Below are positions 1 through 64,000 of a stretch of DNA of 64,000 nucleotides, in pieces; the first letter of the stretch is position 1, and each line of letters begins with the position of its first letter. Source of the stretch: Brasilonema sp. UFV-L1 (GTDB taxonomy: Bacteria > Cyanobacteriota > Cyanobacteriia > Cyanobacteriales > Nostocaceae). Under the pieces are notes generated by a model that was given only the letters and a program-made list of their open reading frames with translations, was not told where the DNA came from and searched no databases. Both the position numbers and the translations under genes were made by a program. The stretch lies in contig NZ_QMEA01000001.1 of the NCBI RefSeq assembly GCF_012912105.1, positions 124,001 to 188,000 of the forward strand, in the 5' to 3' direction.

Positions 1-61
1 CGATTCGCTCACCAAGCTGACTCCTTGGGAATTATCGCAAGAAAATGCCGTCAGAATATAG
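1..61 (+). CDS. C-terminal end of an unidentified protein (partial)
   Basis: The frame starting at base 2 is open from the window edge to a TAG at 59-61 and encodes about 19 residues ending in ENAVRI. It precedes the COP23 gene on the same strand. The fragment is too short to identify. It could also be a chance open frame. Confidence 0.3.
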   Translation, partial: DSLTKLTPWELSQENAVRI

Positions 62-215
62 ATTTCTGAAATAGAGACAGTGTAAGGCTGCTCACAGCAG
101 CTTTACTATATTAAGGGACAAATCATTGCACTCGCCGATGAATCAAAATCACAAGATTATTCGTCACGAGAATTATCAGCTTCCGACTTCAAATTCACCA
201 GTGTTAGAACAGTCT

Positions 216-1007
216 ATGCTATCTCAACCTCTAAAGTTTATTTTTTTGAGTGGTCTTAGTTTATCCTTTGTTCTGGGTCATTGTGCTGCCTTTGCACAAG
301 TGAATCGCTCTGGTGATGTTGTCGTACCAACTTCACCAGCAGGAAATGGTACAACAACAACTACAACCACAAGAGATGGTAGATCCTCAACAACGACAAC
401 AAATACCTCAACACCGATTGATAGCGATAATCGGTTTTTCTGTCAGTCATACAACGGTCAGTATACCGTTATGTATCAACCACAAAGTCAACCTGGTCAA
501 TACTTCGCTTGGGCGATTCCCAGAACTTTGGGTGGTGGCTGGAGTGCCCAACAGCGTTGTGAAACAATTGCCCAGCGCCTAGAAACATATCGCCCAGATG
601 GCTTAGTGGAACTGAAGACAGCGGTAGAGAATAGAGAAAATATTCTCTGTGTCACTACTGAGGTGAATCCTGAGTGTCGAATTGTACTGACAGTACCTCC
701 CGAAAAAGATCCTTATGTTGTCCGTGATAGCGTTTTCCAAAACTTAGCATCTGCTGATAACGGACAGCAAACTATTGGCGTTAACACTTATACAAGTGGT
801 AATGATAATCTATCCAATATAGGGCGAACAATTTTTAATGGTGGCAAAAAACCCTCTGCTTCTTCTAAAAATCCCATCAATCTCAAACCTTTTCTGGATC
901 GTGCTGATCGCGGTACCGGAGAAAAACTCCGTAATGGTGTATCGCTGAATCGTCAGCAGTCTCAACCTCAAACTGGCAATCGTCTAGATCCTAAAAAATT
1001 CCGTTAA
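216..1007 (+). CDS. COP23 domain protein, secreted or membrane-associated
   Basis: This resembles the cyanobacterial COP23 (circadian oscillating polypeptide) family, whose biochemical role is unclear. The ATG at 216 is preferred over upstream TTG/ATG choices because it directly opens a signal peptide: a charged start, a hydrophobic stretch ending in HCAAFAQ, and a likely cleavage after Ala. A Thr/Ser-rich low-complexity stretch follows. The conserved core starts near FFCQSYNG and includes GGGWSAQQRCE, a central RPDGL segment and paired cysteines (one near the core start, one in AQQRCE, two around ILCVTTEVNPEC). The basic C-terminal tail looks disordered. It appears monocistronic, with a hairpin after the stop. 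The family call is by resemblance, and circadian behaviour is not shown by the sequence. Confidence 0.7.
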   Translation: MLSQPLKFIFLSGLSLSFVLGHCAAFAQVNRSGDVVVPTSPAGNGTTTTTTTRDGRSSTTTTNTSTPIDSDNRFFCQSYNGQYTVMYQPQSQPGQYFAWAIPRTLGGGWSAQQRCETIAQRLETYRPDGLVELKTAVENRENILCVTTEVNPECRIVLTVPPEKDPYVVRDSVFQNLASADNGQQTIGVNTYTSGNDNLSNIGRTIFNGGKKPSASSKNPINLKPFLDRADRGTGEKLRNGVSLNRQQSQPQTGNRLDPKKFR

Positions 1008-1046
1008 ATTTAGTTTTTCGGTCTTGACAGTATTTGGTTAACGTCG

Positions 1047-1075
1047 GACTCTCCGGCTATAGAGTCGCGTTTTTG
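1047..1075 (+). terminator. Candidate terminator after COP23 gene
   Basis: A 6 bp stem (GACTCT/AGAGTC) with an 8-base loop is followed by GCG and a run of five T. The stem is short, so confidence is modest. Confidence 0.4.
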
Positions 1076-1077
1076 AC

Positions 1078-1111
1078 AAAAAAAGACCTAGCGTTCGCCT
1101 AGCAAACGCTA
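1078..1111 (-). terminator. Terminator of the phosphate transporter gene
   Basis: Read on the minus strand, a 7 bp stem (TAGCGTT/AACGCTA, loop of 9) is followed four bases later by seven consecutive T. It lies 44 bp beyond the pit stop codon. Confidence 0.6.
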
Positions 1112-1154
1112 AGCATGATCATTTGGTGCAAAAATTTTGCACTCATGCTTTGTG

Positions 1155-2648
1155 TCAATTCATACCAAATACATTGAGAATCAAGAACAGACCAGCTGCG
1201 AATGTCAATGCGCCCAGAAAAATGCAAGCGGGTAATGTGAGAACCCAAGCGAGTAAAAGATTCCGGACGGTTTCCTGCTGGATTCCAGATCCGTTTGCTG
1301 TCATTGCGCCTGCTACCCCAGAAGACAAAACGTGTGTTGTGCTCACAGGCAAACCAAATTGATCAGCACCTATAATCGTGGACATCGCAACAAATCCAGC
1401 CGAGGCACCTTGAGCATAGTTGAGCTGATCTTTGCCAATCTTTTCACCGACTGTGACCACAACCCGCTTCCATCCAATCATTGTGCCTAGTCCCAGCGAG
1501 AAAGCAACGGCAACTTTCACCCAATAGGGAATGAACTCCGTGACTTTTTCTAAATCTTTCTTGTAGTCTACTAGAAATTTGTCCTCAGCTTTTTCTGTAA
1601 ACGTACCTTGGGAATTGAGTTTACCGATTGTCTTACTGAGTAAATAGATGTCACTTCTCAAAGTGCGGCGATCAGCTTTGGAGATGTCTTTAATGCTGCT
1701 TTTACTAGATAACTGGGCTGAGATCTCGCGATTTTTAGTAGCCAAAGCGGCAAACGTCTTGTCGTCGGCATAACCTGATTTGAGGAAGTTAGACAGTTCG
1801 GGGTCTACGTCCTTCCCCTCCAAAGACACCCCAGACGGAACGTATTTGTCAAGAGTCACAATAGCAGCTTTTGACCCTTGAGATAACTGGCTGAATGTTG
1901 CCGGATCAACATTCAAATCTAATGCATACAGACCTGGCAGAATGCCTATCAAAATGAGCATAATCAGCCCCATCCCTTTTTGCCCGTCATTCGAGCCGTG
2001 GGCGAAGCTGACTCCTGTACAAGTTAGTATCAGCAAACCTCGAATCCACCAGGGAGGGGGAGTCTCTCCTTCTGGTGCTTTATATAAGTCTGGCTGCTGA
2101 ATGAGTGCCTTGGCAGCAAAGATAAGCAGTGCTGCAGCAGTGAAGCCCACCAATGGTGAGAACAATAGTGATGTGAAAACTTCTAACGTTTTTTCCCAGT
2201 TCACGCCTTCGCCAAAACTGCCATTCGTCAAAATGGAGTTCGCAAAACCAACTCCGAGGATAGAACCAATGAGCGTATGTGAGCTGGATACAGGTAGCCC
2301 CAGATACCAGGTGCCAAGGTTCCAAATGATAGCTGAAATTAACAGACCGAACACCATCGCAAATCCTGTGCCCGAACCCGCGTTGATCACCAACTCAACA
2401 GGTAACAGTGAGATGATCCCGAACGCTACCGCTCCTGTGGAGGTTAACACTCCCAATAAGTTCATACAACCCGACCAGATAACGGCGTAGACTGGCTTGA
2501 GTGCATTAGTGTAGATGACGACAGCTACCGCATTTGCAGTATCGTGAAAACCATTGACAAATTCAAAGCCGAGTGCTAAAGCCAAAGAAAGCAGTAGGAA
2601 CAAACTACTGATTGTGGTTAAGTCTCCAAAGAAATTCATACTGGTCAT
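1155..2648 (-). CDS. pit: Inorganic phosphate transporter, PiT family
   Basis: A cation-coupled phosphate permease of the cytoplasmic membrane (PiT family, PF01384). It has two homologous hydrophobic halves. The first carries the signature around GFHDTANAVAV near residue 35 and the second its counterpart AHGSNDGQKGMG near residue 220. A hydrophilic segment of roughly 120 residues (about 260-380), rich in Lys, Asp and Ser, separates the halves and is expected to be soluble. The last third is again membranous. The ATG at 2648 (MTSMNFF) is used. An in-frame ATG six bases downstream is equally possible, and an upstream TTG is less likely. No phoU neighbour is present. A terminator lies just beyond the stop. 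Confidence 0.88.
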   Translation of the reverse strand: MTSMNFFGDLTTISSLFLLLSLALALGFEFVNGFHDTANAVAVVIYTNALKPVYAVIWSGCMNLLGVLTSTGAVAFGIISLLPVELVINAGSGTGFAMVFGLLISAIIWNLGTWYLGLPVSSSHTLIGSILGVGFANSILTNGSFGEGVNWEKTLEVFTSLLFSPLVGFTAAALLIFAAKALIQQPDLYKAPEGETPPPWWIRGLLILTCTGVSFAHGSNDGQKGMGLIMLILIGILPGLYALDLNVDPATFSQLSQGSKAAIVTLDKYVPSGVSLEGKDVDPELSNFLKSGYADDKTFAALATKNREISAQLSSKSSIKDISKADRRTLRSDIYLLSKTIGKLNSQGTFTEKAEDKFLVDYKKDLEKVTEFIPYWVKVAVAFSLGLGTMIGWKRVVVTVGEKIGKDQLNYAQGASAGFVAMSTIIGADQFGLPVSTTHVLSSGVAGAMTANGSGIQQETVRNLLLAWVLTLPACIFLGALTFAAGLFLILNVFGMN

Positions 2649-2835
2649 AGAACCCAATTACAAGAGAACTTAGAATTAAGAAGTTAAAATTTCGATAAAC
2701 CAAGGTTAAAACTCGATCATTAATTCAACTTTTGGCAAAAAAGTTAAGGTTGGGGAAACCATGACAAAACAGCACAACCATTAAAATAACTTACTTCTCA
2801 TTTGACGCTTTATTGAGAATAAAATCAACATGACC

Positions 2836-2863
2836 CAAAAAATAAAACCCCCTACAGGGGGTT
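2836..2863 (-). terminator. Terminator of the cytochrome oxidase operon
   Basis: On the minus strand a 7 bp stem (AACCCCC/GGGGGTT) with a 4-base loop runs into a T-rich tail (TTTTATTTTTT). It lies 66 bp past the ctaE stop, a textbook rho-independent arrangement. Confidence 0.75.
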
Positions 2864-2928
2864 GACTAGTAAATGTAGATACGTTATGCGCAACGTCTTC
2901 AGTGGAGCGAAAAACTCATCACTCACAC

Positions 2929-3552
2929 TCAAAGCAAATACAGCAAACCAAAGAGGATAATCCAAATGACATCAACAAAATGCCAGTAGATTTCGGCGGC
3001 TTCTATACCAAAGTGATGTTCATTGCTATAGTGACCTTGAGTGCGCGATCGCCACAATACGGCAAGAATTGCCAAAACTCCAAGAGTTACGTGCAAACCG
3101 TGGAAGCCAGTCAAAACATAAAATGCACTGGCAAACAAGTTGGTTGTCAAGCCAAATTCTAGATGGGTGTATTCATAAACCTGCCCCACCAAGAAAATAA
3201 TACCCATCGCGGCAGTGATCCCGAACCAGAATTGCATTCCCCGGACATCATTCTTTTTGATGGCGGTATCAGCATTGTGGATGACAAAACTGCTAGCAAT
3301 CAGATTAATGGTGTTCACTCCGGGTAGCAATAGTTCTAATTCTGGCGTGCCTTCTGGTGGCCAAACAGGTACTGTAGAACGCATAGCCAGATACGCTCCG
3401 AACAACCCCATAAAAATCATCCCTTCAGCAATCAAGAACATAACCAGTCCAAACAGACGATGATCTGGATGTTCTTCGTGATGAGCTTCTGCGGTAGCAG
3501 CGTGATGATGATTAAGGGCTGTCTTTGCTGGGTCAATTGTTTGACTTTGCAT
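2929..3552 (-). CDS. ctaE: Cytochrome c oxidase subunit III
   Basis: Membrane subunit III of the aa3-type terminal oxidase. At 207 residues it is the normal bacterial length. A His-rich N-terminus (HHHAATAEAHHEEHPDH) precedes about five to six membrane helices, and conserved family segments such as FHGLHVTLG and YWHFVDVIWI are visible near the end. It is the last gene of the ctaC-ctaD-ctaE operon, 78 bp after ctaD, and is followed by a terminator. The operon couples cytochrome c or plastocyanin oxidation to proton pumping in respiration. Confidence 0.93.
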   Translation of the reverse strand: MQSQTIDPAKTALNHHHAATAEAHHEEHPDHRLFGLVMFLIAEGMIFMGLFGAYLAMRSTVPVWPPEGTPELELLLPGVNTINLIASSFVIHNADTAIKKNDVRGMQFWFGITAAMGIIFLVGQVYEYTHLEFGLTTNLFASAFYVLTGFHGLHVTLGVLAILAVLWRSRTQGHYSNEHHFGIEAAEIYWHFVDVIWIILFGLLYLL

Positions 3553-3630
3553 GAATTTTCCGTTGAATTATGGATTACGAATTATGAATGATGAATGTTA
3601 AAAAATTCTTCATTCATCATTCATAATTTA

Positions 3631-5373
3631 TTAGCGCTCTTCTTTCTCGGCAGTGATAGCGGGATACGGCTCGTCAGGTTCGGCACGTAACACCGAGTTA
3701 GGACCGGCAGACAAGACTGGATCGCCAGAAGATAGGGGGACACCCTTTGTTGTGTTCTCTAAACCATAATCGTATGGTCCAGTCGCTAAGACTGGTGGTT
3801 TATCAAAATTCTCAATCGCTGGCGGTGAAGTTGTCATCCACTCTAGGGTTAGTGCATTCCAGGGATTATTACCTGCTTTCGGTCCGTACATCCAACTCCA
3901 AATCGCATTGATGATGAAGGGGAATGTCGAAACCGCGAGTATATACGCCCCATAAGTACAAATTTCATTCAAAAACGTAAATTGGGGGTCGTACTGAGCA
4001 ACACGACGGTTCATACCCATCATCCCCAGCTTATGCATGGGTAAGAAGGTCATATTTAAACCGATAATTGTCAAAGCAAAGTGAACCTTACCCCAAAATT
4101 CGTTCAGCATCCGCCCTGTCATTTTGGGGAACCAGTGGTAGATTGCCGAATAAATGCCCAAAACACTACCACCAAAGAGCACATAGTGCAAGTGTGCCAC
4201 TACAAAATATGTGTCGTGAACGTGAATATCAAACGGAACAGCCGCCAACATCACGCCACTGATCCCACCAATCACGAAGGTGCCAACAAAACCTATGGCA
4301 AAAAGCATTGCACTGTTGAGGCGAATTTTGCCACCCCACATTGTTGCCAACCAGCTGAAGATTTTGATCCCCGTTGGTACGGCGATAATCATGGTGGTGA
4401 TCATGAAGAACATCCGCAACCAACCGGGAACACCACTTGTAAACATGTGGTGCGCCCAGACGATGAGTCCTAAGAAGCTAATTGCCAGACTTGAGTAGGC
4501 GATCGCCTTATATCCAAAAATCGGCTTACGGGAATGAACCGGGATCACCTCAGAAATCGCCCCAAAGAAGGGCAAAATCATGATGTAAACGGCTGGGTGG
4601 GAGTAGAACCAGAACATATGCTGGTAAACAACCGGATCACCACCGCCAGTCGGATTAAAAAATGTCGTTCCTGCAAGTAAGTCAAAGGAAAGCAAAATTA
4701 AACCGGCTGCTAACACAGGCGTAGACACCAGAGTTAGTGCTGAGGTTGCCAACATTGCCCAGCAAAACAAAGGCAATTGAAGGAAACCCAAGCCTGGGAT
4801 ACGCATCTTGAGCATCGTCACCAGGAAATTAATTGCCCCCAGAATCGAAGACGTACCAAGCAAAAGAACGCTCAGAATCCAGATACCCTCACCCACTTGA
4901 CCTGTGACCAAGCTCAGAGGAGGATAAGAAGTCCAACCGGCGTCTGGTGCATCACCCACCACTAAACTAGCGATGAGCAACAAACCAGCAGGGGGAATCA
5001 TCCAAAAGGCAACAGCATTAAGGCGTGGAAATGCCATATCCTTTGCCCCAATCATCAATGGGATCAAGAAGTTAGCAAATCCTGCGCCTGCAGGCACAAT
5101 CCACAAGAAAATCATGATTGTGGCGTGCAGCGTAAACAGACTGTTGTAGACCTCAGGGGTGACAAAATCGGTGTCTGGGGTTCGCAGTTCTGTGCGAACC
5201 AAGTCAGCCAAAACGCCACCAATACAGTAGAAAATGAACGTCGTGACTAGATATTGAATTGCAATGACCTTGTGGTCAGTGTTGAAGGTAAAGTAGTCTC
5301 GCCAATGCCTGATCCCTGGTTCTTCAGTTTGAGCGGGGATATTGGCTTTTTCTTGTACCTGTGCTTGTGTCAT
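3631..5373 (-). CDS. ctaD: Cytochrome c oxidase subunit I
   Basis: Catalytic subunit I of heme-copper oxidase, 580 residues with 12 expected helices. The metal ligands are in place: a helix II His in FTLHATIM for heme a; HPAVY with the His-Tyr pair next to CuB; the WAHHMF di-histidine for CuB; and HDTYFVVAHLHYV, holding the heme a3 and heme a His ligands. The C-terminal 60 residues are hydrophilic and Pro/Glu-rich. It is second in ctaC-ctaD-ctaE, with ctaC 75 bp upstream. It acts in the cytoplasmic and/or thylakoid membrane. The neighbouring ctaA and ctaB suggest the general rather than a heterocyst-specific oxidase, which is inference. Confidence 0.96.
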   Translation of the reverse strand: MTQAQVQEKANIPAQTEEPGIRHWRDYFTFNTDHKVIAIQYLVTTFIFYCIGGVLADLVRTELRTPDTDFVTPEVYNSLFTLHATIMIFLWIVPAGAGFANFLIPLMIGAKDMAFPRLNAVAFWMIPPAGLLLIASLVVGDAPDAGWTSYPPLSLVTGQVGEGIWILSVLLLGTSSILGAINFLVTMLKMRIPGLGFLQLPLFCWAMLATSALTLVSTPVLAAGLILLSFDLLAGTTFFNPTGGGDPVVYQHMFWFYSHPAVYIMILPFFGAISEVIPVHSRKPIFGYKAIAYSSLAISFLGLIVWAHHMFTSGVPGWLRMFFMITTMIIAVPTGIKIFSWLATMWGGKIRLNSAMLFAIGFVGTFVIGGISGVMLAAVPFDIHVHDTYFVVAHLHYVLFGGSVLGIYSAIYHWFPKMTGRMLNEFWGKVHFALTIIGLNMTFLPMHKLGMMGMNRRVAQYDPQFTFLNEICTYGAYILAVSTFPFIINAIWSWMYGPKAGNNPWNALTLEWMTTSPPAIENFDKPPVLATGPYDYGLENTTKGVPLSSGDPVLSAGPNSVLRAEPDEPYPAITAEKEER

Positions 5374-5448
5374 AAAAATCTTAGTTGTCAGGAGTCACCA
5401 AGTCAGCAATCAGTTGCTAGTAACCAATGACCAATGAGTACCAATGAC

Positions 5449-6537
5449 TCATGAGTGATGGTGAATTTGATGTAGCATTTCTGGATGAATTCCCATATGG
5501 CTGGTATGAGGAGCAAGGAATTCATCTGGAGATAGATCAGCAGGATTGACAGCAACTGCTTGCTTGAGTTCTTCAGTGCTTGCAACTAGCTGTTCTTGCA
5601 TCCACTCGTCAAATTCTTCCGGTTTTTGAACAAAAACTTGTGTCCTCATAGCACCGTGGTAAGGACCACACAGTTCAGCACAAATAAGCGCATATTCACC
5701 TTCTTTGCTGGGTGTAAAGCGAATCGCACTTTGCCGTCCTGGCATGACATCCTGCTTCAAGCGAAACTCTGGCACCCAAAAAGCGTGGATGACATCGTTC
5801 GCTGTCATGTCTAATTGCACTTCACGCCCAATAGGAACGTGTAATTCACCAGAAACAACACCTGTTTCAGGGTAGGTAAAAATCCAGGCGTACTGCAAAC
5901 CCGTGACATTTACCACAATCGCGGGTGGTTTCCCTTCATTTTCCGGAGTTGCTCCAATGTTAGGAGCAACACTTCCGACGCCGGGAGCATCCTGCTTTTG
6001 GGGAATTTGATCAGCATTGCGGACTGATGCTGTGGCTGGATCTTGCATTGCCTCATCAGATTTTTCCTGATTAAGGTTAGCTTCTGTAGTGGGGGGGGTA
6101 TCGCTTAAAGTTGCCGCTATAGCCGCCCCAGGCATATTCATCGCTTGTGGCGTCATCGGGGCTTCATGGATTGCATGGGGATTGAAGCCGCCCATTTCGT
6201 TGTAAACGTCGAAGCTGTAAACAGAAATACCGATAACAATAACAGCTGGGATCGCTGTCCAAAGAATTTCTAAGGGTACGTTGCCATGTACTGGCGAACC
6301 ATCTGCATTGTCACCTGCACGCTGACGGTATCTGATAGCAGAGTAAATTAAAACACCTTCTACGAGCAAAAATATACCTGTAGAGACGGTCATCATTGTG
6401 TTAAACAAACCGTCTACTAACGAGGCTTCATCAGAAGCTGCTGTTGGTAGTAGACCATGATTTTGACCGTACCAGAGACTGACTAGGGTCAGCCCGATGC
6501 CAATAAGTAACGTCCAGATGGAGCTTGGGATTTTCAC
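5449..6537 (-). CDS. ctaC: Cytochrome c oxidase subunit II with a long inserted linker
   Basis: Electron-entry subunit carrying the dinuclear CuA site. Two N-terminal membrane helices (about residues 8-25 and 45-65) anchor a soluble cupredoxin domain. CuA ligands are visible: His in DVIHAFW and the C-x-E-x-C, H and M of CAELCGPYHGAM. Between the second helix region and the cupredoxin fold lies an unusual low-complexity segment, about residues 125-205, rich in Ala, Pro, Thr, Gln and Asp. It lengthens the protein to 362 residues. It is the first gene of the operon. The promoter should lie in the 658 bp gap shared with divergent ctaA. Confidence 0.94.
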   Translation of the reverse strand: MKIPSSIWTLLIGIGLTLVSLWYGQNHGLLPTAASDEASLVDGLFNTMMTVSTGIFLLVEGVLIYSAIRYRQRAGDNADGSPVHGNVPLEILWTAIPAVIVIGISVYSFDVYNEMGGFNPHAIHEAPMTPQAMNMPGAAIAATLSDTPPTTEANLNQEKSDEAMQDPATASVRNADQIPQKQDAPGVGSVAPNIGATPENEGKPPAIVVNVTGLQYAWIFTYPETGVVSGELHVPIGREVQLDMTANDVIHAFWVPEFRLKQDVMPGRQSAIRFTPSKEGEYALICAELCGPYHGAMRTQVFVQKPEEFDEWMQEQLVASTEELKQAVAVNPADLSPDEFLAPHTSHMGIHPEMLHQIHHHS

Positions 6538-7195
6538 GGTTTTTTTGAGTTAACGGCTTTACTATATTCGACTGAGCAGTTCACTCACTTACTACACTAG
6601 TCCAGCCTAAAAGATAAGTCAGGGGAAGGCGTGAAAATTTTATTAAATTTTATTAATTTTTAGAGTGATATTGAGAATCTTGAACAGAAACTTTTTTTGA
6701 GATGTGTGACAAGGCGGATGTGGCTTAACAGGTGAACTGTGTCAAAGATTCAGTATAAGGTTATTCACAAGTTTTCTTTTGCAGAGATGGGGAGCGCGGC
6801 TCCTGGAGAGCGCCCTTGAAAGCCGGAGCATCGCGTGCCTTCTGTGAATAAGTGATTGGGCAGATTGTCGTAGCCGTGGGTAGGTAAGGTTACTCAAAAC
6901 TGCATAGGTTAATGATCAACTGTCGAGTAACACCGAGCCGCGCCGCCTCACGATCAAGTGCTTCAATCATCCATATTCAGAGACGTTGACTCGCCGTACC
7001 AAAATAATCCCCCCAAACTCAGAACTTCACAACTTAAAAATCCCTAAAGCTTCCGGCAAAAAGTCGCTAGAGTGATTCACAGTATAGTGAGAGCCAGTCT
7101 CGAACCTAAGTTGTACGCTAGGGTGGGAGATGGCTAGGTACTGACTAGTTTTTGAATGTAGATATTTCTCAAAGAGCGGCAAAAGGTATCTTTAC
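6538..7195. other. Divergent spacer between ctaC and ctaA
   Basis: This 658 bp gap must hold the promoters of the cox operon and of ctaA. I did not fix any -10/-35 pair with confidence. It also contains a GC-rich dispersed repeat around 6785-6840 and the RHH relic described separately. No other gene is seen. Confidence 0.5.
6890..7002 (-). pseudogene. Relic of a ribbon-helix-helix antitoxin
   Basis: Two minus-strand frames together read like a CopG-type RHH antitoxin. The first gives RRVNVSEYG and then stops. The second, from an ATG at 6970, gives MIEALDREAARLGVTRQ and ends at 6890. The segment ALDREAARLGVTRQ is typical of this family in cyanobacteria. The frame break and the abnormal tail indicate a dead gene. 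No toxin is beside it. Confidence 0.5.
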
Positions 7196-8170
7196 ATGAG
7201 CGAATTTGTCCTAGAACAACAAAACATAACGACTGCGCCGCAGCAGGTTCCACAGGAACGAATTCGTCGCTTGGTGTGGAGAATGTGTGTAGCCACTTTG
7301 ATTTTGATGGCAATAGGCAGTGCCACCCGTGTGATGAATGCTGGACTTGCTTGTCCTGATTGGCCTTTGTGTTATGGAGAACTCGTGCCAACCAAGCAAA
7401 TGAATTTCCAGGTTTTTTTGGAGTGGTTTCACAGATTGGATGCAGCATTAATTGGTATCAGCGCGATCGCACTCGTTGGAATGTCCTGGTGGTATCGTCG
7501 CTCTTTACCCAGATGGCTGCCTTGGGCATCGACATTCGCCCTATTTTTAATCGTTTTCCAAGGAATTTTGGGCGGACTCACCGTCACTGAACTTTTGCGG
7601 TTTGATATCGTCACCGCTCACTTAGGAACAGCGCTGTTATTTTTCACAACCCTACTAGTGATTGGTACTGCACTTACTCCTTACCAGGCAACTGGAACCG
7701 TAGGTAACTTACCTTGGGTAGGTTTAACAGCAGCTATCTTAGTTTATCTGCAAAGTCTACTCGGTGCTTTGGTAGGCTCTCGTTGGGCGCTACACCAATG
7801 CTTTGGCACATCCCAACTTTGTGCTGTAATGTATAGTCATATTGCTGGCGTAGTACCTCCAACAGTAGCAACATTGGCTGTGGTAATTCTTTCATGGCGG
7901 ACACCAGCACTGCATCCTGTTTTACGGCGACTAGCAAATATAGCTGCTGGATTACTCATTGTACAACTCCTGTTAGGAGTTGCTACTTTCCGGCTGCATC
8001 TTCAAGTCGAACCACTCACCGTCTCTCACCAAGCTGTGGGGGCGGCAATGCTTGGTACTTTAGTGGGTTTCACAGTTCTCGCACTACGAGACTGGATTCA
8101 TAGTCGTGGGATCAACGCTAACAGCTTGATTATCAACGCAAACACGACAACTGAACAAGCAATTGAATAA
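7196..8170 (+). CDS. ctaA: Heme A synthase
   Basis: CtaA/COX15 family membrane enzyme that oxidises the heme O methyl group to give heme A for the aa3 oxidase. At 324 residues with about eight helices it has the expected size. An early segment (SATRVMNAGLACPDWPLCYG) matches the family's first extracellular loop. Histidines expected to bind heme occur in FLEWFHRLDAA, TAHLGTA, YSHIAG and VSHQAVG. It is divergent from ctaC and 143 bp ahead of ctaB on the same strand, so ctaA and ctaB probably act together. A purine-rich AAAGG lies shortly before the ATG. Confidence 0.93.
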   Translation: MSEFVLEQQNITTAPQQVPQERIRRLVWRMCVATLILMAIGSATRVMNAGLACPDWPLCYGELVPTKQMNFQVFLEWFHRLDAALIGISAIALVGMSWWYRRSLPRWLPWASTFALFLIVFQGILGGLTVTELLRFDIVTAHLGTALLFFTTLLVIGTALTPYQATGTVGNLPWVGLTAAILVYLQSLLGALVGSRWALHQCFGTSQLCAVMYSHIAGVVPPTVATLAVVILSWRTPALHPVLRRLANIAAGLLIVQLLLGVATFRLHLQVEPLTVSHQAVGAAMLGTLVGFTVLALRDWIHSRGINANSLIINANTTTEQAIE

Positions 8171-8313
8171 AAGCTGTACACAGTACATAGTACACCAGGA
8201 CAGTGCAGGAAGTGACGACAACCTGCAGCAGGAGGATTTCCCACGCCCTGGTGACAAGTGAACCCGAAGAGTACACAGTTATCTTGGTTTGAAAATAAGG
8301 AAATAGTGCCAAA

Positions 8314-9270
8314 ATGATTGAGACTAATGTCTCTCGCCACCATCAAACATTTCTACAGGTTATTCAAAGCTACTATCAGCTGACGAAGCCTAGAATCATC
8401 CCTTTGCTACTTATTACCACTGCTGGAAGTATGTGGATTGCAGCTAAGGGAGAAGTAGATCCATTGTTGTTACTCGTTACACTTACTGGTGGTACTTTGG
8501 CAGCAGCAAGTGCCCAGACGATTAACTGTGTCTATGATCGAGATATCGATTATGAAATGGAGCGCACACGTCATCGCCCTCTGCCTTCTGGTAGAATACA
8601 GTCGCGCGATGCTCTGATTTTTGCTAGTGCTTTGGCTGTCATTTCCTTTACTTTGCTTTACGTCTTTGCCAACCTACTAGCTGCTCTGTTAGCAATGTCT
8701 GGTATTGTTTTTTACGTGCTAATTTATACGCATTTTCTCAAGCGACATAGCACTCAAAATATCGTTATTGGCGGAGCAGCAGGAGCAGTTCCGGCTTTGG
8801 TTGGTTGGGCTGCTGTCACTGGTACATTAAGCTGGGCTGCATGGGTACTATTTGCAATTGTCTTTTTGTGGACACCGCCTCATTTTTGGTCACTAGCTTT
8901 AATGATTCGGGATGATTACGCAAAAGTTGGCGTACCAATGTTACCAGTCATTGCAGGAACTACACCGACGGTACGGCAGATTTGGTTGTACACCTTAGTG
9001 ACAGTAGCAGCAACATTTTCATTGATTTATCCTTTGCAAGTCAGTGGAATGATTTACGGAGTTATTGCTGTGAGTTTAGGAGGAGTTTTTATTTACAAAG
9101 CTTGGCAATTACTGCACAATCCAGAAAACCGCGATTTAGCTAAAGGATTGTTTCTGTATTCCATCTCATACATGATGCTATTGTGTCTAGGCATGGTGAT
9201 TGATAGTCTTCCCATCACTCATCATGTCATTAATGTTGTGGTAGGTAAGGCGTATTTGTTAATGGGATAG
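8314..9270 (+). CDS. ctaB: Protoheme IX farnesyltransferase (heme O synthase)
   Basis: UbiA-superfamily prenyltransferase that adds farnesyl to heme B, the step before CtaA. The Asp-rich catalytic motif is clear in [21 protein letters not shown] second loop contains [14 protein letters not shown]. The 318 residues form about nine helices, normal for the family. It follows ctaA, separated by a 143 bp spacer containing heptamer-like repeats. The two genes supply heme A to the neighbouring ctaCDE oxidase. Confidence 0.95.
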
Positions 9271-9363
9271 AAGTTAGAGGTAGTGATCGCTCTTTTTGGG
9301 CGATCGCCCAAAAGGACTAATGACGACTCTCACCGCAACTGCAAGCAGCATCGTCTAATCACA

Positions 9364-9660
9364 ACAAAAAACCTCGGCGAAACCAACCGAGGTGAGGAGG
9401 AGAAGTCCAAATGTCGATAAGTAGCGATACCGAAATCTAAAAATCTTAGCTAACGCCCAAAGCAACCAAAACTACAGCAGTCACGAAAAAGAGTACAAGG
9501 CAAGACTGTAAAACATGATTACGTTGTTCTCAAATTGCAGGACACTCAGTGTAGTACATGTTGGATTTAGTTGCGTAGCTATTAAGAACGCTGTCTTCAT
9601 TAACAGCGGTATAGATAGCTTGGTCTTTTTGTTTTTTTGTATTCTTTTGTTATGTAAATA
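9364..9660 (-). ncRNA. Candidate small RNA or short mRNA between ctaB and hemE
   Basis: A near-consensus minus-strand promoter (9661-9689) and a strong terminator (9366-9393) bracket about 290 nt without a recognisable gene. Just before the terminator stem the transcript reads TCTCCTCCTCACC, a CU-rich stretch that could pair with Shine-Dalgarno sequences, as in some trans-acting cyanobacterial sRNAs. Short frames exist: an ATG-started 38-codon frame, and a TGA-interrupted frame whose second half is hydrophobic (SCLVLFFVTAVVLVALGVS). Neither has a clear ribosome site. An sRNA is favoured, but a small membrane peptide mRNA is possible. The exact 5' end is inferred. Confidence 0.5.
9366..9393 (-). 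terminator. Terminator of the ctaB-hemE intergenic transcript
   Basis: A 7 bp stem (ACCTCGG/CCGAGGT, loop of 9) is followed on the minus strand by a run of six T. Nothing annotated lies upstream on this strand except the candidate small RNA. Confidence 0.75.
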
Positions 9661-9689
9661 AATATAACGTTTTTGTTACAAAAGGTCAA
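9661..9689 (-). promoter_or_regulatory. Sigma-70 type promoter, minus strand
   Basis: TTGACC at 9689-9684, a 17 bp spacer and TATATT at 9666-9661: close to consensus with the optimal spacing. It points away from hemE into the ctaB-hemE gap. Confidence 0.65.
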
Positions 9690-9809
9690 TAGGACTTGAC
9701 ACAAAAAGACTGATAGCATTAATAAAATTTGCTTATCAGGAAGGAGCGATGATTGTGATGGGGCTTCTTGTGTTGCGTGTTATACACATTGGACAACTTG
9801 AAAAACTTA

Positions 9810-9838
9810 AAGCCGTTCTTAACTGGCAAGAACGGCTT
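9810..9838 (-). terminator. Terminator of hemE
   Basis: A perfect 11 bp stem (AAGCCGTTCTT/AAGAACGGCTT) with a 7-base loop is followed on the minus strand by TAAGTTTTTC. It lies about 90 bp past the hemE stop. Confidence 0.65.
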
Positions 9839-9926
9839 AGAGATTTTGTTGATCAGCTTATATCTGACGTACCGGTAGAAGTGGGTAGGAATTAAGTTAC
9901 AGTTTCTAATCCCTAACCTCGGCTGC

Positions 9927-10982
9927 TCATACAACTGCACTACTGAGTTGTTTCGCCGTTTCAAAGAAGAAAGCGACATTCTCTTCTGGAGTTTCCGGAA
10001 GCACACCGTGACCAAGATTGAGAATATGTCCTTTGTTACCAGCTTTGTGAACAGTATCGAAAATGCGATCGCGAATAAATTCCTTAGAACCAAACAGCAC
10101 ACCAGGATCAAGATTTCCCTGCACTTTAACGTGCTTACCTAATCTTGCCCGTGCGTCTGCCATATCTACTGTCCAATCTACAGTGATCACATCTGCACCC
10201 GATAGTGCCATTCTCTCAAGCAAACCAGCACTACCACTCACCAGTAGAATCAGGGGTGTATCAGGATGAGTTTCTCTCACTTGTTGGAAAACTCGTTGCT
10301 GATAGGGTAGTGCGAAAGTTTCATAATCTTGAGGACTTAATTGTCCTGCCCAAGAATCAAACATTTGCACAACTTGTGCGCCACAATCAATTTGATAGCG
10401 GACATAAGTTGTGATCGCATCTGCCAATTTTGTGAGCAACTGATGCAGCAAAGCTGGTTCCGAGAACGCCATGTTTTTGATGATGGAATAGGTTTTAGAA
10501 CCTTTTCCCTCTACCACATAAGCGGCTAATGTCCAAGGTGCGCCCACAAAGCCCAACACAGTTGATTGGTTGCCGACTTCTTGCCGCAATGCCTGTAAGA
10601 TTGTTTTAATGAAAGGCAGGGATTGCTCAGGTTCTAGGGGATGCAGGTTCTCAACTTGCCCGGATGTGCGAATGGGCGAGTGAATAATTGGTCCTTTACC
10701 TTCAGCGATATCCATATCAATACCCAAACCAGGAAGCGGCGTGACGATATCAGAAAACAAAATCACTCCGTCTGGTTGAAAGGCTTTCCACGGTTGTAAG
10801 GATATTTCAATCGCTACTTCGGGTATTTCCGAGCGTTCACGAAAAGAAGGATACTTCTCCCTTAAATCTCGGTAAGCTTTCATATACCGTCCTGCTTGTC
10901 GCATCATCCATACGGGGGGACGGTCTAACACTTCACCACGAGCTGCCCTGAGAAGATAAGGAGCATTGGAGGAAATACCCAT
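9927..10982 (-). CDS. hemE: Uroporphyrinogen decarboxylase
   Basis: Cytosolic HemE converts uroporphyrinogen III to coproporphyrinogen III in heme and chlorophyll synthesis. The N-terminal signature [18 protein letters not shown], with both substrate-binding arginines, is at about residues 21-38. Further conserved blocks are ILFSDIVTP with the catalytic Asp, [10 protein letters not shown], and the C-terminal [14 protein letters not shown]. The 351 residues are full length, with an ATG start. It stands alone, with its own terminator downstream. Confidence 0.96.
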
Positions 10983-11128
10983 TTAACAGTTCATCCTAAA
11001 CTCTTTTTTCTGTCATTGTTTAGCTTATCATCCCAGGATTGCCCTTTTTTCAAGAAGCTTTATATAGGGTGCGACTTGCAAAAATTCTACTTAAATTAGA
11101 CTTAAAACTTAATAATTATTCAACTCTT

Positions 11129-11860
11129 ATGCCACCTGATTCAAAACAACCACCACAAAAAGTTTTTTCTGGTAAACCTAAAGCGCGAAGATTTTTAATA
11201 CCTCCAATCGAGAGACGGAGTTTCTTCATCCAATTTACCCTCTTGACTGTTTTAGGATGGGTTGTAGGCGGAATTGCCAGTATAGGTATTGAAATAAATA
11301 TCGTAAAAATAGTGCCACCAGCGATTTTGCAGCAGAAAATATGGTACGACTTCACAAAATACTTCAGCAATTGTGTGTTTGCGCTCATTTTCAGCACAGA
11401 TCAAGCACTTGTTCTATATAAATACATATCTGGTTGGTGGTGGATGTTTGCCACAACTCTCGGTTGGCTAATTGCTAACAGCGTTTCTGCACAATGGATT
11501 CACGACATTGCATCTATTGCTTCATCATTCAATCAAAATTTATCTCCAAAACAAATAGTCATCTTAGGTTTTTTGTCAACCATCGCATATATCCTCTCTG
11601 GAATTTGGCTTGGGTTTTTCCAATGGCTCATACTGCGAAGACACACCACAAGTGCTTGCTGGTGGATTTTTCTGCCCTCCATTTCATTTCTATTCATCAG
11701 TATTTTGGTAGTGGTGCTTTCCCTTGTGCAAGAGTTTATTCCAGCAGTGAACCGCGATCAAGTTGTATATTTGTGTAAACAAGGGTTGACAGCGGTGGTT
11801 CTCGGAGCTGTTCCGGCTATTGGCTTGTGTATTTTGAAAAGAAACTCAGGTTCAACTTAG
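11129..11860 (+). CDS. Hypothetical membrane protein
   Basis: No family recognised. The ATG at 11129 (MPPDSKQPPQK) gives 243 residues and is preferred to an upstream TTG-type extension that lacks family logic. A short, basic, Pro-rich N-terminus leads into about five to six hydrophobic segments (for example LLTVLGWVVGGIASIGIEI and FLSTIAYILSGIWLGFFQW), so it is an integral membrane protein. Many similar cyanobacterial proteins have glycine-bearing helices with nearby Trp, as here (WWWMFATTLGWLIAN). It stands alone between hemE and the LacI relic. Confidence 0.6.
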   Translation: MPPDSKQPPQKVFSGKPKARRFLIPPIERRSFFIQFTLLTVLGWVVGGIASIGIEINIVKIVPPAILQQKIWYDFTKYFSNCVFALIFSTDQALVLYKYISGWWWMFATTLGWLIANSVSAQWIHDIASIASSFNQNLSPKQIVILGFLSTIAYILSGIWLGFFQWLILRRHTTSACWWIFLPSISFLFISILVVVLSLVQEFIPAVNRDQVVYLCKQGLTAVVLGAVPAIGLCILKRNSGST

Positions 11861-12023
11861 CGCTGCTCGATTGGCTGTAGAGCATTTAGTCAGTCTTGGA
11901 CACAGGTGTATTGGTTACCTGGGTGTGGGCGATAAGCGTCCTTTGAGTGCGCCCCTGGAGGGGCTAGCTTGCTGCCAAAGGCAGATCGCAGTAAGTCAAA
12001 CCAGCAGCGCAATTGATACTTAA
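11859..12023 (+). pseudogene. Relic of a LacI/PurR-family regulator
   Basis: The frame reads ARLAVEHLVSLGHRCIGYLGVGDKR, which matches the ligand-binding core of LacI-family regulators (the usual pattern is A-x-x-HL-x-x-LGH-x-x-IGY). A palindromic dispersed repeat (CCCCTGGAGGGGCTAGC, about 11951-11967) interrupts it, and it ends at a TAA at 12021. The DNA-binding domain and most of the sensor domain are missing. Its start overlaps the end of the membrane protein gene in another frame. Confidence 0.55.
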
Positions 12024-12092
12024 GTTCTTGCTTCTTTACTCTGTAACTATCGTTCCTAGCTGTGGAGTACTTTTTTGGTCAACACTTTACTA

Positions 12093-13820
12093 CTACTGCC
12101 CAGTCAGGTTTTTGGTCAAGTAGTGCCAACATGGCAGGAAGTCATTGGCGATAGCATCATCGACTTCCCAAAACTCAGCATAGCTATTGTTGGAGCAATA
12201 ATTGCCAATAAACACGAGCAGTAACTCTTGAAAAGGAAAATGAGGAGATGAAGTCTTGAGTGTTGGATCAGTGCAGAGTTCGTTCACTACATTTTGCAAG
12301 TAGAGCAGATTGCTAATGATTTTGGCAAAAACACCAATTTCGCTCGTGATAGTAGGCAAGTATGTGGTGTTATATTCTTGCAAGAAAATTTGAAACAGGT
12401 GGGCGATCGCTCTTTTTAAACTAGAACGTAACTCCAATGATTGCACTGGATATCCCAACTTACCCCAATCTCCTAGCATGTCAGATTCTAATACAGACTC
12501 CTCAAATGCTGATAATTTGACTTCTAGTAGGGGTTGCAAAACCTGTAAAAATAAGAAGTATAGATCGCTTAACTCCAAATCTAACTTAGTAGGCACATTT
12601 TTAAAAACAGAAGAACAAGGCAACTGCTTACTGAATTCAGGAAAGTCTCTGACAAATTTAAACTCTGTTACATCAGCCATTATTTCTGCAATGACATGAG
12701 TAAACACAAGCCCTAAGCGTTGCCGAACTTCTCCGTGGAAAAACAAGCACGCTAAATCCTGATTGACTATTACTTGTTCTCCTTTTATCTGAAATAATTC
12801 TCGGCAAGTCAATGGCCCATCACAAGTGTAAGCTGTTTTTCCTCCATGCAACGGTTCATTGCAGTTAGCCAATATGGCGTAGTCACTCTTGAACTGAGTT
12901 AACATCGACTGCCAATTGTGTCCCCAAATGTCGTGAATTAAATATTTTTCAGCATTTTGGGTGGCAAGTATACTAACTGAGCAACTCAAAGCCTGAGTGA
13001 TTTGAAAGCGAGTCAAGCCCGTTAACACAGCGAGGTGTTCGATCCACTTTGGATTCATTTGAGCCGAGTCACATAGACTAAAAGTAGGAAAATGGCGAAA
13101 CTTTTCAAAGGTAGATCTATCCAGCGACTCAAGAAACTCTTGCAATTTCACTTGCTGTGGGATTTCCAAACGATTCCAACAGTCTGGGTTACACAGTTGA
13201 CTATCCTGGTAGTCAATACAAAAAAAAATTTGAGTCTGCGTATATATACAGCCAATCGCCTCTACAGGCATGGGAATTTCCCCAAACAGTTTATGAAATA
13301 GATCCACAACAGCATGACTCTTCTGTGCATTCGAGTCGGCTATCAGATTTGCATCTGTGAGTACAGCCTGAATAATCTGCTTTTGTTGAGCAATTTGGCA
13401 ATCAACTGTCTGCACTAAGGTAGCAATGTGTTCCTCATACTCAGCACAAATGTGAAAAATTTGACACAGACGGGCTAGCGTTGCTTCTGAAATCAATCCA
13501 TCAGCAATCGTGTCAAACCTGTATTTACTCAAGGTAGGGGAAAATAAAGTTCCTTTCCAAGCCCCACCTCCTAACTCGTGATAGCGTGTTACTAAAGCTA
13601 CCGCTTTAACAAAGGCTTGGCGTACTGCAATTGGAATTGCATCTACAGGATAAGCCTCACGGCGAATAGGGTGGGCAAATTTTCTCACAATCTCCTGCTG
13701 CAATTCAAGTAGCCGTAGTTGCCGTCGTTGTTTTTGGGCATCACTAGTACTACTATCATTAGCCAGAAACTGAGATAGTTGTATCACCTCAGTTAGCAGA
13801 TTGTGTCCAAAAAAATTCAT
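12093..13820 (-). CDS. Large hypothetical protein of unknown function
   Basis: 575 residues, not recognised. The composition is that of a soluble, largely helical protein with no signal peptide or membrane segment. One notable motif is HDIWGHNW in the middle, recalling HDxxGH metal sites of aromatic amino-acid hydroxylases, followed by CNEPLHGG and CDGPLTC with further His/Cys. A metal-dependent function is possible but only speculative. The start ATG is at 13820. Immediately upstream lies a copy of a vapB 5' region, so the promoter region may have been rearranged. It ends in a gap shared with the LacI relic. Confidence 0.65.
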   Translation of the reverse strand: MNFFGHNLLTEVIQLSQFLANDSSTSDAQKQRRQLRLLELQQEIVRKFAHPIRREAYPVDAIPIAVRQAFVKAVALVTRYHELGGGAWKGTLFSPTLSKYRFDTIADGLISEATLARLCQIFHICAEYEEHIATLVQTVDCQIAQQKQIIQAVLTDANLIADSNAQKSHAVVDLFHKLFGEIPMPVEAIGCIYTQTQIFFCIDYQDSQLCNPDCWNRLEIPQQVKLQEFLESLDRSTFEKFRHFPTFSLCDSAQMNPKWIEHLAVLTGLTRFQITQALSCSVSILATQNAEKYLIHDIWGHNWQSMLTQFKSDYAILANCNEPLHGGKTAYTCDGPLTCRELFQIKGEQVIVNQDLACLFFHGEVRQRLGLVFTHVIAEIMADVTEFKFVRDFPEFSKQLPCSSVFKNVPTKLDLELSDLYFLFLQVLQPLLEVKLSAFEESVLESDMLGDWGKLGYPVQSLELRSSLKRAIAHLFQIFLQEYNTTYLPTITSEIGVFAKIISNLLYLQNVVNELCTDPTLKTSSPHFPFQELLLVFIGNYCSNNSYAEFWEVDDAIANDFLPCWHYLTKNLTGQ

Positions 13821-13824
13821 ACAA

Positions 13825-13907
13825 GAGGCTTCGTCTATTTGGAGATTAATGGTTTAGCATTGACTTGTCCTTTGAAACTGCTAGACCAACAGGATTTTAA
13901 CAGCTAA
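13825..13907 (-). repeat. Duplicate copy of the vapB start region
   Basis: This stretch closely matches 15042-15122, which covers the beginning of vapB and its upstream spacer: the same GGCTTCGTCTATTTGGAGATT block and the same CAGGATTTTA-CAGCTAA block. The vapB start codon is lost here. It is one half of a duplicated locus. Confidence 0.6.
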
Positions 13908-13995
13908 TATCATGTTACTTGCAGTTTTCTTCAACTAGCTCCGCAAGGAGTCCCACACCTTATCTATTGATTCGGTGTTACGCATTTGTCCCCTA

Positions 13996-14070
13996 GAAAT
14001 GGGGCAGGCTTTCTGGGTTTCACTGTTTTCAAGTCGCGTATTTGTGTTGCTACTAAGCCTGCCCCATTTC
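13996..14070. repeat. Long inverted repeat A
   Basis: A perfect 16 bp stem (arms 13996-14011 and 14055-14070) encloses a 43-base loop. The arm sequence GGGGCAGGCTT is shared with inverted repeat B at 14266-14343, so the two are related elements. Confidence 0.8.
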
Positions 14071-14073
14071 TTA

Positions 14074-14264
14074 CGTGTAAGACCTCGTCGGGACGGCAGA
14101 CGCTTCAAGCCGGGGAACCCGGACGCCAGATACCTCTGTCGGGAGACACTCATCAAGTACTGGCTCTCCAACGCGCTGCCTCAGGAATTGTGGGTTTGGT
14201 TTGTTGCGTCCTGTGACCAATTTCTCGCATAGCGAGAAAAGGAAGGGGGTCGAGGTCTTACACG
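14074..14264. repeat. Inverted repeat joining elements A and B
   Basis: CGTGTAAGACCTCG at 14074-14087 is repeated inverted at 14251-14264, a perfect 14 bp match. It lies just inside hairpins A and B. A smaller perfect palindrome, TTTCTCGC...GCGAGAAA, lies at 14221-14239. Confidence 0.7.
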
Positions 14265-14265
14265 A

Positions 14266-14343
14266 AAAAAATTGGGCAGGCTTCGTTTGGTTGATCTGTG
14301 GGGCAAGACGGGTACTCGTAGTAATAAGCCTGCCCAATTTTTT
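14266..14343. repeat. Long inverted repeat B
   Basis: A perfect 18 bp stem (arms 14266-14283 and 14326-14343) encloses a 42-base loop, with A/T runs at the outer ends. In either direction it could act as a terminator. Its core arm matches that of repeat A. Confidence 0.8.
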
Positions 14344-14667
14344 AGGGTCTAGCACGACTAGGCTTTGTTGGCATAAGTGGTTTTCCGTCTTTATCTAATA
14401 CTGGTACTCGCATAAAGTGATAAACCTCCGAGTAGAGTTATAAGTCCCTTAGCCCAACTTGTTTAGCATGTCCTTTCTAGAGCCAGCGCCTTGGGGAGCC
14501 AGCCTCGTGCGGGGGTTCCCCCCGTTGAGAGGACTGGCGTCGGGTTTCCCGACTTGGGGCGTCTGGCGTCAAGCGCCTACAACCAGTAGGCTTGGAGATA
14601 ATCCGAACTAGGGAAACATTCAGAAGTCCGTAACAAAACAAGTCTCGTGGGCTAGTCATCTCTTACG

Positions 14668-14718
14668 TTGAAAGCTGGTTCTTTCAAGCCCACACTATAC
14701 ACGAAGTGTTAGTGTGGG
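14668..14718 (+). other. Paired hairpins resembling the end of a TnpB omega-RNA
   Basis: Stem TTGAAAG/CTTTCAA (14668-14687) is followed directly by stem CCCACACTA/TAGTGTGGG (14689-14718), then TAGTTGAC. Such a tandem hairpin, ending at the element boundary, is the usual architecture of right ends and guide scaffolds in cyanobacterial IS605-type elements. This is resemblance only. Comparison with intact family members would decide it. Confidence 0.4.
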
Positions 14719-14727
14719 TAGTTGACC

Positions 14728-14765
14728 AGTTTAATTTCCCAAACTCAAAATCCCCGCGCAATCCG
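14728..14765 (-). repeat. Duplicate of the ldcA 3' end
   Basis: Bases 14729-14753 match 15124-15149 (last codons and stop of the LD-carboxypeptidase gene plus spacer) almost exactly, with weaker similarity a little further. Together with 13825-13907 it shows that the ldcA-tail/vapB segment was duplicated in tandem and later split by the hairpin-rich insertion. Confidence 0.6.
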
Positions 14766-14777
14766 TATTCCTTTCAC

Positions 14778-14876
14778 TCAAGTAAATTGAAAACTCTCAA
14801 AATCCTTAATTGCTTCTGATGGAGTATTTCGCCGCAGTGCCAACGACCATACAGAGGTGTCTACGACAACTTTCAT
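14778..14876 (-). pseudogene. Truncated VapC toxin (PIN domain) remnant
   Basis: The frame opens with MKVVVDTSVWSLALRRN, the typical PIN-domain start with its first acidic residue, and stops after 32 residues. Intact VapC proteins have about 130. The ATG overlaps the vapB stop as ATGA, so this was once a coupled vapBC pair. After the break, the minus strand continues into a copy of the ldcA 3' end, pointing to loss by recombination. It is certainly non-functional as a nuclease. Confidence 0.75.
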
Positions 14877-15073
14877 TGCCTCTGTCGCTGCTGTTTGTAG
14901 TTGTAATCAGAGTCGTAATCAATTGTCCCAAACAAATCCAGTATCATTCGTTGCTTGCGACGTTGTACATATTCGCGTAGTGCTTCTTCTACCACATCAC
15001 GCTCTGTTTGTTGATTCCCAAGAGCTAGAGCTTCTTGAATCAAGGCTTCGTCTATTTGGAGATTGATGGTCAT
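14873..15073 (-). CDS. vapB: VapB-family antitoxin
   Basis: 66 residues: MTINLQIDEALIQEALALGN, then ERDVVEEALREYVQRRKQ. This is the VapB (DUF2191-like) pattern with an N-terminal ribbon-helix-helix DNA-binding fold and a C-terminal toxin-binding tail. Its stop codon overlaps the start of a truncated vapC by the classic ATGA. With the toxin gone, it is an orphan antitoxin that may still bind operators of related loci. It lies directly downstream of ldcA on the same strand. Confidence 0.8.
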   Translation of the reverse strand: MTINLQIDEALIQEALALGNQQTERDVVEEALREYVQRRKQRMILDLFGTIDYDSDYNYKQQRQRQ

Positions 15074-15126
15074 GCACTTGCTTTTGGAGAAACTGCTACA
15101 CCATCAGGATTTTACCAGCTAACAGT

Positions 15127-16056
15127 TTAATTTCCCAAACTCAAAATTCCTTGCTCTGCATCCAAAGTTGCCAATACACCAACTGGTAAAGCCGCGTTGG
15201 GGGCTTCATGACCAAAAGGCAAGTTGGAGACAATGGGAATATTTAAATCACCTAGGCGATCGCGCAACACTTCCTCAACACTAAAGCTAGGAACATTTGG
15301 AGGCGCTTCACAACGGCTAAAGCTACCCAGCGCAATTCCACGAACTTTTAATAAGACACCACTCATCCGCCACTGTGTCAGCATGCGATCAATGCGGTAA
15401 GGAACTTCTGTCACGTCTTCCAGTGCCAAAATCACACCATCCATATCTGGTAGCATTGGCGTACCAAGCAGATGAGTTGCCACTGTGAGATTCCCTGGTA
15501 ATAGGATACCATTCACCACACCTCCACCCCAACCACAACCTTTTAAAGCTGCAAGAGGACGACCTTCCACACAATCAAATAATCTTTGGATTGACCAATC
15601 TGGTTCGCAAGCAAGAGTTGTCAGCACGGGACCATGAACGCCGGAAATTCCTGCTGTGTAAAGGCTCCACAAAAGCGCGGTAATGTCAGAAAAGCCTATG
15701 AGCCATTTAGAAAGTGTTGAGTTTTCTAAATCGTGCCAAGTCCAATCTTCCAAAATACGAGTGCTACCGAAACCACCTCTAGCACACAGGATACCACGAC
15801 ACTCTGGCTCTTTCCATGCTGTTGCTAGCTGGTCGCGCCTGTATTCATCTTTGCCTGCTAAATATCCCCATTTGTCTTCTATCTCTGGAGGGATTTCTAC
15901 TCGATAGCCACGCGCTCGCCAAATTTCTACCCCTTTTTGGAAAGCCTCAAATTCTCGTAAAGCACCGCTAGGAGCAATCACTCGTAATAAATCACCTGGT
16001 TTGAGAGGTGGAGGAAGAATTTTAGATTTTAGATTTTGAGTGTTGGATTGCATCAA
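15127..16056 (-). CDS. ldcA: LD-carboxypeptidase (peptidase S66)
   Basis: Serine peptidase that removes the terminal D-Ala from tetrapeptides during murein recycling. The 309 residues match LdcA. The nucleophile region is GFSDITALLW, the catalytic Glu region is LALEDVTEVPYRIDRM, and the catalytic His lies in LPFGHEAPNAALPVG. ILCARGGFGSTRIL is another family block. There is no signal peptide, so it is cytosolic. vapB follows after about 50 bp on the same strand. The gene's last codons are duplicated at 14728-14765. Confidence 0.92.
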   Translation of the reverse strand: MMQSNTQNLKSKILPPPLKPGDLLRVIAPSGALREFEAFQKGVEIWRARGYRVEIPPEIEDKWGYLAGKDEYRRDQLATAWKEPECRGILCARGGFGSTRILEDWTWHDLENSTLSKWLIGFSDITALLWSLYTAGISGVHGPVLTTLACEPDWSIQRLFDCVEGRPLAALKGCGWGGGVVNGILLPGNLTVATHLLGTPMLPDMDGVILALEDVTEVPYRIDRMLTQWRMSGVLLKVRGIALGSFSRCEAPPNVPSFSVEEVLRDRLGDLNIPIVSNLPFGHEAPNAALPVGVLATLDAEQGILSLGN

Positions 16057-16201
16057 TAATCTTGTTTAAGAACAAATGATAATAAATGTTGATTGATACG
16101 CGCGTTGCATTCATGACTTACACCCTCCGGAGATGACCTCCGGTCACGCTGCGCTAACGCCAGATGCAGCCCGGTGGGAAAGCCGTCATTCGCACTGGTC
16201 T

Positions 16202-16263
16202 CACCTCACCCCTATCCCCTCTCCTTGCTAAGGAGAGGGGTGCCCGAAAGGGCGGGGTGAGGT
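16202..16263. repeat. GC-rich palindromic intergenic repeat
   Basis: CACCTCACCCC and its inverse flank an inner CCCTCTCC/GGAGAGGG palindrome. It belongs to the same style of element as 49151-49223. The rest of the 16057-16348 gap holds only repeat-like sequence. Confidence 0.65.
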
Positions 16264-16348
16264 AATTGAGCCAATAAGTCAATTCGCTATTTATATCTTT
16301 TTATCCGTGCAAAATCCAATATCAAAGCCAAAGATATGGCTGATGAAT

Positions 16349-17422
16349 TCAAAAATCTAAAATTTTCATGAACCATTGTTCAAAGCGATCGCCCAAAGCT
16401 TCCAGAGAAAATTCAGTTTCTGCCCAAGCGCGACAAGTTTGACGATTGATTTCATCCAGGCGAGAAATAGCATTCACTAACCCAGGAATACTATCGGGTT
16501 CGACCAAAAAACCTGTTTTCTCATCTTGAACAATTTCCGCCGGACCACCACGACGATAAGAAATCACAGGAACTCCACAAGCAAGTGCTTCTATTGCAAC
16601 ATTTCCGAATGCTTCCACCCAACGGTGTGTCATCAACAACGCCCGACATTCGCGTACAACTTGTTGCATTTGAGAAGTTGATAGAAATCCTAAATATTCT
16701 AAAGGTGCATTTGGGTAATCTTGACAAATCTGCTGCCAGTATGATTCATCTTGGAGTTTACCCATAATTTTCAGCGGGATGTTAGTGATTTGTGCCACAG
16801 CTACCGCATCTTCCAAACCTTTCTCTGGGGAAATTCGACCTACCCAGGCTAACTGTTGCTTTGGTTGAGCACAAAACTCATACACTGAGACATCAATTCC
16901 ATTACTTAAACAAAAAAATTGTTCGTCGAGAGCGAAAGTGTCAGCTTGTGCAAGACTATGAAAACCAATTGTACCAGGAAACTGCTTGCCAACTTTTCTG
17001 ATAATTTGGTCTAAGGCGTCACTAAGCGAACCCATACTAACCAAATGGGCAATCGGACATCGAAAAAAAGGTGTTAAGTAGAACGGTAACCAATCATAAG
17101 CAAAGTTGACAATCAGGTCGTACTCATCTTGAACCTGACGAGCATAATCCCACATATTCGCCAGCACAGAATTTTCTGGCATAGTAACAGGGGCTGTGCG
17201 TTCCTGACTCTGGGCAATGATTTGTAAATTGCCGGGAATTTGTACAACAAATAAAGAATCCCATGTAGAACCAGAAGGGGCAACTATTTGCAATTTATGA
17301 CCGCGCCGAAGCATTTCTTGGGCAATGTTATGCAAAGTTAATTCCACACCGCCACCTAGTCCAGTACCAAGTGGTCCAACAGATGTGGAGACAAAGAGTA
17401 GTCTCAGAGGTTTGGAAGTCAT
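16349..17422 (-). CDS. Glycosyltransferase, family 4 type
   Basis: GT-B fold glycosyltransferase, 357 residues from the ATG at 17422. That start has an AAGGA ribosome site seven bases upstream. An upstream GTG is less likely. The N-terminal domain shows GPLGTGLGGGVELTLHNIAQ, with the glycine-rich acceptor loop. The C-terminal domain shows WVGRISPEKGLEDA and the E-x7-E donor motif in EAFGNVAIEALACG, then GGPAEIV. It probably transfers a sugar from a nucleotide donor to a lipid or polysaccharide. No neighbours indicate the product. Confidence 0.85.
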   Translation of the reverse strand: MTSKPLRLLFVSTSVGPLGTGLGGGVELTLHNIAQEMLRRGHKLQIVAPSGSTWDSLFVVQIPGNLQIIAQSQERTAPVTMPENSVLANMWDYARQVQDEYDLIVNFAYDWLPFYLTPFFRCPIAHLVSMGSLSDALDQIIRKVGKQFPGTIGFHSLAQADTFALDEQFFCLSNGIDVSVYEFCAQPKQQLAWVGRISPEKGLEDAVAVAQITNIPLKIMGKLQDESYWQQICQDYPNAPLEYLGFLSTSQMQQVVRECRALLMTHRWVEAFGNVAIEALACGVPVISYRRGGPAEIVQDEKTGFLVEPDSIPGLVNAISRLDEINRQTCRAWAETEFSLEALGDRFEQWFMKILDF

Positions 17423-17507
17423 CTGCATTTCCTTCAGCAGTGCCACTATCTTGTGATTAACATATAGTAGTATCCCCTTTTGCGGTGTAAGTATCGAGGA
17501 TTGCGAG

Positions 17508-17942
17508 ATGAAATTATCAGACCTTTCCCCAGAAGCGTTGGATAAAATTAGAACTGTTCGGTGGGATCGTATTATTGAAAAACATCAAGGTCCAGAAAAT
17601 TGGGATTGGTGTTCTTAAATACTATGAACCAGAATTTATGATAATTGAGGAGCGCTCTGTACTTTTACCTGTCAAGAAATCTCATCATTCTAATATTACT
17701 ATTCTTCGCTCTATTTAGAGTGCTGATGGAAAGTCATTAACTGTTTTTCTTAAGGACACTACTTATGATGATGACCCCTTTTTCTCTGGTTATGTGGCAG
17801 TATGCGATCAAGTTGCAGGTGATGATTTCTTTCTGGCAACTCTCTATCATGAGTGGTTTGTGATTGAGCGATCTGCCGAAGCGCGTAGCGTGCGCTTTGC
17901 GCGTAAGGCAAGCGTTAGCGCAGGCCCCCTAAGGGGCTAGCT
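17508..17942 (+). pseudogene. Disrupted hypothetical gene truncated by a dispersed repeat
   Basis: An ATG at 17508 opens MKLSDLSPEALDKIRTVRWD and stops at a TAA near 17618. A shifted frame continues with YYEPEFMIIEERSVLLPV, meets an in-frame TAG, and continues again with SADGKSLTVFLKDTTYDDD and a VCDQVAGDDFF segment. At 17868 it runs into an 80 bp palindromic repeat that supplies the last codons. It therefore has a frameshift, a nonsense codon and a repeat-replaced end. The original protein is not recognised. Confidence 0.65.
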
Positions 17943-17948
17943 ATCGCC
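17868..17948. repeat. Dispersed palindromic repeat, copy 1
   Basis: Starts GCGATCTGCCGAAGCGCG and ends CCCCTAAGGGGCTAGCTATCGCC. Nearly identical to 34003-34086, differing mainly in the middle. Related shorter pieces lie near 11945, 36310-36410 and 58310-58400. Confidence 0.85.
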
Positions 17949-18042
17949 TATATTCGCTTAATCAATGTTAAAGACTTCCTGAGATTTGTATTGAACTTGA
18001 AAAGTCTTTCCAGATTTACTTTTATATTTTTAAAAACAGTAC

Positions 18043-18768
18043 ATGGTAAAATACGACCCGTTCTCTAAACTACCAAGCAGTGCTGAACTTCCTTGTTCAG
18101 ACGACACTCCTGTGGATAACGAAAATCAAAATTTTGTCCCGAATTTATTGTTATTTTTGCTCAAGTTTATCTGGGCTAATCGCTTAGATTGGTTTTTTGG
18201 GGTTGATATGGCAATTTATCACACAACAGGTGTCAGTCATCTTGTACCTGTTGTGCCAGATGGTTTTTTAAGTTTAGGAGTAGAACGATTTAAAGGAAAT
18301 GTTTTACGTAAAAGCTATGTTCTTTGGGAAGAAAACGATGTTGTCCCGATTTTTGCTTTAGAAATTGTCTCCCTCACCTACGGCGGCGAATACGATAAGA
18401 AAATGTCAGTTTATGCCCGCTTGGGTGTTCTATATTATGTTATTTACAATCCTGAATACTGGCGACGTGACCAACATCAGCCACTTGAAGTTTATCGTTT
18501 AGTCAATGGAGAATATAAGTTACAGATTGGAGAACCTTTTTGGATGCCAGAAATTGGCTTAGGAATTGGTAGAGGAAGCTACATTGATGGAGAAGTAGAA
18601 CTGGAAGTGCTTTATTGGTATGATGCACAAAGCGTTAGGTACCAGACACCAGAAGAAGTTGCACAGCAAGAGCGTAATCAGCGACAACTCGCGCAACAGC
18701 AAGCAGCAGAGATGACAGAGTTACTTGAGCGCTATCGTCAACGCTTTGGCGAATTACCAGACGCTTAA
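18043..18768 (+). CDS. Uma2-family (DUF820) putative endonuclease
   Basis: 241 residues. The Uma2 family has a PD-(D/E)xK-like nuclease fold and is heavily expanded in cyanobacteria. Family features visible are FFGVDMAIYH, FALEIVSLTYGGEYDKKMSVYARLGVLYYVIYNP (the E-x-K-like catalytic segment) and a C-terminal EEVAQQERNQRQLAQQQAAE coiled coil that ends ERYRQRFGELPDA, a very common Uma2 tail. The biological role of the family is unsettled; association with mobile DNA is suggested. It is a lone gene. Confidence 0.8.
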   Translation: MVKYDPFSKLPSSAELPCSDDTPVDNENQNFVPNLLLFLLKFIWANRLDWFFGVDMAIYHTTGVSHLVPVVPDGFLSLGVERFKGNVLRKSYVLWEENDVVPIFALEIVSLTYGGEYDKKMSVYARLGVLYYVIYNPEYWRRDQHQPLEVYRLVNGEYKLQIGEPFWMPEIGLGIGRGSYIDGEVELEVLYWYDAQSVRYQTPEEVAQQERNQRQLAQQQAAEMTELLERYRQRFGELPDA

Positions 18769-18789
18769 ATCAGTACACAGTACACAGTA

Positions 18790-18840
18790 AACAGTAAACA
18801 ATGAACAGTGATAACTGATAACTGATAACTGATAACTGTT
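18790..18840. repeat. Heptamer-type short tandem repeats
   Basis: Repeated AACTGAT units (four in a row near 18805-18838) follow other CAGTGAACA-type words, as in many filamentous cyanobacteria. Confidence 0.8.
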
Positions 18841-20008
18841 AAAAATTCTCGTCTTCCTCTTCCTCCTCTTTTGTATCTTTATCCCGCTCATTTGCATCAC
18901 CAGGCAAAACACGGATACGATTCATTTGTGAAAGAGCATACTTTGCTGTAGCTTGCACGTCTGCATCAGAATCTCGCAAAGCATGAGATAAAATTTGGCT
19001 CATTTGAGCCATCATGTCATAGACACGAGTTAAGTCACGAATGGCATTTTGTCGGACTTGTGGACTTTCATCTTGCAATGAAATTGCCAAAGCACGATTC
19101 ATAGGTTTGAGTGTACGACTGCTAATTTCTGCTAAAGCAGCTAAAATCAAGCTGCGTTGCTGAGAATCTGCATCCACCATCAGATCAACCAACGGCTGAA
19201 TTGCTCGCGAGTCTCCTTTTTGACCTAAATCCCAGATAGCTTTGCGTCGCAGTGTTGGATCAGGACTACGTAAATCATCAATCAACTGATCAATGATGTC
19301 AAGTTTGGCAAGCCGAGATGTTGTTTCCATTGGCAAAAGTTGTTTTGGGGGTGATACGGTTGTTTCTTGTGTACTGATGACATCAGTATTATGAAACTCC
19401 CCATCGTTTTTTACATGTAACTTTTGTATGGTTTGCGGAACTGGACTGTTATTTACTTGACTATAACTTTCTGGGTATTTTGCAACTTTTGTACCCTTCT
19501 CAAGCCTTCTTACTATATAGAGTAACGCCCCAATACTTCCCAAAACACCAATACCTACGAGTAACCACCAAACTATGTCTGTTTGTGTTTCCTTCTCAGT
19601 CGTCGGTTGTGCTGTAGAACTGATTGCAAGAGAAGAAGACGGCAATTCGTTGTTTATTGCTGTCTGAAGACTCTTTCTTGTTATATCACCAAAGATACCG
19701 TCTACAGTTAAACCATTTGCTTTTTGAAATTTAGTCACAGCAAGGCTTGTACTTTTGCCATACTGTCCATCTATCTCACCATCGTAGTATCCTAACTTTT
19801 GAAGTCGGGTTTGCAATGACTTCACCTGTACACCTGTGCTACCAAGTCTAAGAATGGACTGCTTGGCAGTATCTTTAGAACTGACTTGAGCAAGTTCTAA
19901 GTTTCTTAAAACGAGTTTAGGTGTAACTGCACTTGTAGGATGTTGGTTAAATCCTAAGCAAGCAAGGCAAGCAATGAAAATAAGTGAGGAATAATGTAGC
20001 CGTATCAT
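18839..20008 (-). CDS. Peptidoglycan-binding and HEAT-repeat membrane protein
   Basis: 389 residues. Order: N-terminal signal or anchor segment (residues 5-27); a peptidoglycan-binding type 1 domain (about 53-117: GSTGVQVKSLQTRLQKLGYYDGEIDG and FQKANGLTVDGIFG); a linker; a transmembrane helix (about 145-167); then HEAT-like repeats (about 235-370: DPTLRRKAIWDLGQKGDSRAIQPLVDL and two further copies); and an acidic tail. The topology suggests that it links the cell wall to a cytoplasmic protein-binding platform. It is monocistronic and no partner is known. Confidence 0.8.
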   Translation of the reverse strand: MIRLHYSSLIFIACLACLGFNQHPTSAVTPKLVLRNLELAQVSSKDTAKQSILRLGSTGVQVKSLQTRLQKLGYYDGEIDGQYGKSTSLAVTKFQKANGLTVDGIFGDITRKSLQTAINNELPSSSLAISSTAQPTTEKETQTDIVWWLLVGIGVLGSIGALLYIVRRLEKGTKVAKYPESYSQVNNSPVPQTIQKLHVKNDGEFHNTDVISTQETTVSPPKQLLPMETTSRLAKLDIIDQLIDDLRSPDPTLRRKAIWDLGQKGDSRAIQPLVDLMVDADSQQRSLILAALAEISSRTLKPMNRALAISLQDESPQVRQNAIRDLTRVYDMMAQMSQILSHALRDSDADVQATAKYALSQMNRIRVLPGDANERDKDTKEEEEEDENF

Positions 20009-20318
20009 CAGAGAACCAAAAAACGGAGCACAACTGATTATTCTGGGAGAAATCAGAACGCATAATTATATCCATCCGATAAGTGGAGTTTGTTGAACTT
20101 GTTTGGCAGTCCACCTATTCTCTGCTTGTTTATGCGGATTGCGTCGTTTTAGCGACTACCCTCATATAGCAAGTTTTAGCCAGAATGTGCATTGGAAGCC
20201 ATACACACCACAATAACTATAAGCCATGCAATATCAAATGTCTTGTTGGCTTCAGTATATTTAACACACGCTGACTAATACTTAATTCAATTTTTAAAAA
20301 TCTGTTTACGACTTTTGT
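20009..20318. other. Intergenic spacer, nothing recognised
   Basis: 310 bp between the starts of the HEAT-repeat gene and the end of the DMT gene. It probably contains the HEAT gene promoter. No gene, repeat family or clear terminator seen. Confidence 0.5.
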
Positions 20319-21392
20319 TTAAATGTCAGGTTTAGATTCTCTTACAAGTAAGGTGAGTGTGTTCATCTTCTTTGTAGACACTTCTGAAAGTTGTTGTTGC
20401 TGTGTGATAGTTTTTTCATTCGTAACAACCTTCTTGGTTGCACCTGGGAGAGTTTCGCGTTGGTTGATGAGATAGATACTAACCAAAGTCAGGCTAACTC
20501 CTACCCACTGTAGAGGACTGAGAACTTCTTTAAGTAATAAATTGCCAAATAACAATGCGAATACGGGTGTGAGAAAGGTGAGGGAACTAAGACTGGTGAG
20601 ATTACCGCTAGAGGCAAAGTAGAAAAACAATCCGTAGGCGATCGCACTACCAAATACTGTGGCATAACCCAGCGCCAACCAGTCAGATGGGACAATATTC
20701 TGCCACTGTCCAGATTCTACAGCTGATGAAATTCCCCATAGAGGCAAACCACCAATAATCATATGCCATCCTGTAGCCATCACAGGGTCAGCATGATGAC
20801 TGACGAACCGGATTAATACTGTTCCTACTGCCATACTCAACGCTGCTAAAAGCATCAACCACTCACCGCTGGCAAACAGTTGTTCTAGAGAGATTGTACG
20901 CAACATCTCTACAATCGTGTCTGAGTCTAGAAAATGGAAAATCAACTCATCTGGTAAACCAATCAAACTAATGCCTGTGACTCCTAATCCTAGCCCTAAC
21001 CATCCCCAAAAACCGATATGTTCTTGAAATAGCCACAAAGACAGCAACGCTACAGCCAAGGGTTGAGAGTCAATCATCACAGATCCTAAACCAGCACCTG
21101 TTTTGAGCAATCCTTCTGCTAAAAAGCCTTGAAACAGGGTTCCGTCCACCAAGGCAAATAAAGCAATCCACAGCCATGCTACCCAACCCTTGGGCAAAGG
21201 TCTACCCATGAATGCTGCTGCTATCAAAATAAGTACCCCAGCGGGTATCAAACGCACTCCCGCCATAAATAATGGTGTCGTGTGGGGTATCACTCCTTTC
21301 ATCGCCACCATTGCTGTACCCCATAAGAAAAACGGGGCTATCAAGAGTACGGATGAGAGGGATAGTGGAGATGCACTGACCTTCAGTTGCAT
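20319..21392 (-). CDS. DMT superfamily (EamA) transporter
   Basis: 357 residues with ten predicted membrane helices in two EamA repeats. The first covers about residues 15-140 (PFFLWGTAMVAMKGVIPHT, RLIPAGVLILIAAAF). The second covers about 185-310 (SGEWLMLLAALSMAVGTVLIRF, LTPVFALLFGNLLLKEVLSPLQ). The hydrophilic C-terminal 45 residues are Thr/Gln-rich. Members export metabolites such as amino acids; the substrate cannot be deduced. It is a single gene with an ATG start. Confidence 0.85.
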   Translation of the reverse strand: MQLKVSASPLSLSSVLLIAPFFLWGTAMVAMKGVIPHTTPLFMAGVRLIPAGVLILIAAAFMGRPLPKGWVAWLWIALFALVDGTLFQGFLAEGLLKTGAGLGSVMIDSQPLAVALLSLWLFQEHIGFWGWLGLGLGVTGISLIGLPDELIFHFLDSDTIVEMLRTISLEQLFASGEWLMLLAALSMAVGTVLIRFVSHHADPVMATGWHMIIGGLPLWGISSAVESGQWQNIVPSDWLALGYATVFGSAIAYGLFFYFASSGNLTSLSSLTFLTPVFALLFGNLLLKEVLSPLQWVGVSLTLVSIYLINQRETLPGATKKVVTNEKTITQQQQLSEVSTKKMNTLTLLVRESKPDI

Positions 21393-21421
21393 GGGATTGC
21401 TAATGCCTTGGTTTTACAAAT

Positions 21422-21520
21422 ATGAAAATCGCTTTAACTAATTTTACCGAATTATTGCGATTTGTGAAGGAAAGAATACTTAGTGATGAAGGTCGCGATT
21501 ATATTGTTGAGTGGCTTTGA
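21422..21520 (+). CDS. Possible small protein, 32 residues
   Basis: MKIALTNFTELLRFV continues to DYIVEWL before a TGA. It lies 30 bp from the divergent DMT gene. No good ribosome site is seen. It could be a remnant of a longer protein or a chance frame. Confidence 0.2.
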   Translation: MKIALTNFTELLRFVKERILSDEGRDYIVEWL

Positions 21521-21708
21521 GTGGGTTGTATGTAAGGGCGGTAACTCAATTGACAGCAGAAAATGTTCCATGTTTTGTTTGTCTAACAAACAAATTATGA
21601 TGACATCAACAATCAGTACGAGCAAAGTTGGTTAGATTCTCGACAACTTTTGCGAAGTCGGGGATCTTGCAGCCCATTAATTAAACAATCCTGGAGTAGA
21701 AATCTAAA

Positions 21709-22332
21709 ATGAGTTATGAGTGGTTAGAGTGGGCGCAACAACTGCAAGCGATTGCCCAAAATGGACTGACATACAGCGAAAATCCGTTTGACCTTGAACG
21801 CTACCAACAACTACGCCAGATAGCAGCCCAAATCATGGCGACACACTCTAATACTGAATTTAGCTATATCCTTGATTTGTTCAACAGCCAAGTAGGATAT
21901 GCCACGCCAAAAGTTGATGTCCGGGCTGCTGTCTTTCACTTTGATAAAATTCTCTTGGTTCAAGAAAAAGAAGATCGCTGCTGGACATTACCGGGGGGAT
22001 GGGCAGACATAGGCGAATCGCCGAGTCAGGCAATCGTCCGAGAGGTCTATGAGGAATCTGGATATCACACACAAGTAGTCAAGCTACTCGCTGTCTATGA
22101 CAGGAATCACAGCCGTCATGGGCATCCACCAATGGCGCACCATGTTTATAAGCTGTTTTTTCTATGTGAATTGATGGGTGGAATGCCGACACGAAGTCTT
22201 GAGACTGAGGACGTTGCCTTTTTTGGAGAACTGGAAATTCCAAAGCTGTCGCTGACTCGTGTTGTCCCATCTCAGATGACTCGGCTGTTTGAACATTACC
22301 GCAATCCAAACCTTCAGACAGATTTTGATTAA
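21709..22332 (+). CDS. NUDIX hydrolase with N-terminal NUDIX_N_2-type domain
   Basis: 207 residues. The N-terminal 65 residues (YEWLEWAQQLQAIAQNGLTY) match the helical domain found before some NUDIX folds. The complete Nudix box GGWADIGESPSQAIVREVYEESGY is at residues 97-119, with the metal-binding REVYEE. Enzymes of this architecture hydrolyse nucleoside diphosphate derivatives. ADP-ribose-type substrates are likely, but this cannot be fixed from sequence. A HAD hydrolase follows 71 bp downstream, so the two may be cotranscribed. Confidence 0.87.
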   Translation: MSYEWLEWAQQLQAIAQNGLTYSENPFDLERYQQLRQIAAQIMATHSNTEFSYILDLFNSQVGYATPKVDVRAAVFHFDKILLVQEKEDRCWTLPGGWADIGESPSQAIVREVYEESGYHTQVVKLLAVYDRNHSRHGHPPMAHHVYKLFFLCELMGGMPTRSLETEDVAFFGELEIPKLSLTRVVPSQMTRLFEHYRNPNLQTDFD

Positions 22333-22403
22333 CGGAAGTTTATTGACGAGTTATTTCCGACGCGAAAACATGACGAGAGAGTAGTAAGTAGCAGAGTGTA
22401 ATC

Positions 22404-23066
22404 ATGAAAGGAACTATAACCTTAAAAGGAATTATTTTTGACTTGGATGGCACGCTAGCAAACACCTTACCTGTTTGCTTTACAGCCTTTAGGCAAGCTT
22501 TTTTTGAATATTTAAACCGTCATTTCACTGATGAAGAAATTTCATCGTATTTTGGACCAAGTGAGGAAGGTATATTTCAGCGACTAGTGCAGTCAGAATG
22601 GCAAGCGTGCCTGCAAATGTATCTAGATGAGTATGAGAAAGCCCACGCAATTTGCGAGCAACCTTTTCCTGGAATTGAAACAGCCTTGAGTTACTGTCAA
22701 CAGAAAAATATTGCTTTGGGAATTGTCACGGGAAAGGGGAGAGATAGTGCTGCTATCTCGTTACGATATCTAGGATTAGAGGATTATTTCGATACTATAA
22801 AAACAGGTTCTGCCAATGGTGGAATTAAGCCTTTGGCAATTAAAAGTGTTCTGGAAAAATGGAAGATTGCGCCAGAGTGCGTCGCTTATGTTGGTGATTC
22901 TCCTTCTGATATGGTGGATGCAAAAGAAGTGGGTGTGATACCTTTAGCAGCTGCTTGGGCAAAAACCGCAAGTTTTGAGCGTTTAGAAGCAATGGCTCCT
23001 TTGGCAACATTTAGCACTGTAGAAAATTTCATTGATTGGATTCGTCTTCATGGTCAAATTCAATAA
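22404..23066 (+). CDS. HAD-family hydrolase, phosphoglycolate-phosphatase-like
   Basis: 220 residues with all four HAD motifs: DLDGT (nucleophile Asp13 and acid Asp15), VTGKGRD, the Lys in GSANGGIKP, and GDSPSDMVDAKEVG with the acidic pair. A helical cap lies at about residues 20-85. It belongs to the Gph/PpaX-like group that acts on small phosphate esters such as 2-phosphoglycolate or pyrophosphate. It follows the NUDIX gene and ends at a strong terminator. Confidence 0.85.
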   Translation: MKGTITLKGIIFDLDGTLANTLPVCFTAFRQAFFEYLNRHFTDEEISSYFGPSEEGIFQRLVQSEWQACLQMYLDEYEKAHAICEQPFPGIETALSYCQQKNIALGIVTGKGRDSAAISLRYLGLEDYFDTIKTGSANGGIKPLAIKSVLEKWKIAPECVAYVGDSPSDMVDAKEVGVIPLAAAWAKTASFERLEAMAPLATFSTVENFIDWIRLHGQIQ

Positions 23067-23100
23067 TGTAACGTGAATTCGACAGTTCTAAAAACAGCGC

Positions 23101-23147
23101 AAAAACAACAGTGAGTTCGTGATTGATGAACTCACTGTTGTTTTTTA
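23101..23147 (+). terminator. Terminator after HAD hydrolase gene
   Basis: A perfect 13 bp stem (CAACAGTGAGTTC/GAACTCACTGTTG) with a 9-base loop is followed by seven T. A flanking A run makes it usable on both strands. Confidence 0.85.
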
Positions 23148-24000
23148 CTGAAATTAAAGTCTAAAAAATGACATTGAAAACGCTTTTATTTTGTAAATAT
23201 ACGGTGATTTATATTATCTTTCACTGAGATAATATTTGTTAGCTTTAGTGCTCAACTTGACATGATATTTCGTCTGTAAAGTTTATGAAAATTTTATACT
23301 ACTGCATCTTGATTTTTTAACCGTAGTCATAGTAAAGTTTTACAGTCTGTCGTAATTGCAACTTTACATAAGGGATAAAGGTTTTTGTCAAGAAGACTCA
23401 GCTTGCATCTTAGTTTTGTAAGAGTGTTGACCAGTTCTGTATTAGCGCTTCATATTGCGCGCATGATACAAATCTCTATCCTTATTTCTTGGTAAAGAAA
23501 CTTTTGTATTCAGAAAATAAAGTTTTTGATGAATACAAAAAATTGCGTGATGTTATCAGAAAAATGCACAACGAGATTTTTTATATGGCTTGTGATGAAT
23601 AACCTAGCAATCTTGTTTTGTTCTAGTCAAAATCAATGAACAATGAACAATGAACAGTGAACAGTAATAACTGATAACTAGTAACTGGTAACTGATAACT
23701 GATAATTGACAATTGATTAGTCAGGTCTTTTTCATCACTCCCAAAATTTAAAGGTGATTTTTCACGGCATGTGAAAAAGTCATTTTGAGGCTTGAGAAAG
23801 CCTCAGTTTTGCAGTTGCTTATTTTCATGAATTCACAACTATCAAAAATCAGACTGTGGAAAAGACCACGCTGTTTTGTGGTTTGGAGACAAATTGTGAA
23901 AACTCAGACCAAAAGACAAGCGATCGCTTGTTACTGAACTCTATCAACAAAGCCAAATCAGCGATGAGGAGTTATACAGACTGTTTCATTTACTCAAATT
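23148..24000. other. Long AT-rich spacer with repeats and one short remnant frame
   Basis: About 850 bp. Heptamer-like words (AATGAACA, AACTGAT) lie at 23634-23716. Shortly before the next gene a frame without a start codon reads LVTELYQQSQISDEELYRLF and ends at a TGA at 24008-24010, which looks like a small protein relic. No other gene recognised. Confidence 0.5.
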
Positions 24001-24013
24001 AGGAAGGTGAAAA

Positions 24014-25357
24014 ATGAAAAAAATCTTCATTTTGTACTTGTTTGTCATTGGAATTGCTTGGGCTATATTCACCCAAATACCGCTTCCACTACAAGAAGGA
24101 TTCTCCACAGTCGTTTCTGCAAGACAACCAAAAAATTTATCTTATGAGGTTTGGGCGATTGACCAAGCAAATTCTCTTGATGGTACTTCTTTAGGAGGAA
24201 ATCTCTTTGTTCTGTCGGGCGAGGACCAAGATTTTATAAGAGGTAAAGCAAAGATTGAGCAAATTAACTTGGCTGCTAGCGCTGTCAAAAAGGGTCTTCA
24301 GGCAGGTCAAAAACCTCACTGGATCACTTTCAATCAAGGCGCTACACATGCGATTGTAGGACACGCTACTACAGCTCAAGTCTACGCAATTGACGCGTCG
24401 AAGCGTGAAGTTGTAGATTCAATTCTTCCACCAGGATTACCAAACTCTAATTCTCACGCTGTTTACCTCTCAAAGGACAACAAATTTGTATTTGTTGCAG
24501 ATACTCCAGGTCAACGAATTCATAAGATTGCCACAAATTATGAGGCACCTGGAGGTAAAATCTTTGGTGATGTTCAAACATTGGACTTCAATACCCCAGA
24601 GACGAAGACAGCCTTAGGAGTACCTACCACTGGTGCTACTGCCCGACCAGTAGTCGCTCAAATCGATGATACAGGTAAATGGGTTTATGTCACTTTTGCT
24701 GATGGTGGGGTGGCGATCGTAAACGCAGAAACACTGACTATCGCACACATTTACAATAGTACAGAAGCCACCTTCAATGGATTAATTGCTTATCAGTTTG
24801 GTGACACCTTTATAACTAACGCAGGTAATGCCGATCCTGAAAAAGCTGACTTTGTCTATGTTTATAACCACAAGTCTCTACTAGAAAATCCCTCACAACG
24901 TCCAGCTTTTATCAAAGTTCCTCAATCTGGTAATGATGTTCATGGTGTGGATATACTCGGTGGGAAATATTTGTGGCAACTTAACCGTGCATCTAATACT
25001 ATTACAGTACATGATGTCAAGTCTAATCTCTTTGATCCAAACATTGAAGGCTCAAACAAGGTTCGTGCAGTTAATCTTATCGAACTGGCTGATACAGTCT
25101 TAGGTCCTGATCCTACACCAGACTTAATAGATACATCACCCTCCGAAGAAGTTGCCTTTATTACACAGCGTGGACCGAATCCTATTTCAGGAAACGATCC
25201 AGCATTTTTCAACAGTGTGGGTATTTATCCAGGAATAGGTGTCTTGCAAGTTGAAAACGATGGTAAGGATGCTAAACCTGCTTATCTATATAGATTCGAT
25301 AACGTTGTGGATGGAGTTAATATTGCTGACTTCCACGCCCTTGCTGTTCGTAAATAG
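24014..25357 (+). CDS. Secreted beta-propeller-like protein
   Basis: 447 residues. An N-terminal hydrophobic segment (about residues 4-22) serves as signal peptide or anchor, and a strong GGAAGGTG ribosome site precedes the ATG. The body has blade-like repeats: THAIVGHATTAQVYAIDASK, HAVYLSKDNKFVFVADTPGQ, GKWVYVTFADGGVAIVNAET and later DVHGVDILGGKYLWQLNRAS. This is the pattern of YVTN/YncE-like or lactonase-like propellers. It is probably periplasmic or surface-exposed. No catalytic residues can be named. It stands alone, with no clear operon partner. Confidence 0.7.
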   Translation: MKKIFILYLFVIGIAWAIFTQIPLPLQEGFSTVVSARQPKNLSYEVWAIDQANSLDGTSLGGNLFVLSGEDQDFIRGKAKIEQINLAASAVKKGLQAGQKPHWITFNQGATHAIVGHATTAQVYAIDASKREVVDSILPPGLPNSNSHAVYLSKDNKFVFVADTPGQRIHKIATNYEAPGGKIFGDVQTLDFNTPETKTALGVPTTGATARPVVAQIDDTGKWVYVTFADGGVAIVNAETLTIAHIYNSTEATFNGLIAYQFGDTFITNAGNADPEKADFVYVYNHKSLLENPSQRPAFIKVPQSGNDVHGVDILGGKYLWQLNRASNTITVHDVKSNLFDPNIEGSNKVRAVNLIELADTVLGPDPTPDLIDTSPSEEVAFITQRGPNPISGNDPAFFNSVGIYPGIGVLQVENDGKDAKPAYLYRFDNVVDGVNIADFHALAVRK

Positions 25358-25463
25358 AATTTAAGAACACAAGCAACAAGCCAAAAATTTTTGAGTTGTA
25401 AATCAAACCTACATTCAAACTAAATGAAAGTGCGTTAAATTATTTTAACGCACCCTACTTTAT

Positions 25464-27113
25464 CTAATTAAGTACCGTGACCTTAGGCTCTAAATTGACG
25501 ACTAATTTGACTTGAAATTCTGATTCAAAAACTTCTTTTTTATAATCTAAACTCCATAGTTCTAAAGCACAGTCATCATCAGCGCGAGATGGGAATATTC
25601 TGAGATGAAATTCTTGTTGTTCAGTCAAATATTCACACTCTACTCGTGCAATTGCTCCAATTTGCCGCCGATCCAAAGCAACTGCTAATCTTAAAATAGC
25701 ACTCAATTTATTGACAATTTGTCGATGATTTTTGCTCGTAATATTGCGGTAATTCTCGTGCTTTTTCTTAGGACCAGATTTGCGATGATAACGCGCTAAA
25801 TTAGCAATGATTTCTATCTCTGTTTCGTTATAGCCTAGTAATTCACTATTGCGAATAAGATAGTAAGAGTGCTTGTGGTGAGAAGAATGACTGATATAAT
25901 GACCGCAATTGTGTAATATTGCCGCAGCCCAAAGCAGTTGTCGTTCTTCTGCTCCCCAGTAGTGGAGTGTTCCTTTTGTTTGGTCAAATATGCTTAAAGC
26001 AAAAACTGCAACTCTATCGCTGTGTTCTAAATTGACGTGGAACTTGTTAGCAATTGTGAGCACACTCCGCTGGCGTACTGTACTTTGATAACGTAGGCGA
26101 TCTTCAATCAAACCGTGTGTAAGCATCCAGTCTACAATGACACCTTCTCTTAGGGAACGTTCGCACACCGTGACTGATTCAACGCCCAAAAGGTTCATGG
26201 CTTCTTGTAGGATGACTGCACCTGCAAGTATAACTTCGGACCGTTTCTCCGGCATACCGGGAATTGCAGCTCGTTCTGAGTTACTCATTTTCCGTAGACG
26301 ATTGACCGACTCCCGCAAATCTTTTAAACTCATTTCGTAACCATTGAGCGTGGAAGGAACAGAGCCTAGCTTTTCCCGTGCATGAATCATGACCAGAGTT
26401 TCAATTGTGCCGGAAGTTCCCACTAAACGAGGTAATTCTTCAACGTTGAGGTTGGCTTGTATTTCTTCAACGGAACGTTCTAACATTCCACGTGCATAAG
26501 CTTGTAAGTATTGAAACTCATAGTTGCTAATTGGATCAGTGGTGATTAACTCACCACTCAGTCTGACTGCACCAATTTTTGTACTGGTGAGAATTCGCTC
26601 TTCATGACTATCGCCCAAAATGATTTCTGTGGAACCGCCACCGATATCTATGATAATGTGGGGTTGATTGTTAAGTTCCATCCCCGACAGTACACCTAGA
26701 TAAATCCGTCGCGCTTCTTCTTGACCGGAAATCAGGTCAACACTTAAACCTAACTCGTCTTCGATTCTTTGCAAAAAATCTTTGCCATTGGGGGCTTCTC
26801 GTACGGCGCTGGTTGCTACAGCTATGATTGTTTCGACGTTGAGAGTTTTTGCGATCTTTTGGAAGCGTCCCAAAGCGGCGATCGCCCTTGAAATCACTTC
26901 TGGTTTCAAATTCCCCGTCTCAAGATCGCGATCGCCTAGTCTAACGGTTTCTTTTTCTCTAGCGACAATACTAAAAGATGGCAGTGTAGATTCAATCCCT
27001 ACAACTACCATATGTAATGAATTCGTTCCTAAGTCAATAGCAGCAATTGTTCGGTGTTGCTCAACTGTTTGAGTTGGAAGACTCTCCCAGTTAGCTGAAA
27101 TTAAATTCACCAT
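25464..27113 (-). CDS. ppx: Exopolyphosphatase / Ppx-GppA phosphatase
   Basis: 549 residues from the ATG at 27113 (MVNLISANWE). An in-frame extension upstream has no family support. The N-terminal ASKHA fold shows AAIDLGTNSLHMVVVG and IDIGGGSTEIILG, the two phosphate loops, with the catalytic Glu region at SAVREAPNG. The C-terminal third is an HD-like domain (AAAILHNCGHYISHSSHHKHS, with conserved His). It degrades polyphosphate and possibly pppGpp. It diverges from the UbiA gene across about 240 bp. Confidence 0.92.
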   Translation of the reverse strand: MVNLISANWESLPTQTVEQHRTIAAIDLGTNSLHMVVVGIESTLPSFSIVAREKETVRLGDRDLETGNLKPEVISRAIAALGRFQKIAKTLNVETIIAVATSAVREAPNGKDFLQRIEDELGLSVDLISGQEEARRIYLGVLSGMELNNQPHIIIDIGGGSTEIILGDSHEERILTSTKIGAVRLSGELITTDPISNYEFQYLQAYARGMLERSVEEIQANLNVEELPRLVGTSGTIETLVMIHAREKLGSVPSTLNGYEMSLKDLRESVNRLRKMSNSERAAIPGMPEKRSEVILAGAVILQEAMNLLGVESVTVCERSLREGVIVDWMLTHGLIEDRLRYQSTVRQRSVLTIANKFHVNLEHSDRVAVFALSIFDQTKGTLHYWGAEERQLLWAAAILHNCGHYISHSSHHKHSYYLIRNSELLGYNETEIEIIANLARYHRKSGPKKKHENYRNITSKNHRQIVNKLSAILRLAVALDRRQIGAIARVECEYLTEQQEFHLRIFPSRADDDCALELWSLDYKKEVFESEFQVKLVVNLEPKVTVLN

Positions 27114-27388
27114 AAGCACGTTTCTCTCTATATTAAGGATGGTAGAAGCTGGCGATACCAACGGTATTGGCGAAAAAATGTATGTTGTACTACACAATTG
27201 CTTTCAGGTGAGTCATTTTGTGAACCTTCCTGATTTGGGAGATGTACCCTGTTAGCACAACGAGAATGACTTCCTTGTTGTATCCAAAGTTGCCAGTTGC
27301 AATTGTGATTTTACAAATATCAGATAAAGATATTCTATAGATGTAAATATGTGTGAACAAATCTATCTTTAGTCATTGTTTACGACCT

Positions 27389-28270
27389 ATGCTAACTACA
27401 AAAGAACACAACACCGAACCCATATGGCTTGTGATTATCCGGCTTTTGCGGTGGCACAAACCAGCAGGACGGTTGATTTTAATGATTCCCGCTTTATGGG
27501 CTGTGTTTTTAGCAGGCAGTGGAAAACCACCTTTACCACTGGTTGGAGTTATCATCCTGGGTACTCTCGCTACAAGTGGTGCTGGATGTATCGTTAATGA
27601 TTTGTGGGATCAAGATATAGATCCACAAGTGGAAAGAACTCGCGATCGCCCTCTTGCTTCTCGTGCGCTTTCTGTGAAAGCCGGCATTGTAGTTGCCATA
27701 GTCGCAATGGCATGTGCGGCAGTTCTTGCTTTTTATCTTAACGTGCTCTCATTTTGGTTGTGTGTAGCAGCAGTTCCAGTCATTTTGCTTTATCCCGGCG
27801 CAAAGCGGGTGTTTCCCATCCCGCAACTGGTTCTTTCTATCGCTTGGGGCTTTGGTGTTTTGATTAGCTGGAGTGCGGTGACACATAACCTTTCATTTCC
27901 CACTTGGCTGCTTTGGGGTGCTAGTGTCATGTGGGCATTGGGATTTGATACTGTTTACGCCATGAGTGATAAAGAAGATGACAGCCGAATTGGTGTGAAT
28001 TCTAGCGCTTTGTTTTTTGGTGATTTCGCGCCGATTGCAATTGGCATTTTCTTTGCTAGCACTGTCTTTTTACTGAGTTGGCTAGGTTTAGTCATGCACT
28101 TGCACCTGACATTTTGGATCAGTCTTGTTATTGCTACTGCAGGTTGGATTTGGCAGTTCACACGGCTAAGACAGCAAGACTTGCCTAACTCTGCTTATGG
28201 TGAAATGTTCCGACAAAACGTGTGGATTGGTTTTATTGTACTTGCTGGGATGATTGTTGGGAGTTTATGA
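27389..28270 (+). CDS. UbiA-family prenyltransferase (4-hydroxybenzoate polyprenyltransferase type)
   Basis: Membrane prenyltransferase, about 293 residues from the ATG at 27389 (MLTTKEHN); an ATG 36 bases upstream is also in frame. The first Asp motif is NDLWDQDIDPQVERTRDRPL and the second is DKEDDSRIGVNSSA, with about nine helices. The cyanobacterial UbiA homologue prenylates 4-hydroxybenzoate in plastoquinone synthesis, and this assignment is the most likely. It diverges from ppx. Confidence 0.88.
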   Translation: MLTTKEHNTEPIWLVIIRLLRWHKPAGRLILMIPALWAVFLAGSGKPPLPLVGVIILGTLATSGAGCIVNDLWDQDIDPQVERTRDRPLASRALSVKAGIVVAIVAMACAAVLAFYLNVLSFWLCVAAVPVILLYPGAKRVFPIPQLVLSIAWGFGVLISWSAVTHNLSFPTWLLWGASVMWALGFDTVYAMSDKEDDSRIGVNSSALFFGDFAPIAIGIFFASTVFLLSWLGLVMHLHLTFWISLVIATAGWIWQFTRLRQQDLPNSAYGEMFRQNVWIGFIVLAGMIVGSL

Positions 28271-28351
28271 CATCCTGGGTGGGGGATTCCAAAGATTGCT
28301 ATGTGGGTTTGCTGCTTCCACGAGTTGGCTGACTTGAACTATGAATTGACA

Positions 28352-28840
28352 ATGAGAAAAATCATTATTGGAGTGATGGGACCTGGAGAAAAAGCTACAG
28401 CAGTGGATATGCAAAAAGCTTATGAACTTGGGAAACTCATTGCAACACAAGGATGGGTTTTGCTGACTGGCGGGAGAAATGTTGGAGTTATGGATGCAGC
28501 AAGTCGAGGAGCAAAATCTGTAGATGGTTTAACTATTGGTATTCTTCGTGATCATGATAACGATGGCATTTCTGAAGCAGTTGATATTGCCATTTTTACT
28601 GATATGGGAAACGCTCGTAACAATATTAATGTCGTTTCTAGTGATGTGGTGATTGCTTGTGGAATGGGTGCGGGTACTGCTTCAGAAGTTTCCTTAGCTT
28701 TGAAAGCCAATAAGAAAGTTATTTTGTTGAGTGTAGATGAAGAAACTAAAAACTTCTTCCAGAAACTAGTTTCAAAAAATCTTTATTGTGCTAACGATGT
28801 GGACAATGCAATAGCAATAACCAAGGAAATTTTAGCTTAA
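28352..28840 (+). CDS. LOG-like (TIGR00725 family) nucleotide-binding protein
   Basis: 162 residues from the ATG at 28352 (MRKIIIGVMGPGEKA). An upstream ATG would add 17 residues without family support. Rossmann-like SLOG fold: GWVLLTGGRNVGVMDAASRGA for the phosphate loop, and GMGAGTASEVSLALKANK, a variant of the PGGxGTxxE motif of LOG phosphoribohydrolases with the key Glu retained. It may bind or hydrolyse a nucleotide; the true substrate is unknown. It lies 81 bp after the UbiA gene. A terminator follows. Confidence 0.82.
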   Translation: MRKIIIGVMGPGEKATAVDMQKAYELGKLIATQGWVLLTGGRNVGVMDAASRGAKSVDGLTIGILRDHDNDGISEAVDIAIFTDMGNARNNINVVSSDVVIACGMGAGTASEVSLALKANKKVILLSVDEETKNFFQKLVSKNLYCANDVDNAIAITKEILA

Positions 28841-28923
28841 TCGGGGTGCGTCCCCCAATCAATATCAACCTTCGGTACAGAGAAACCAAGAGTGAAAAAC
28901 TAGTCAGTTCCCAGAAAACGCGA

Positions 28924-28953
28924 AAACCTGGTCAGGAGGGGCCAGGTTTTTTC
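28924..28953 (+). terminator. Terminator after LOG-like gene
   Basis: An 8 bp stem (AAACCTGG/CCAGGTTT) with a 10-base loop is followed by T residues (TTTTTTC). Confidence 0.75.
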
Positions 28954-29374
28954 TAAAGAATTTCGTAATGAACAAATTGCTTTTATAGTCAAGAAATACA
29001 AACGTTATGCAACTAGGGTGAACAAAAACAATCACAAACGCAGCATATCTTTGTTTTTCCGCTTTGGGATTTGGCTTCGCCTTTCAACTACAGACGCTGT
29101 GCCACTTAATCATCAGACTTATGCTGACATTTGCTTGGGCGGATGACGGAAGGACACCGGGTCATTTGCCCTTTTTAGTTTGGTTGTGCCAAGTTTTGTG
29201 TCCTATTTATAAAAGTATCACCCAATTGTGGAATTGACAGCAGTTGTTTACTGAAGTTAACAAGTTGTAGAACTTCTCAAACAAGTAGAGAAGTTCTTGA
29301 TTCGTAATCCCTACGACCAAGATTGCCCGGTTTTTTCAGGGAGCATCCCATTTGATTTGTGAGAATTGAAAGCC

Positions 29375-29600
29375 TTGAACTCTCCACGCTTTGAAAAACG
29401 TGGATTCCGGACTGTTGTTGCGAAGTGCGGCTCAAGCCACAACGGGAGCAACGTTGTCCTGCCCCAAAGGGGCTTTGACTGGTTCAAACAGTCCTACCCG
29501 CCTCGACCAATTTTTGGCTGTGCGGCTACTTTTGTTTTTGCTTGAAACATTTAACTCTACGTTTTGTTTTTGGAGTTTTTCATCCTGTAGTGTTAAAGTC
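29375..29600 (-). mobile_element. Relic of an IS200/IS605-type tnpB element
   Basis: On the minus strand a frame without a start reads TAKNWSRRVGLFEPVKAPLG and a short tail before a TGA at 29434-29432, resembling the variable C-terminal tail of cyanobacterial TnpB proteins. After the stop comes a small hairpin (TCCACG/CGTGGA, 29383-29404) and GAGAGTTCAA, as at IS605 right ends. Near 29585 an ATG with an AGG site opens MKNSKNKT and stops. The catalytic core is absent, so this looks like an internally deleted copy. Confidence 0.4.
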
Positions 29601-29628
29601 ATCCCATATTAACACATACATGGGATGA
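29599..29628. promoter_or_regulatory. Inverted repeat at the RHH gene start, possible operator
   Basis: CATCCCAT and ATGGGATG form an 8 bp inverted repeat spaced by 12 bases, immediately before or overlapping the ATG of the RHH gene and facing the tnpB relic. It could be the operator of the RHH protein or a transposon end hairpin. Confidence 0.4.
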
Positions 29629-29765
29629 TGCAACGGTACAACCTAAGATTATCGGATAAAGAGTATGAAGACTTGAAGAAAATTTCAGCGTCAACCCACA
29701 GGTCAATTAATGACTTAATTCGAGAAGCAATTAGAGAGTCGCCCGACCAATTTGTGTCGCTTTAG
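29625..29765 (+). CDS. Small ribbon-helix-helix protein, truncated
   Basis: 46 residues: [20 protein letters not shown], then [12 protein letters not shown]. This is a clear ribbon-helix-helix DNA-binding pattern like CopG or antitoxin regulators. The last eight codons are the antisense of the carbonic anhydrase gene's end (overlap 29731-29765), so the natural C-terminus was probably lost when the two genes came together. It diverges from the tnpB relic with a palindrome between them. It may still bind DNA. Confidence 0.55.
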
Positions 29766-30603
29766 GAACCTCATTTAATTTTCCGGTCTTGACATCGTAA
29801 ATGTAACCATAGATAGGAATTTCGTCCGGTACCAATGGGTGGAATCGAATTCGTCTAACATCTCTAGCAACACTTTCTTCCTGATTGGCGATAGTCAACC
29901 AGTTAATGTAATCTCCTTCAGTCGAACCCGTTCGTGCTGGTCCAACGTCAGTAAAAGTGCCGTCCGAATTCAGAACTGCTGTTGTCAGACTATTTGCTAG
30001 TAAATTACGTATGATATCGTCTGTGAAGAATTCCATGCCACAATTTGTGTGGTGAATCACGAACCACTCCTTAGTGCCGAGTAATTTGTATGAAATCACC
30101 AGGGAGCGAATTGCATCATCACTAACGCGTCCGCCTGCATTACGAATGACATGAGCATCCCCTTCAGCCAGTCCAGCAAATTTAGCCGGGTCAAGTCGAG
30201 CGTCCATGCAAGTGAGAACTGCAAACCGTCTCGCAGGAGGTATAGTAAGGTTAGCTTTGTCGCCAAAGGTCTCAACGTAACGCTGGTTGGCTGATAGGAC
30301 TTCTTGTAAAACTTGACTCGATTTGCCACCGGCGGCAACATTCTGTGCATTCTGTGCATTGTGCGCTTGGGCAACATTTCCTCTGATCTTGGAAGAGACC
30401 AGAGGAGACATCACCCCCGCAGCAACACCAGTAGCAGTAGCAGTCAACACACCAGCGCGACCAAGAAATGAGCGTCTACTGAAGCCACCTGTGAGTAAGC
30501 GCCTACGACTTCCATCAGCAGTAATAGTTCTGGGATTTGTGATTTCGCTTTGCGCTTGTGTATTTTTTTGAGAAGCGTGATCAGAATTGGAATCAGGTTG
30601 CAT
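29731..30603 (-). CDS. Beta-class carbonic anhydrase with Tat signal
   Basis: Zinc enzyme interconverting CO2 and bicarbonate. Zn ligands are Cys132 in CMDARLD (with the Asp134-Arg136 dyad) and His185/Cys188 in HHTNCG. A twin-arginine signal (RRSFLGRAG, residues 43-51, after a second RRR stretch) and a following hydrophobic helix point to export, so it is probably periplasmic, like EcaB-type enzymes. The 290 residues include about 95 of leader. It may help to trap leaked CO2. Its 3' end overlaps the RHH gene on the other strand. Confidence 0.9.
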
Positions 30604-31297
30604 TTGTATTTTCTCCTTACCTAGGAAGTGAAATATGGAATTGTGCTACAGGAAAGTCAATACCTGTAGATATGAAATGCTACTATTTGGGGCTGATCGC
30701 ATGAGTATTGTGCTGATGATGCTTCATCCTCAGTACAATCACTTGTCATTTTATTTTAAGTATTGCTAGTAAATGTACGTAACTTTTGGCTATGCCTTGA
30801 GCAAGTCGCTATCCTAGCTTGCCAAGAAGGTATTCATACACAAGCTCGATAGGGAGCAATTTGATTTGTTTATTGAGAGATAAATCACCTGTTAGTTTAT
30901 AAGTTAACCGTATTTTACTGTTAAATGACAATTTCGCACAAGTAGATATAAAAAAGCAAGAAAGAAGCAAGAAAGGCGAGTGTAGGCAAAAAAAGAACTG
31001 GCTATATTTAGAACAACCAGTCTCAGACTTGCATAGGGTATTTTCGGAGATGTCTTTTGATGAGTGCAGGAGTAGTCAAAAGACTCAGCGAACCAAAAGC
31101 CAAAAGCAGTGAATGGCGCAAAGTCTGCCGGATGGAATCTTTCAGCTGACTCGCAAAGCGAAGTGTACACCAGAAGAACGACTTGGGTTTAAAGCTTTCA
31201 GATTTATCGTAAATTAAGGGTTTGAGACCACGAGCGTCTATACGAAGCACGCCAGATACCGGGCTGTCGGGAAACCCCCCACAGCACTGGCTCCCCA
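30604..31297. other. Intergenic region, nothing coding recognised
   Basis: About 700 bp upstream of the carbonic anhydrase gene, presumably with its promoter. A GC-rich repeat word (GCCAGATACC...GGGCTGTCGGGAAACCCC) lies near 31248-31280. Open frames on the minus strand look like shadows without family features. Confidence 0.45.
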
Positions 31298-31330
31298 GTT
31301 TCAGTCAGGGTTGAAATCCCCGTTTGAAAC
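31298..31330. repeat. Solitary CRISPR-repeat-like sequence
   Basis: A 33-base stretch begins GTTTCAGTCAGGG and ends CCCGTTTGAAAC, so it carries the GTTTC...GAAAC ends and the partly palindromic body seen in many cyanobacterial CRISPR repeats. Only one copy is present. No spacer-repeat unit or cas gene is near. Confidence 0.35.
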
Positions 31331-31339
31331 TGTGTTCAA

Positions 31340-31374
31340 TTTTGAATTTTGAATTTTGAATTTTGAATTGTTAA
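31340..31374. repeat. Short tandem repeat (heptamer AATTTTG type)
   Basis: Four consecutive AATTTTG units. The same unit, inverted, recurs near 37780-37815, 53424-53450 and 58240-58265. Confidence 0.8.
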
Positions 31375-31416
31375 CTGTGGAGATATTCAGCAATTGTGAC
31401 GAATGACTTGTTGTTC

Positions 31417-32376
31417 TTACCAATTCCACATCACTGGACTATCGTCTAAATGGTCGGTCACAATCCGCCCAATGGAATCTATTTGGTGCAGATCTTCAGT
31501 GGAAAGTTGAACAGAAGCTGCTTGAGCGTTTGCGGTGACTTGTTCGGGATGACGCGCACCAGCAATTGCATGACTCTGTGGTTGAGCAATTAACCATGCT
31601 AGCGCTAACTGAGCAAGAGTACAGTTGTGAGGTTGTGCAATGAGGCGCAATTTTTCCAAAGCTATTTGAGCTGGTTCAAAATTTTCTCCTTGAAACAGCT
31701 TATTCTTGGCGCGGTTATCTTGTGGGTCAAATTTGTGATCAAAACCAAATTTTCCTGTCAACAATCCTTGAGCTAGAGGTGAATAAGCAATAATCGCAAT
31801 CTTGTTTTCGATACAATAAGGCATTGCATCTTTTTCTACAGACCGCCAAAATAAAGAATAGGGAGGTTGTAAGCTATCAATACGTCCGTAGTGAGATGCT
31901 TCTTGCAACTGTGTACGAGAAAAGTTGGAAACACCAATACTCCGAATTTTCCCTTGCTTTTTGAGATGGTTAAGAGCGCTCATTGTCTCCTCAATTGGAA
32001 CAATTTCAGAACCAAAGGAGCCAGCGGGCCAATGAATTTGGTATAAGTCTATGTAGTCGGTTTTGAGGTTTTTCAAAGAATGCTCACAAGCCTCAATCAC
32101 TTGGTCGTACTTGAGATGGTTAGCAAACACTTTCGTGGCATACTCGACTTGATGGCGAACATCAGATAAAGCTTCAGCAACAATTCTTTCAGAGTGTCCG
32201 TCACCATAAACCTCAGCGGTATCAATGGTCGTAATACCAGCTTCAAATGCTGCTCTGATTGCTTTGATCTAGTCAGTGTCCTCAACTCCCACCCACATTT
32301 TTTTACCAGCTTGCCAAGTTCCCATGAGAATAGGCGTTATTTTTACATCCGATGTACCCAGGGTTCGCTTTTCCAT
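31417..32376 (-). pseudogene. Aldo/keto reductase interrupted by an amber codon
   Basis: From an ATG at 32376 the frame encodes a complete 319-codon aldo/keto reductase: EKRTLGTSDVKITPILMGTW, the TIDTAEVYGDGHSE block with the catalytic Asp and Tyr, YATKV with the Lys, and IHWP with the His. Codon 36 (32271-32269) is TAG in an otherwise intact reading frame, where the family usually has a Trp or similar residue. Without readthrough, only a 35-residue peptide or a downstream restart (ATG at 32130) could be made. Such a restart lacks Asp, Tyr and Lys. NADPH-dependent carbonyl reduction would be the original role. Confidence 0.8.
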
Positions 32377-32488
32377 AATTAATCCTTAACTGTTCCTTAA
32401 TTCATTTGGTGCCGACAGTGACATAGTGTATCGGTCTTGGAGTCAAATTAAATCAGAGTTAAAGTAGATACTTATGCAAGAATTAACT

Positions 32489-33070
32489 ATGACGAATTAT
32501 GCGCTCAAAGAATGGGCGGTTGCTATCAATGCCTTGGAAACAGGCAAAACAATCATGCTTCTGCGCAAGGGTGGTATCCATGAACGTCATGGACGCTTTG
32601 AGGTTGATTCTAAGCAGATTTTGCTTTACCCAACGTTTGAACATCAACAGCCTTTCTTACTCAAACCTGAGTATACTAATTTAGTGATTCCAGTCACACC
32701 TGGTTGGCATCCAGAAACAGTTCGTATCAGCAGTTGGGCTGAGATTACAGATATTTTCCCCTGCTGTGAAGAGTCAATAGTCAATGCTTTGCTTCCATTC
32801 CATATTTGGAACGAGTACTTTATTAGCGATCGCCTCAAATGGAAATCGCGTCAGCCACTCTACATTCTCCTACTGCGGACTTACAAACTTCCCCAAGAAC
32901 AAGAAATTCCCTATCACTCCAAGTATGGTGGCTGTAAGTCATGGATTGAGATCGAACAACCAATTTCGCTAAAAGGAGCACAACCAATCTTATCTGATTT
33001 GGCATACGCCCAATTAGTCACTCAAATTCGTAACATTGTGAGTGATAAACTATATGCCCCATTCGTATAA
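32489..33070 (+). CDS. DUF1802 family protein
   Basis: 193 residues from the ATG at 32489 (MTNYALKEWAVAINAL); an ATG 15 bases earlier is also possible. It matches DUF1802 by KEWAVAINALETGKTIMLLRKGGI, the RFEVDSKQILLYPTFEHQ block and the central HIWN segment. The function is unknown; the family occurs in cyanobacteria and scattered bacteria. It is soluble and monocistronic, with a terminator downstream. Confidence 0.85.
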   Translation: MTNYALKEWAVAINALETGKTIMLLRKGGIHERHGRFEVDSKQILLYPTFEHQQPFLLKPEYTNLVIPVTPGWHPETVRISSWAEITDIFPCCEESIVNALLPFHIWNEYFISDRLKWKSRQPLYILLLRTYKLPQEQEIPYHSKYGGCKSWIEIEQPISLKGAQPILSDLAYAQLVTQIRNIVSDKLYAPFV

Positions 33071-33137
33071 GGCATAACTATCAGAAAAAGTACTCAAAAA
33101 TACATCAATTTTTGTGAAGCATAGGATAGCATTGGCT

Positions 33138-33167
33138 AAACGCAATCCTATTGCTGCGTTTTTTTCT
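33138..33167 (+). terminator. Terminator after the DUF1802 gene
   Basis: Stem AAACGCA/TGCGTTT with a 10-base loop runs into a T stretch. It lies about 70 bp after the stop codon. Confidence 0.6.
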
Positions 33168-33249
33168 GTACCCTTTCGGCTGTAACGCTTTTGGAGCTTA
33201 CATTTGCTTTGAATTGTGTGATTCGTCTTGAGGTTAATAGTTGTGAAGG

Positions 33250-33321
33250 ATGAAAAAAGTACCCCAAAAGGGCGATGTTCCTATTGACATATGTCTGCGA
33301 TTATGCTTAAAAGCTAAATAA
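33250..33321 (+). CDS. Possible leader peptide, 23 residues
   Basis: MKKVPQKGDVPIDICLRLCL and three more residues before TAA, just upstream of the 86-residue gene. It has no convincing ribosome site. Reported as a weak candidate only. Confidence 0.2.
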   Translation: MKKVPQKGDVPIDICLRLCLKAK

Positions 33322-33340
33322 CATACACAAGGAGTTTGCC

Positions 33341-33601
33341 ATGCATCAAAGAATGTGCTGGTTATCAAAGTCTGACAACAGCGGGGAAAAAATTTTGCAC
33401 TTGCAGACTGCACCGAATCAACCTTGGCGTCCTTACACAACTTTTCCACAATATGCAGTTCCAGATTATGAAATACCAGGCGGTTCCAAGGGTTGGGCGA
33501 CTTATCAAAAACTGTCAAAAGCTGGTTGGACTTTGATACCAAGTGCAAGAGCAAACGAGTTTTTCTCATCCACAACTTCGGTGCGTCAAGAAAAAAAATA
33601 A
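33341..33601 (+). CDS. Small hypothetical protein, 86 residues
   Basis: A good AAGGAG ribosome site lies seven bases before the ATG, which supports translation. The sequence is hydrophilic with aromatic residues: LHLQTAPNQPWRPYTTFPQY, then a GGSKGWATYQKLSKAGWTLI segment that looks like the conserved core, and a charged end. No signal or membrane helix. Family and role are unknown. The GGT relic on the other strand lies directly downstream. Confidence 0.55.
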   Translation: MHQRMCWLSKSDNSGEKILHLQTAPNQPWRPYTTFPQYAVPDYEIPGGSKGWATYQKLSKAGWTLIPSARANEFFSSTTSVRQEKK

Positions 33602-33646
33602 AAATAGAGAAGTTCTTGACTTTATAAACTCCTAGGAGAACCTTCA

Positions 33647-34002
33647 TCACAAAGGTGAAGCTGCGCTTTCTAAAGTTCTATCTGGTATGATGACAATCGA
33701 GTTGACATTACCCCAAGGCTCAGTTTGTTTAATTTTGTGTTTTTGACGCAGCAACTGGGCAAAAGTCAGAGCTGACAAACCAAAAGGTTCTACTCTTAAT
33801 TCATCTGGTAACCACTGATCATGTATGCAGGGTGCAAAAAACAGCCGCGCCAACATCCATGTTGTATTCCAAGACATTCAAGAGAACTTGCAGCACTTGA
33901 GTGATAATGGTAGCACCACCAGGGGCACCCACTGCCATACGAAGACGACTGTTTTCGGTGACAATAGTTGGAATCATGCTGGATAAAGGTGTTTTACGCG
34001 GT
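33647..34002 (-). pseudogene. Remnant of gamma-glutamyltransferase, small-subunit end
   Basis: Minus-strand frame 1 reads KTPLSSMIPTIVTENSRL, MAVGAPGGATIITQVLQVLL and NVLEYNMDVGAAVF, then shifts. Frame 2 continues APCIHDQWLPDELRVEPFG and ends GNVNSIVIIPDRTLESAA. These are the C-terminal blocks of GGT. The shift fits one extra base in a six-A run (33836-33841). Everything before KTPLSS is missing and is replaced at 34003 by a dispersed repeat. About 120 of some 500-600 residues remain. Confidence 0.8.
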
Positions 34003-34086
34003 GCGATCTGCCGAAGCGCGTAGCGTGCGCTTTGCGCGTAAGGCCGCAGCGTTTGCGCAGCGCCCCCTAAGGGGCTAGCTATCGCC
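34003..34086. repeat. Dispersed palindromic repeat, copy 2
   Basis: Nearly the same sequence as 17868-17948. It separates the GGT relic from the serine hydrolase gene. Its CTAGCTATCGCC end supplies the last three sense codons (Gly-Asp-Ser) and the stop of the hydrolase gene. Confidence 0.85.
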
Positions 34087-35496
34087 CTTGGTAAATACGA
34101 TATCTTTGAAACTTGGTTCTAGAGGTATACACAAGCTGTTAATATTGCCTTTGGTATCGGTTAAGAAAGATATTAATTTAGGAGTTTCAAAAAAATCAAA
34201 TGTCAATTCAAAAATATCATAGTGATAGTGTCGTAGTTCGTAAACTAAGGAATTATGAGTTGCGATGAAATGGTCATCTTGAATTTCAATCTTAACGACA
34301 CCGTATGCTGGATGCTCAAACTCACCAGTATAATCTTCTAAGGAATGTGATGGTTGTGTTCCAGTTTTTCGCTCCGAGTTCATTTTCTCCTTTGTTTTTT
34401 CAGCAGCTTCTTTGGCTTCAGCAGCTTCCTTATTCTTCCGTTCATTCCAGGGTATCGTCTCTAGATTAAGCAGTTGGTCGCACACATAATAAACCACAAT
34501 TTCTCGTACTGGCGTTTTATGTAAATTCGTGAGAACGACAATACCAATATTGTCTTGAGGTAGCAAAGCTGTTAGAGCAGAAAAACCATCAATATTGCCT
34601 CCATGCTCAATTAATTTATGTCCTCTGTATGCAGTAATATACCATCCTAATCCATAAGAAGAATGAAACATTTCATTATATTTGATAGCATCAGGAATAA
34701 TGAATTGTGGAGAGTACATTGAAGTGAGATTTGTTGTGGAGATAATTTGTTTGTCTCCATACTTACCTTGATTAAGATGAAGTAAAAGCCACTGAGCCAT
34801 ATCAGTGATGTTGGAATTCATAGAACCTGCAGGTCCAATGGTATCCATATTCCGAAAAGGAATTTTCTTAACTTCTTCATCTTTCTCTTTATAAGGAAAT
34901 GCAAAATCATTAGTTTTCTGTGATGTGACAACAGAAAAATTGCTGTTTCTCATTCCTAAAGAATTGAAAATTTCCTGTAGAACAAATTCTTCCCAACTGC
35001 TTTGTGCAATTTCACCAACTAAATAACCAGCAGTCATGTACATCAAATTTTGATATTGAAAAGTTGTTCGCAATTCTTGAGTGGGTTGAAGATATTGTAA
35101 ACGCTCAAATATTTCTTGACGGGTAAGCGGAGAACCATACCAAGCGAAGTCGTGACGCGGTAAACCAGACCGATGAGTCACGAGATCACGGGGTGTCATA
35201 TGTTCAGTTGCATAAGAGTTATAAAGTTTAAAAGTGGGTAGATAATTTCTGACAGGTTTATCCCAGTCTAATTTTCCCCTGTCTGCTAAAATGCCCATCG
35301 CCATTGTGGTAAATGGTTTAGTACATGAAGCAACAGCAAAGAGAGTTTTTGGGGTGACTTTTAAGTTGTTTTCTACATCTCGCAAACCAAAGCCTTCACA
35401 AAAAATTATTTGGCTATCTTTAACAATGGCGATCGCCAGTCCTGGTACTTTCCACTCTTGCATTGTCTTGTTGATGAATTCACTCAAATCTTGCAT
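34075..35496 (-). CDS. Serine hydrolase of the beta-lactamase / penicillin-binding class C family
   Basis: 473 residues. The SxxK catalytic motif is SCTK (Ser57, Lys60), the second motif is YQN (148-150), and the third region is HGGNIDGFSA. After the catalytic domain come a Lys/Glu/Ala-rich helical linker (about 355-380) and a C-terminal beta domain of DUF3471 type (LEDYTGEFEHPAYGVVKIEI). No clear signal peptide. Members act as esterases, amidases or D-peptidases. It follows devA by 46 bp on the same strand, so it is probably cotranscribed. Its stop codon comes from a repeat, so the natural end may be altered by a few residues. Confidence 0.82.
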   Translation of the reverse strand: MQDLSEFINKTMQEWKVPGLAIAIVKDSQIIFCEGFGLRDVENNLKVTPKTLFAVASCTKPFTTMAMGILADRGKLDWDKPVRNYLPTFKLYNSYATEHMTPRDLVTHRSGLPRHDFAWYGSPLTRQEIFERLQYLQPTQELRTTFQYQNLMYMTAGYLVGEIAQSSWEEFVLQEIFNSLGMRNSNFSVVTSQKTNDFAFPYKEKDEEVKKIPFRNMDTIGPAGSMNSNITDMAQWLLLHLNQGKYGDKQIISTTNLTSMYSPQFIIPDAIKYNEMFHSSYGLGWYITAYRGHKLIEHGGNIDGFSALTALLPQDNIGIVVLTNLHKTPVREIVVYYVCDQLLNLETIPWNERKNKEAAEAKEAAEKTKEKMNSERKTGTQPSHSLEDYTGEFEHPAYGVVKIEIQDDHFIATHNSLVYELRHYHYDIFELTFDFFETPKLISFLTDTKGNINSLCIPLEPSFKDIVFTKGDS

Positions 35497-35542
35497 GAGT
35501 TACTCTCCCTTTGCACTAAGTTTCATGTCAATTTTCTCTAAT

Positions 35543-36220
35543 TTACTGTCGTTGTATTCGACCATCTTCCATATGAACAATGCGATCTGCTATATCTAAG
35601 ATGCGGTTGTCGTGAGTCACAAGTAAAACAGAACAGCCTTCTTCTTTTGCGAGACGTTGGATGATATCAACGACATCTCGACCTGTTTTACTATCTAATG
35701 ATGCTGTAGGTTCGTCTGCAAGTAATAATTTAGGTTGAGCAACTAATGCACGGGCGATCGCCACCCGTTGCTGTTGTCCTCCTGACAAATTCGCTGGGTA
35801 AGAGTCCACTTTATCGCTCAATCCTACTGCTTGCAATGTTGTAACAACTCGTTGTCGATGCTCTTTTTTGGGAATTTCTGGATGCAGTTTTAGGGACATA
35901 CGGACGTTACCATAAGCGCTTAGGCATTTTAACAGGTTGTGGTGTTGGAAGATAAAACCAATGTTGTTTCGGACTTTAGTGAGTTGTCCTTTATTGATAC
36001 CACGTAGTTCTCTACCAAGGACTTTTAAACTACCCTCCTGTACTGAGCGCAATCCTCCAATGAGTGATAATAATGTTGTCTTACCACTACCAGAGGGACC
36101 TGTGAGGATTACAATTTCTCCTGGGTAAATGTCTAAATTCACATCGTTGAGTACAGGTTTACGTAATGTTCCTTGACCGAAAGAGTGATTAAGATTGCAG
36201 ACAGCAACAGTAGATTCCAT
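35543..36220 (-). CDS. devA: ABC exporter ATPase, DevA type
   Basis: 225 residues of the MacB/LolD-like group. Walker A is GPSGSGKTT (about residues 40-48), the Q loop is in FIFQHHNLL, the signature is LSGGQQQRVAIARAL, and Walker B is LLLADEPTASLD. With DevB and DevC upstream it forms a three-part exporter. In Anabaena, DevBCA exports heterocyst envelope glycolipids through TolC, but cyanobacteria carry several paralogous sets, so the substrate is open. Confidence 0.88.
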   Translation of the reverse strand: MESTVAVCNLNHSFGQGTLRKPVLNDVNLDIYPGEIVILTGPSGSGKTTLLSLIGGLRSVQEGSLKVLGRELRGINKGQLTKVRNNIGFIFQHHNLLKCLSAYGNVRMSLKLHPEIPKKEHRQRVVTTLQAVGLSDKVDSYPANLSGGQQQRVAIARALVAQPKLLLADEPTASLDSKTGRDVVDIIQRLAKEEGCSVLLVTHDNRILDIADRIVHMEDGRIQRQ

Positions 36221-36289
36221 AGTATAGTTCTTTCACTTCTCACGACTAACCAGTTCCCGCCAGAAGAATACCTATTTTTTAACCGCAGA

Positions 36290-36425
36290 GGACGCAGCGG
36301 AAAGTCTGAGCGGAGGTTTCCTCCGTATGCGCTATGCGCACGCCCAAAGGGCTAACGCGCAGCATCTCCGATAGCGTTAGCGCAGCGCCCCTTTTGGGGC
36401 TAGCGTGGCCCAACGCCATAGGAGA
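36290..36425. repeat. Repeat-rich spacer between devC and devA
   Basis: GC-rich words shared with other dispersed elements (TATGCGCTATGCGCACGCC, GCAGCGCCCCTTTTGGGGCTAGC) fill the 288 bp between devC and devA. They were probably inserted within an operon. Confidence 0.7.
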
Positions 36426-36508
36426 ATCAGAGCTTTTCAAGAGAGAGGACACAGAGAAAGACAAGAAAGAGAGGAGAATATGTTACGAGTGATTTAGGGC
36501 TGCTATAG

Positions 36509-37753
36509 CTAAAATACATCGGCTGGATCGGCAGAGCGAAGTTTACTTGTAGCAATTGCGCCTGAAACTGCACACATGACTAGAGTCAGAATAAATACTT
36601 GAAGGGCGACACTCGCTTTCATGGTTAAAGGGATTCTTGTGAGTGTGACAAGCAAATTATAGATACCTACTGAGGCGATAAAGCCAGGGACAAATCCCAT
36701 CACACCAAGAATGATCGCTTCTTGAAGTACAACCATCAGCAGTGAACGATCTGAATAACCCATTGCTTTGAGGGTGGCGTATTCTGATAAGTGGTCGCTG
36801 ATATCGGCGTAAAGGACTTGATAAAGGATGATGACTCCAACGACGAAACCTACGATAGTACCAAACTTCAAGATGATCCCTTCTGGCTGTGAAGCATGGA
36901 ATTGTTGTTCTCGTTGAATTAATTCCTCACGAGTGAGTACTGCAACTTCTTTGGGAAGGCGATCGCGCAGCTTTGCTTGTACTGTTTCAATATTTGCTCC
37001 TTTTTCTACAGTCAAAACTCCTATCCTGACTTGTTGCAAGCTATTTTGCCCGTTGCGTTGAGCATAATTCCAGTCACTCATGATGACATTACCTTTATCA
37101 TTCATGGTACTGCCCATATCAAAGAGTCCAACAACGTAAGTGCGGTGATTGTCCATGATTGTTGGTAATTCTTCACGCTTACCAAGCAGTTTTGGAATGT
37201 CTCCAAGAGAAGATTGAGAAAGGCGATCAAATAATACAGCATCTGGAATTGCCAGTTTTGCCAATTGTTGATTAACTTCTGGTATTTTAAGTGTAGAAGG
37301 TTGGGCAAGATTAAAGGCAATGACTCTAACTTCGTTGCCAAAAAGACGTGAGCGTGGACGTTTTTCTTTACTAAGATTAGCTTCTCCAGAAGAAGAGATT
37401 TGATTGGGATTCACCCAATTTGCTCTACCAATATAAACGGGACTAACAGAAGCGACACCTTCTACTGCAGCAGCTTGATAAAGGAAAGCGCGAGGAAAAG
37501 ATATCCTAAATAGTAAACTTGGACTAAATGAGGAGACTAACAACAAATCTCCTGCCAAACTTTCATGAAGTTTGGTTGAACCATCGGTTAGCATTGCCAA
37601 AAGTCCTAGCTGACTAAACATCAGAATATTGGCAAAGCAAACGCCTGTTGTTGCGACAGCAAGGCGAACCTTTTGATGAGACAATTGCGCCCAAGCAAGG
37701 GGAGTCTCGAAGTCAATGTTTTTTAAGAATGATTTGAAATAGGGAAATTTCAT
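36509..37753 (-). CDS. devC: ABC exporter permease, DevC type
   Basis: 414 residues from the ATG at 37753 (MKFPYFKSFL); the upstream TTG is less likely. Topology of the FtsX/MacB class: one N-terminal helix (AVATTGVCFANILMFSQLGLL), a large periplasmic domain (about residues 60-270), and three C-terminal helices (FGTIVGFVVGVIILYQVLY and two more), ending with GAIATSKLRSADPADVF. The family motif EYATLKAMGYSD lies before the last helices. It works with DevA ATPase and DevB adaptor. Confidence 0.9.
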   Translation of the reverse strand: MKFPYFKSFLKNIDFETPLAWAQLSHQKVRLAVATTGVCFANILMFSQLGLLAMLTDGSTKLHESLAGDLLLVSSFSPSLLFRISFPRAFLYQAAAVEGVASVSPVYIGRANWVNPNQISSSGEANLSKEKRPRSRLFGNEVRVIAFNLAQPSTLKIPEVNQQLAKLAIPDAVLFDRLSQSSLGDIPKLLGKREELPTIMDNHRTYVVGLFDMGSTMNDKGNVIMSDWNYAQRNGQNSLQQVRIGVLTVEKGANIETVQAKLRDRLPKEVAVLTREELIQREQQFHASQPEGIILKFGTIVGFVVGVIILYQVLYADISDHLSEYATLKAMGYSDRSLLMVVLQEAIILGVMGFVPGFIASVGIYNLLVTLTRIPLTMKASVALQVFILTLVMCAVSGAIATSKLRSADPADVF

Positions 37754-37774
37754 AATCGAGCAAATAGAGGACAA

Positions 37775-38158
<384 letters not shown>

Positions 38159-39370
38159 TCACTGGGAATTAGTATCAATCTTGACTCTTACTTGCATACC
38201 TGTCAGAGCAGCTACTTTGGGACTATCTTGTGGATCTATGCGGATTTTTACTTCTACTACGCGAGCATTAACATCATTCGTTGGGTTACTTTGGTCTTGA
38301 TTGAGACGGGTTTTGCCGATTTGTAAACCGATTTGGTCAACTTTACCTTTGATTTCGCCCTGAAAGCCGCCGTATTCACTGATTACTGTAGCTTGCTGTT
38401 TTAGACGTACCTTTGTGATATCGGTTTCGTAAACTTCGGCGATCGCATACATTTGATTTGTCCTCCCCAGTTCTGCTATCCCTTGTTGAGTATTGACAAG
38501 TTCTCCAACACGGGTGTTGATTCTCAAGATTTGTCCTGCAATTGGGACTCGCACTTGGGTATTATCCAATTCAGCTTTGCGTTGTTCCACCTGAATGAGG
38601 GCTTGCTCTAATTCAGCTTTGGCTATTTCTACATCAACAGGACGCACCTCCTGTAATCTTTTCAAATTTGCTTGTTCTTTGGTAAGCTGTGCTTGTAGAG
38701 TTGTCTTGGTATTTTCTAACTCAGCTTTGTTGACTTCAAGAGTTGCTGTAGCTTTGTCAAACTCCTCTTGTGTATTATCTAAGTTTGATCGACTGATAGC
38801 TCCTTGTTTTGACAAGGCAAGATTACGCTGGTATTTTAGTTTGGCATTACGGAGGGTTGCTTCAACTTGAGCGATCGCAGCTTCTCTCTGTTTCGTTTCA
38901 GAACGAATACGAGCCTCTAATTCTGTAATCGCAGCACGTTGAGCTGCAATTTCTCCCTGTTTCACGTCTCCTTGTTGAATTTTCAGCAATTGTGCCCGTT
39001 TTATGGCAACATTTGCCTTAGCATCCCTAAGTTGTTGTTCCGCTCTATCTTTTCCTTGTAGAACAGCAATGATTTGATTTGCCTTGACAAACTCACCTTC
39101 CTTCACAAAGATTTGGTTCACTCGGCTGTCTTGAGCATTTGCAACTGAAATCTTGATAACATCTCCCTCTGGGACTAATTTACCAAGAGCAACTACCCGA
39201 GTCACAGAACTGGGATTTGCTGGAGAAGTTTCAGCAGTCTTATTCTGTGCTTGGGTTGTCGCACCACAAGCGGTACACAAGCCCAGAAAACTGAGAATCG
39301 CTGTGTAAGTTACACATAGACGAAGAGCAAAAAATACACCTTGGGTAAATCTATGAGATTGTTGAACCAT
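38159..39370 (-). CDS. devB: Membrane fusion adaptor, DevB/HlyD type
   Basis: 403 residues from the ATG at 39370 (MVQQSHRF). An N-terminal hydrophobic anchor contains LCTACGATTQ, with a possible lipobox-like Cys. Next come a barrel-type segment (VVALGKLVPEGDVIKISVAN), a lipoyl half, a long coiled-coil hairpin (about residues 110-235, rich in Gln, Glu, Lys and Arg), a second lipoyl half (VRVPIAGQILRINTRVGE) and beta-barrel sections. This is the periplasmic adaptor that connects DevAC to a TolC-like outer membrane channel. It is the first gene of devB-devC-devA. Confidence 0.9.
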   Translation of the reverse strand: MVQQSHRFTQGVFFALRLCVTYTAILSFLGLCTACGATTQAQNKTAETSPANPSSVTRVVALGKLVPEGDVIKISVANAQDSRVNQIFVKEGEFVKANQIIAVLQGKDRAEQQLRDAKANVAIKRAQLLKIQQGDVKQGEIAAQRAAITELEARIRSETKQREAAIAQVEATLRNAKLKYQRNLALSKQGAISRSNLDNTQEEFDKATATLEVNKAELENTKTTLQAQLTKEQANLKRLQEVRPVDVEIAKAELEQALIQVEQRKAELDNTQVRVPIAGQILRINTRVGELVNTQQGIAELGRTNQMYAIAEVYETDITKVRLKQQATVISEYGGFQGEIKGKVDQIGLQIGKTRLNQDQSNPTNDVNARVVEVKIRIDPQDSPKVAALTGMQVRVKIDTNSQ

Positions 39371-39570
39371 AATGATAGCGGTTCTCGTTGGATACAAATA
39401 TCATTCAAGTGTCAAAAAACAAATAATATGCTTAGTACTAATTTTGACAATAAATGGAAACCACCAACGTGTTAGACTCAAGATGTATCTGCAAAGTTCC
39501 CACCTGAAAAAGGATAGATTGTAAATTTGTCAAAAGACAAAAGTGATTGTTTCACTTTTGTTTTGGGCTT

Positions 39571-40308
39571 TTAATTTCGGCTGACAAATACAAATCCTCG
39601 AGTCTTACCAGAAGCTGAATCAGTTGTTGCCATAGCCTTCCATAAATCAGCTGTTTTCACCCAAACTGGTGGATATTTGTAACGAGAAACATCCATGATT
39701 AAAAATCTATCTGTTTTCTCGTTATATGCTGCTAAAGGTGAAATATGTCCACCTTTTTCTTGCCCAATTTCTTTACGTAAATAATTCACTAACACAAAAT
39801 TACCTGGCTGTTTCAAATTCTCTGATACCAGTTTTTTAAAATCTTGTTGGTTAGTATCAGCCGCATGGTACACTTTGACTTTCACACCATAAGTACCTAA
39901 TAATTGCCCTATTTGCTCAAGCGTCATACCCATACGAGAAACAACTTCGGGCGCTAACACTTTTCGCGTAGCTTCGTTCTTAAAAAAGTTTTCTTGAGTA
40001 AACACACGGTATGGAGAATACTCAGGTACTTCTGGTGCAGGAATTTGCAAACCATTGAGCACCATAACGATGCTAGCAACTCCACAATAAGCCTGATTAT
40101 TTTGAGTTACAAATTGCATGCTGAGTGGAAAGAAGTCTTCTCTTGATTGACTTTCAACGAATAACTTTTCACCTTCTGGTGAATTGAAAGCAATTAAATT
40201 TTTAGGTAGAGTGAGTGTCTGAGCAAAGACACTTCCAGCAGCAACAACAGTACCTATTATCAAAGTTTTTAAAGGTAATTTGATAGTTTTGAGTAAAATA
40301 TTCTTCAT
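39571..40308 (-). CDS. Phytochelatin-synthase-like cysteine peptidase (glutathione hydrolase type)
   Basis: 245 residues of the short prokaryotic phytochelatin synthase family. The catalytic triad is visible: Cys75 in QAYCGVAS, His188 in GGHISPLAAY and Asp206 in FLIMDVSRY. A hydrophobic N-terminus ending in SVFAQ (about residues 12-30) suggests export. The Nostoc homologue mainly cleaves glycine from glutathione and makes little phytochelatin; the same is inferred here. The plant-type C-terminal regulatory domain is absent. It is monocistronic between devB and the ABC ATPase gene. Confidence 0.9.
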   Translation of the reverse strand: MKNILLKTIKLPLKTLIIGTVVAAGSVFAQTLTLPKNLIAFNSPEGEKLFVESQSREDFFPLSMQFVTQNNQAYCGVASIVMVLNGLQIPAPEVPEYSPYRVFTQENFFKNEATRKVLAPEVVSRMGMTLEQIGQLLGTYGVKVKVYHAADTNQQDFKKLVSENLKQPGNFVLVNYLRKEIGQEKGGHISPLAAYNEKTDRFLIMDVSRYKYPPVWVKTADLWKAMATTDSASGKTRGFVFVSRN

Positions 40309-40344
40309 AGTTATCTGTTTTGAAAAAATCCATAATAGAATACT

Positions 40345-40488
40345 CTACCAAAACAAGTCATCCATTGGATAAGGAGAAACGAAAACTACAGATGATGATT
40401 CAGCTAAACCCTTAGCTTTGGAAAACTCGCTGACAAGTTCTTTAACATCACGTAATTCGCCCTCAACCAAAGAGTTTAATTGGCGCAT
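40345..40488 (-). CDS. Short open frame after the ABC ATPase, possible remnant
   Basis: From an ATG at 40488 the frame gives 47 residues (MRQLNSLVEGELRDVKELVS to a VFVSPYPMDDLFW end), and it stays open upstream without a start (QLVGIISASQ). The amphipathic Glu/Lys pattern looks protein-like. It may be the tail of a lost gene that once followed the ATPase. No family recognised. Confidence 0.3.
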   Translation of the reverse strand: MRQLNSLVEGELRDVKELVSEFSKAKGLAESSSVVFVSPYPMDDLFW

Positions 40489-40536
40489 TTGGGAAGCCGA
40501 AATTATGCCGACAAGTTGGGCGATAGCCTAACCTGT

Positions 40537-41286
40537 TCATAAGACTGGTTTCAGACATTGCAGAAATGCGATCGCCTCTGGGTGTTGAGAACGTAAAAAT
40601 TCTTCTGGTGTACCCAACACAACTAGTTCTCCTCCACGCATTAACCCAATTCTCGATGCTAATATAAATGCTTCTTGGATATCGTGCGTGACAAACACAA
40701 CTGTCTTACCTAGTTCCTGCTGTAACCGTTTAAATTCTTGTTGCAGTTCTAACCGCGTAATGGGATCGAGTGCGCCAAAAGGTTCATCCATCAACAATAC
40801 TGGCGGATCTGCGGCTAAAGCCCTAGCTACACCAACTCGTTGTCTTTGTCCTCCGGAAAGTTCATGTGGATATCTTTGAGCAAATTTATCTGGTTCTAAA
40901 CCAACTAAATTCAACAATTCACAGACTCTTATTTTAATTTGTTTGGGTTTCCATTTTTCTAAAGATGGAACTAAACCCACATTGCTTTCGACTGTAAAAT
41001 GAGGAAATAAACCTGTTTCTTGAATAACATAACCAATCTTGCGTCTGAGTTTAATTTCATCCCATTGAGTTGTAGGAATACCATCAAATAGAACTTCGCC
41101 TTGTGTGGGTAAAAATAGGCGATTGATTAATTTCATTGTCGTAGTTTTGCCACTACCACTACGTCCTAGTAGTATAAGTGCTTCTCCTTGATGAATAGTG
41201 AAATTGAGGTTTGATACCAAGGGGCGATTGTCTCGGCTAAAGGTGACGTTGTGAAATTCGACAGCGATTTGGTTATCCTTTGGCAT
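40537..41286 (-). CDS. ABC transporter ATPase, OpuCA/ProV-like
   Basis: 249 residues: Walker A GRSGSGKTT (about 37-45), Q loop YVIQETGLFPHFTV, signature LSGGQRQRVGVARAL, Walker B LLMDEPFGALDP, and the switch His in FVTHDIQEAF. The YVIQETGLFPH and EPFGALDP blocks fit the osmoprotectant (glycine betaine/choline) group. No permease or binding-protein gene is next to it, so its partners must lie elsewhere or are lost. Regulatory CBS domains are absent. Confidence 0.83.
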   Translation of the reverse strand: MPKDNQIAVEFHNVTFSRDNRPLVSNLNFTIHQGEALILLGRSGSGKTTTMKLINRLFLPTQGEVLFDGIPTTQWDEIKLRRKIGYVIQETGLFPHFTVESNVGLVPSLEKWKPKQIKIRVCELLNLVGLEPDKFAQRYPHELSGGQRQRVGVARALAADPPVLLMDEPFGALDPITRLELQQEFKRLQQELGKTVVFVTHDIQEAFILASRIGLMRGGELVVLGTPEEFLRSQHPEAIAFLQCLKPVL

Positions 41287-41652
41287 GACTAACTTGCAAG
41301 CTGATTTCTTGTTATTATTTTCTCATTTTATTAATATGTGTTAGCAATATATCATGATCCCAAAGAGAGTGATTATCATTTGCATAAAAGACATGTATGT
41401 GTTGTCGTCACAGCATTGCCTTATTCCTACAAAGAAGACGGCAGTTCTGCTTAATTGAGAATTTCTATTATCTGTGAAAAAATGCGTATTTTTCTATATA
41501 CGTTTTGTATATTTTATTTATGTATTAGTCAAAAAATAATGCGTAAGTCATAAAATATTAAATATCTAAGATATTACTTACTTGAGTGTAAGAACTGCAA
41601 AATGTCAGGACCAACTCAAGTTATTTGTCGTGACTTTAGGAGATTATAAATA
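41287..41652. other. Divergent spacer between the ABC ATPase and sodC
   Basis: 366 bp, AT-rich. It should contain both promoters. A strong AGGAG site precedes sodC. No gene or repeat recognised. Confidence 0.5.
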
Positions 41653-42252
41653 ATGAAGTTTTCTCTACAAAAATCTTTGTTTATTTTTGGAGTTACTCTT
41701 TGCTTGGCGCTGGCTTGCGGATTTGCATTGTGGGAACCGAGTATGGCGCAGAGTCAGTTAAAAACACAAGTTGAGGTTACGGGTACAAATATTGCTGGTA
41801 CTCTAACCTTGATAGAGCAAAACAATGGGGTGGTGCGAATTTCGGGTGAGATTCAAGGTGATCCAGCAACGTTAACTCCCGGTGAACACGGATTGCACAT
41901 TCATGGTGTGGGTGTGTGCGAACCCAATGCCCAGCCTGCTTTTACCACTGCTGGTGGACATTTTGACCCAGGTCCAGCTCCGTTTGCTTCAGAACTTCCC
42001 GTAGAAGCGAACCATCCGTTTCATATGGGTGACTTACCAAACCTTGTGGTGGATGAGCATGGATACGCAAGGTACAATGTCCTAACTAGTCGAGTCACCC
42101 TGAGTGAGAGTGCTGTGAGCGTGTTTGACGAAAATGGTAGTGCAATCATCATTCACCAGTTACAAGACTTGCAAAAAGAAGGCGGGACGGGATCAGAAGC
42201 AGGCGGACCACGGTTAGCTTGTGGAGTCATCACTCGTAATCATGAAGCTTAA
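41653..42252 (+). CDS. sodC: Cu/Zn superoxide dismutase
   Basis: 199 residues. A signal peptide (about 1-32, ending PSMAQS) sends it to the periplasm or thylakoid lumen. Copper ligands are in GLHIHGVGVC, the bridging and zinc His region is GGHFDPG and NHPFHMGD, and the zinc Asp lies in the LVVDEHGYA region. The disulfide cysteines are CEPN and the C-terminal LACGVI, with the active-site Arg in GPRLACG. The last copper His is expected in SAIIIHQLQD. Cu/Zn SODs are uncommon in cyanobacteria, which rely mostly on Fe/Mn/Ni enzymes. Confidence 0.9.
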   Translation: MKFSLQKSLFIFGVTLCLALACGFALWEPSMAQSQLKTQVEVTGTNIAGTLTLIEQNNGVVRISGEIQGDPATLTPGEHGLHIHGVGVCEPNAQPAFTTAGGHFDPGPAPFASELPVEANHPFHMGDLPNLVVDEHGYARYNVLTSRVTLSESAVSVFDENGSAIIIHQLQDLQKEGGTGSEAGGPRLACGVITRNHEA

Positions 42253-42259
42253 AGAATAA

Positions 42260-44242
42260 CTACGCAATCAACAACCTAGCCTTATCCGCTTGCTCTTGCA
42301 CAGTTTCCTTAAGCCATTCACTGATAGATTTACCCAGTTTGACAGCGACTGTTTGATCAACAGTCAAAGTCTGTTGGATTTTTTGCTGCAATTCTGGTTT
42401 TTTCTGACGGGCTAATTCATCAATTCTTTTATCAGAAACGAAGGCACGTATCCAACCAGGAATATCTGTATCCTTAACTATAGATTCACCAAGAAAGTAA
42501 GCTAATATCCCAACAATTGGGGCAATGATTCCAGCAAAAAGTAAGATATGGAATAATCCTGCTAACACAACACCTACAATTAAAGCAACAAGGTGTCCAA
42601 CAAATATAGAAAGTCCGCTGAAATCATCAAAAGATATAGATGTAGGAACCTTCTGTGTGTGGTCACCTAAGTCAATTGTTTTGCTGACAAATGTGCCTAG
42701 TGGTAAACCATACTTCCTACAGATTGAATCTGTTTTTTCTCTGACTTCATTTTGAATTTTTGACAACCACTCAACTAAACAGGTTGTCATTTTGTTGTTA
42801 GCATCATTACCTGTAAGCCAAGCTTTCGCTTGCTGCTCTATTTCTGACTCAAGAGATGAGAGCGTGATAATATCTCTGTTACGCCAAGATTGCACACTTG
42901 GCTTTATAACTTTGTCTACCAAATCATTTGCCAGTTCCTCTGCTAATTTTTCCCAGAATGCGGGTATGTTATTTCCAACAATACCTGTCAGTTCTCGGTC
43001 AAGAAATTGGCTAATTTCTTCCAGAAATCCTTCTGTGCGAATATACACCCGTCCCCAACGTGCCAATCCTCTAGCAATACAAAGTTCAGGTTCTCCATCT
43101 CGCTTGCAAGGTAAATCAGGAAATATTTCTTGGCATATTTCCAGAACAAACCACATTTTAGAAGCACTACCTGTGAGGAGAATTGCACTCGGTTGAATGC
43201 TTATTTGTTCTAACTTTTGTTTGACTGTTTGCAACTGTTCACGGAAAGCATCACGCCAACTTTTATTGCCAAGTTCTGGCAGAGGTTGACTCAGGATTGC
43301 GTTCATCACTTTGCCATTAACCAAGGGCAAAAATTTGAATCTTCTTTGAATATCCTCAATCCCGACATTAACGATGTTTTCTTCGTAAGAATCTTGATAG
43401 GTAAAATACTCTTCTTTTGCTTTACGACATCGAAGTTCACAGCGATTTTTGTACAACGGATTTTGCTCAAAAACTTTTTCAAGCTGCGAGATTTCTTCTA
43501 ACTGCAAAATCTCTTCATCTCTGAGAAGTTCTCCGAGTCGTAAAATTTCTTCGCGTCCTTCTCTATATTGTCTCTGATATTCCAAGGTTTTCTGAAGAAT
43601 TTGTTTTTCAATCAGGGATGCACCTAAGTCATGTCCAAAATCGATTGGGGTATCAGACATACCCTTGACGAGAGTGTAGTCTGTGGTGGACGAACCAATA
43701 TCGATAACCAATACTGATTTTTGTAATTCTTCTATGGTGAATATGCCACTTTCTTTAGCATGCATTAAAGCAGCACGTGACTCTTTGACTACAGTTACGT
43801 TTGGCAAGCAATCTTCAGAAAGGAGTTGTTTATAACTCTCGATTTCTTCTTGCCACCATCCTGATGGACAACCTATGAAAAAGTCATTGTTATCTGTTGA
43901 TTGAATTTGTTTAGTCTCAAGCAAATGCTTATAAATAGCATTGACAAATTCTTTCAGATTTTTTCTGTATATTATATCATTAAATTGCCGAGATTTCAAC
44001 GCAATTTCAAAGATTGTTGCATCCGGCATTTGACACGCCATTTCCCCAATGAAAATTCCTTTTTTGGGATGATGGGCGATCGCGGTGATTTGGCTTTTCC
44101 TATTATTAATGAGTAGACTTTGAGGAGTCGTTTCTGGATTATCTGCTCGCACCCATGTTAAAGCCGTTTCTCCGTGTCCCAAATCAAATCCGATGATTTT
44201 GATATTGTGATAATCATGCATGAGTAATTCTGTCTGCTCCAT
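42260..44242 (-). CDS. Hsp70/actin-like ATPase with C-terminal membrane segment
   Basis: 660 residues. ASKHA nucleotide-binding motifs: IGFDLGHGETALTWV (phosphate 1), VLVIDIGSSTTDYTLV (phosphate 2) and AILLTGSASKMWFV (adenosine). A charged, coiled-coil insertion (about 230-290, YQRQYREGREEILRLGELL) breaks the ATPase domain. Instead of the usual substrate-binding domain there is a helical region and then a hydrophobic hairpin (about 555-600, LVALIVGVVLAGLFHILLF), followed by a charged tail. It is therefore a membrane-attached divergent Hsp70. The gene upstream, 71 bp away from stop to start, looks like a GrpE-type partner. Confidence 0.7.
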   Translation of the reverse strand: MEQTELLMHDYHNIKIIGFDLGHGETALTWVRADNPETTPQSLLINNRKSQITAIAHHPKKGIFIGEMACQMPDATIFEIALKSRQFNDIIYRKNLKEFVNAIYKHLLETKQIQSTDNNDFFIGCPSGWWQEEIESYKQLLSEDCLPNVTVVKESRAALMHAKESGIFTIEELQKSVLVIDIGSSTTDYTLVKGMSDTPIDFGHDLGASLIEKQILQKTLEYQRQYREGREEILRLGELLRDEEILQLEEISQLEKVFEQNPLYKNRCELRCRKAKEEYFTYQDSYEENIVNVGIEDIQRRFKFLPLVNGKVMNAILSQPLPELGNKSWRDAFREQLQTVKQKLEQISIQPSAILLTGSASKMWFVLEICQEIFPDLPCKRDGEPELCIARGLARWGRVYIRTEGFLEEISQFLDRELTGIVGNNIPAFWEKLAEELANDLVDKVIKPSVQSWRNRDIITLSSLESEIEQQAKAWLTGNDANNKMTTCLVEWLSKIQNEVREKTDSICRKYGLPLGTFVSKTIDLGDHTQKVPTSISFDDFSGLSIFVGHLVALIVGVVLAGLFHILLFAGIIAPIVGILAYFLGESIVKDTDIPGWIRAFVSDKRIDELARQKKPELQQKIQQTLTVDQTVAVKLGKSISEWLKETVQEQADKARLLIA

Positions 44243-44313
44243 AAAATTTATAGTATCTACTTGTTCTCACGCTCTGCGTGGGAACGAGAGTAAAATGATG
44301 AATATTGAACGCC

Positions 44314-45357
44314 CTACGATGCTGAAGATGATGCAGGCTCAATGACGCTACCTGGTAAAAGTACTTGGTCGTCTTTTACAAAGGCGTGTTTTAAGGTAAT
44401 GTAATCTATCATTTGTGGATCAAGACTCGGCTCAAAGTAGAACATTGACCAAGCTTCCATATCCGCATCTTGTTCTTGTGTAGGTTGATAAACTCGTGTT
44501 TCTATTCCGTAGCGTCTCAAAATTGTCGCAGCTTGTTCAATACGTCTACGCACTGCAGTTGGAAGTTGATTTTGTTCATCCAGTGCATCCGCCATCAAGT
44601 CTTGTAAATACTCTAACAAGTCCAGATAGTTCTCCAAACCGGGTTTGAATGCTTTCTCTTCCGTTCCCCCATATGCAGCAATAGTTAAATCGATTGTTTG
44701 AAAAGCTTGGTAGAGATGCTCAAGTAGTTTATCAATATCTACACCTATTTTCAACTTATTTTTAGGAGGTGTCGTCTGCGAGACAAGACTTGTGTTCTCA
44801 GACAACTTCGTTTGCTGAACTAAAATTCCAATCACGCTTCCAGTAATTGCTCCTATCAACCCCCAGGAATAACCACCAGCCAACGTTCCTGTTATACCGC
44901 CAGCAACTAGGCTACTCACAACCTCGCGATTTTGCTGTATTTGTTGTAATAATCCTTGCTTGTAATAATCAAGCGATGTCAATGCTTTCAGATTATTTTC
45001 TATCTGAACCATTGTGTTAAATGGTGATAAAGTGTTAGAAGCTAACTCAGTTAAACCTAGCTGGTTTTCAGATTGGAAATTGGCACTGTTGTTAGATTTC
45101 TCTAGAGTATTTGCGGTTGAATCTTGCAGTTTGACTAAAATTAAAACGCTTGTGTATTGATTGAGCGCCTTTAACATGACTATCGCCAGGCGTGCCTGTG
45201 GTGGAGTCAATCCTTGAATGTAATCACCACTGTAGTCTGAAAGCTGATTAATCTCTTCTTGAACTATCTTAACGACTTGCTCTGTTGTTTCTGCACGTTC
45301 TAATTGAGATTGTAGCTTTTCTTTTATTTCTTTGTAATACGATATAAGCGTTTTCAT
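44314..45357 (-). CDS. Coiled-coil membrane protein with GrpE-like C-terminus
   Basis: 347 residues from the ATG at 45357 (MKTLISYYKEIKEKLQSQ). The N-terminal helices are charged. In the middle is a glycine-rich hydrophobic segment (about residues 150-180, GTLAGGYSWGLIGAITGSVI), probably membrane-embedded. The C-terminal part (FEPSLDPQMIDYITLKHAFV and LLPGSVIEPA) resembles the small beta domain of GrpE nucleotide-exchange factors. It is the first gene of a two-gene operon with the Hsp70-like ATPase. The GrpE link is by resemblance only. Confidence 0.5.
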   Translation of the reverse strand: MKTLISYYKEIKEKLQSQLERAETTEQVVKIVQEEINQLSDYSGDYIQGLTPPQARLAIVMLKALNQYTSVLILVKLQDSTANTLEKSNNSANFQSENQLGLTELASNTLSPFNTMVQIENNLKALTSLDYYKQGLLQQIQQNREVVSSLVAGGITGTLAGGYSWGLIGAITGSVIGILVQQTKLSENTSLVSQTTPPKNKLKIGVDIDKLLEHLYQAFQTIDLTIAAYGGTEEKAFKPGLENYLDLLEYLQDLMADALDEQNQLPTAVRRRIEQAATILRRYGIETRVYQPTQEQDADMEAWSMFYFEPSLDPQMIDYITLKHAFVKDDQVLLPGSVIEPASSSAS

Positions 45358-45639
45358 AATAGAATTCAAGATAAGAAAATTCAAGGCATCCATCTCTATG
45401 GTATCCTTGCTATCTCAGAAGTCTATCTCTAGATTGGTTGGGTTTGCATACCTTTAAAGTCGTATTTTTAAGTATGTATTCCTTATGTTAAGTAAAATAC
45501 AAATAATTTCCCATAATTAACTATGACTGAGCAATGCACTGCTTTGGTACATTCCTCTGGAACAGATTACCAAAACTGTTAGGTAAATAAAGCGGCGTGC
45601 TACTCACTTATATCAAATCCGGTTAATCACTTATTATTC

Positions 45640-45748
45640 GTCATTGCGAGTGGAACGAAGTGAAACGAAGCAATCGCAACGGTTTAAGATTGCTTCACTC
45701 CGCTATCGCTGCGTATGCGCTATGCGCACGCTACGCTAACGCAATGAC
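45640..45748. repeat. Dispersed repeat, GTCATTGCGAG type
   Basis: Starts GTCATTGCGAGTGGAACG and ends GCTAACGCAATGAC, so its ends are roughly inverted. The GAAGCAATCGC and GATTGCTTC arms form another inverted pair inside. A very common element in cyanobacterial genomes. The remainder of the 45394-45770 gap is featureless. Confidence 0.75.
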
Positions 45749-45770
45749 AATTATTCAAACGGACTTGATA

Positions 45771-46349
45771 TTACTGCCAAATCTCAGTTAAGTCCAAAGT
45801 AAATCCTAGTAGCACATCCTCTCCTGAGAGGATGCTGGGATTGTCTAATACTTCCACATCTTGCTCTTGCCTGTATACTTCCACTTTTCGGTTTTTACGA
45901 TCAATTAACCACCCCAAAGAAGCTCCATTTTCTATGTATTCCCTCATCTTTGCCCGTAACTTTTCTATACTGTCGGACGGTGAACGCAGTTCTACAACAA
46001 AGTCTGGGCATATGGGAGCGAAACCTTCTCGTTGTTGGGGTGTGAGTGCTTCCCATCGTTCTAATTTCACCCAAGACGCATCTGGAGAACGATCAGCACC
46101 ATTGGGGAGATGAAATCCGGTGGATGAGTCAAATACTACCCCTAACTTGGTTTGACGATTCCAAAGCCAAAGTTGTCCTTCAATGTCTATGTTTCGTTTT
46201 CCAGCCTCACTTCCAGTGGGGGGCATAACAATTAATTCTCCAGTCGCAGTTCTTTCTAGCCTTAAATCACGATTCACGGCGGCGAGTTCCTTGAACTGTT
46301 CATGACTGACTTTGAATGTTTCAGGAATGACGATGGTGGGGTTAACCAT
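45771..46349 (-). CDS. Uma2-family (DUF820) putative endonuclease
   Basis: 192 residues. Conserved Uma2 features: MPPTGSEAGKRNIDIEGQLW, GFHLPNGADRSPDASWV, CPDFVVELRSPSD (core acidic segment) and KMREYIENGASLGWLIDRKNRKVEVY with the Lys. This is the PD-(D/E)xK-like fold. It differs from the Uma2 copy at 18043 in lacking the coiled-coil tail. It is a lone gene upstream of which (on the minus strand) lies the PIN toxin pair. Confidence 0.83.
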   Translation of the reverse strand: MVNPTIVIPETFKVSHEQFKELAAVNRDLRLERTATGELIVMPPTGSEAGKRNIDIEGQLWLWNRQTKLGVVFDSSTGFHLPNGADRSPDASWVKLERWEALTPQQREGFAPICPDFVVELRSPSDSIEKLRAKMREYIENGASLGWLIDRKNRKVEVYRQEQDVEVLDNPSILSGEDVLLGFTLDLTEIWQ

Positions 46350-46395
46350 ACGCTAAAGTCTCGTTAATATCTTAGACTGCTAGGGGATATCTTTG

Positions 46396-46818
46396 TTACT
46401 GTCGAAACACACGTTCAAAAGGCTGGCGACGATAACGACGATAAATATCAAAATCTTTATCAAGAGTTGCAATAGCTGCAATATCTAAACGTTCGGAAAT
46501 CACAACTAGTGATAAATCTGCAAAATCTCCTGGTAAGTCAGCGTATTGGGTGTTGAGTTCAGCAATACGTATAAAATCCTGCGGTAATAACGGCTCACAT
46601 TTATAGATGTCAGTTGCTAAATGTGATAAAAACTCATTTTGCACCCGCCAATTAGGAGCAAGAAAATACATCACCTCAGTCACACATCCAACTGTAGTTA
46701 CTAAATCACTGGTACAACTTACAAAAAATTCACGAACTTGGTTGTGATAGTTATCTGTTGCATTGTAAAAAGCAATCAGTAAAGAGCTATCGACAAGGAT
46801 AATAGGATAATAAGTCAT
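46396..46818 (-). CDS. PIN-domain toxin (VapC-like)
   Basis: 140 residues. The four PIN acidic positions can be placed: Asp in LVDSSLLIAFYNATD, Glu in CVTEVMYFL, Asp in GDFADLSLV, and Asp in ATLDKDFDIYR. A Mg-dependent ribonuclease toxin by family. Its ATG overlaps the antitoxin stop (46815-46818), the normal translational coupling of type II toxin-antitoxin pairs. It is full length, so it could be active, unlike the vapC remnant at 14778. Confidence 0.82.
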   Translation of the reverse strand: MTYYPIILVDSSLLIAFYNATDNYHNQVREFFVSCTSDLVTTVGCVTEVMYFLAPNWRVQNEFLSHLATDIYKCEPLLPQDFIRIAELNTQYADLPGDFADLSLVVISERLDIAAIATLDKDFDIYRRYRRQPFERVFRQ

Positions 46819-47090
46819 GCTTCTTGCTTTTGCTGGCGTTGTTCATACCGTTTCTGGAAATACTCCGCCAGATATTTATAGCGTTCATCCCGGTCAGATA
46901 AATTACTAGGACCATTGAGTAAATGCTGAGGTTCACCTCCCATTCGCTCTAAAACTGTTTTCCGAGGCTGTAACTTTTGCCAATGTTCATGTATCAGTCG
47001 TTTCATCAATTCACTACTTGTGGATTTCTCCTGTGCAAGAATCTCCACTAAATACTTCTCTGTCTCGTCATCCAAGCTTATGTTTATCAT
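46815..47090 (-). CDS. Antitoxin partner of the PIN toxin
   Basis: 91 residues from the ATG at 47090 (MINISLDDETEKYLVEIL), which has an AGGGA ribosome site five bases upstream. The longer frame has no support. An N-terminal ribbon-helix-helix pattern (DDETEKYLVEILAQEKSTSSELMKRLI) is followed by a charged tail (YKYLAEYFQKRYEQRQQKQEA), expected to bind and inhibit the toxin. It overlaps the toxin gene by 4 bp. Confidence 0.72.
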   Translation of the reverse strand: MINISLDDETEKYLVEILAQEKSTSSELMKRLIHEHWQKLQPRKTVLERMGGEPQHLLNGPSNLSDRDERYKYLAEYFQKRYEQRQQKQEA

Positions 47091-47190
47091 AAAAATCCCT
47101 GCCTTTGCTTGAGTATAAAATGAATTGTGCGTTTTCAGATTTTCAGTCACCAGGTTCTTTGACAAGAATTGTATTGTAGGCAATGTTTAC

Positions 47191-49038
47191 CTACAAACTT
47201 CCCTTATATTCTTCTAACAATTGCGGAATGTAATCATATCCATCCACACCAATCACGGGAATGATGTTAGAACGATTTTTATATAATAATTTCCTGAAAG
47301 ATTCTTCTCCTATTTGTCCTTGGATAATTGTGAGTAAACCTGCGGATTTATGCCATTCGTTTGAAGCAATTTGGTTTAATAAATACATTCCCAAACAACC
47401 AGCGTAGATTGCTTTTTCTGAGTCTTGTAGATGATAATAAGCTTCGGCTAAATTCGCTAAATTCAAAGCTTGAAGATACAAATCACCAGAAATTTGTGCG
47501 GCTTGCAAGCCGTCTTCCAAATATTTAATCGCTGTTTGAGGTTGTTCAATCACTAAATAAGCTATACCTAAACTACTCAAACACAAAGCTTTACTTTGAA
47601 CATCGCCCAGTCGTTCTGATAGTGTTAAACCTTGTTGCAAGTAGTTAATTGCTGTCTCATAAACTTCTGGTTCTACTTGTTCCGTCTGTTGAGCTTGCAT
47701 AACTTCACTATAGCCCAAGTTTACCAGAGCATTTGCTTCGCCAGTGCGATCGCCTGTTTGCCGACTCAATATTAATGCCCGTTGACTAAAGTCAATTGCA
47801 TCACCATACATTTTTTGAGCAACGTGAGTACGACTGAGGTGGTTGAGATTGGCAATTTCACAAACGCGATCGCCTGCACTCCGTGCTATTTCCAAAGCTT
47901 GCTGATGAAACTCCACAGAACGCCTATATTGTCCGAATGCTCGTTGAGAAGAGCCTAAAAGTGTCAAAATTCTTGCTTTCTCTTGAGTTCCTTCTACCTG
48001 ACGCAACGGTTCATCCAAATAATTCAGCGCATCTCGTAAGTACTTACCAGAAAAAGAGGCGAAAATTCCCCCGTACAAAGGAAAGTATGAACGCTGTGCA
48101 AAGGTTCGCAGAATTTGCAGCATCACTTGAGAACAACCAGCGCTGTAAATTGACGCTGCACTACCAAAACCATTTGCCAGTTGACTCCAAATCACTGCAA
48201 AAGTTAAGAAAGTCGAAATTGATAGCTTCGATCCTGCTTTGACATTGTAAGGCTGTTGGTCAAACCAGTTGACTAACCCCCGTTGCAAGTACTGTAAAAT
48301 GATTGCTATCTCCACCCAATCACGGAGGCTGATACCGCTATGTAGTTGTGCAAATTCTATTGCAGACTTCTCTAATGCTAAGTAGCGAAACAATGCTTGA
48401 GGAAACTCACTATTCACTTGCTTTGACCAAGTTGCCCAAGGACCACGTTCTCCCGGTACTCCACCAAATCCCAACGACTCCCGGCTTTGCTCGTACATCC
48501 AGCTAACCAAGTGGTCTTGCAGTCGCTGCCAAGCTATTATACCACGATTAATACCATTTGATATATCCTGAAAATCAGAATCAGCTTGGGCAAATTGCTG
48601 TAGAGATTTTGATACTTGCTGAAGTTGTTGCAAATTGAGTGCATTCTTCCGGTTGGGATCGATCGCACGTAGAAATGCAGCAAGACGACTTCCCGCTTCT
48701 GCTAAAGTCACTTCTCTAATTGCAGAGGTAATAGCTTCTGTGGTTTTATTTTGCTGTTGGGCGCGTTGCCATTGACTTTGAATTGTTTTGATTGCCCGCA
48801 GACTCCGGGTTGCTTTCGCTTGCTTGAGTTCGTCTTTTTCGGTGTCTACTTGTTGTTGAATGGAATTGAGGCGATCGCTCAAAGCGAGTTCAAAAACTTC
48901 CCCCGTGTCAGCACTCACACCTTTGAGCAACATTTGATAGACTTGCTCTTGAGAGCTAATCTTGCCCTTGAGGGTGGTTTGGATAATTTCGTCGATCAGG
49001 GCGAGATACTTTTCGCGCAACGGCAGAGAGTCAGACAC
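47191..49038 (-). CDS. TPR-repeat protein
   Basis: 615 residues. The N-terminal half is a helical region of unknown type with a coiled coil (QQVDTEKDELKQAKATRSLR). From about residue 340, tetratricopeptide repeats follow: ARILTLLGSSQRAFGQYRRS, CEIANLNHLSRTHVAQKMYG, GEANALVNLGYSEVMQAQQ and others up to about 570. No signal peptide, so it is cytosolic. Such proteins are scaffolds. It lies next to the PIN pair and diverges from the TPR-CHAT gene, but a functional link is not shown. Confidence 0.75.
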   Translation of the reverse strand: MSDSLPLREKYLALIDEIIQTTLKGKISSQEQVYQMLLKGVSADTGEVFELALSDRLNSIQQQVDTEKDELKQAKATRSLRAIKTIQSQWQRAQQQNKTTEAITSAIREVTLAEAGSRLAAFLRAIDPNRKNALNLQQLQQVSKSLQQFAQADSDFQDISNGINRGIIAWQRLQDHLVSWMYEQSRESLGFGGVPGERGPWATWSKQVNSEFPQALFRYLALEKSAIEFAQLHSGISLRDWVEIAIILQYLQRGLVNWFDQQPYNVKAGSKLSISTFLTFAVIWSQLANGFGSAASIYSAGCSQVMLQILRTFAQRSYFPLYGGIFASFSGKYLRDALNYLDEPLRQVEGTQEKARILTLLGSSQRAFGQYRRSVEFHQQALEIARSAGDRVCEIANLNHLSRTHVAQKMYGDAIDFSQRALILSRQTGDRTGEANALVNLGYSEVMQAQQTEQVEPEVYETAINYLQQGLTLSERLGDVQSKALCLSSLGIAYLVIEQPQTAIKYLEDGLQAAQISGDLYLQALNLANLAEAYYHLQDSEKAIYAGCLGMYLLNQIASNEWHKSAGLLTIIQGQIGEESFRKLLYKNRSNIIPVIGVDGYDYIPQLLEEYKGSL

Positions 49039-49150
49039 TTTAGCAACCAGAATAGGGATATGTCAATTTTAATTGCTGTCTGGGTTATGTTGCAGAAGAA
49101 GCCTTGCCAAGGTTTCAACTAGAACGCTTAGGAATACTCCACGTTGGTTT

Positions 49151-49223
49151 TACCCCACCCCTTACCCCTCCCCTTACTAAGGGGAGGGGAGGTTTTGGCA
49201 ACAGACAAAACCGGGGTGGGGTA
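49151..49223. repeat. GC-rich palindromic intergenic repeat
   Basis: TACCCCACCCC ... GGGGTGGGGTA ends enclose an inner CCCCTCCCC/GGGGAGGGG stem. Same type as 16202-16263. Confidence 0.75.
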
Positions 49224-49261
49224 AGCGCGAGAATCGTGGGCAAATCCCATTTAATTTATTC

Positions 49262-49432
49262 AGGACTTACGCAAAATTATGAAAAAACGAACCGCATAGA
49301 CGCGCAGCGGTGAGACAGCGCTGCAGGAGGGTTTCCCTCCGTAGGCGACTGCGAACCCGAAGGGCTTCCCGCAGGGTAGGACGCAAAGGACACAAAGGAA
49401 TAAGAGTTTTAGAGAGTTCTTGCGTAAGTCCT
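49262..49432. mobile_element. MITE-like element with 13 bp terminal inverted repeats
   Basis: AGGACTTACGCAA at 49262-49274 and its perfect inverse TTGCGTAAGTCCT at 49420-49432 bound a 171 bp non-coding element. The interior carries the CGCAAAGGACACAAAGGA words found in many cyanobacterial repeats. No transposase. It was probably mobilised in trans by a related insertion sequence. Confidence 0.75.
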
Positions 49433-49753
49433 ATTATTTACCCAAGTGAAAATCAACTTGTTGGATTCCGCTTTCGCTACATATAACCAAAAATTAACTT
49501 GACATTAAGCTGTTTTACCTCCATTTCTAGAAATCCAGAATATGTTAAATAAACAACACCACAAAGAGTAATTCTGAAGATTTTCAGTAATTTTGTTTCT
49601 AAAACAGAAACCATATTGGCTTGCGTAACTGAACGTTATACAATCAACATTACATTCTCCAGAGAATTTATCAAACAATTAAATAAACAACTGATATCAG
49701 GATTCGCGCTTGCAAGAAGATCGCTGTCATTGATAAATTATTTCGGCTGAAAC

Positions 49754-52700
49754 ATGAACAGAAGTAAAAAACTTTGGTGTATTTTTGGCTGCTCATTTTT
49801 TAAGTTTTATCGCTACAGTTTAACATTGTTACTGACTGCAGTCTTGTTATCTGACTCAGTAGTAGCAATACCGAGAAATGCAAAATTGCAGATAGCACAG
49901 CAGGCAAATACAAATCCAGAAGATACCTTCACCCCAGAGCAAAAAAAACTGGCAGAGGAAGGACTTAAACTATTTGATGAAGGGCATAAACTGCGTGATC
50001 AGGGGACTCTAGAATCAAAGCAACAAGCAATTCAGAAATATGAAGCAGCATTAAAATTCGCGCGACAATTACCCGATAAAAGATTGGAAGTGGTCGTGCT
50101 ACAGAATATTGGTAGTGTCTACTTGAATTTGGGCGAACACAACAAAGCGTTGGAATATTTAAAACCAGCACTATCTATTAGTCGTGAACAGAAGTTGACA
50201 TCTCTAGAAGCTGATACCCTCTGGCATCTGGGTGTAACATACTGGGTAATGGATGATAGCCAAAAAGCTTTGGAAAGTTTCAACCTTGCGCTTTCCATGT
50301 ATCGCTCTCAAAAACGATCCAAGGATGAGGCTGATACTTTGAGGTATATCGCTAAAATCTATGGGGAACAGTTTGATAAGCACCAAGAAGCAATTCAAGC
50401 ATACAAACAAGCTTTAGCTCTTGAACAAAATGATCCTCCAAGCCAAGCCAGTACTTATTGGTATATGGGTACAACATATTGGAACTGGGGTGAGAATAAG
50501 AATGCTCTTGACTCCTATGATAAGGCTCTAGAAATCTACCGCCGAATTAACGATGTCTCTGGACAGATTACAGTTCTTGAGTCTAGGAAGAGTGTTTACG
50601 CTATATTAGGTGAGAATCAGAAAGCGCTGGAACAGCTACAGCAAGCGCAGAGACTATTACAACAAATTCCTCAAGATCGACGATCTCAAGCAAGTATTTT
50701 GATGAATTTTGCATCTACTTACCGATCATTGGGCGAATATCAGAAAGCGCTTGACTACTTCCAACAAGCGCGCTCGCTGTTTAAAAAAGTAGGACTTCGT
50801 AACAGAGAAATCTCGGCTCTGAAGCATATATCTAGTTTCTACCAGGTGTTCATTGGGGAGTATGGGAAAGCACTGGATGCCTTAGAGGAAGCGCTTACCG
50901 TTGCCCGTGCTATTAACAACCGTGTAGAAGAAGCTGAAATACTCAACAAGCAAGCAGATGTCTTAGCATCACAAGGTGAGTATCAGAAAGCACTGGATAC
51001 CTTCAATCAAGCACTCACTATTCAGCGTCAGCTAAAAATACGCGGTGGACAAGCTTACACTCTCGAAAATATGGCGAAGCTCTACAAGTCATTAGGCGAT
51101 TATCAGCAGAGTATTAACACTTGTCAACAGGCGCTGGATTTATATCGGCAATTAGGCGATCGCAAAAGCGAAGTTTGGAGTCTGAACTCCATTGGTGATG
51201 CTCATTATGAAATGAAAGATTATCCTCAGGCTATAGAATATTACAACAAAGCGCTGTCTCTGAGTCAACAGATCGGAAGTCTATTTCTACAATCAATTCA
51301 ATTCGCTGCCTTGGGAAGGGCTTACCTGTCATTAAAAGAGTATGACAAAGCGCTAAATAATGCCAGCAAGTATCTTTCTATGGTGCGTCAACAGAAGAAC
51401 AAACCGTTAGAAAGTTCTGCCTTAGGTTTACAAGGGAGAATATACCAGGAAAAGGGAGATTATCAACAAGCGCTGTCCATATCCCAGCAGGCAAAATCTT
51501 TGATCCAACAATTAGGAAATAAGTATACAGAAGCTGCTGTCCTCAGAAATATCGGTAAAACATACAACTCCTTAAAACAATATCAAACAGCGATTGATAA
51601 CCACAATCAAGAACTCGCCATCAGAAAAACTCTAGGTAACAAAGCAGAAGAAGCAGCAACACTTTACCAAATTGCTGTGAATGAACGCGATAGAGGTAAT
51701 TTACCAGCAGCTCTGACCAACATTAAACAAACAACTGAAATTATCGAAGGGATACGCACCAAAGTCACGAGTCAAGACTTGCGTAGTTCCTACTTTGCCA
51801 CAGTCCAGGATTATTACCAATTCTACATTGACCTGTTGATGCGGTTGCACAAGCAAAACCCATCAAAAGGATACGATGCAGAAGCACTGCACATCAGCGA
51901 ACGCTCTCGCGCTAGGGGTTTGATAGAACTGTTAACTGAAGCTCATGCTAATATCCGCAAAGGCGCTGATCCAAAACTTTTGGCAGAAGAACGTCGCTTA
52001 CAGTTTCTTTTGGAAGCGCGAGAGAAACGGTTACTATCACTATCTGATACCAAAGCAAATGAACGCCAAGCCGCAGCCCTGAAAACAGAAATTGAAAATC
52101 TCCTCAGCCAATACCGCGAATTAGAAACAAAAATCCGCACCACCAGCCCGAAATACGGGAAAATTAAGTACCCCACACCCGAAGACATACTAAAATTACC
52201 GCAAATTCAGCAACAGCTAGATAAAGACACGCTGCTATTGCAATATTCCCTCGGTGAAGAACGCAGCTACCTTTGGGCGGTGACTCCTAATTCCATGCAA
52301 AGCTACGAACTCCCAGGACGCAAAGAAGTAGAGCAAAAAGTAGAGGAGTTACGCAAACTCTTAAGTGACTCTGGGATGAATAAAGTTGCCCCAGAACAAA
52401 CAGCAAAAGCCGCCGATCAACTTAGTCAACTCATCCTTGCTCCTGTTGCAAAAGATTTGGGTCAAAAACGCTTGCTAATTGTCGCTGATGGTGTATTGCA
52501 ATACATTCCTTTCACTGTGCTGACAGTGCCAAAATCATCTGTTAGCGCAGAAAATTATCAACCATTGCTACTCAACCACGAAATAGTTAGCTTACCTTCC
52601 GCTACAACCATTGACATTCTCCGCCAAGAACTCAAAGGACGCCAAAAAGCACCAAAGACCCTAGCCATTCTTGCTGATCCAGTGTTTAGCACCAAAGATG

Positions 52701-53422
52701 AACGTTTTACAGGAGTTACCCAAAACCGTTCTCTCAAAAACAATGACCAGCGATCTGGGGCATCCCAGAATACATCTTCCGCGCTTGACCTAGACAAGTC
52801 TGCCTTAACGCGGGCAACTAGAGACATAGACATGGGCAATATTGGGCGACTTCAAGGAACGCGGAAAGAGGCTGAGGAAATTATGAAACTAGTAGCCCAG
52901 TCAGACAGATTAAATGCTTTTGATTTCGATGCTAACTATACCTGGGCAACTAATCCCCAACTCAGCCAATACCGCTACCTGCTTTTTGCAACCCACGGCA
53001 TACTCAACGAGAAAAACCCAGAATTATCAGGAATAGTGCTATCCCAGATAGATAAAAACGGCAACCGACAACAAAAAGGCTTTTTGCAACTGCCTGATTT
53101 ATTCAATCTCAACTACCCAGCAGAATTATTGGTACTGAGTGCCTGTCAAACTGGACTGGGCAAGGAAGTCAAAGGGGAAGGATTGGTGGGCTTGACAAGA
53201 GGGTTGATGTATGCTGGTGCAGCACGAGTTGTGGTGTCTTTGTGGAAGGTTGATGATGAAGCAACATCAAAGTTAATGAGCGAATTCTACAAAGAAATAT
53301 TGCAAAAGGGCAAAACTCCAGCAGCAGCAATGAGAGCAGCACAGCTAGAAATGTGGCAGCAGCAGGAATGGCGTAACCCTTATTCTTGGGCGGCTTTTAC
53401 CTTGCAAGGAGAATGGCGCTAA
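49754..53422 (+). CDS. TPR-CHAT caspase-like protein
   Basis: 1222 residues. An N-terminal hydrophobic segment (about 19-38) suggests a signal peptide or membrane anchor. About a dozen TPR units run from about residue 80 to 650 (for example ALEYLKPALSISREQKLTSL and ALDYFQQARSLFKKVGL). A charged linker coiled coil (about 750-800) follows, then a C-terminal CHAT peptidase domain (about 830-1222). The caspase-type dyad is intact: His1081 in FATHGIL and Cys1131 in LSACQTGLG. The ending PYSWAAFTLQGEW is typical of CHAT. A protease responding to proteins bound by the TPRs is likely. A secreted trypsin-like protease gene follows after 48 bp. Confidence 0.9.
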   Translation: MNRSKKLWCIFGCSFFKFYRYSLTLLLTAVLLSDSVVAIPRNAKLQIAQQANTNPEDTFTPEQKKLAEEGLKLFDEGHKLRDQGTLESKQQAIQKYEAALKFARQLPDKRLEVVVLQNIGSVYLNLGEHNKALEYLKPALSISREQKLTSLEADTLWHLGVTYWVMDDSQKALESFNLALSMYRSQKRSKDEADTLRYIAKIYGEQFDKHQEAIQAYKQALALEQNDPPSQASTYWYMGTTYWNWGENKNALDSYDKALEIYRRINDVSGQITVLESRKSVYAILGENQKALEQLQQAQRLLQQIPQDRRSQASILMNFASTYRSLGEYQKALDYFQQARSLFKKVGLRNREISALKHISSFYQVFIGEYGKALDALEEALTVARAINNRVEEAEILNKQADVLASQGEYQKALDTFNQALTIQRQLKIRGGQAYTLENMAKLYKSLGDYQQSINTCQQALDLYRQLGDRKSEVWSLNSIGDAHYEMKDYPQAIEYYNKALSLSQQIGSLFLQSIQFAALGRAYLSLKEYDKALNNASKYLSMVRQQKNKPLESSALGLQGRIYQEKGDYQQALSISQQAKSLIQQLGNKYTEAAVLRNIGKTYNSLKQYQTAIDNHNQELAIRKTLGNKAEEAATLYQIAVNERDRGNLPAALTNIKQTTEIIEGIRTKVTSQDLRSSYFATVQDYYQFYIDLLMRLHKQNPSKGYDAEALHISERSRARGLIELLTEAHANIRKGADPKLLAEERRLQFLLEAREKRLLSLSDTKANERQAAALKTEIENLLSQYRELETKIRTTSPKYGKIKYPTPEDILKLPQIQQQLDKDTLLLQYSLGEERSYLWAVTPNSMQSYELPGRKEVEQKVEELRKLLSDSGMNKVAPEQTAKAADQLSQLILAPVAKDLGQKRLLIVADGVLQYIPFTVLTVPKSSVSAENYQPLLLNHEIVSLPSATTIDILRQELKGRQKAPKTLAILADPVFSTKDERFTGVTQNRSLKNNDQRSGASQNTSSALDLDKSALTRATRDIDMGNIGRLQGTRKEAEEIMKLVAQSDRLNAFDFDANYTWATNPQLSQYRYLLFATHGILNEKNPELSGIVLSQIDKNGNRQQKGFLQLPDLFNLNYPAELLVLSACQTGLGKEVKGEGLVGLTRGLMYAGAARVVVSLWKVDDEATSKLMSEFYKEILQKGKTPAAAMRAAQLEMWQQQEWRNPYSWAAFTLQGEWR

Positions 53423-53423
53423 C

Positions 53424-53450
53424 AATTCAAAATTCAAAATTCAAAATTTT
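53424..53450. repeat. Heptamer repeat within the CHAT-protease spacer
   Basis: Three AATTCAA-type units occupy the short gap between the two protease genes. Despite the repeat, the spacing (48 bp) still allows cotranscription. Confidence 0.75.
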
Positions 53451-53470
53451 GGAGTTAGGAGAAACTACAA

Positions 53471-54403
53471 ATGAAACAGCAATTTATTCTTGCTTTTTTC
53501 GCAGGTGTTCTGGGTACGATGGTGTTGGGTACTTGGGCAATGGTATCTGTGCAAGCACAGTCTAAGCCAGTACCGCCGAAGTTTACTACAGTCACAAATC
53601 TTGCAGAATTTAATGTAGTCATTGACAAAAAACCCGTCTCGGCAAGTGATGTCAAAGAAATTGGTGAACCACCCGGAAGACGCGATATTATTGGCGCAGA
53701 TGACCGTATCCCAATGACTAATAGAAAAAAACCTTGGTCAGCGATTGGTAAAATTGAAGGGATAGATGCTGACGGTAAAGGCTACAGTTGCACGGGTACG
53801 CTGATAGCTGATGATTTGGTGTTGACTAATTCTCACTGCGTAGTTAATCCTGATACTGGTAAACTTAGTCGGGCGATCGCTTTTCTACCGAATTTAATTA
53901 ACGGTCAAGTACGCGATAAAAATGATATCGCCTACGCAACCACTGCTAAGCCTGGAACAGACTTCAAAACTGGGACATTGGCAGATTATGTAGACGATTG
54001 GGCTATTCTCAAACTTGACAGACCTCTTGGGAAGAAATACGGTATTATCCCTTTGAAATCTCTACCATCCTTCGACCTTGTAGGGGATACTAAAAAATTT
54101 GCCCTAGTTGGTTATTCTGCTGATTTTCCTAACCCCAAGAAAAAACAATACCAAGAATTTACAGCTGGAGAAAGGATGACTGCTGGCGTTCACTTGGGAT
54201 GCAGCATTCTCCGGCAAAAAGATAACTTACTGTACCACAACTGCGATACTAAAGGTGGAGCTTCTGGTGGTGCAATTATCGGCAATATTAACGGTAATTA
54301 TTATGTCCTTGCTTTGCATTCTGGGTGGAACAAAGTTAACGGATTGACATTAAACCGTGCAGTTGAAATATCTCGTATACAACCAGCTTTGCGAGGAAAT
54401 TAG
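53471..54403 (+). CDS. Secreted trypsin-like serine protease
   Basis: 310 residues with a signal peptide (residues 1-30, ending SVQAQ). The chymotrypsin-fold triad is complete: His122 in LTNSHCVV, Asp176 in DDWAILKL and Ser265 in KGGASGGAI. The serine motif with GASGG instead of GDSGG is that of glutamyl-endopeptidase/V8-like bacterial members. Two cysteines (107 and 123) may form a disulfide, with another pair further on (Cys244, Cys258). It acts outside the cytoplasm. It follows the TPR-CHAT gene and is probably in the same transcript. Confidence 0.88.
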   Translation: MKQQFILAFFAGVLGTMVLGTWAMVSVQAQSKPVPPKFTTVTNLAEFNVVIDKKPVSASDVKEIGEPPGRRDIIGADDRIPMTNRKKPWSAIGKIEGIDADGKGYSCTGTLIADDLVLTNSHCVVNPDTGKLSRAIAFLPNLINGQVRDKNDIAYATTAKPGTDFKTGTLADYVDDWAILKLDRPLGKKYGIIPLKSLPSFDLVGDTKKFALVGYSADFPNPKKKQYQEFTAGERMTAGVHLGCSILRQKDNLLYHNCDTKGGASGGAIIGNINGNYYVLALHSGWNKVNGLTLNRAVEISRIQPALRGN

Positions 54404-54430
54404 AGAGGAAGAATGAGGGGATGAAGTTGA

Positions 54431-54600
54431 AAGGAGTGCGATGGTGGGGAGCGATCGCGCCTTACAGCGTTTTTCTGTAAGGTGGGCATTGCTTCTACTA
54501 TCTCAAATGTCTATCACACAAGCTTTTCTGAGCAATGCCCACCCTACGATTTGTGGTCTATTGATATGAAAACCGCTGTAAAAGGCGTATCGCACTTCTT
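54431..54600. mobile_element. MITE-like palindromic element
   Basis: Imperfect terminal inverted repeats (AAGGAGTGCGAT at 54431-54442 and ATCGCACTTCTT at 54589-54600, extended by CGCCTTACAGCG/CGCTGTAAAAGGCG). A perfect inner 15 bp pair TAAGGTGGGCATTGC/GCAATGCCCACCCTA (54478-54492 and 54532-54546) differs only at the outer base. It fills most of the gap after the protease gene. It is non-coding. Confidence 0.7.
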
Positions 54601-54718
54601 TTGACTCTTAATGCAGTCGTGCAAGGGCACTGTTTGTGTCTTAAATTATACTTATTTTCTTCAGAAATATCTGAAATGATATGATGAGTAAACAGGTTCA
54701 ACCCAAAAAGCAATTGCA

Positions 54719-55021
54719 ATGACCGATGAAGAACTCAAGCAACTGATTGAGAGTAACGCCAGAACAGCCCAAGCAATGCTAGATACAATGGCTGAAGCAC
54801 GACAAGAACGGGAAGAACTCCGAGAAGGTATACAAGAACTCCGAGTTGGGATGCTACAACTTCAGAATGTTGTGGAAAGATTGGCAAATATACAAGAGGG
54901 AGTGGCAAACTTGCTAGCTTCTCTTGATGATGACCGTCCTACTATTCTTAGGAAATTAACAGCTATCGAAAATAAAGTTGATAGACTATTACACAAAGAG
55001 CAAGAAAATATTGGTGAATAA
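54719..55021 (+). CDS. Small coiled-coil protein
   Basis: 100 residues, almost entirely helical and charged: MTDEELKQLIESNARTAQAM, then a heptad-rich stretch with repeated REELREGIQELRVGM words, and LDDDRPTILRKLTAIENKVD near the end. Such short coiled-coil proteins are common in cyanobacteria and often encoded near Uma2 or toxin-antitoxin genes. Function unknown. It is convergent with the operon at 55060-56157. Confidence 0.6.
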   Translation: MTDEELKQLIESNARTAQAMLDTMAEARQEREELREGIQELRVGMLQLQNVVERLANIQEGVANLLASLDDDRPTILRKLTAIENKVDRLLHKEQENIGE

Positions 55022-55059
55022 GTTTTGTAATATCAGTTGAGTCATATAACCGTAACTAT

Positions 55060-55272
55060 TTAGCCACCATTATCAGCTGACTTCATCGCTTGCATCAAAG
55101 CTTCGCCAGTACCGAAACTGTTGTAGGGAGTTGGCAAGTCATAGGTTTTGAATGGTTCTAAAGGTGAAATATCTTCATCGCTATCCAGTTCTTCCGCTAA
55201 AATGCGGATCAGCTTGAGTTTATCAGGTGCAGAAAGCTGTCGAATGGGAGGAAGCAACTGTGTAAGTGTCAT
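55060..55272 (-). CDS. Small hypothetical protein, antitoxin-like
   Basis: 70 residues: MTLTQLLPPIRQLSAPDKLK, then ILAEELDSDED and a TYDLPTPYNSFG block near the end. Proteins of this pattern are common in cyanobacteria and often sit beside PIN or other toxin genes, so an antitoxin-like role is possible. Here it follows the GNAT toxin gene by 28 bp on the same strand, giving a three-gene operon rather than the usual two. Confidence 0.6.
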   Translation of the reverse strand: MTLTQLLPPIRQLSAPDKLKLIRILAEELDSDEDISPLEPFKTYDLPTPYNSFGTGEALMQAMKSADNGG

Positions 55273-55300
55273 CTTTTAAGCCTCATCCTCTCTAAATCTA

Positions 55301-55873
55301 TCAACTTAGCAGTTGTTCCTGAATTTCAGAGGGAGCTGCTGTCTCAACAATCCCAAAAGCCGCTTTCACATCACCAATAGTCACCATCAGCGTCATTGGT
55401 GCGACTGGTGAAGCAATAAAACCACATTTCTGGTAAAATTGACCTGCTTTCTCTGAAATAGCGTGGACGAGAATAGCCCTAATTCCAGCAATTGAAGCTG
55501 CTTGTAAAGTGCGTAATACAGCATCGCGTACTAATCCACGTCCAATTCCTTTCCCTTGCCAGTTCTGATCCACCGCCAGCCGCCCAATCACCATGACAGG
55601 AATCGCATCGGGCATATTGCGGCTCACTCGCCCTGGCGCACTAGTGTTTAAGACGCTACCGTTTGCAAGACAGTAATATGCAATAATCTTTTGCTCCATA
55701 GTCACCACATAAGTTCGGGAAGCACCGGTGTCTTCATTCTTGAGCGCCCGTTTTCTCAACCAATCGTCCAGTTCTGGATTACCAGAATCAAAATCTTCCA
55801 ATAGATATTCTGGCTTTATGGGTTGAGGAGGCTGCAAGATTTTGTTTTGCTCGTTGCTCACCTTCAATCCCAC
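55301..55873 (-). CDS. GNAT acetyltransferase toxin, TacT/AtaT type
   Basis: 190 residues, GNAT fold. The acetyl-CoA loop is QNWQGKGIGRGLVRDAV, with IGRLAVD before it and YQKCGF near the end, in the position of the catalytic Tyr segment. The order matches toxins that acetylate the amino group of aminoacyl-tRNA. The GTG start at 55873 overlaps the antitoxin stop by 10 bp. An in-frame GTG four codons later is an alternative. The DUF1778 partner upstream makes the toxin call firm. Confidence 0.85.
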   Translation of the reverse strand: MGLKVSNEQNKILQPPQPIKPEYLLEDFDSGNPELDDWLRKRALKNEDTGASRTYVVTMEQKIIAYYCLANGSVLNTSAPGRVSRNMPDAIPVMVIGRLAVDQNWQGKGIGRGLVRDAVLRTLQAASIAGIRAILVHAISEKAGQFYQKCGFIASPVAPMTLMVTIGDVKAAFGIVETAAPSEIQEQLLS

Positions 55874-56157
55874 GGCGCTTTTGTTGCCAGCAATTGACGT
55901 AAGTTCTCATTAGTAGAAGGCGGTGCATCAAGAAGATCCACAAATTGCTTGAACTTCTCGTCGTCTAACATGAACAGCCTACGATCCAGTAAAACCGCTT
56001 CTGCTTCCCGACAAGCCGTTTCTAGCATGAAATCAGAGCGGTTCTTGCCGAGTGCTTCTGCTGCACGGTCAATTAAATCACGTTGTGCTTGGTGCGCCCG
56101 AATGTTGATAGTCACATCGCGGTTTCGGTTTGCTGATTCAGTTGATTGCGATCGCAT
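55864..56157 (-). CDS. DUF1778 antitoxin, TacA type
   Basis: 97 residues from the ATG at 56157 (MRSQSTESANRNRD); the upstream TTG is unlikely. A ribbon-helix-helix region (DVTINIRAHQAQRDLIDRAA, then ALGKNRSDFMLETACREA) is the DUF1778 signature. The rest, with LDDEKFKQFVDLLDAPP, is the toxin-neutralising tail typical of the family. It overlaps the GNAT toxin gene, and autorepression through the RHH part is expected. Confidence 0.86.
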   Translation of the reverse strand: MRSQSTESANRNRDVTINIRAHQAQRDLIDRAAEALGKNRSDFMLETACREAEAVLLDRRLFMLDDEKFKQFVDLLDAPPSTNENLRQLLATKAPWD

Positions 56158-56394
56158 CGCTTTATGTTGCTTTAATGTCCATGCAATCAATATATCATCT
56201 TTGTATACACAAAATCAACACAAATGGAAATCGAAAATTTCCTCTATCCAATTAATGATTTGAGATTGCTATTTCGCAAATATATTTAGTACACGTTAGC
56301 GTAAAAGAACATAAATACAATTCGTAAAGCAAGCTTTTTGTTTGACAAAAATATCATTTTATGTATAAAGAAGCTGAGATAATTTTATAAAACC

Positions 56395-57384
56395 ATGAAC
56401 CAGGTAGATTACCTCCGCATAAGTTTAATAGACCGCTGCAATTTCCGGTGTCAATACTGCATGCCAGAAGGAGCAGAACTTGATTACATCCTCAAGCAGC
56501 AGTTGTTGACTGATCACGAACTGCTAACCCTGATTGAAGAAGTGTTTATCCCCGTTGGATTTACTCGCTTCCGTTTGACTGGGGGAGAACCTTTACTGCG
56601 TCCTCGTGTGGTGGAATTGGTGGGAGCGATCGCATCTCTTTCCCAAACTCAAGACCTCTCAATGACGACAAACGGTTTCTTACTCGCCCCAATGGCACAA
56701 AGTCTCTACAACGCGGGTTTGCACAGACTTAATATCAGCTTAGACTCGCTTGATCCCGACACATTTAACCAAATTATTGGTAATCGTGGTCGTCCACGCT
56801 GGCAACAAGTTTGGGAAGGAATTCATGCGGCTTATCGCGTGGGATTTGACCCTCTGAAGCTGAACGTGGTGGTCATTCCCGGTGTCAACGACCATGAAGT
56901 TTTGGATTTAGCTGCGTTGACGATTGATAAGCAATGGCATGTCCGATTTATTGAATTTATGCCAATTGGTAATTCTGAGTTGTTTGGCGATCGCGGTTGG
57001 ATATCTTCCCAAGAGTTACGCCAACGCATCCGCGAACGTTGGGGATTGACAGAATCTCAAGTTTGTGGTAATGGACCTGCTGATGTGTTTCAAATTCCGG
57101 GAGCGAAGGGGACACTGGGATTTATTAGTCAGATGTCAGAGTGTTTTTGCGATCGCTGCAACCGGATGCGTCTTTCTGCCGATGGCTGGTTGCGTCCCTG
57201 TTTATTAAATGAAACGAGTCAAATTGATTTAAAAACTGCTTTGCGTGAAGGTATTAGCACTGCCGAACTGCGCAAGCAGGTTAGGCACTTGTTGGCAATG
57301 AAGCCAGAAATTAACTTTAAGCAACGTTACTCAGGTACGACAACTGGTGTTTATACCCGTACCATGTCTCAAATTGGTGGTTAG
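56395..57384 (+). CDS. moaA: GTP 3',8-cyclase (molybdenum cofactor synthesis)
   Basis: Radical SAM enzyme for the first step of molybdopterin synthesis. N-terminal cluster motif CNFRCQYC (Cys15, Cys19, Cys22), then the [14 protein letters not shown]-binding block. The second cluster is formed by the [11 protein letters not shown] segment and the Cys in GWLRPCL. The 329 residues are full length. The C-terminus ends [15 protein letters not shown], without the usual double-glycine tail: the final residues are Gly-Gly, but the run before them differs. No other moa genes are close. Confidence 0.94.
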
Positions 57385-57451
57385 TCGTGAGTCGTCAACA
57401 GTCAAGAGTTTTGAACTGTTGACTGTTAACTGTTGAGTGTTGAGTGTTGAC

Positions 57452-58060
57452 TTAAGCTTGACGTGAGTAGTATTCCACCACAAGCAGTTCGTTAATTTGT
57501 AGCGCCACCCACTCGCGCTCAATGATGCTGTTGACTTTGCCAACCATCTTATTTTTGTCAAATTCCAGATGGCTGGGTAGGTTTGCCAAACCAGGGTATT
57601 GTAAGTTAGCTTCCACCAACTTACGTGATGCTTCCCGGTTTCTGACGGCAATTTCCTCTCCAGCACGGCATTGGTAACTGGCAATATTGACAACGCGACC
57701 GTTAACTGTGACATGACCGTGATTCACCAGCTGACGAGCTGCGGGAATCGTGGGAGCCATTCCCATACGGAAAATTGTATTATCCAACCGCATTTCTAGC
57801 AATTGGAGCAGCACTTGTCCGGTAGAACCAGTCACGCGTCTAGCTTTGCGTACGTAGCGCAGCAATTGTTTTTCTGTCACACCGTAGTTAAAACGGAGCT
57901 TTTGCTTTTCCTCTAATCGGATGGCATATTCAGAACGCTTTTTGCGGTTCTGACCATGCTGACCTGGCGGATAAGCGCGTCTAGCGCTTTTACGAGTTAA
58001 TCCTGGTAAGTCGCCTAAGCGACGTACAACCCTAAGGCGTGGTCCTCTGTATCGGGACAT
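57452..58060 (-). CDS. rpsD: 30S ribosomal protein S4
   Basis: 202 residues, normal length. Start [21 protein letters not shown]; conserved [20 protein letters not shown]; and the S4 RNA-binding domain (about residues 93-150) with [20 protein letters not shown] and [16 protein letters not shown], ending in [13 protein letters not shown]. It binds 16S rRNA early in 30S assembly. As in most cyanobacteria it lies outside the main ribosomal gene cluster. Confidence 0.97.
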
Positions 58061-58587
58061 GAGTTTCTTAAATTGAATCCTGCTTAACTTTACCCAGACA
58101 TATAATTATATAGCAGTCCTCTTTGAGTTGTGACATCAACGGCATTACACGAAGAGGACAAGACAATTCAAAATCACCGATAGCGCAGCGTGCCCGGAGG
58201 GCATAGATTGGATCGGAGGAAACCTCCGCTCCAACTTCTCTCAAAATTCAAAATTCAAAATTCAAAAGTTGGAATTACTTCCTCATCCTCCTCATCCCCC
58301 TCACTCGCTGCGCTGCCTACGGCACGCTACGCTAACAAATTCACGCATCGCGTAGCGTTGCGAGCGTTTGCGCAGCGCTCCCAAAGGGGCTAGCGAAGCA
58401 ATCTCAAAATTCGCTCATTAAAGAATCTTTTTTTGAATTTTGAATTAGATCCTTCGCTTCGCGAAGGACGCTGCGCGATGCGTGAATTCCCCCGGAGGGG
58501 GTCTCCCCATCTCTGTATTGCAAGCATCAAAGCGGGCTTCTATCATGGGGTAGCATACCCTTGGGTGTTTGGAGAACGGGAAATTAT
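58061..58587. repeat. Repeat-rich spacer upstream of the Cys-rich protein gene
   Basis: Contains AATTCAA heptamers (58240-58265), and two GC-rich dispersed elements (58310-58400 with GCAGCGCTCCCAAAGGGGCTAGC; 58445-58510 with CTTCGCTTCGCGAAGGACGCTGCGCGATGCG). No gene seen; the rpsD promoter must lie near 58070-58130. Confidence 0.7.
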
Positions 58588-59307
58588 ATGTTAAGCAACA
58601 AAAAAAGTGAAGGTACCCATAGACTTGAGCAAAGAGCTAAACACACTGCACAACGTCTTGAAAGAAGCGCAGACGCCTTAAAAGCAGTTGTTTTCAAAGC
58701 CACTGCTGGGCTAGCCGCACCAGTTTTTGCTGTGGCTGGATGGTTAACAATGACTTCATCTAGTATGGCTGTTACTGGCACATACAGGAATGAATTTCGT
58801 GTTTGTGCTGGACGACTTTTGAGTGTGGGTATAGCTGCGGATGCTGCATCACAAGCTTGTGCTGCAGCAGTACGTCCTGGCGACTTGTCTGCCTGTGTGT
58901 ATAAAATTGGGCGGCAAACACAAATTGCCGCATCTGATGCCCTGGCAACTTGTAGGCAAGCAAGGCGTCCTGAAGAGATAGCAACTTGTGTTCTTGGTAT
59001 CAACAAGTACAATCGAGAAACAGCGGGCCCAGAGGTTTTAAATTATTGTGGTCGTAGCTTGTTACCAGTACGCTTTGCTGAGTGTGTGGTAGGTTTGCGC
59101 GCTGAAGTCGATTTTGCCTCTACCCAAGCAATGGAAAGTTGTATCGACGCCAGCGACAAAATAAGCGGCTTTTTGCCTTCTTTTGTACCGTCAAATAGAC
59201 AACCTACGGAATTTCGACCAACTTTTGAGTCTACTCCAGCGCCATCTGCACCCATTCAAACCCCGGCTGCACCGACTCAAAGTCCAACAAATCCAAGCAG
59301 CAAATAA
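58588..59307 (+). CDS. Cysteine-rich repeat protein of unknown function
   Basis: 239 residues from the ATG at 58588 (MLSNKKSEGTHRLEQRAKHT), with a GGAGAACGGG site upstream. A basic, amphipathic N-terminus is followed by a hydrophobic stretch (about 35-58, FKATAGLAAPVFAVAGWLTM), so it is probably anchored or exported. The core has three or more units of about 33 residues with regularly spaced Cys (RVCAGRLLSVGIA, GDLSACVYKI, EEIATCVLGI, VRFAECVVGL). A Pro/Ser/Thr-rich tail ends the protein. It looks like a cyanobacterium-specific family. It is convergent with hetR. Confidence 0.6.
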   Translation: MLSNKKSEGTHRLEQRAKHTAQRLERSADALKAVVFKATAGLAAPVFAVAGWLTMTSSSMAVTGTYRNEFRVCAGRLLSVGIAADAASQACAAAVRPGDLSACVYKIGRQTQIAASDALATCRQARRPEEIATCVLGINKYNRETAGPEVLNYCGRSLLPVRFAECVVGLRAEVDFASTQAMESCIDASDKISGFLPSFVPSNRQPTEFRPTFESTPAPSAPIQTPAAPTQSPTNPSSK

Positions 59308-59309
59308 GC

Positions 59310-59384
59310 TCTACTAACAGTTATCAGTTATCAGTTATCAGTTATCAATCAACGTACTGCTAACTGTTAACTGTTAATTAGCTT

Positions 59385-59385
<1 letters not shown>
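59310..59385. repeat. Heptamer repeats between the Cys-rich gene and hetR
   Basis: Four ATCAGTT-type units (59318-59348) followed by TAACTGTTAACTGTTAA palindromic words. The AT-rich palindrome may terminate transcription in both directions. Confidence 0.75.
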
Positions 59386-60308
<923 letters not shown>

Positions 60309-60357
60309 TTACACAATTGTCAGTCAATGGAAAGCAAGCAGTATACACCCACCATTA

Positions 60358-60372
60358 GGTAATGTTTTTACC
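60358..60372. promoter_or_regulatory. NtcA-like palindrome upstream of hetR
   Basis: GGTAATGTTTTTACC is a near-palindrome with GTA and TAC half-sites, 75-88 bp upstream of the hetR ATG. The spacer is seven bases, not the eight of a standard NtcA site, so binding is uncertain. Confidence 0.25.
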
Positions 60373-60690
60373 TCAGATTATCTATTATGCGTTAAGTGTG
60401 AGTTTTGATGGTAGTCATAATTGGTAATTCATCCGTATTTTCAAGCAAAAATCACGAGTTAACACTCTTGACTAGAGTTCCCTCAACACAAAAACAGTAT
60501 TTAAGCTACTATCACCATTACGCAGGTATCAATGGAGTGTATGCGCAGGAGCGATTATCAACAACTTCACAAGCGCACCTTTCATCTACAGGTTTGAACT
60601 GACACAATGGGAAGTCGGATTTAATAAATAAGGCATGATTTCCAAGAAGATGCCTTGAATCAGTGTGATTGTTTTCAGTTCAACAACTAG

Positions 60691-60807
60691 CTAGTACAAC
60701 GCGGTCCCAATAAAGCTACTATTCGCTCAGAGCGTGAAAAGCTTGTGATCTAAGCTTTTTGAATGAGCGAATGCGTGAATAAGCAAATTTTAAGGACGCG
60801 GTACTAG
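60691..60807. mobile_element. MITE-like element in the hetR upstream region
   Basis: Imperfect ends CTAGTACAACGCGGTCC and GGACGCGGTACTAG are inverted. Inside, ATTCGCTCA (60721-60729) pairs with TGAGCGAAT (60764-60772) and AAAAGCTT (60737-60744) with AAGCTTTT (60752-60759). It forms a stable cruciform of about 120 bp. It is non-coding. Confidence 0.6.
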
Positions 60808-61465
60808 TACGTACAGCTAATGAGTAATATATCTGTCTAAAGAAAGGTTATTTTCGTGAGGTTGTTGTAAATTCAGGTAGAACTGGGTAGAGCGAGTGAG
60901 TTGTGAGTGAGTTACTCCCTTCTCGCGTTTATTCAAGATCTATCTTCACTGTTTTAACCTGCTTCAATACAGGTCTCCATAGAACGCAGGTTTGGGTATA
61001 TCACCTGCCCTCGTAACAAAAATGACAGCATAACAGGTGGTGCAGCTCTTTGTAAATTGCTGTACTGCTCAAAACTTGCAATTATGTTTTGGCAATCAAA
61101 ACAATTTTTTTTCGGGAAAATCGTTGATTTTGCGTGGAAAAGATAATCCAAGGTTCAAACTACCTTCGTATTTCGACAATTTTTGTTAATTTTATCAATC
61201 TGATTTGTTTCGTAATGTTAGAGAAGATACAAAATATCAAACGAGTTTTGTAAAAAAATCGGATTTCAAAATTAATTTATACTATGAACTGTAAATCATA
61301 TATTTACCTTAAGAAGAAATTTCTTTTTTTTTGTATAAATGTGAATTAAAGTAATGAAAAAACTTGATGGTAACTCATTATTAATAATAAATACGTAGAC
61401 TAAAAGCTATGTTTGATAACCTTTTCAGGTATTTAAGCTAGTAAAAGAAGTGAAGAAAGTTAACA

Positions 61466-61498
61466 CAAAAAAGATAAGGGGTGTGGGGTTTCACCCCT
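61466..61498 (-). terminator. Candidate terminator after the coiled-coil/DMT gene
   Basis: Minus-strand stem AGGGGTG/CACCCCT (61477-61483 with 61492-61498) is followed by a TTTTTT-rich tail. It lies about 310 bp beyond the stop codon of the only upstream gene on this strand. Confidence 0.5.
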
Positions 61499-61808
61499 CA
61501 ATCTAACACAGGCAAAATTCAAAATAAAATCTCTTATTCTGGCTTTTGTTCTGGTCAGTATTGAGTCCTTGATAGTATACAAACAAAATGTATGAATGAA
61601 AAACTTTTTTGTAAATTTTCCGGATTTAGCAATAGAATTTTGAACTCAAAGCTATTGAATTATTCATCTTGATATCTAGCTGTTTATTAACTGATTATTA
61701 GCTGATATTTACTGGGTAATCCCTTGCAAGCAGGAAAGCAGGTGGAGAGAACCTCCCCTGCTGAAAAACTACCTGCTTAATTGATGAACCTAGAGAACTG
61801 GGGTTCAC

Positions 61809-63824
61809 TTACTTAGAAGATTGATGAGAAGGTTTGGTTCTGCGGATTCTATCGAAACACAGAGCTAATGCCCCAAAAGTGACGAGTAAAACTCCTAAAA
61901 CTTGCTCAAGTTGCAGGGTTTCTTGAAGAATCAACCCAGCAAAAATGACCGTTAGAGCAGGAATTGCCGCACCGATAAGAGCTGAGCGTGAGGCACCTAT
62001 TTTACGAATTCCAAAATTATTTAACAAATAGCTAAACAGCGACAGTACACCAAGTAAAAAAGCGCACAAAACGAGTTCGAGTAAATAAGTACGGTTCAGT
62101 TGCAAGCTCCAGTTTGCAGGTAAAGGCAGTATCAAACCGAAGATAGATAACACCAACATCGTAGCGAAGTTCGTTAACGTAAGAGAAACAGGATGCAGTT
62201 TGGCAGCACATTTGCGCGAAACTAACAGGTAGAAAGCAAAAGCAATGCCAGAAGCAAGTGCTGCAATGCTCCCCATACGAAGATCACCGATGACAGTGCT
62301 GTTAGAAGTTGCTAAAACTAACAATTCACCTGTTCCAATCACAGCTGTCGCGCCAAGACTGAATAAAGTTAGGCGATCGCGAAACAAAAACCACGACAAA
62401 AATCCATTGATAATTGGATAGATAAAGAAAAGTGCGATCGCCATCCCAGTTGGAACTTGACCGATAGCAAGGTAAATGAGAATCTGAGAGAGAAACAAAA
62501 AGCATCCACTCACAATTGACAGTGTCAATACCTGTTTTGCCGTCGGATTACTGTTATTTCCTCGAACTGAGTAACTCAGGTATTGCAAGTCTTGCCAGAC
62601 TCGTGAATGTAGTATCGGAGCTAAAAGCAGCATCAGCGGTACAACAATTAGCATCCTGAGCATTAAAATGAATAGCGAACTACCCAAAGTTGGTGAAATC
62701 AGGCGCTGTGCATCAAACACACCGAAAATTTGTGAACCAGGAAGAAAAATGACTTTGATAACTACGTTGTACAGCGCTGACGCCACTGTAGACAATACAA
62801 GCAAAGTCATTCCCGTAATTTGTAACGAAGAAATTCCCGTCTTCTGACTTGCTAAGGCTTGCTTTGGTGTGACATTTGGCTGTGGTGGAGAAGACGTTTC
62901 TGTCTGTGAGATGGCGGGCGTTGGTTGTAGTACGGAAATTGGTTCTGGTACAGAAGTTGGTTCTGGTACAGAAGTTGGTTCTGGTACGGCAGGAGACTGG
63001 GTGATTTCGTTTGGCGAGACTGTATTCTGGAAAAGAGAATTCCAAGCAGGTGGTTCTTCCTGTGGTGGATTGTTGGGTAAAACCGTTATTTCTGGAGGAA
63101 TATCTGTTTGCAACTTAGTTGGCATTCCTCCCAAAGTTGGCTGTTGTTGTTCTGAAGTCTCTTCCACATCCGCAGGGGAAACTTGTGCTATGACAGACGG
63201 TAAATTTCCTGTTGCTCTTTTTGTTGTTGCTTCTTGCAGTTCTCTACGCAGACTATTGACTAACTCTATTAAAATGGTTTCGCCTTCCCTTTGCTGAACT
63301 GTCATTCGGGATAACTGTTGAGAAAAACTGCTTTGATAGTTTTTCAGTTCTTGTTGCAGTGAGTTAAAGGTGATAGTCAGGGAGTCATCCAAAGAACCAA
63401 GCAGTTTTTCAGCATACTCATTGACTTGACTTGCTGAGCTATTTGTGGTTTCAGTAGATTCAGAACTTCCCACTGGTTGGGAAACACGCTCCACAGCTTG
63501 AGTGGTTAGCGTTTCCAAAGAAGATTGCAGCTGCGAAGATATATGATTAGCCAAGACTTGTGACAACTGGCGAATCAACGCTTGCTGCTCATTAATTTGG
63601 TACCCGTGTTGTAGATTTTCTTTTTCCTGTTGCAGTCGTGTGATATCTTGAGTTAAGCGGTCTTTTTCTGTTTGCAGTCGCTTCGTATCTTCCTGTAACG
63701 ACTTGAGCAAATTCCGTTGAAGAATTTGCAATTCCTCTGTGACAGCCCGCAAGGCAGTTTCTGCTGTCTCATACGGATCGCCTTTTCCTCGCGGGTTATC
63801 TGGTCGTCTTTCGTATCGCCCCAT
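61809..63824 (-). CDS. Coiled-coil / EamA (DMT) transporter fusion
   Basis: 671 residues. The N-terminal 210 residues are charged, with long coiled coils (LQTEKDRLTQDITRLQQEKE). A Pro/Thr/Glu-rich region (about 215-330) includes near-perfect PEPTSV repeats. The C-terminal 330 residues are a ten-helix EamA-type transporter (ALYNVVIKVIFLPGSQIF; GMAIALFFIYPIINGFLSWF; PALTVIFAGLILQETLQLEQ). A soluble coiled-coil module on a drug/metabolite transporter is unusual, and its length is about twice that of a plain DMT protein. It is encoded upstream of hetR on the same strand, separated by the long spacer. Substrate unknown. Confidence 0.82.
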   Translation of the reverse strand: MGRYERRPDNPRGKGDPYETAETALRAVTEELQILQRNLLKSLQEDTKRLQTEKDRLTQDITRLQQEKENLQHGYQINEQQALIRQLSQVLANHISSQLQSSLETLTTQAVERVSQPVGSSESTETTNSSASQVNEYAEKLLGSLDDSLTITFNSLQQELKNYQSSFSQQLSRMTVQQREGETILIELVNSLRRELQEATTKRATGNLPSVIAQVSPADVEETSEQQQPTLGGMPTKLQTDIPPEITVLPNNPPQEEPPAWNSLFQNTVSPNEITQSPAVPEPTSVPEPTSVPEPISVLQPTPAISQTETSSPPQPNVTPKQALASQKTGISSLQITGMTLLVLSTVASALYNVVIKVIFLPGSQIFGVFDAQRLISPTLGSSLFILMLRMLIVVPLMLLLAPILHSRVWQDLQYLSYSVRGNNSNPTAKQVLTLSIVSGCFLFLSQILIYLAIGQVPTGMAIALFFIYPIINGFLSWFLFRDRLTLFSLGATAVIGTGELLVLATSNSTVIGDLRMGSIAALASGIAFAFYLLVSRKCAAKLHPVSLTLTNFATMLVLSIFGLILPLPANWSLQLNRTYLLELVLCAFLLGVLSLFSYLLNNFGIRKIGASRSALIGAAIPALTVIFAGLILQETLQLEQVLGVLLVTFGALALCFDRIRRTKPSHQSSK

Positions 63825-63909
63825 TCGTCTTTAACCTCTGATCCTTTGATGAACAAGCAGCTTACTATTGACTTGATCGGCGCTTATATTCCTATTATTT
63901 CCCTCTTGT

Positions 63910-63945
63910 GTCAAGAATCAGTTATCAGTTATCAGTTATCAACGG
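63910..63945. repeat. Heptamer repeats near the window end
   Basis: Consecutive ATCAGTT units, the same family as at 18805 and 59318. Nothing coding is recognised from 63825 to the end of the window. Confidence 0.75.
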
Positions 63946-64000
63946 AACTTAGGCAAAAGTTACCCGGTTAATAGCAAAAATCGTCTGTTTCACAACCAAA

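Follow-up and report, generated by a model that had tools for sequence, protein, structure and literature searches.

In the window (the whole 64-kb stretch of DNA analyzed here), the minus strand between ctaB and hemE carries a gene of the small RNA (sRNA) family PsrR1, preceded by a psb34-like frame without a start codon. The family is known, but its member here is in an unusual and informative state, most likely a former psb34-PsrR1 unit whose protein gene is dead. We consider it probable that this is a high-light-induced PsrR1 gene descending from such a unit, with a promoter shut by RpaB and an RNA that pairs with target mRNAs.

PsrR1 and the psb34-like pseudogene

The covariance model of PsrR1 (RF02701) matched positions 9447-9367 of the minus strand over its full length (model positions 1-79) with 59.3 bits against a curated cut-off of 42, and this was the sole Rfam match in the 64-kb window at curated cut-offs. 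The initial annotation had proposed an independent sRNA with a possible tie to photosynthesis control and had suggested an Rfam search; it was right about the kind of molecule, and the tie to photosynthesis is borne out by the family membership, but the sequence belongs to a described family and is thus not a new sRNA. Passages of five papers trace PsrR1 to Synechocystis, where it was first described and works against mRNAs of photosystem I and the phycobilisome (PMC6091082, PMC6202907, PMC13421787, PMC10989914, PMC12850537); there it is described as high-light induced and RpaB controlled (PMC12850537, PMC13421787), and high-light induction is also described for S. elongatus UTEX 2973 (PMC6091082).

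The predicted primary transcript, placed by promoter and terminator positions, comprises 291 nt (9654-9364, minus strand). It ends in a terminator hairpin with a T run (9393-9366; stem 9393-9371, 8 pairs), preceded by the CU-rich stretch TCTCCTCCTCACC (9403-9391), both as initially annotated. From its sequence and fold, we presume this stretch to be the pairing region; the terminator stem takes in its last bases, and in the minimum-energy fold 7 bases (9400-9394) are unpaired between two hairpins. The terminator and the fold at the 3' end are clearly non-random: two terminators were found in 9360-9760 versus 0.2 +/- 0.5 expected from shuffles, and folding of the final 84 nt gave z = -3.1 (none of 200 shuffles as good), while the z of the whole 291 nt is -2.65 (1 of 200 as good). 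The window copy agrees in sequence and structure with PsrR1/SyR1 of Synechocystis sp. PCC 6803 and Synechococcus elongatus along the entire Rfam model, and the terminator, the CU-rich pairing stretch and an HLR1-like site in the core promoter are common to them. In PMC6091082 and PMC6202907, however, PsrR1/SyR1 is reported as a standalone gene of 131 nt, whereas the RNA of the window is predicted to be about 290 nt long and to start with a psb34 pseudogene, and many relatives carry several copies behind an intact psb34-like open reading frame (ORF).

In relatives, a 56-residue ORF lies upstream and ends at the start of PsrR1. Four example sequences of this PsrR1-linked ORF were named Psb34/ssl1498 by NCBIfam (88-94 bits), and the sole solved-structure match up to an E value of 1 was Tsl0063 (56-residue chain, four PDB entries; E 5e-4). 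PMC9458560 describes canonical Psb34 (Ssl1498) as an assembly protein of photosystem II and a competitor of HliA/B. The corresponding frame of the window (9616-9446, minus strand), recognized by its match to the Psb34 family (NF033486) and by alignment with relatives, scores 50.3 bits (cut-off 45) with one TGA in frame. It reads ATC instead of ATG at 9616-9614, carries the TGA at 9532-9530, where many relatives read TGG, and ends in the stop TAA at 9448-9446. Without an ATG and with the in-frame TGA, the gene looks dead; the profile match comes without an open frame with a start codon, and we class it as a pseudogene rather than a working Psb34. Assembly errors are conceivable for both the ATC and the TGA; even so, the frame has also diverged to an unusual degree, forming the longest end branch of the Psb34 tree (0.69).

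The statement of the initial annotation that no convincing gene lies inside the transcript holds for a live gene, but a dead psb34-like gene is recognizable there. Similarly, the hydrophobic frame that had suggested a tiny membrane peptide corresponds to the membrane-spanning end of a Psb34-like protein; with the ATG missing and a TGA in frame, the peptide was rejected as a live gene and kept as a psb34 remnant. A 39-aa ORF at 9600-9481 was not counted as a gene, because it sits within the psb34 frame in another phase, and L010 shows a similar out-of-phase frame.

Promoter and HLR1-like site

Pattern search located the annotated minus-strand promoter, in which a -35 element TTGACC (9689-9684) and a -10 element TATATT (9666-9661) separated by 17 bp agree with the consensus at 10 of 12 positions; the -35 element is common to relatives, and transcription would start near 9654. 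This was the top of eight promoter-like sites in 8000-11500 (6.1 +/- 2.9 expected), and in the 401 bases of 9360-9760, an AT-rich gap, two such sites compare with 0.8 +/- 0.9 in shuffles. Judged by pattern alone, the promoter exceeds chance only slightly; its support is conservation, with a promoter of the same type recognizable upstream of 59 of the 75 PsrR1 copies found (36 with an intact psb34-like ORF and 23 others). The consensus (TTGAC, TGTAACAA, GTTA, TTTACATAA) is much alike in both groups; this comparison left out the 16 copies without a recognized promoter, and four promoter-like matches were judged spurious by eye.

An HLR1-like site, GTTATATT-TA-TTTACATA (9668-9651, minus strand), overlaps the -10 element and the predicted start. 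Scored against the consensus as printed in PMC11633204, it matches at 15 of 16 specified positions, a score reached by 1 of 200 shuffles. Among the 59 promoter-bearing copies, 57 have a match of at least 14/16, the match equals or beats 95% of shuffles in 48, and the best match sits over the -10 region in 48. According to passages in PMC6331805 and PMC11633204, RpaB bound at an HLR1 overlapping the -10 element represses high-light genes in low light.

We propose that the PsrR1 gene of the window descends from a psb34-PsrR1 transcription unit, and that RpaB at the HLR1-like site over the core promoter would shut transcription in low light, with high light opening it. A single RNA of about 290 nt would then be made, whose first half no longer encodes a Psb34-like protein and whose last ~80 nt would be PsrR1 with its own terminator. 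Whole or processed, PsrR1 would pair via its CU-rich stretch with phycobilisome or photosystem mRNAs at their ribosome-binding sites and thereby lower their translation.

There is in addition a weak internal promoter-like site, TTGAGA-17-TACAGT (9533-9505, minus strand; 9 of 12 positions), in a region where 0.8 such sites are expected by chance. The TGA lesion supplies part of its -35 element, and an RNA starting from it would be about 135 nt long, PsrR1 elsewhere being reported at 131 nt.

Genomic neighborhood and candidate targets

The initial annotation had placed the RNA between the heme A genes and hemE and had considered a possible link to heme control as well. An sRNA that controls ctaB or hemE by its position would fit the arrangement in the window and the occurrence of ctaB near PsrR1 in three other genomes (G002, G004 and G005), but no hemE was matched near those ctaB-PsrR1 loci within stretches of 6.4 to 8.0 kb. 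When the conservation of the ctaB-hemE gap was checked as the initial annotation had suggested, none of 80 named hemE loci had a match to ctaB or PsrR1 in their surroundings (up to 5 kb on each side, some shortened by contig ends), and other PsrR1 copies lie in other neighborhoods. Moreover, hemE is followed by a hairpin of 12 pairs with a T-rich tail (9838-9810, minus strand), likely the hemE terminator, which suggests that hemE and the PsrR1 unit are transcribed separately. Heme regulation was rejected, as the hemE neighborhood is not common to relatives within the stretches covered, and control of ctaB or hemE by position is hardly credible.

Pairing with two mRNAs was calculated by a test with little power, given that the intended positive control, psaL of G041 with its own PsrR1, reached -29.5 kcal/mol but only z -1.5. 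In this test, the window RNA gave -15.6 kcal/mol (z -0.78) with psaL, a known target of PsrR1, and so did not exceed shuffles; across 13 genomes the median best z for psaL was -0.85 (16 loci given, three dropped with no start found). With apcA, the window RNA gave -27.8 kcal/mol (z -2.9), a moderate signal to be read against 38 ordinary gene starts in the window, one of which reaches -28.0. For the best PsrR1 copy of each of G001-G005, the z for apcA ranged from -4.1 to -1.3, with 0.2 in G006, and the median best z over all 19 of the 19 loci given was -1.69, all under the same low power. Pairing of PsrR1 with apcA may be taken from these values as a lead, no more. Prediction of targets from the CU-rich segment, another check suggested at the outset, yielded no target: near-exact complements of the pairing stretch (at most 3 mismatches) occur at 24 places in the window's own genome versus 17 for the reversed control, and the two exact places are the complements of the two PsrR1 genes.

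The psb34-PsrR1 unit and its decay in relatives

To place the window copy among its relatives, RF02701 matches were collected in 34 of the 59 genomes around the window (its own included), giving 75 hits with up to seven per genome; the Rfam cut-off is exceeded by 56 of the hits. Directly behind an intact psb34-like ORF lie 38 of the 75 hits (28 of these above the cut-off). The rest comprise the window copy, L010 (G011:C5) with a psb34-like ORF that is open but reads ACG where relatives read ATG, L147 with a very divergent open frame (33.9 bits), the six copies of G001-G005 that have a deletion in common, and 28 copies without a recognized psb34, one of which (L034) shows a faint match of 9.0 bits; the linkage is thus common, not universal. 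In a wider sample of the class, PsrR1 was found in 23 of 291 genomes, both samples having been searched with the stricter filters used above 40 genomes, at which weak matches are lost. Among 24 further loci of the wider sample, our own profile placed PsrR1 in 21 (four of them earlier places; L241-L243 without a match), and a psb34-like frame lies directly upstream in 10 of the 21 (eight of them new). One of the ten is L239 of another order, where PsrR1 scores 40.3 bits, below the cut-off. A further locus, L233 of another genus, has a decayed frame that can be aligned over the unit and scores 8.1 bits, with an E value of 0.009 in a small search.

The PsrR1-linked proteins are set apart from canonical Psb34. 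In a tree of 80 rows and 59 alignment columns, with many forks unresolved, 36 canonical Psb34 sequences form one side of a 100/98 branch, while the 38 PsrR1-linked sequences, the window frame and four of five unlinked sequences of the same type lie beyond a weaker fork (88/70). The canonical set was a chosen sample, in which 41 loci gave the 36 canonical sequences and five of the other type. The canonical psb34 of the window's genome (G000:C315) has another 3' end, with no PsrR1 match.

Within the window's genus (G000-G006), eight of nine PsrR1 hits are in psb34-type units. The psb34-like ORF is dead in seven of these eight and PsrR1 is kept; only the ORF of G006 is intact. The lesions are point mutations in the window and a frameshifting deletion common to the six copies of G001-G005, which removes 122 nt, not a multiple of three, and leaves 49 nt from start to stop; the start position of these copies reads ACG in five, as in L010, and ATG in one. 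Compared to the window, the six deletion copies are 83-91% identical in the PsrR1 core and 35-48% in the next 60 bases downstream, with 69-73% in the promoter region of the five measured. The intact copy of G006 is 75% identical to the window in the core, 82% in the promoter region, which here exceeds the core, and 21% downstream. The simplest reading of these comparisons is that the RNA, not the protein, is kept in lineages without the ORF. At three loci (L295, L305 and L306) the reverse of the window was seen by eye, that is, an intact psb34-like ORF with a PsrR1-like tail whose CU-rich pairing stretch looks largely eroded; decay of the ORF and decay of the RNA thus seem to be independent of each other.

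Two alternatives to a dead ORF with a living RNA have to be weighed. The window ORF might still be translated, from a non-ATG start, by read-through of the TGA or as a short C-terminal membrane peptide, and the unit would then remain a dual mRNA and sRNA. Apart from its two lesions the frame is full-length and still scores 50.3 bits, and the otherwise intact frame of L010 behind an ACG suggests that an unusual start might be tolerated; however, two separate lesions in a much diverged frame, together with the deletion that destroys the ORF in five sister genomes with PsrR1 kept, make continued translation quite improbable. Alternatively, both parts may have degenerated, the window PsrR1 being a relic without a functional RNA and a second copy in the same genome (G000:C281; L031:2005-2084, minus strand, 52.6 bits) doing the work, in line with the erosion of the RNA part behind intact ORFs noted above. 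Yet the window copy outscores the second one and keeps its promoter, HLR1-like site, pairing stretch and terminator, whereas no promoter was recognized upstream of the second copy; we regard a relic as unlikely. The second copy starts at the end of a 100-residue ORF without a Pfam or NCBIfam match. We retain the reading of the window as a PsrR1 gene that has outlived its psb34-like ORF.

A second host gene was found in pgr5 (NF049860, cyclic electron flow), behind which G058 carries three PsrR1 copies. In L049 (G058:C182) pgr5 is intact (123.6 bits) and lies directly before PsrR1; in L050 (G058:C277) it was matched as two overlapping pieces in different frames; and in L017 (G058:C443) a 26-codon frame joins both ends of the protein, as seen by eye, a remnant that the family search did not find. 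As the G058 genome is a draft (about 460 contigs), its broken pgr5 frames need checking. A pgr5 tail that stops 2 nt short of PsrR1 was matched in G316 (24 profile positions, 28.4 bits, below the family cut-off of 50), and the same tail was seen, by eye only, in G311 (L231 and L232 being the loci of G311 and G316). pgr5 is present but away from PsrR1 in G263, G276 and G304, and a search in G041 and G000 found none. With pgr5 hosts beside psb34-like hosts, attachment of PsrR1 to a small photosynthesis ORF followed by loss of the ORF may have happened more than once.

We give about even odds to a reading in which PsrR1 serves high-light genes as a portable module at their 3' end, with a host ORF that dies repeatedly while the RNA survives as a standalone sRNA gene; these odds are lowered by the G006 comparison, the matches below cut-off and the draft state of G058. 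If so, one mRNA would yield both a photoprotection or photosynthesis protein and an sRNA lowering antenna and photosystem I genes, with psb34-like hosts in Nostocales and a pgr5 host in another lineage. In many Nostocales, a single transcript induced by high light may then supply both a Psb34-like protein and PsrR1. ApcZ, a cyanobacterial sRNA derived from a 3' end and described in PMC8136909, is likewise located at the 3' end of a photosynthesis-protein mRNA; unlike ApcZ, PsrR1 occurs with or without an ORF under the same promoter type, outlives the ORF in the window and has two different host ORFs. The origin of standalone bacterial sRNA genes is an open question that the PsrR1 decay series addresses, with an intact dual unit, a point-mutated ORF and a frameshifting deletion as graded states within one genus, bare PsrR1 genes with the same promoter type nearby and a similar picture for the pgr5 host. 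Dual transcripts would then turn into standalone sRNA genes, with the window and its genus caught midway and the TGA lesion part-building a weak internal promoter for an RNA of classical PsrR1 length.

The psb34-PsrR1 linkage is likely but not certainly new to the literature, as a search for Psb34 and PsrR1 together found no mention of it; the founding PsrR1 paper, reportedly Georg et al. 2014, lay outside this search. The PsrR1 passages of PMC13421787 and PMC12850537 make no mention of a pgr5-PsrR1 linkage. Finally, similar 23-residue hydrophobic ORFs precede weak PsrR1 hits below the cut-off in L144 (G014:C96; 37.3 bits) and L146 (G034; 36.2 bits), and are perhaps another small host ORF.
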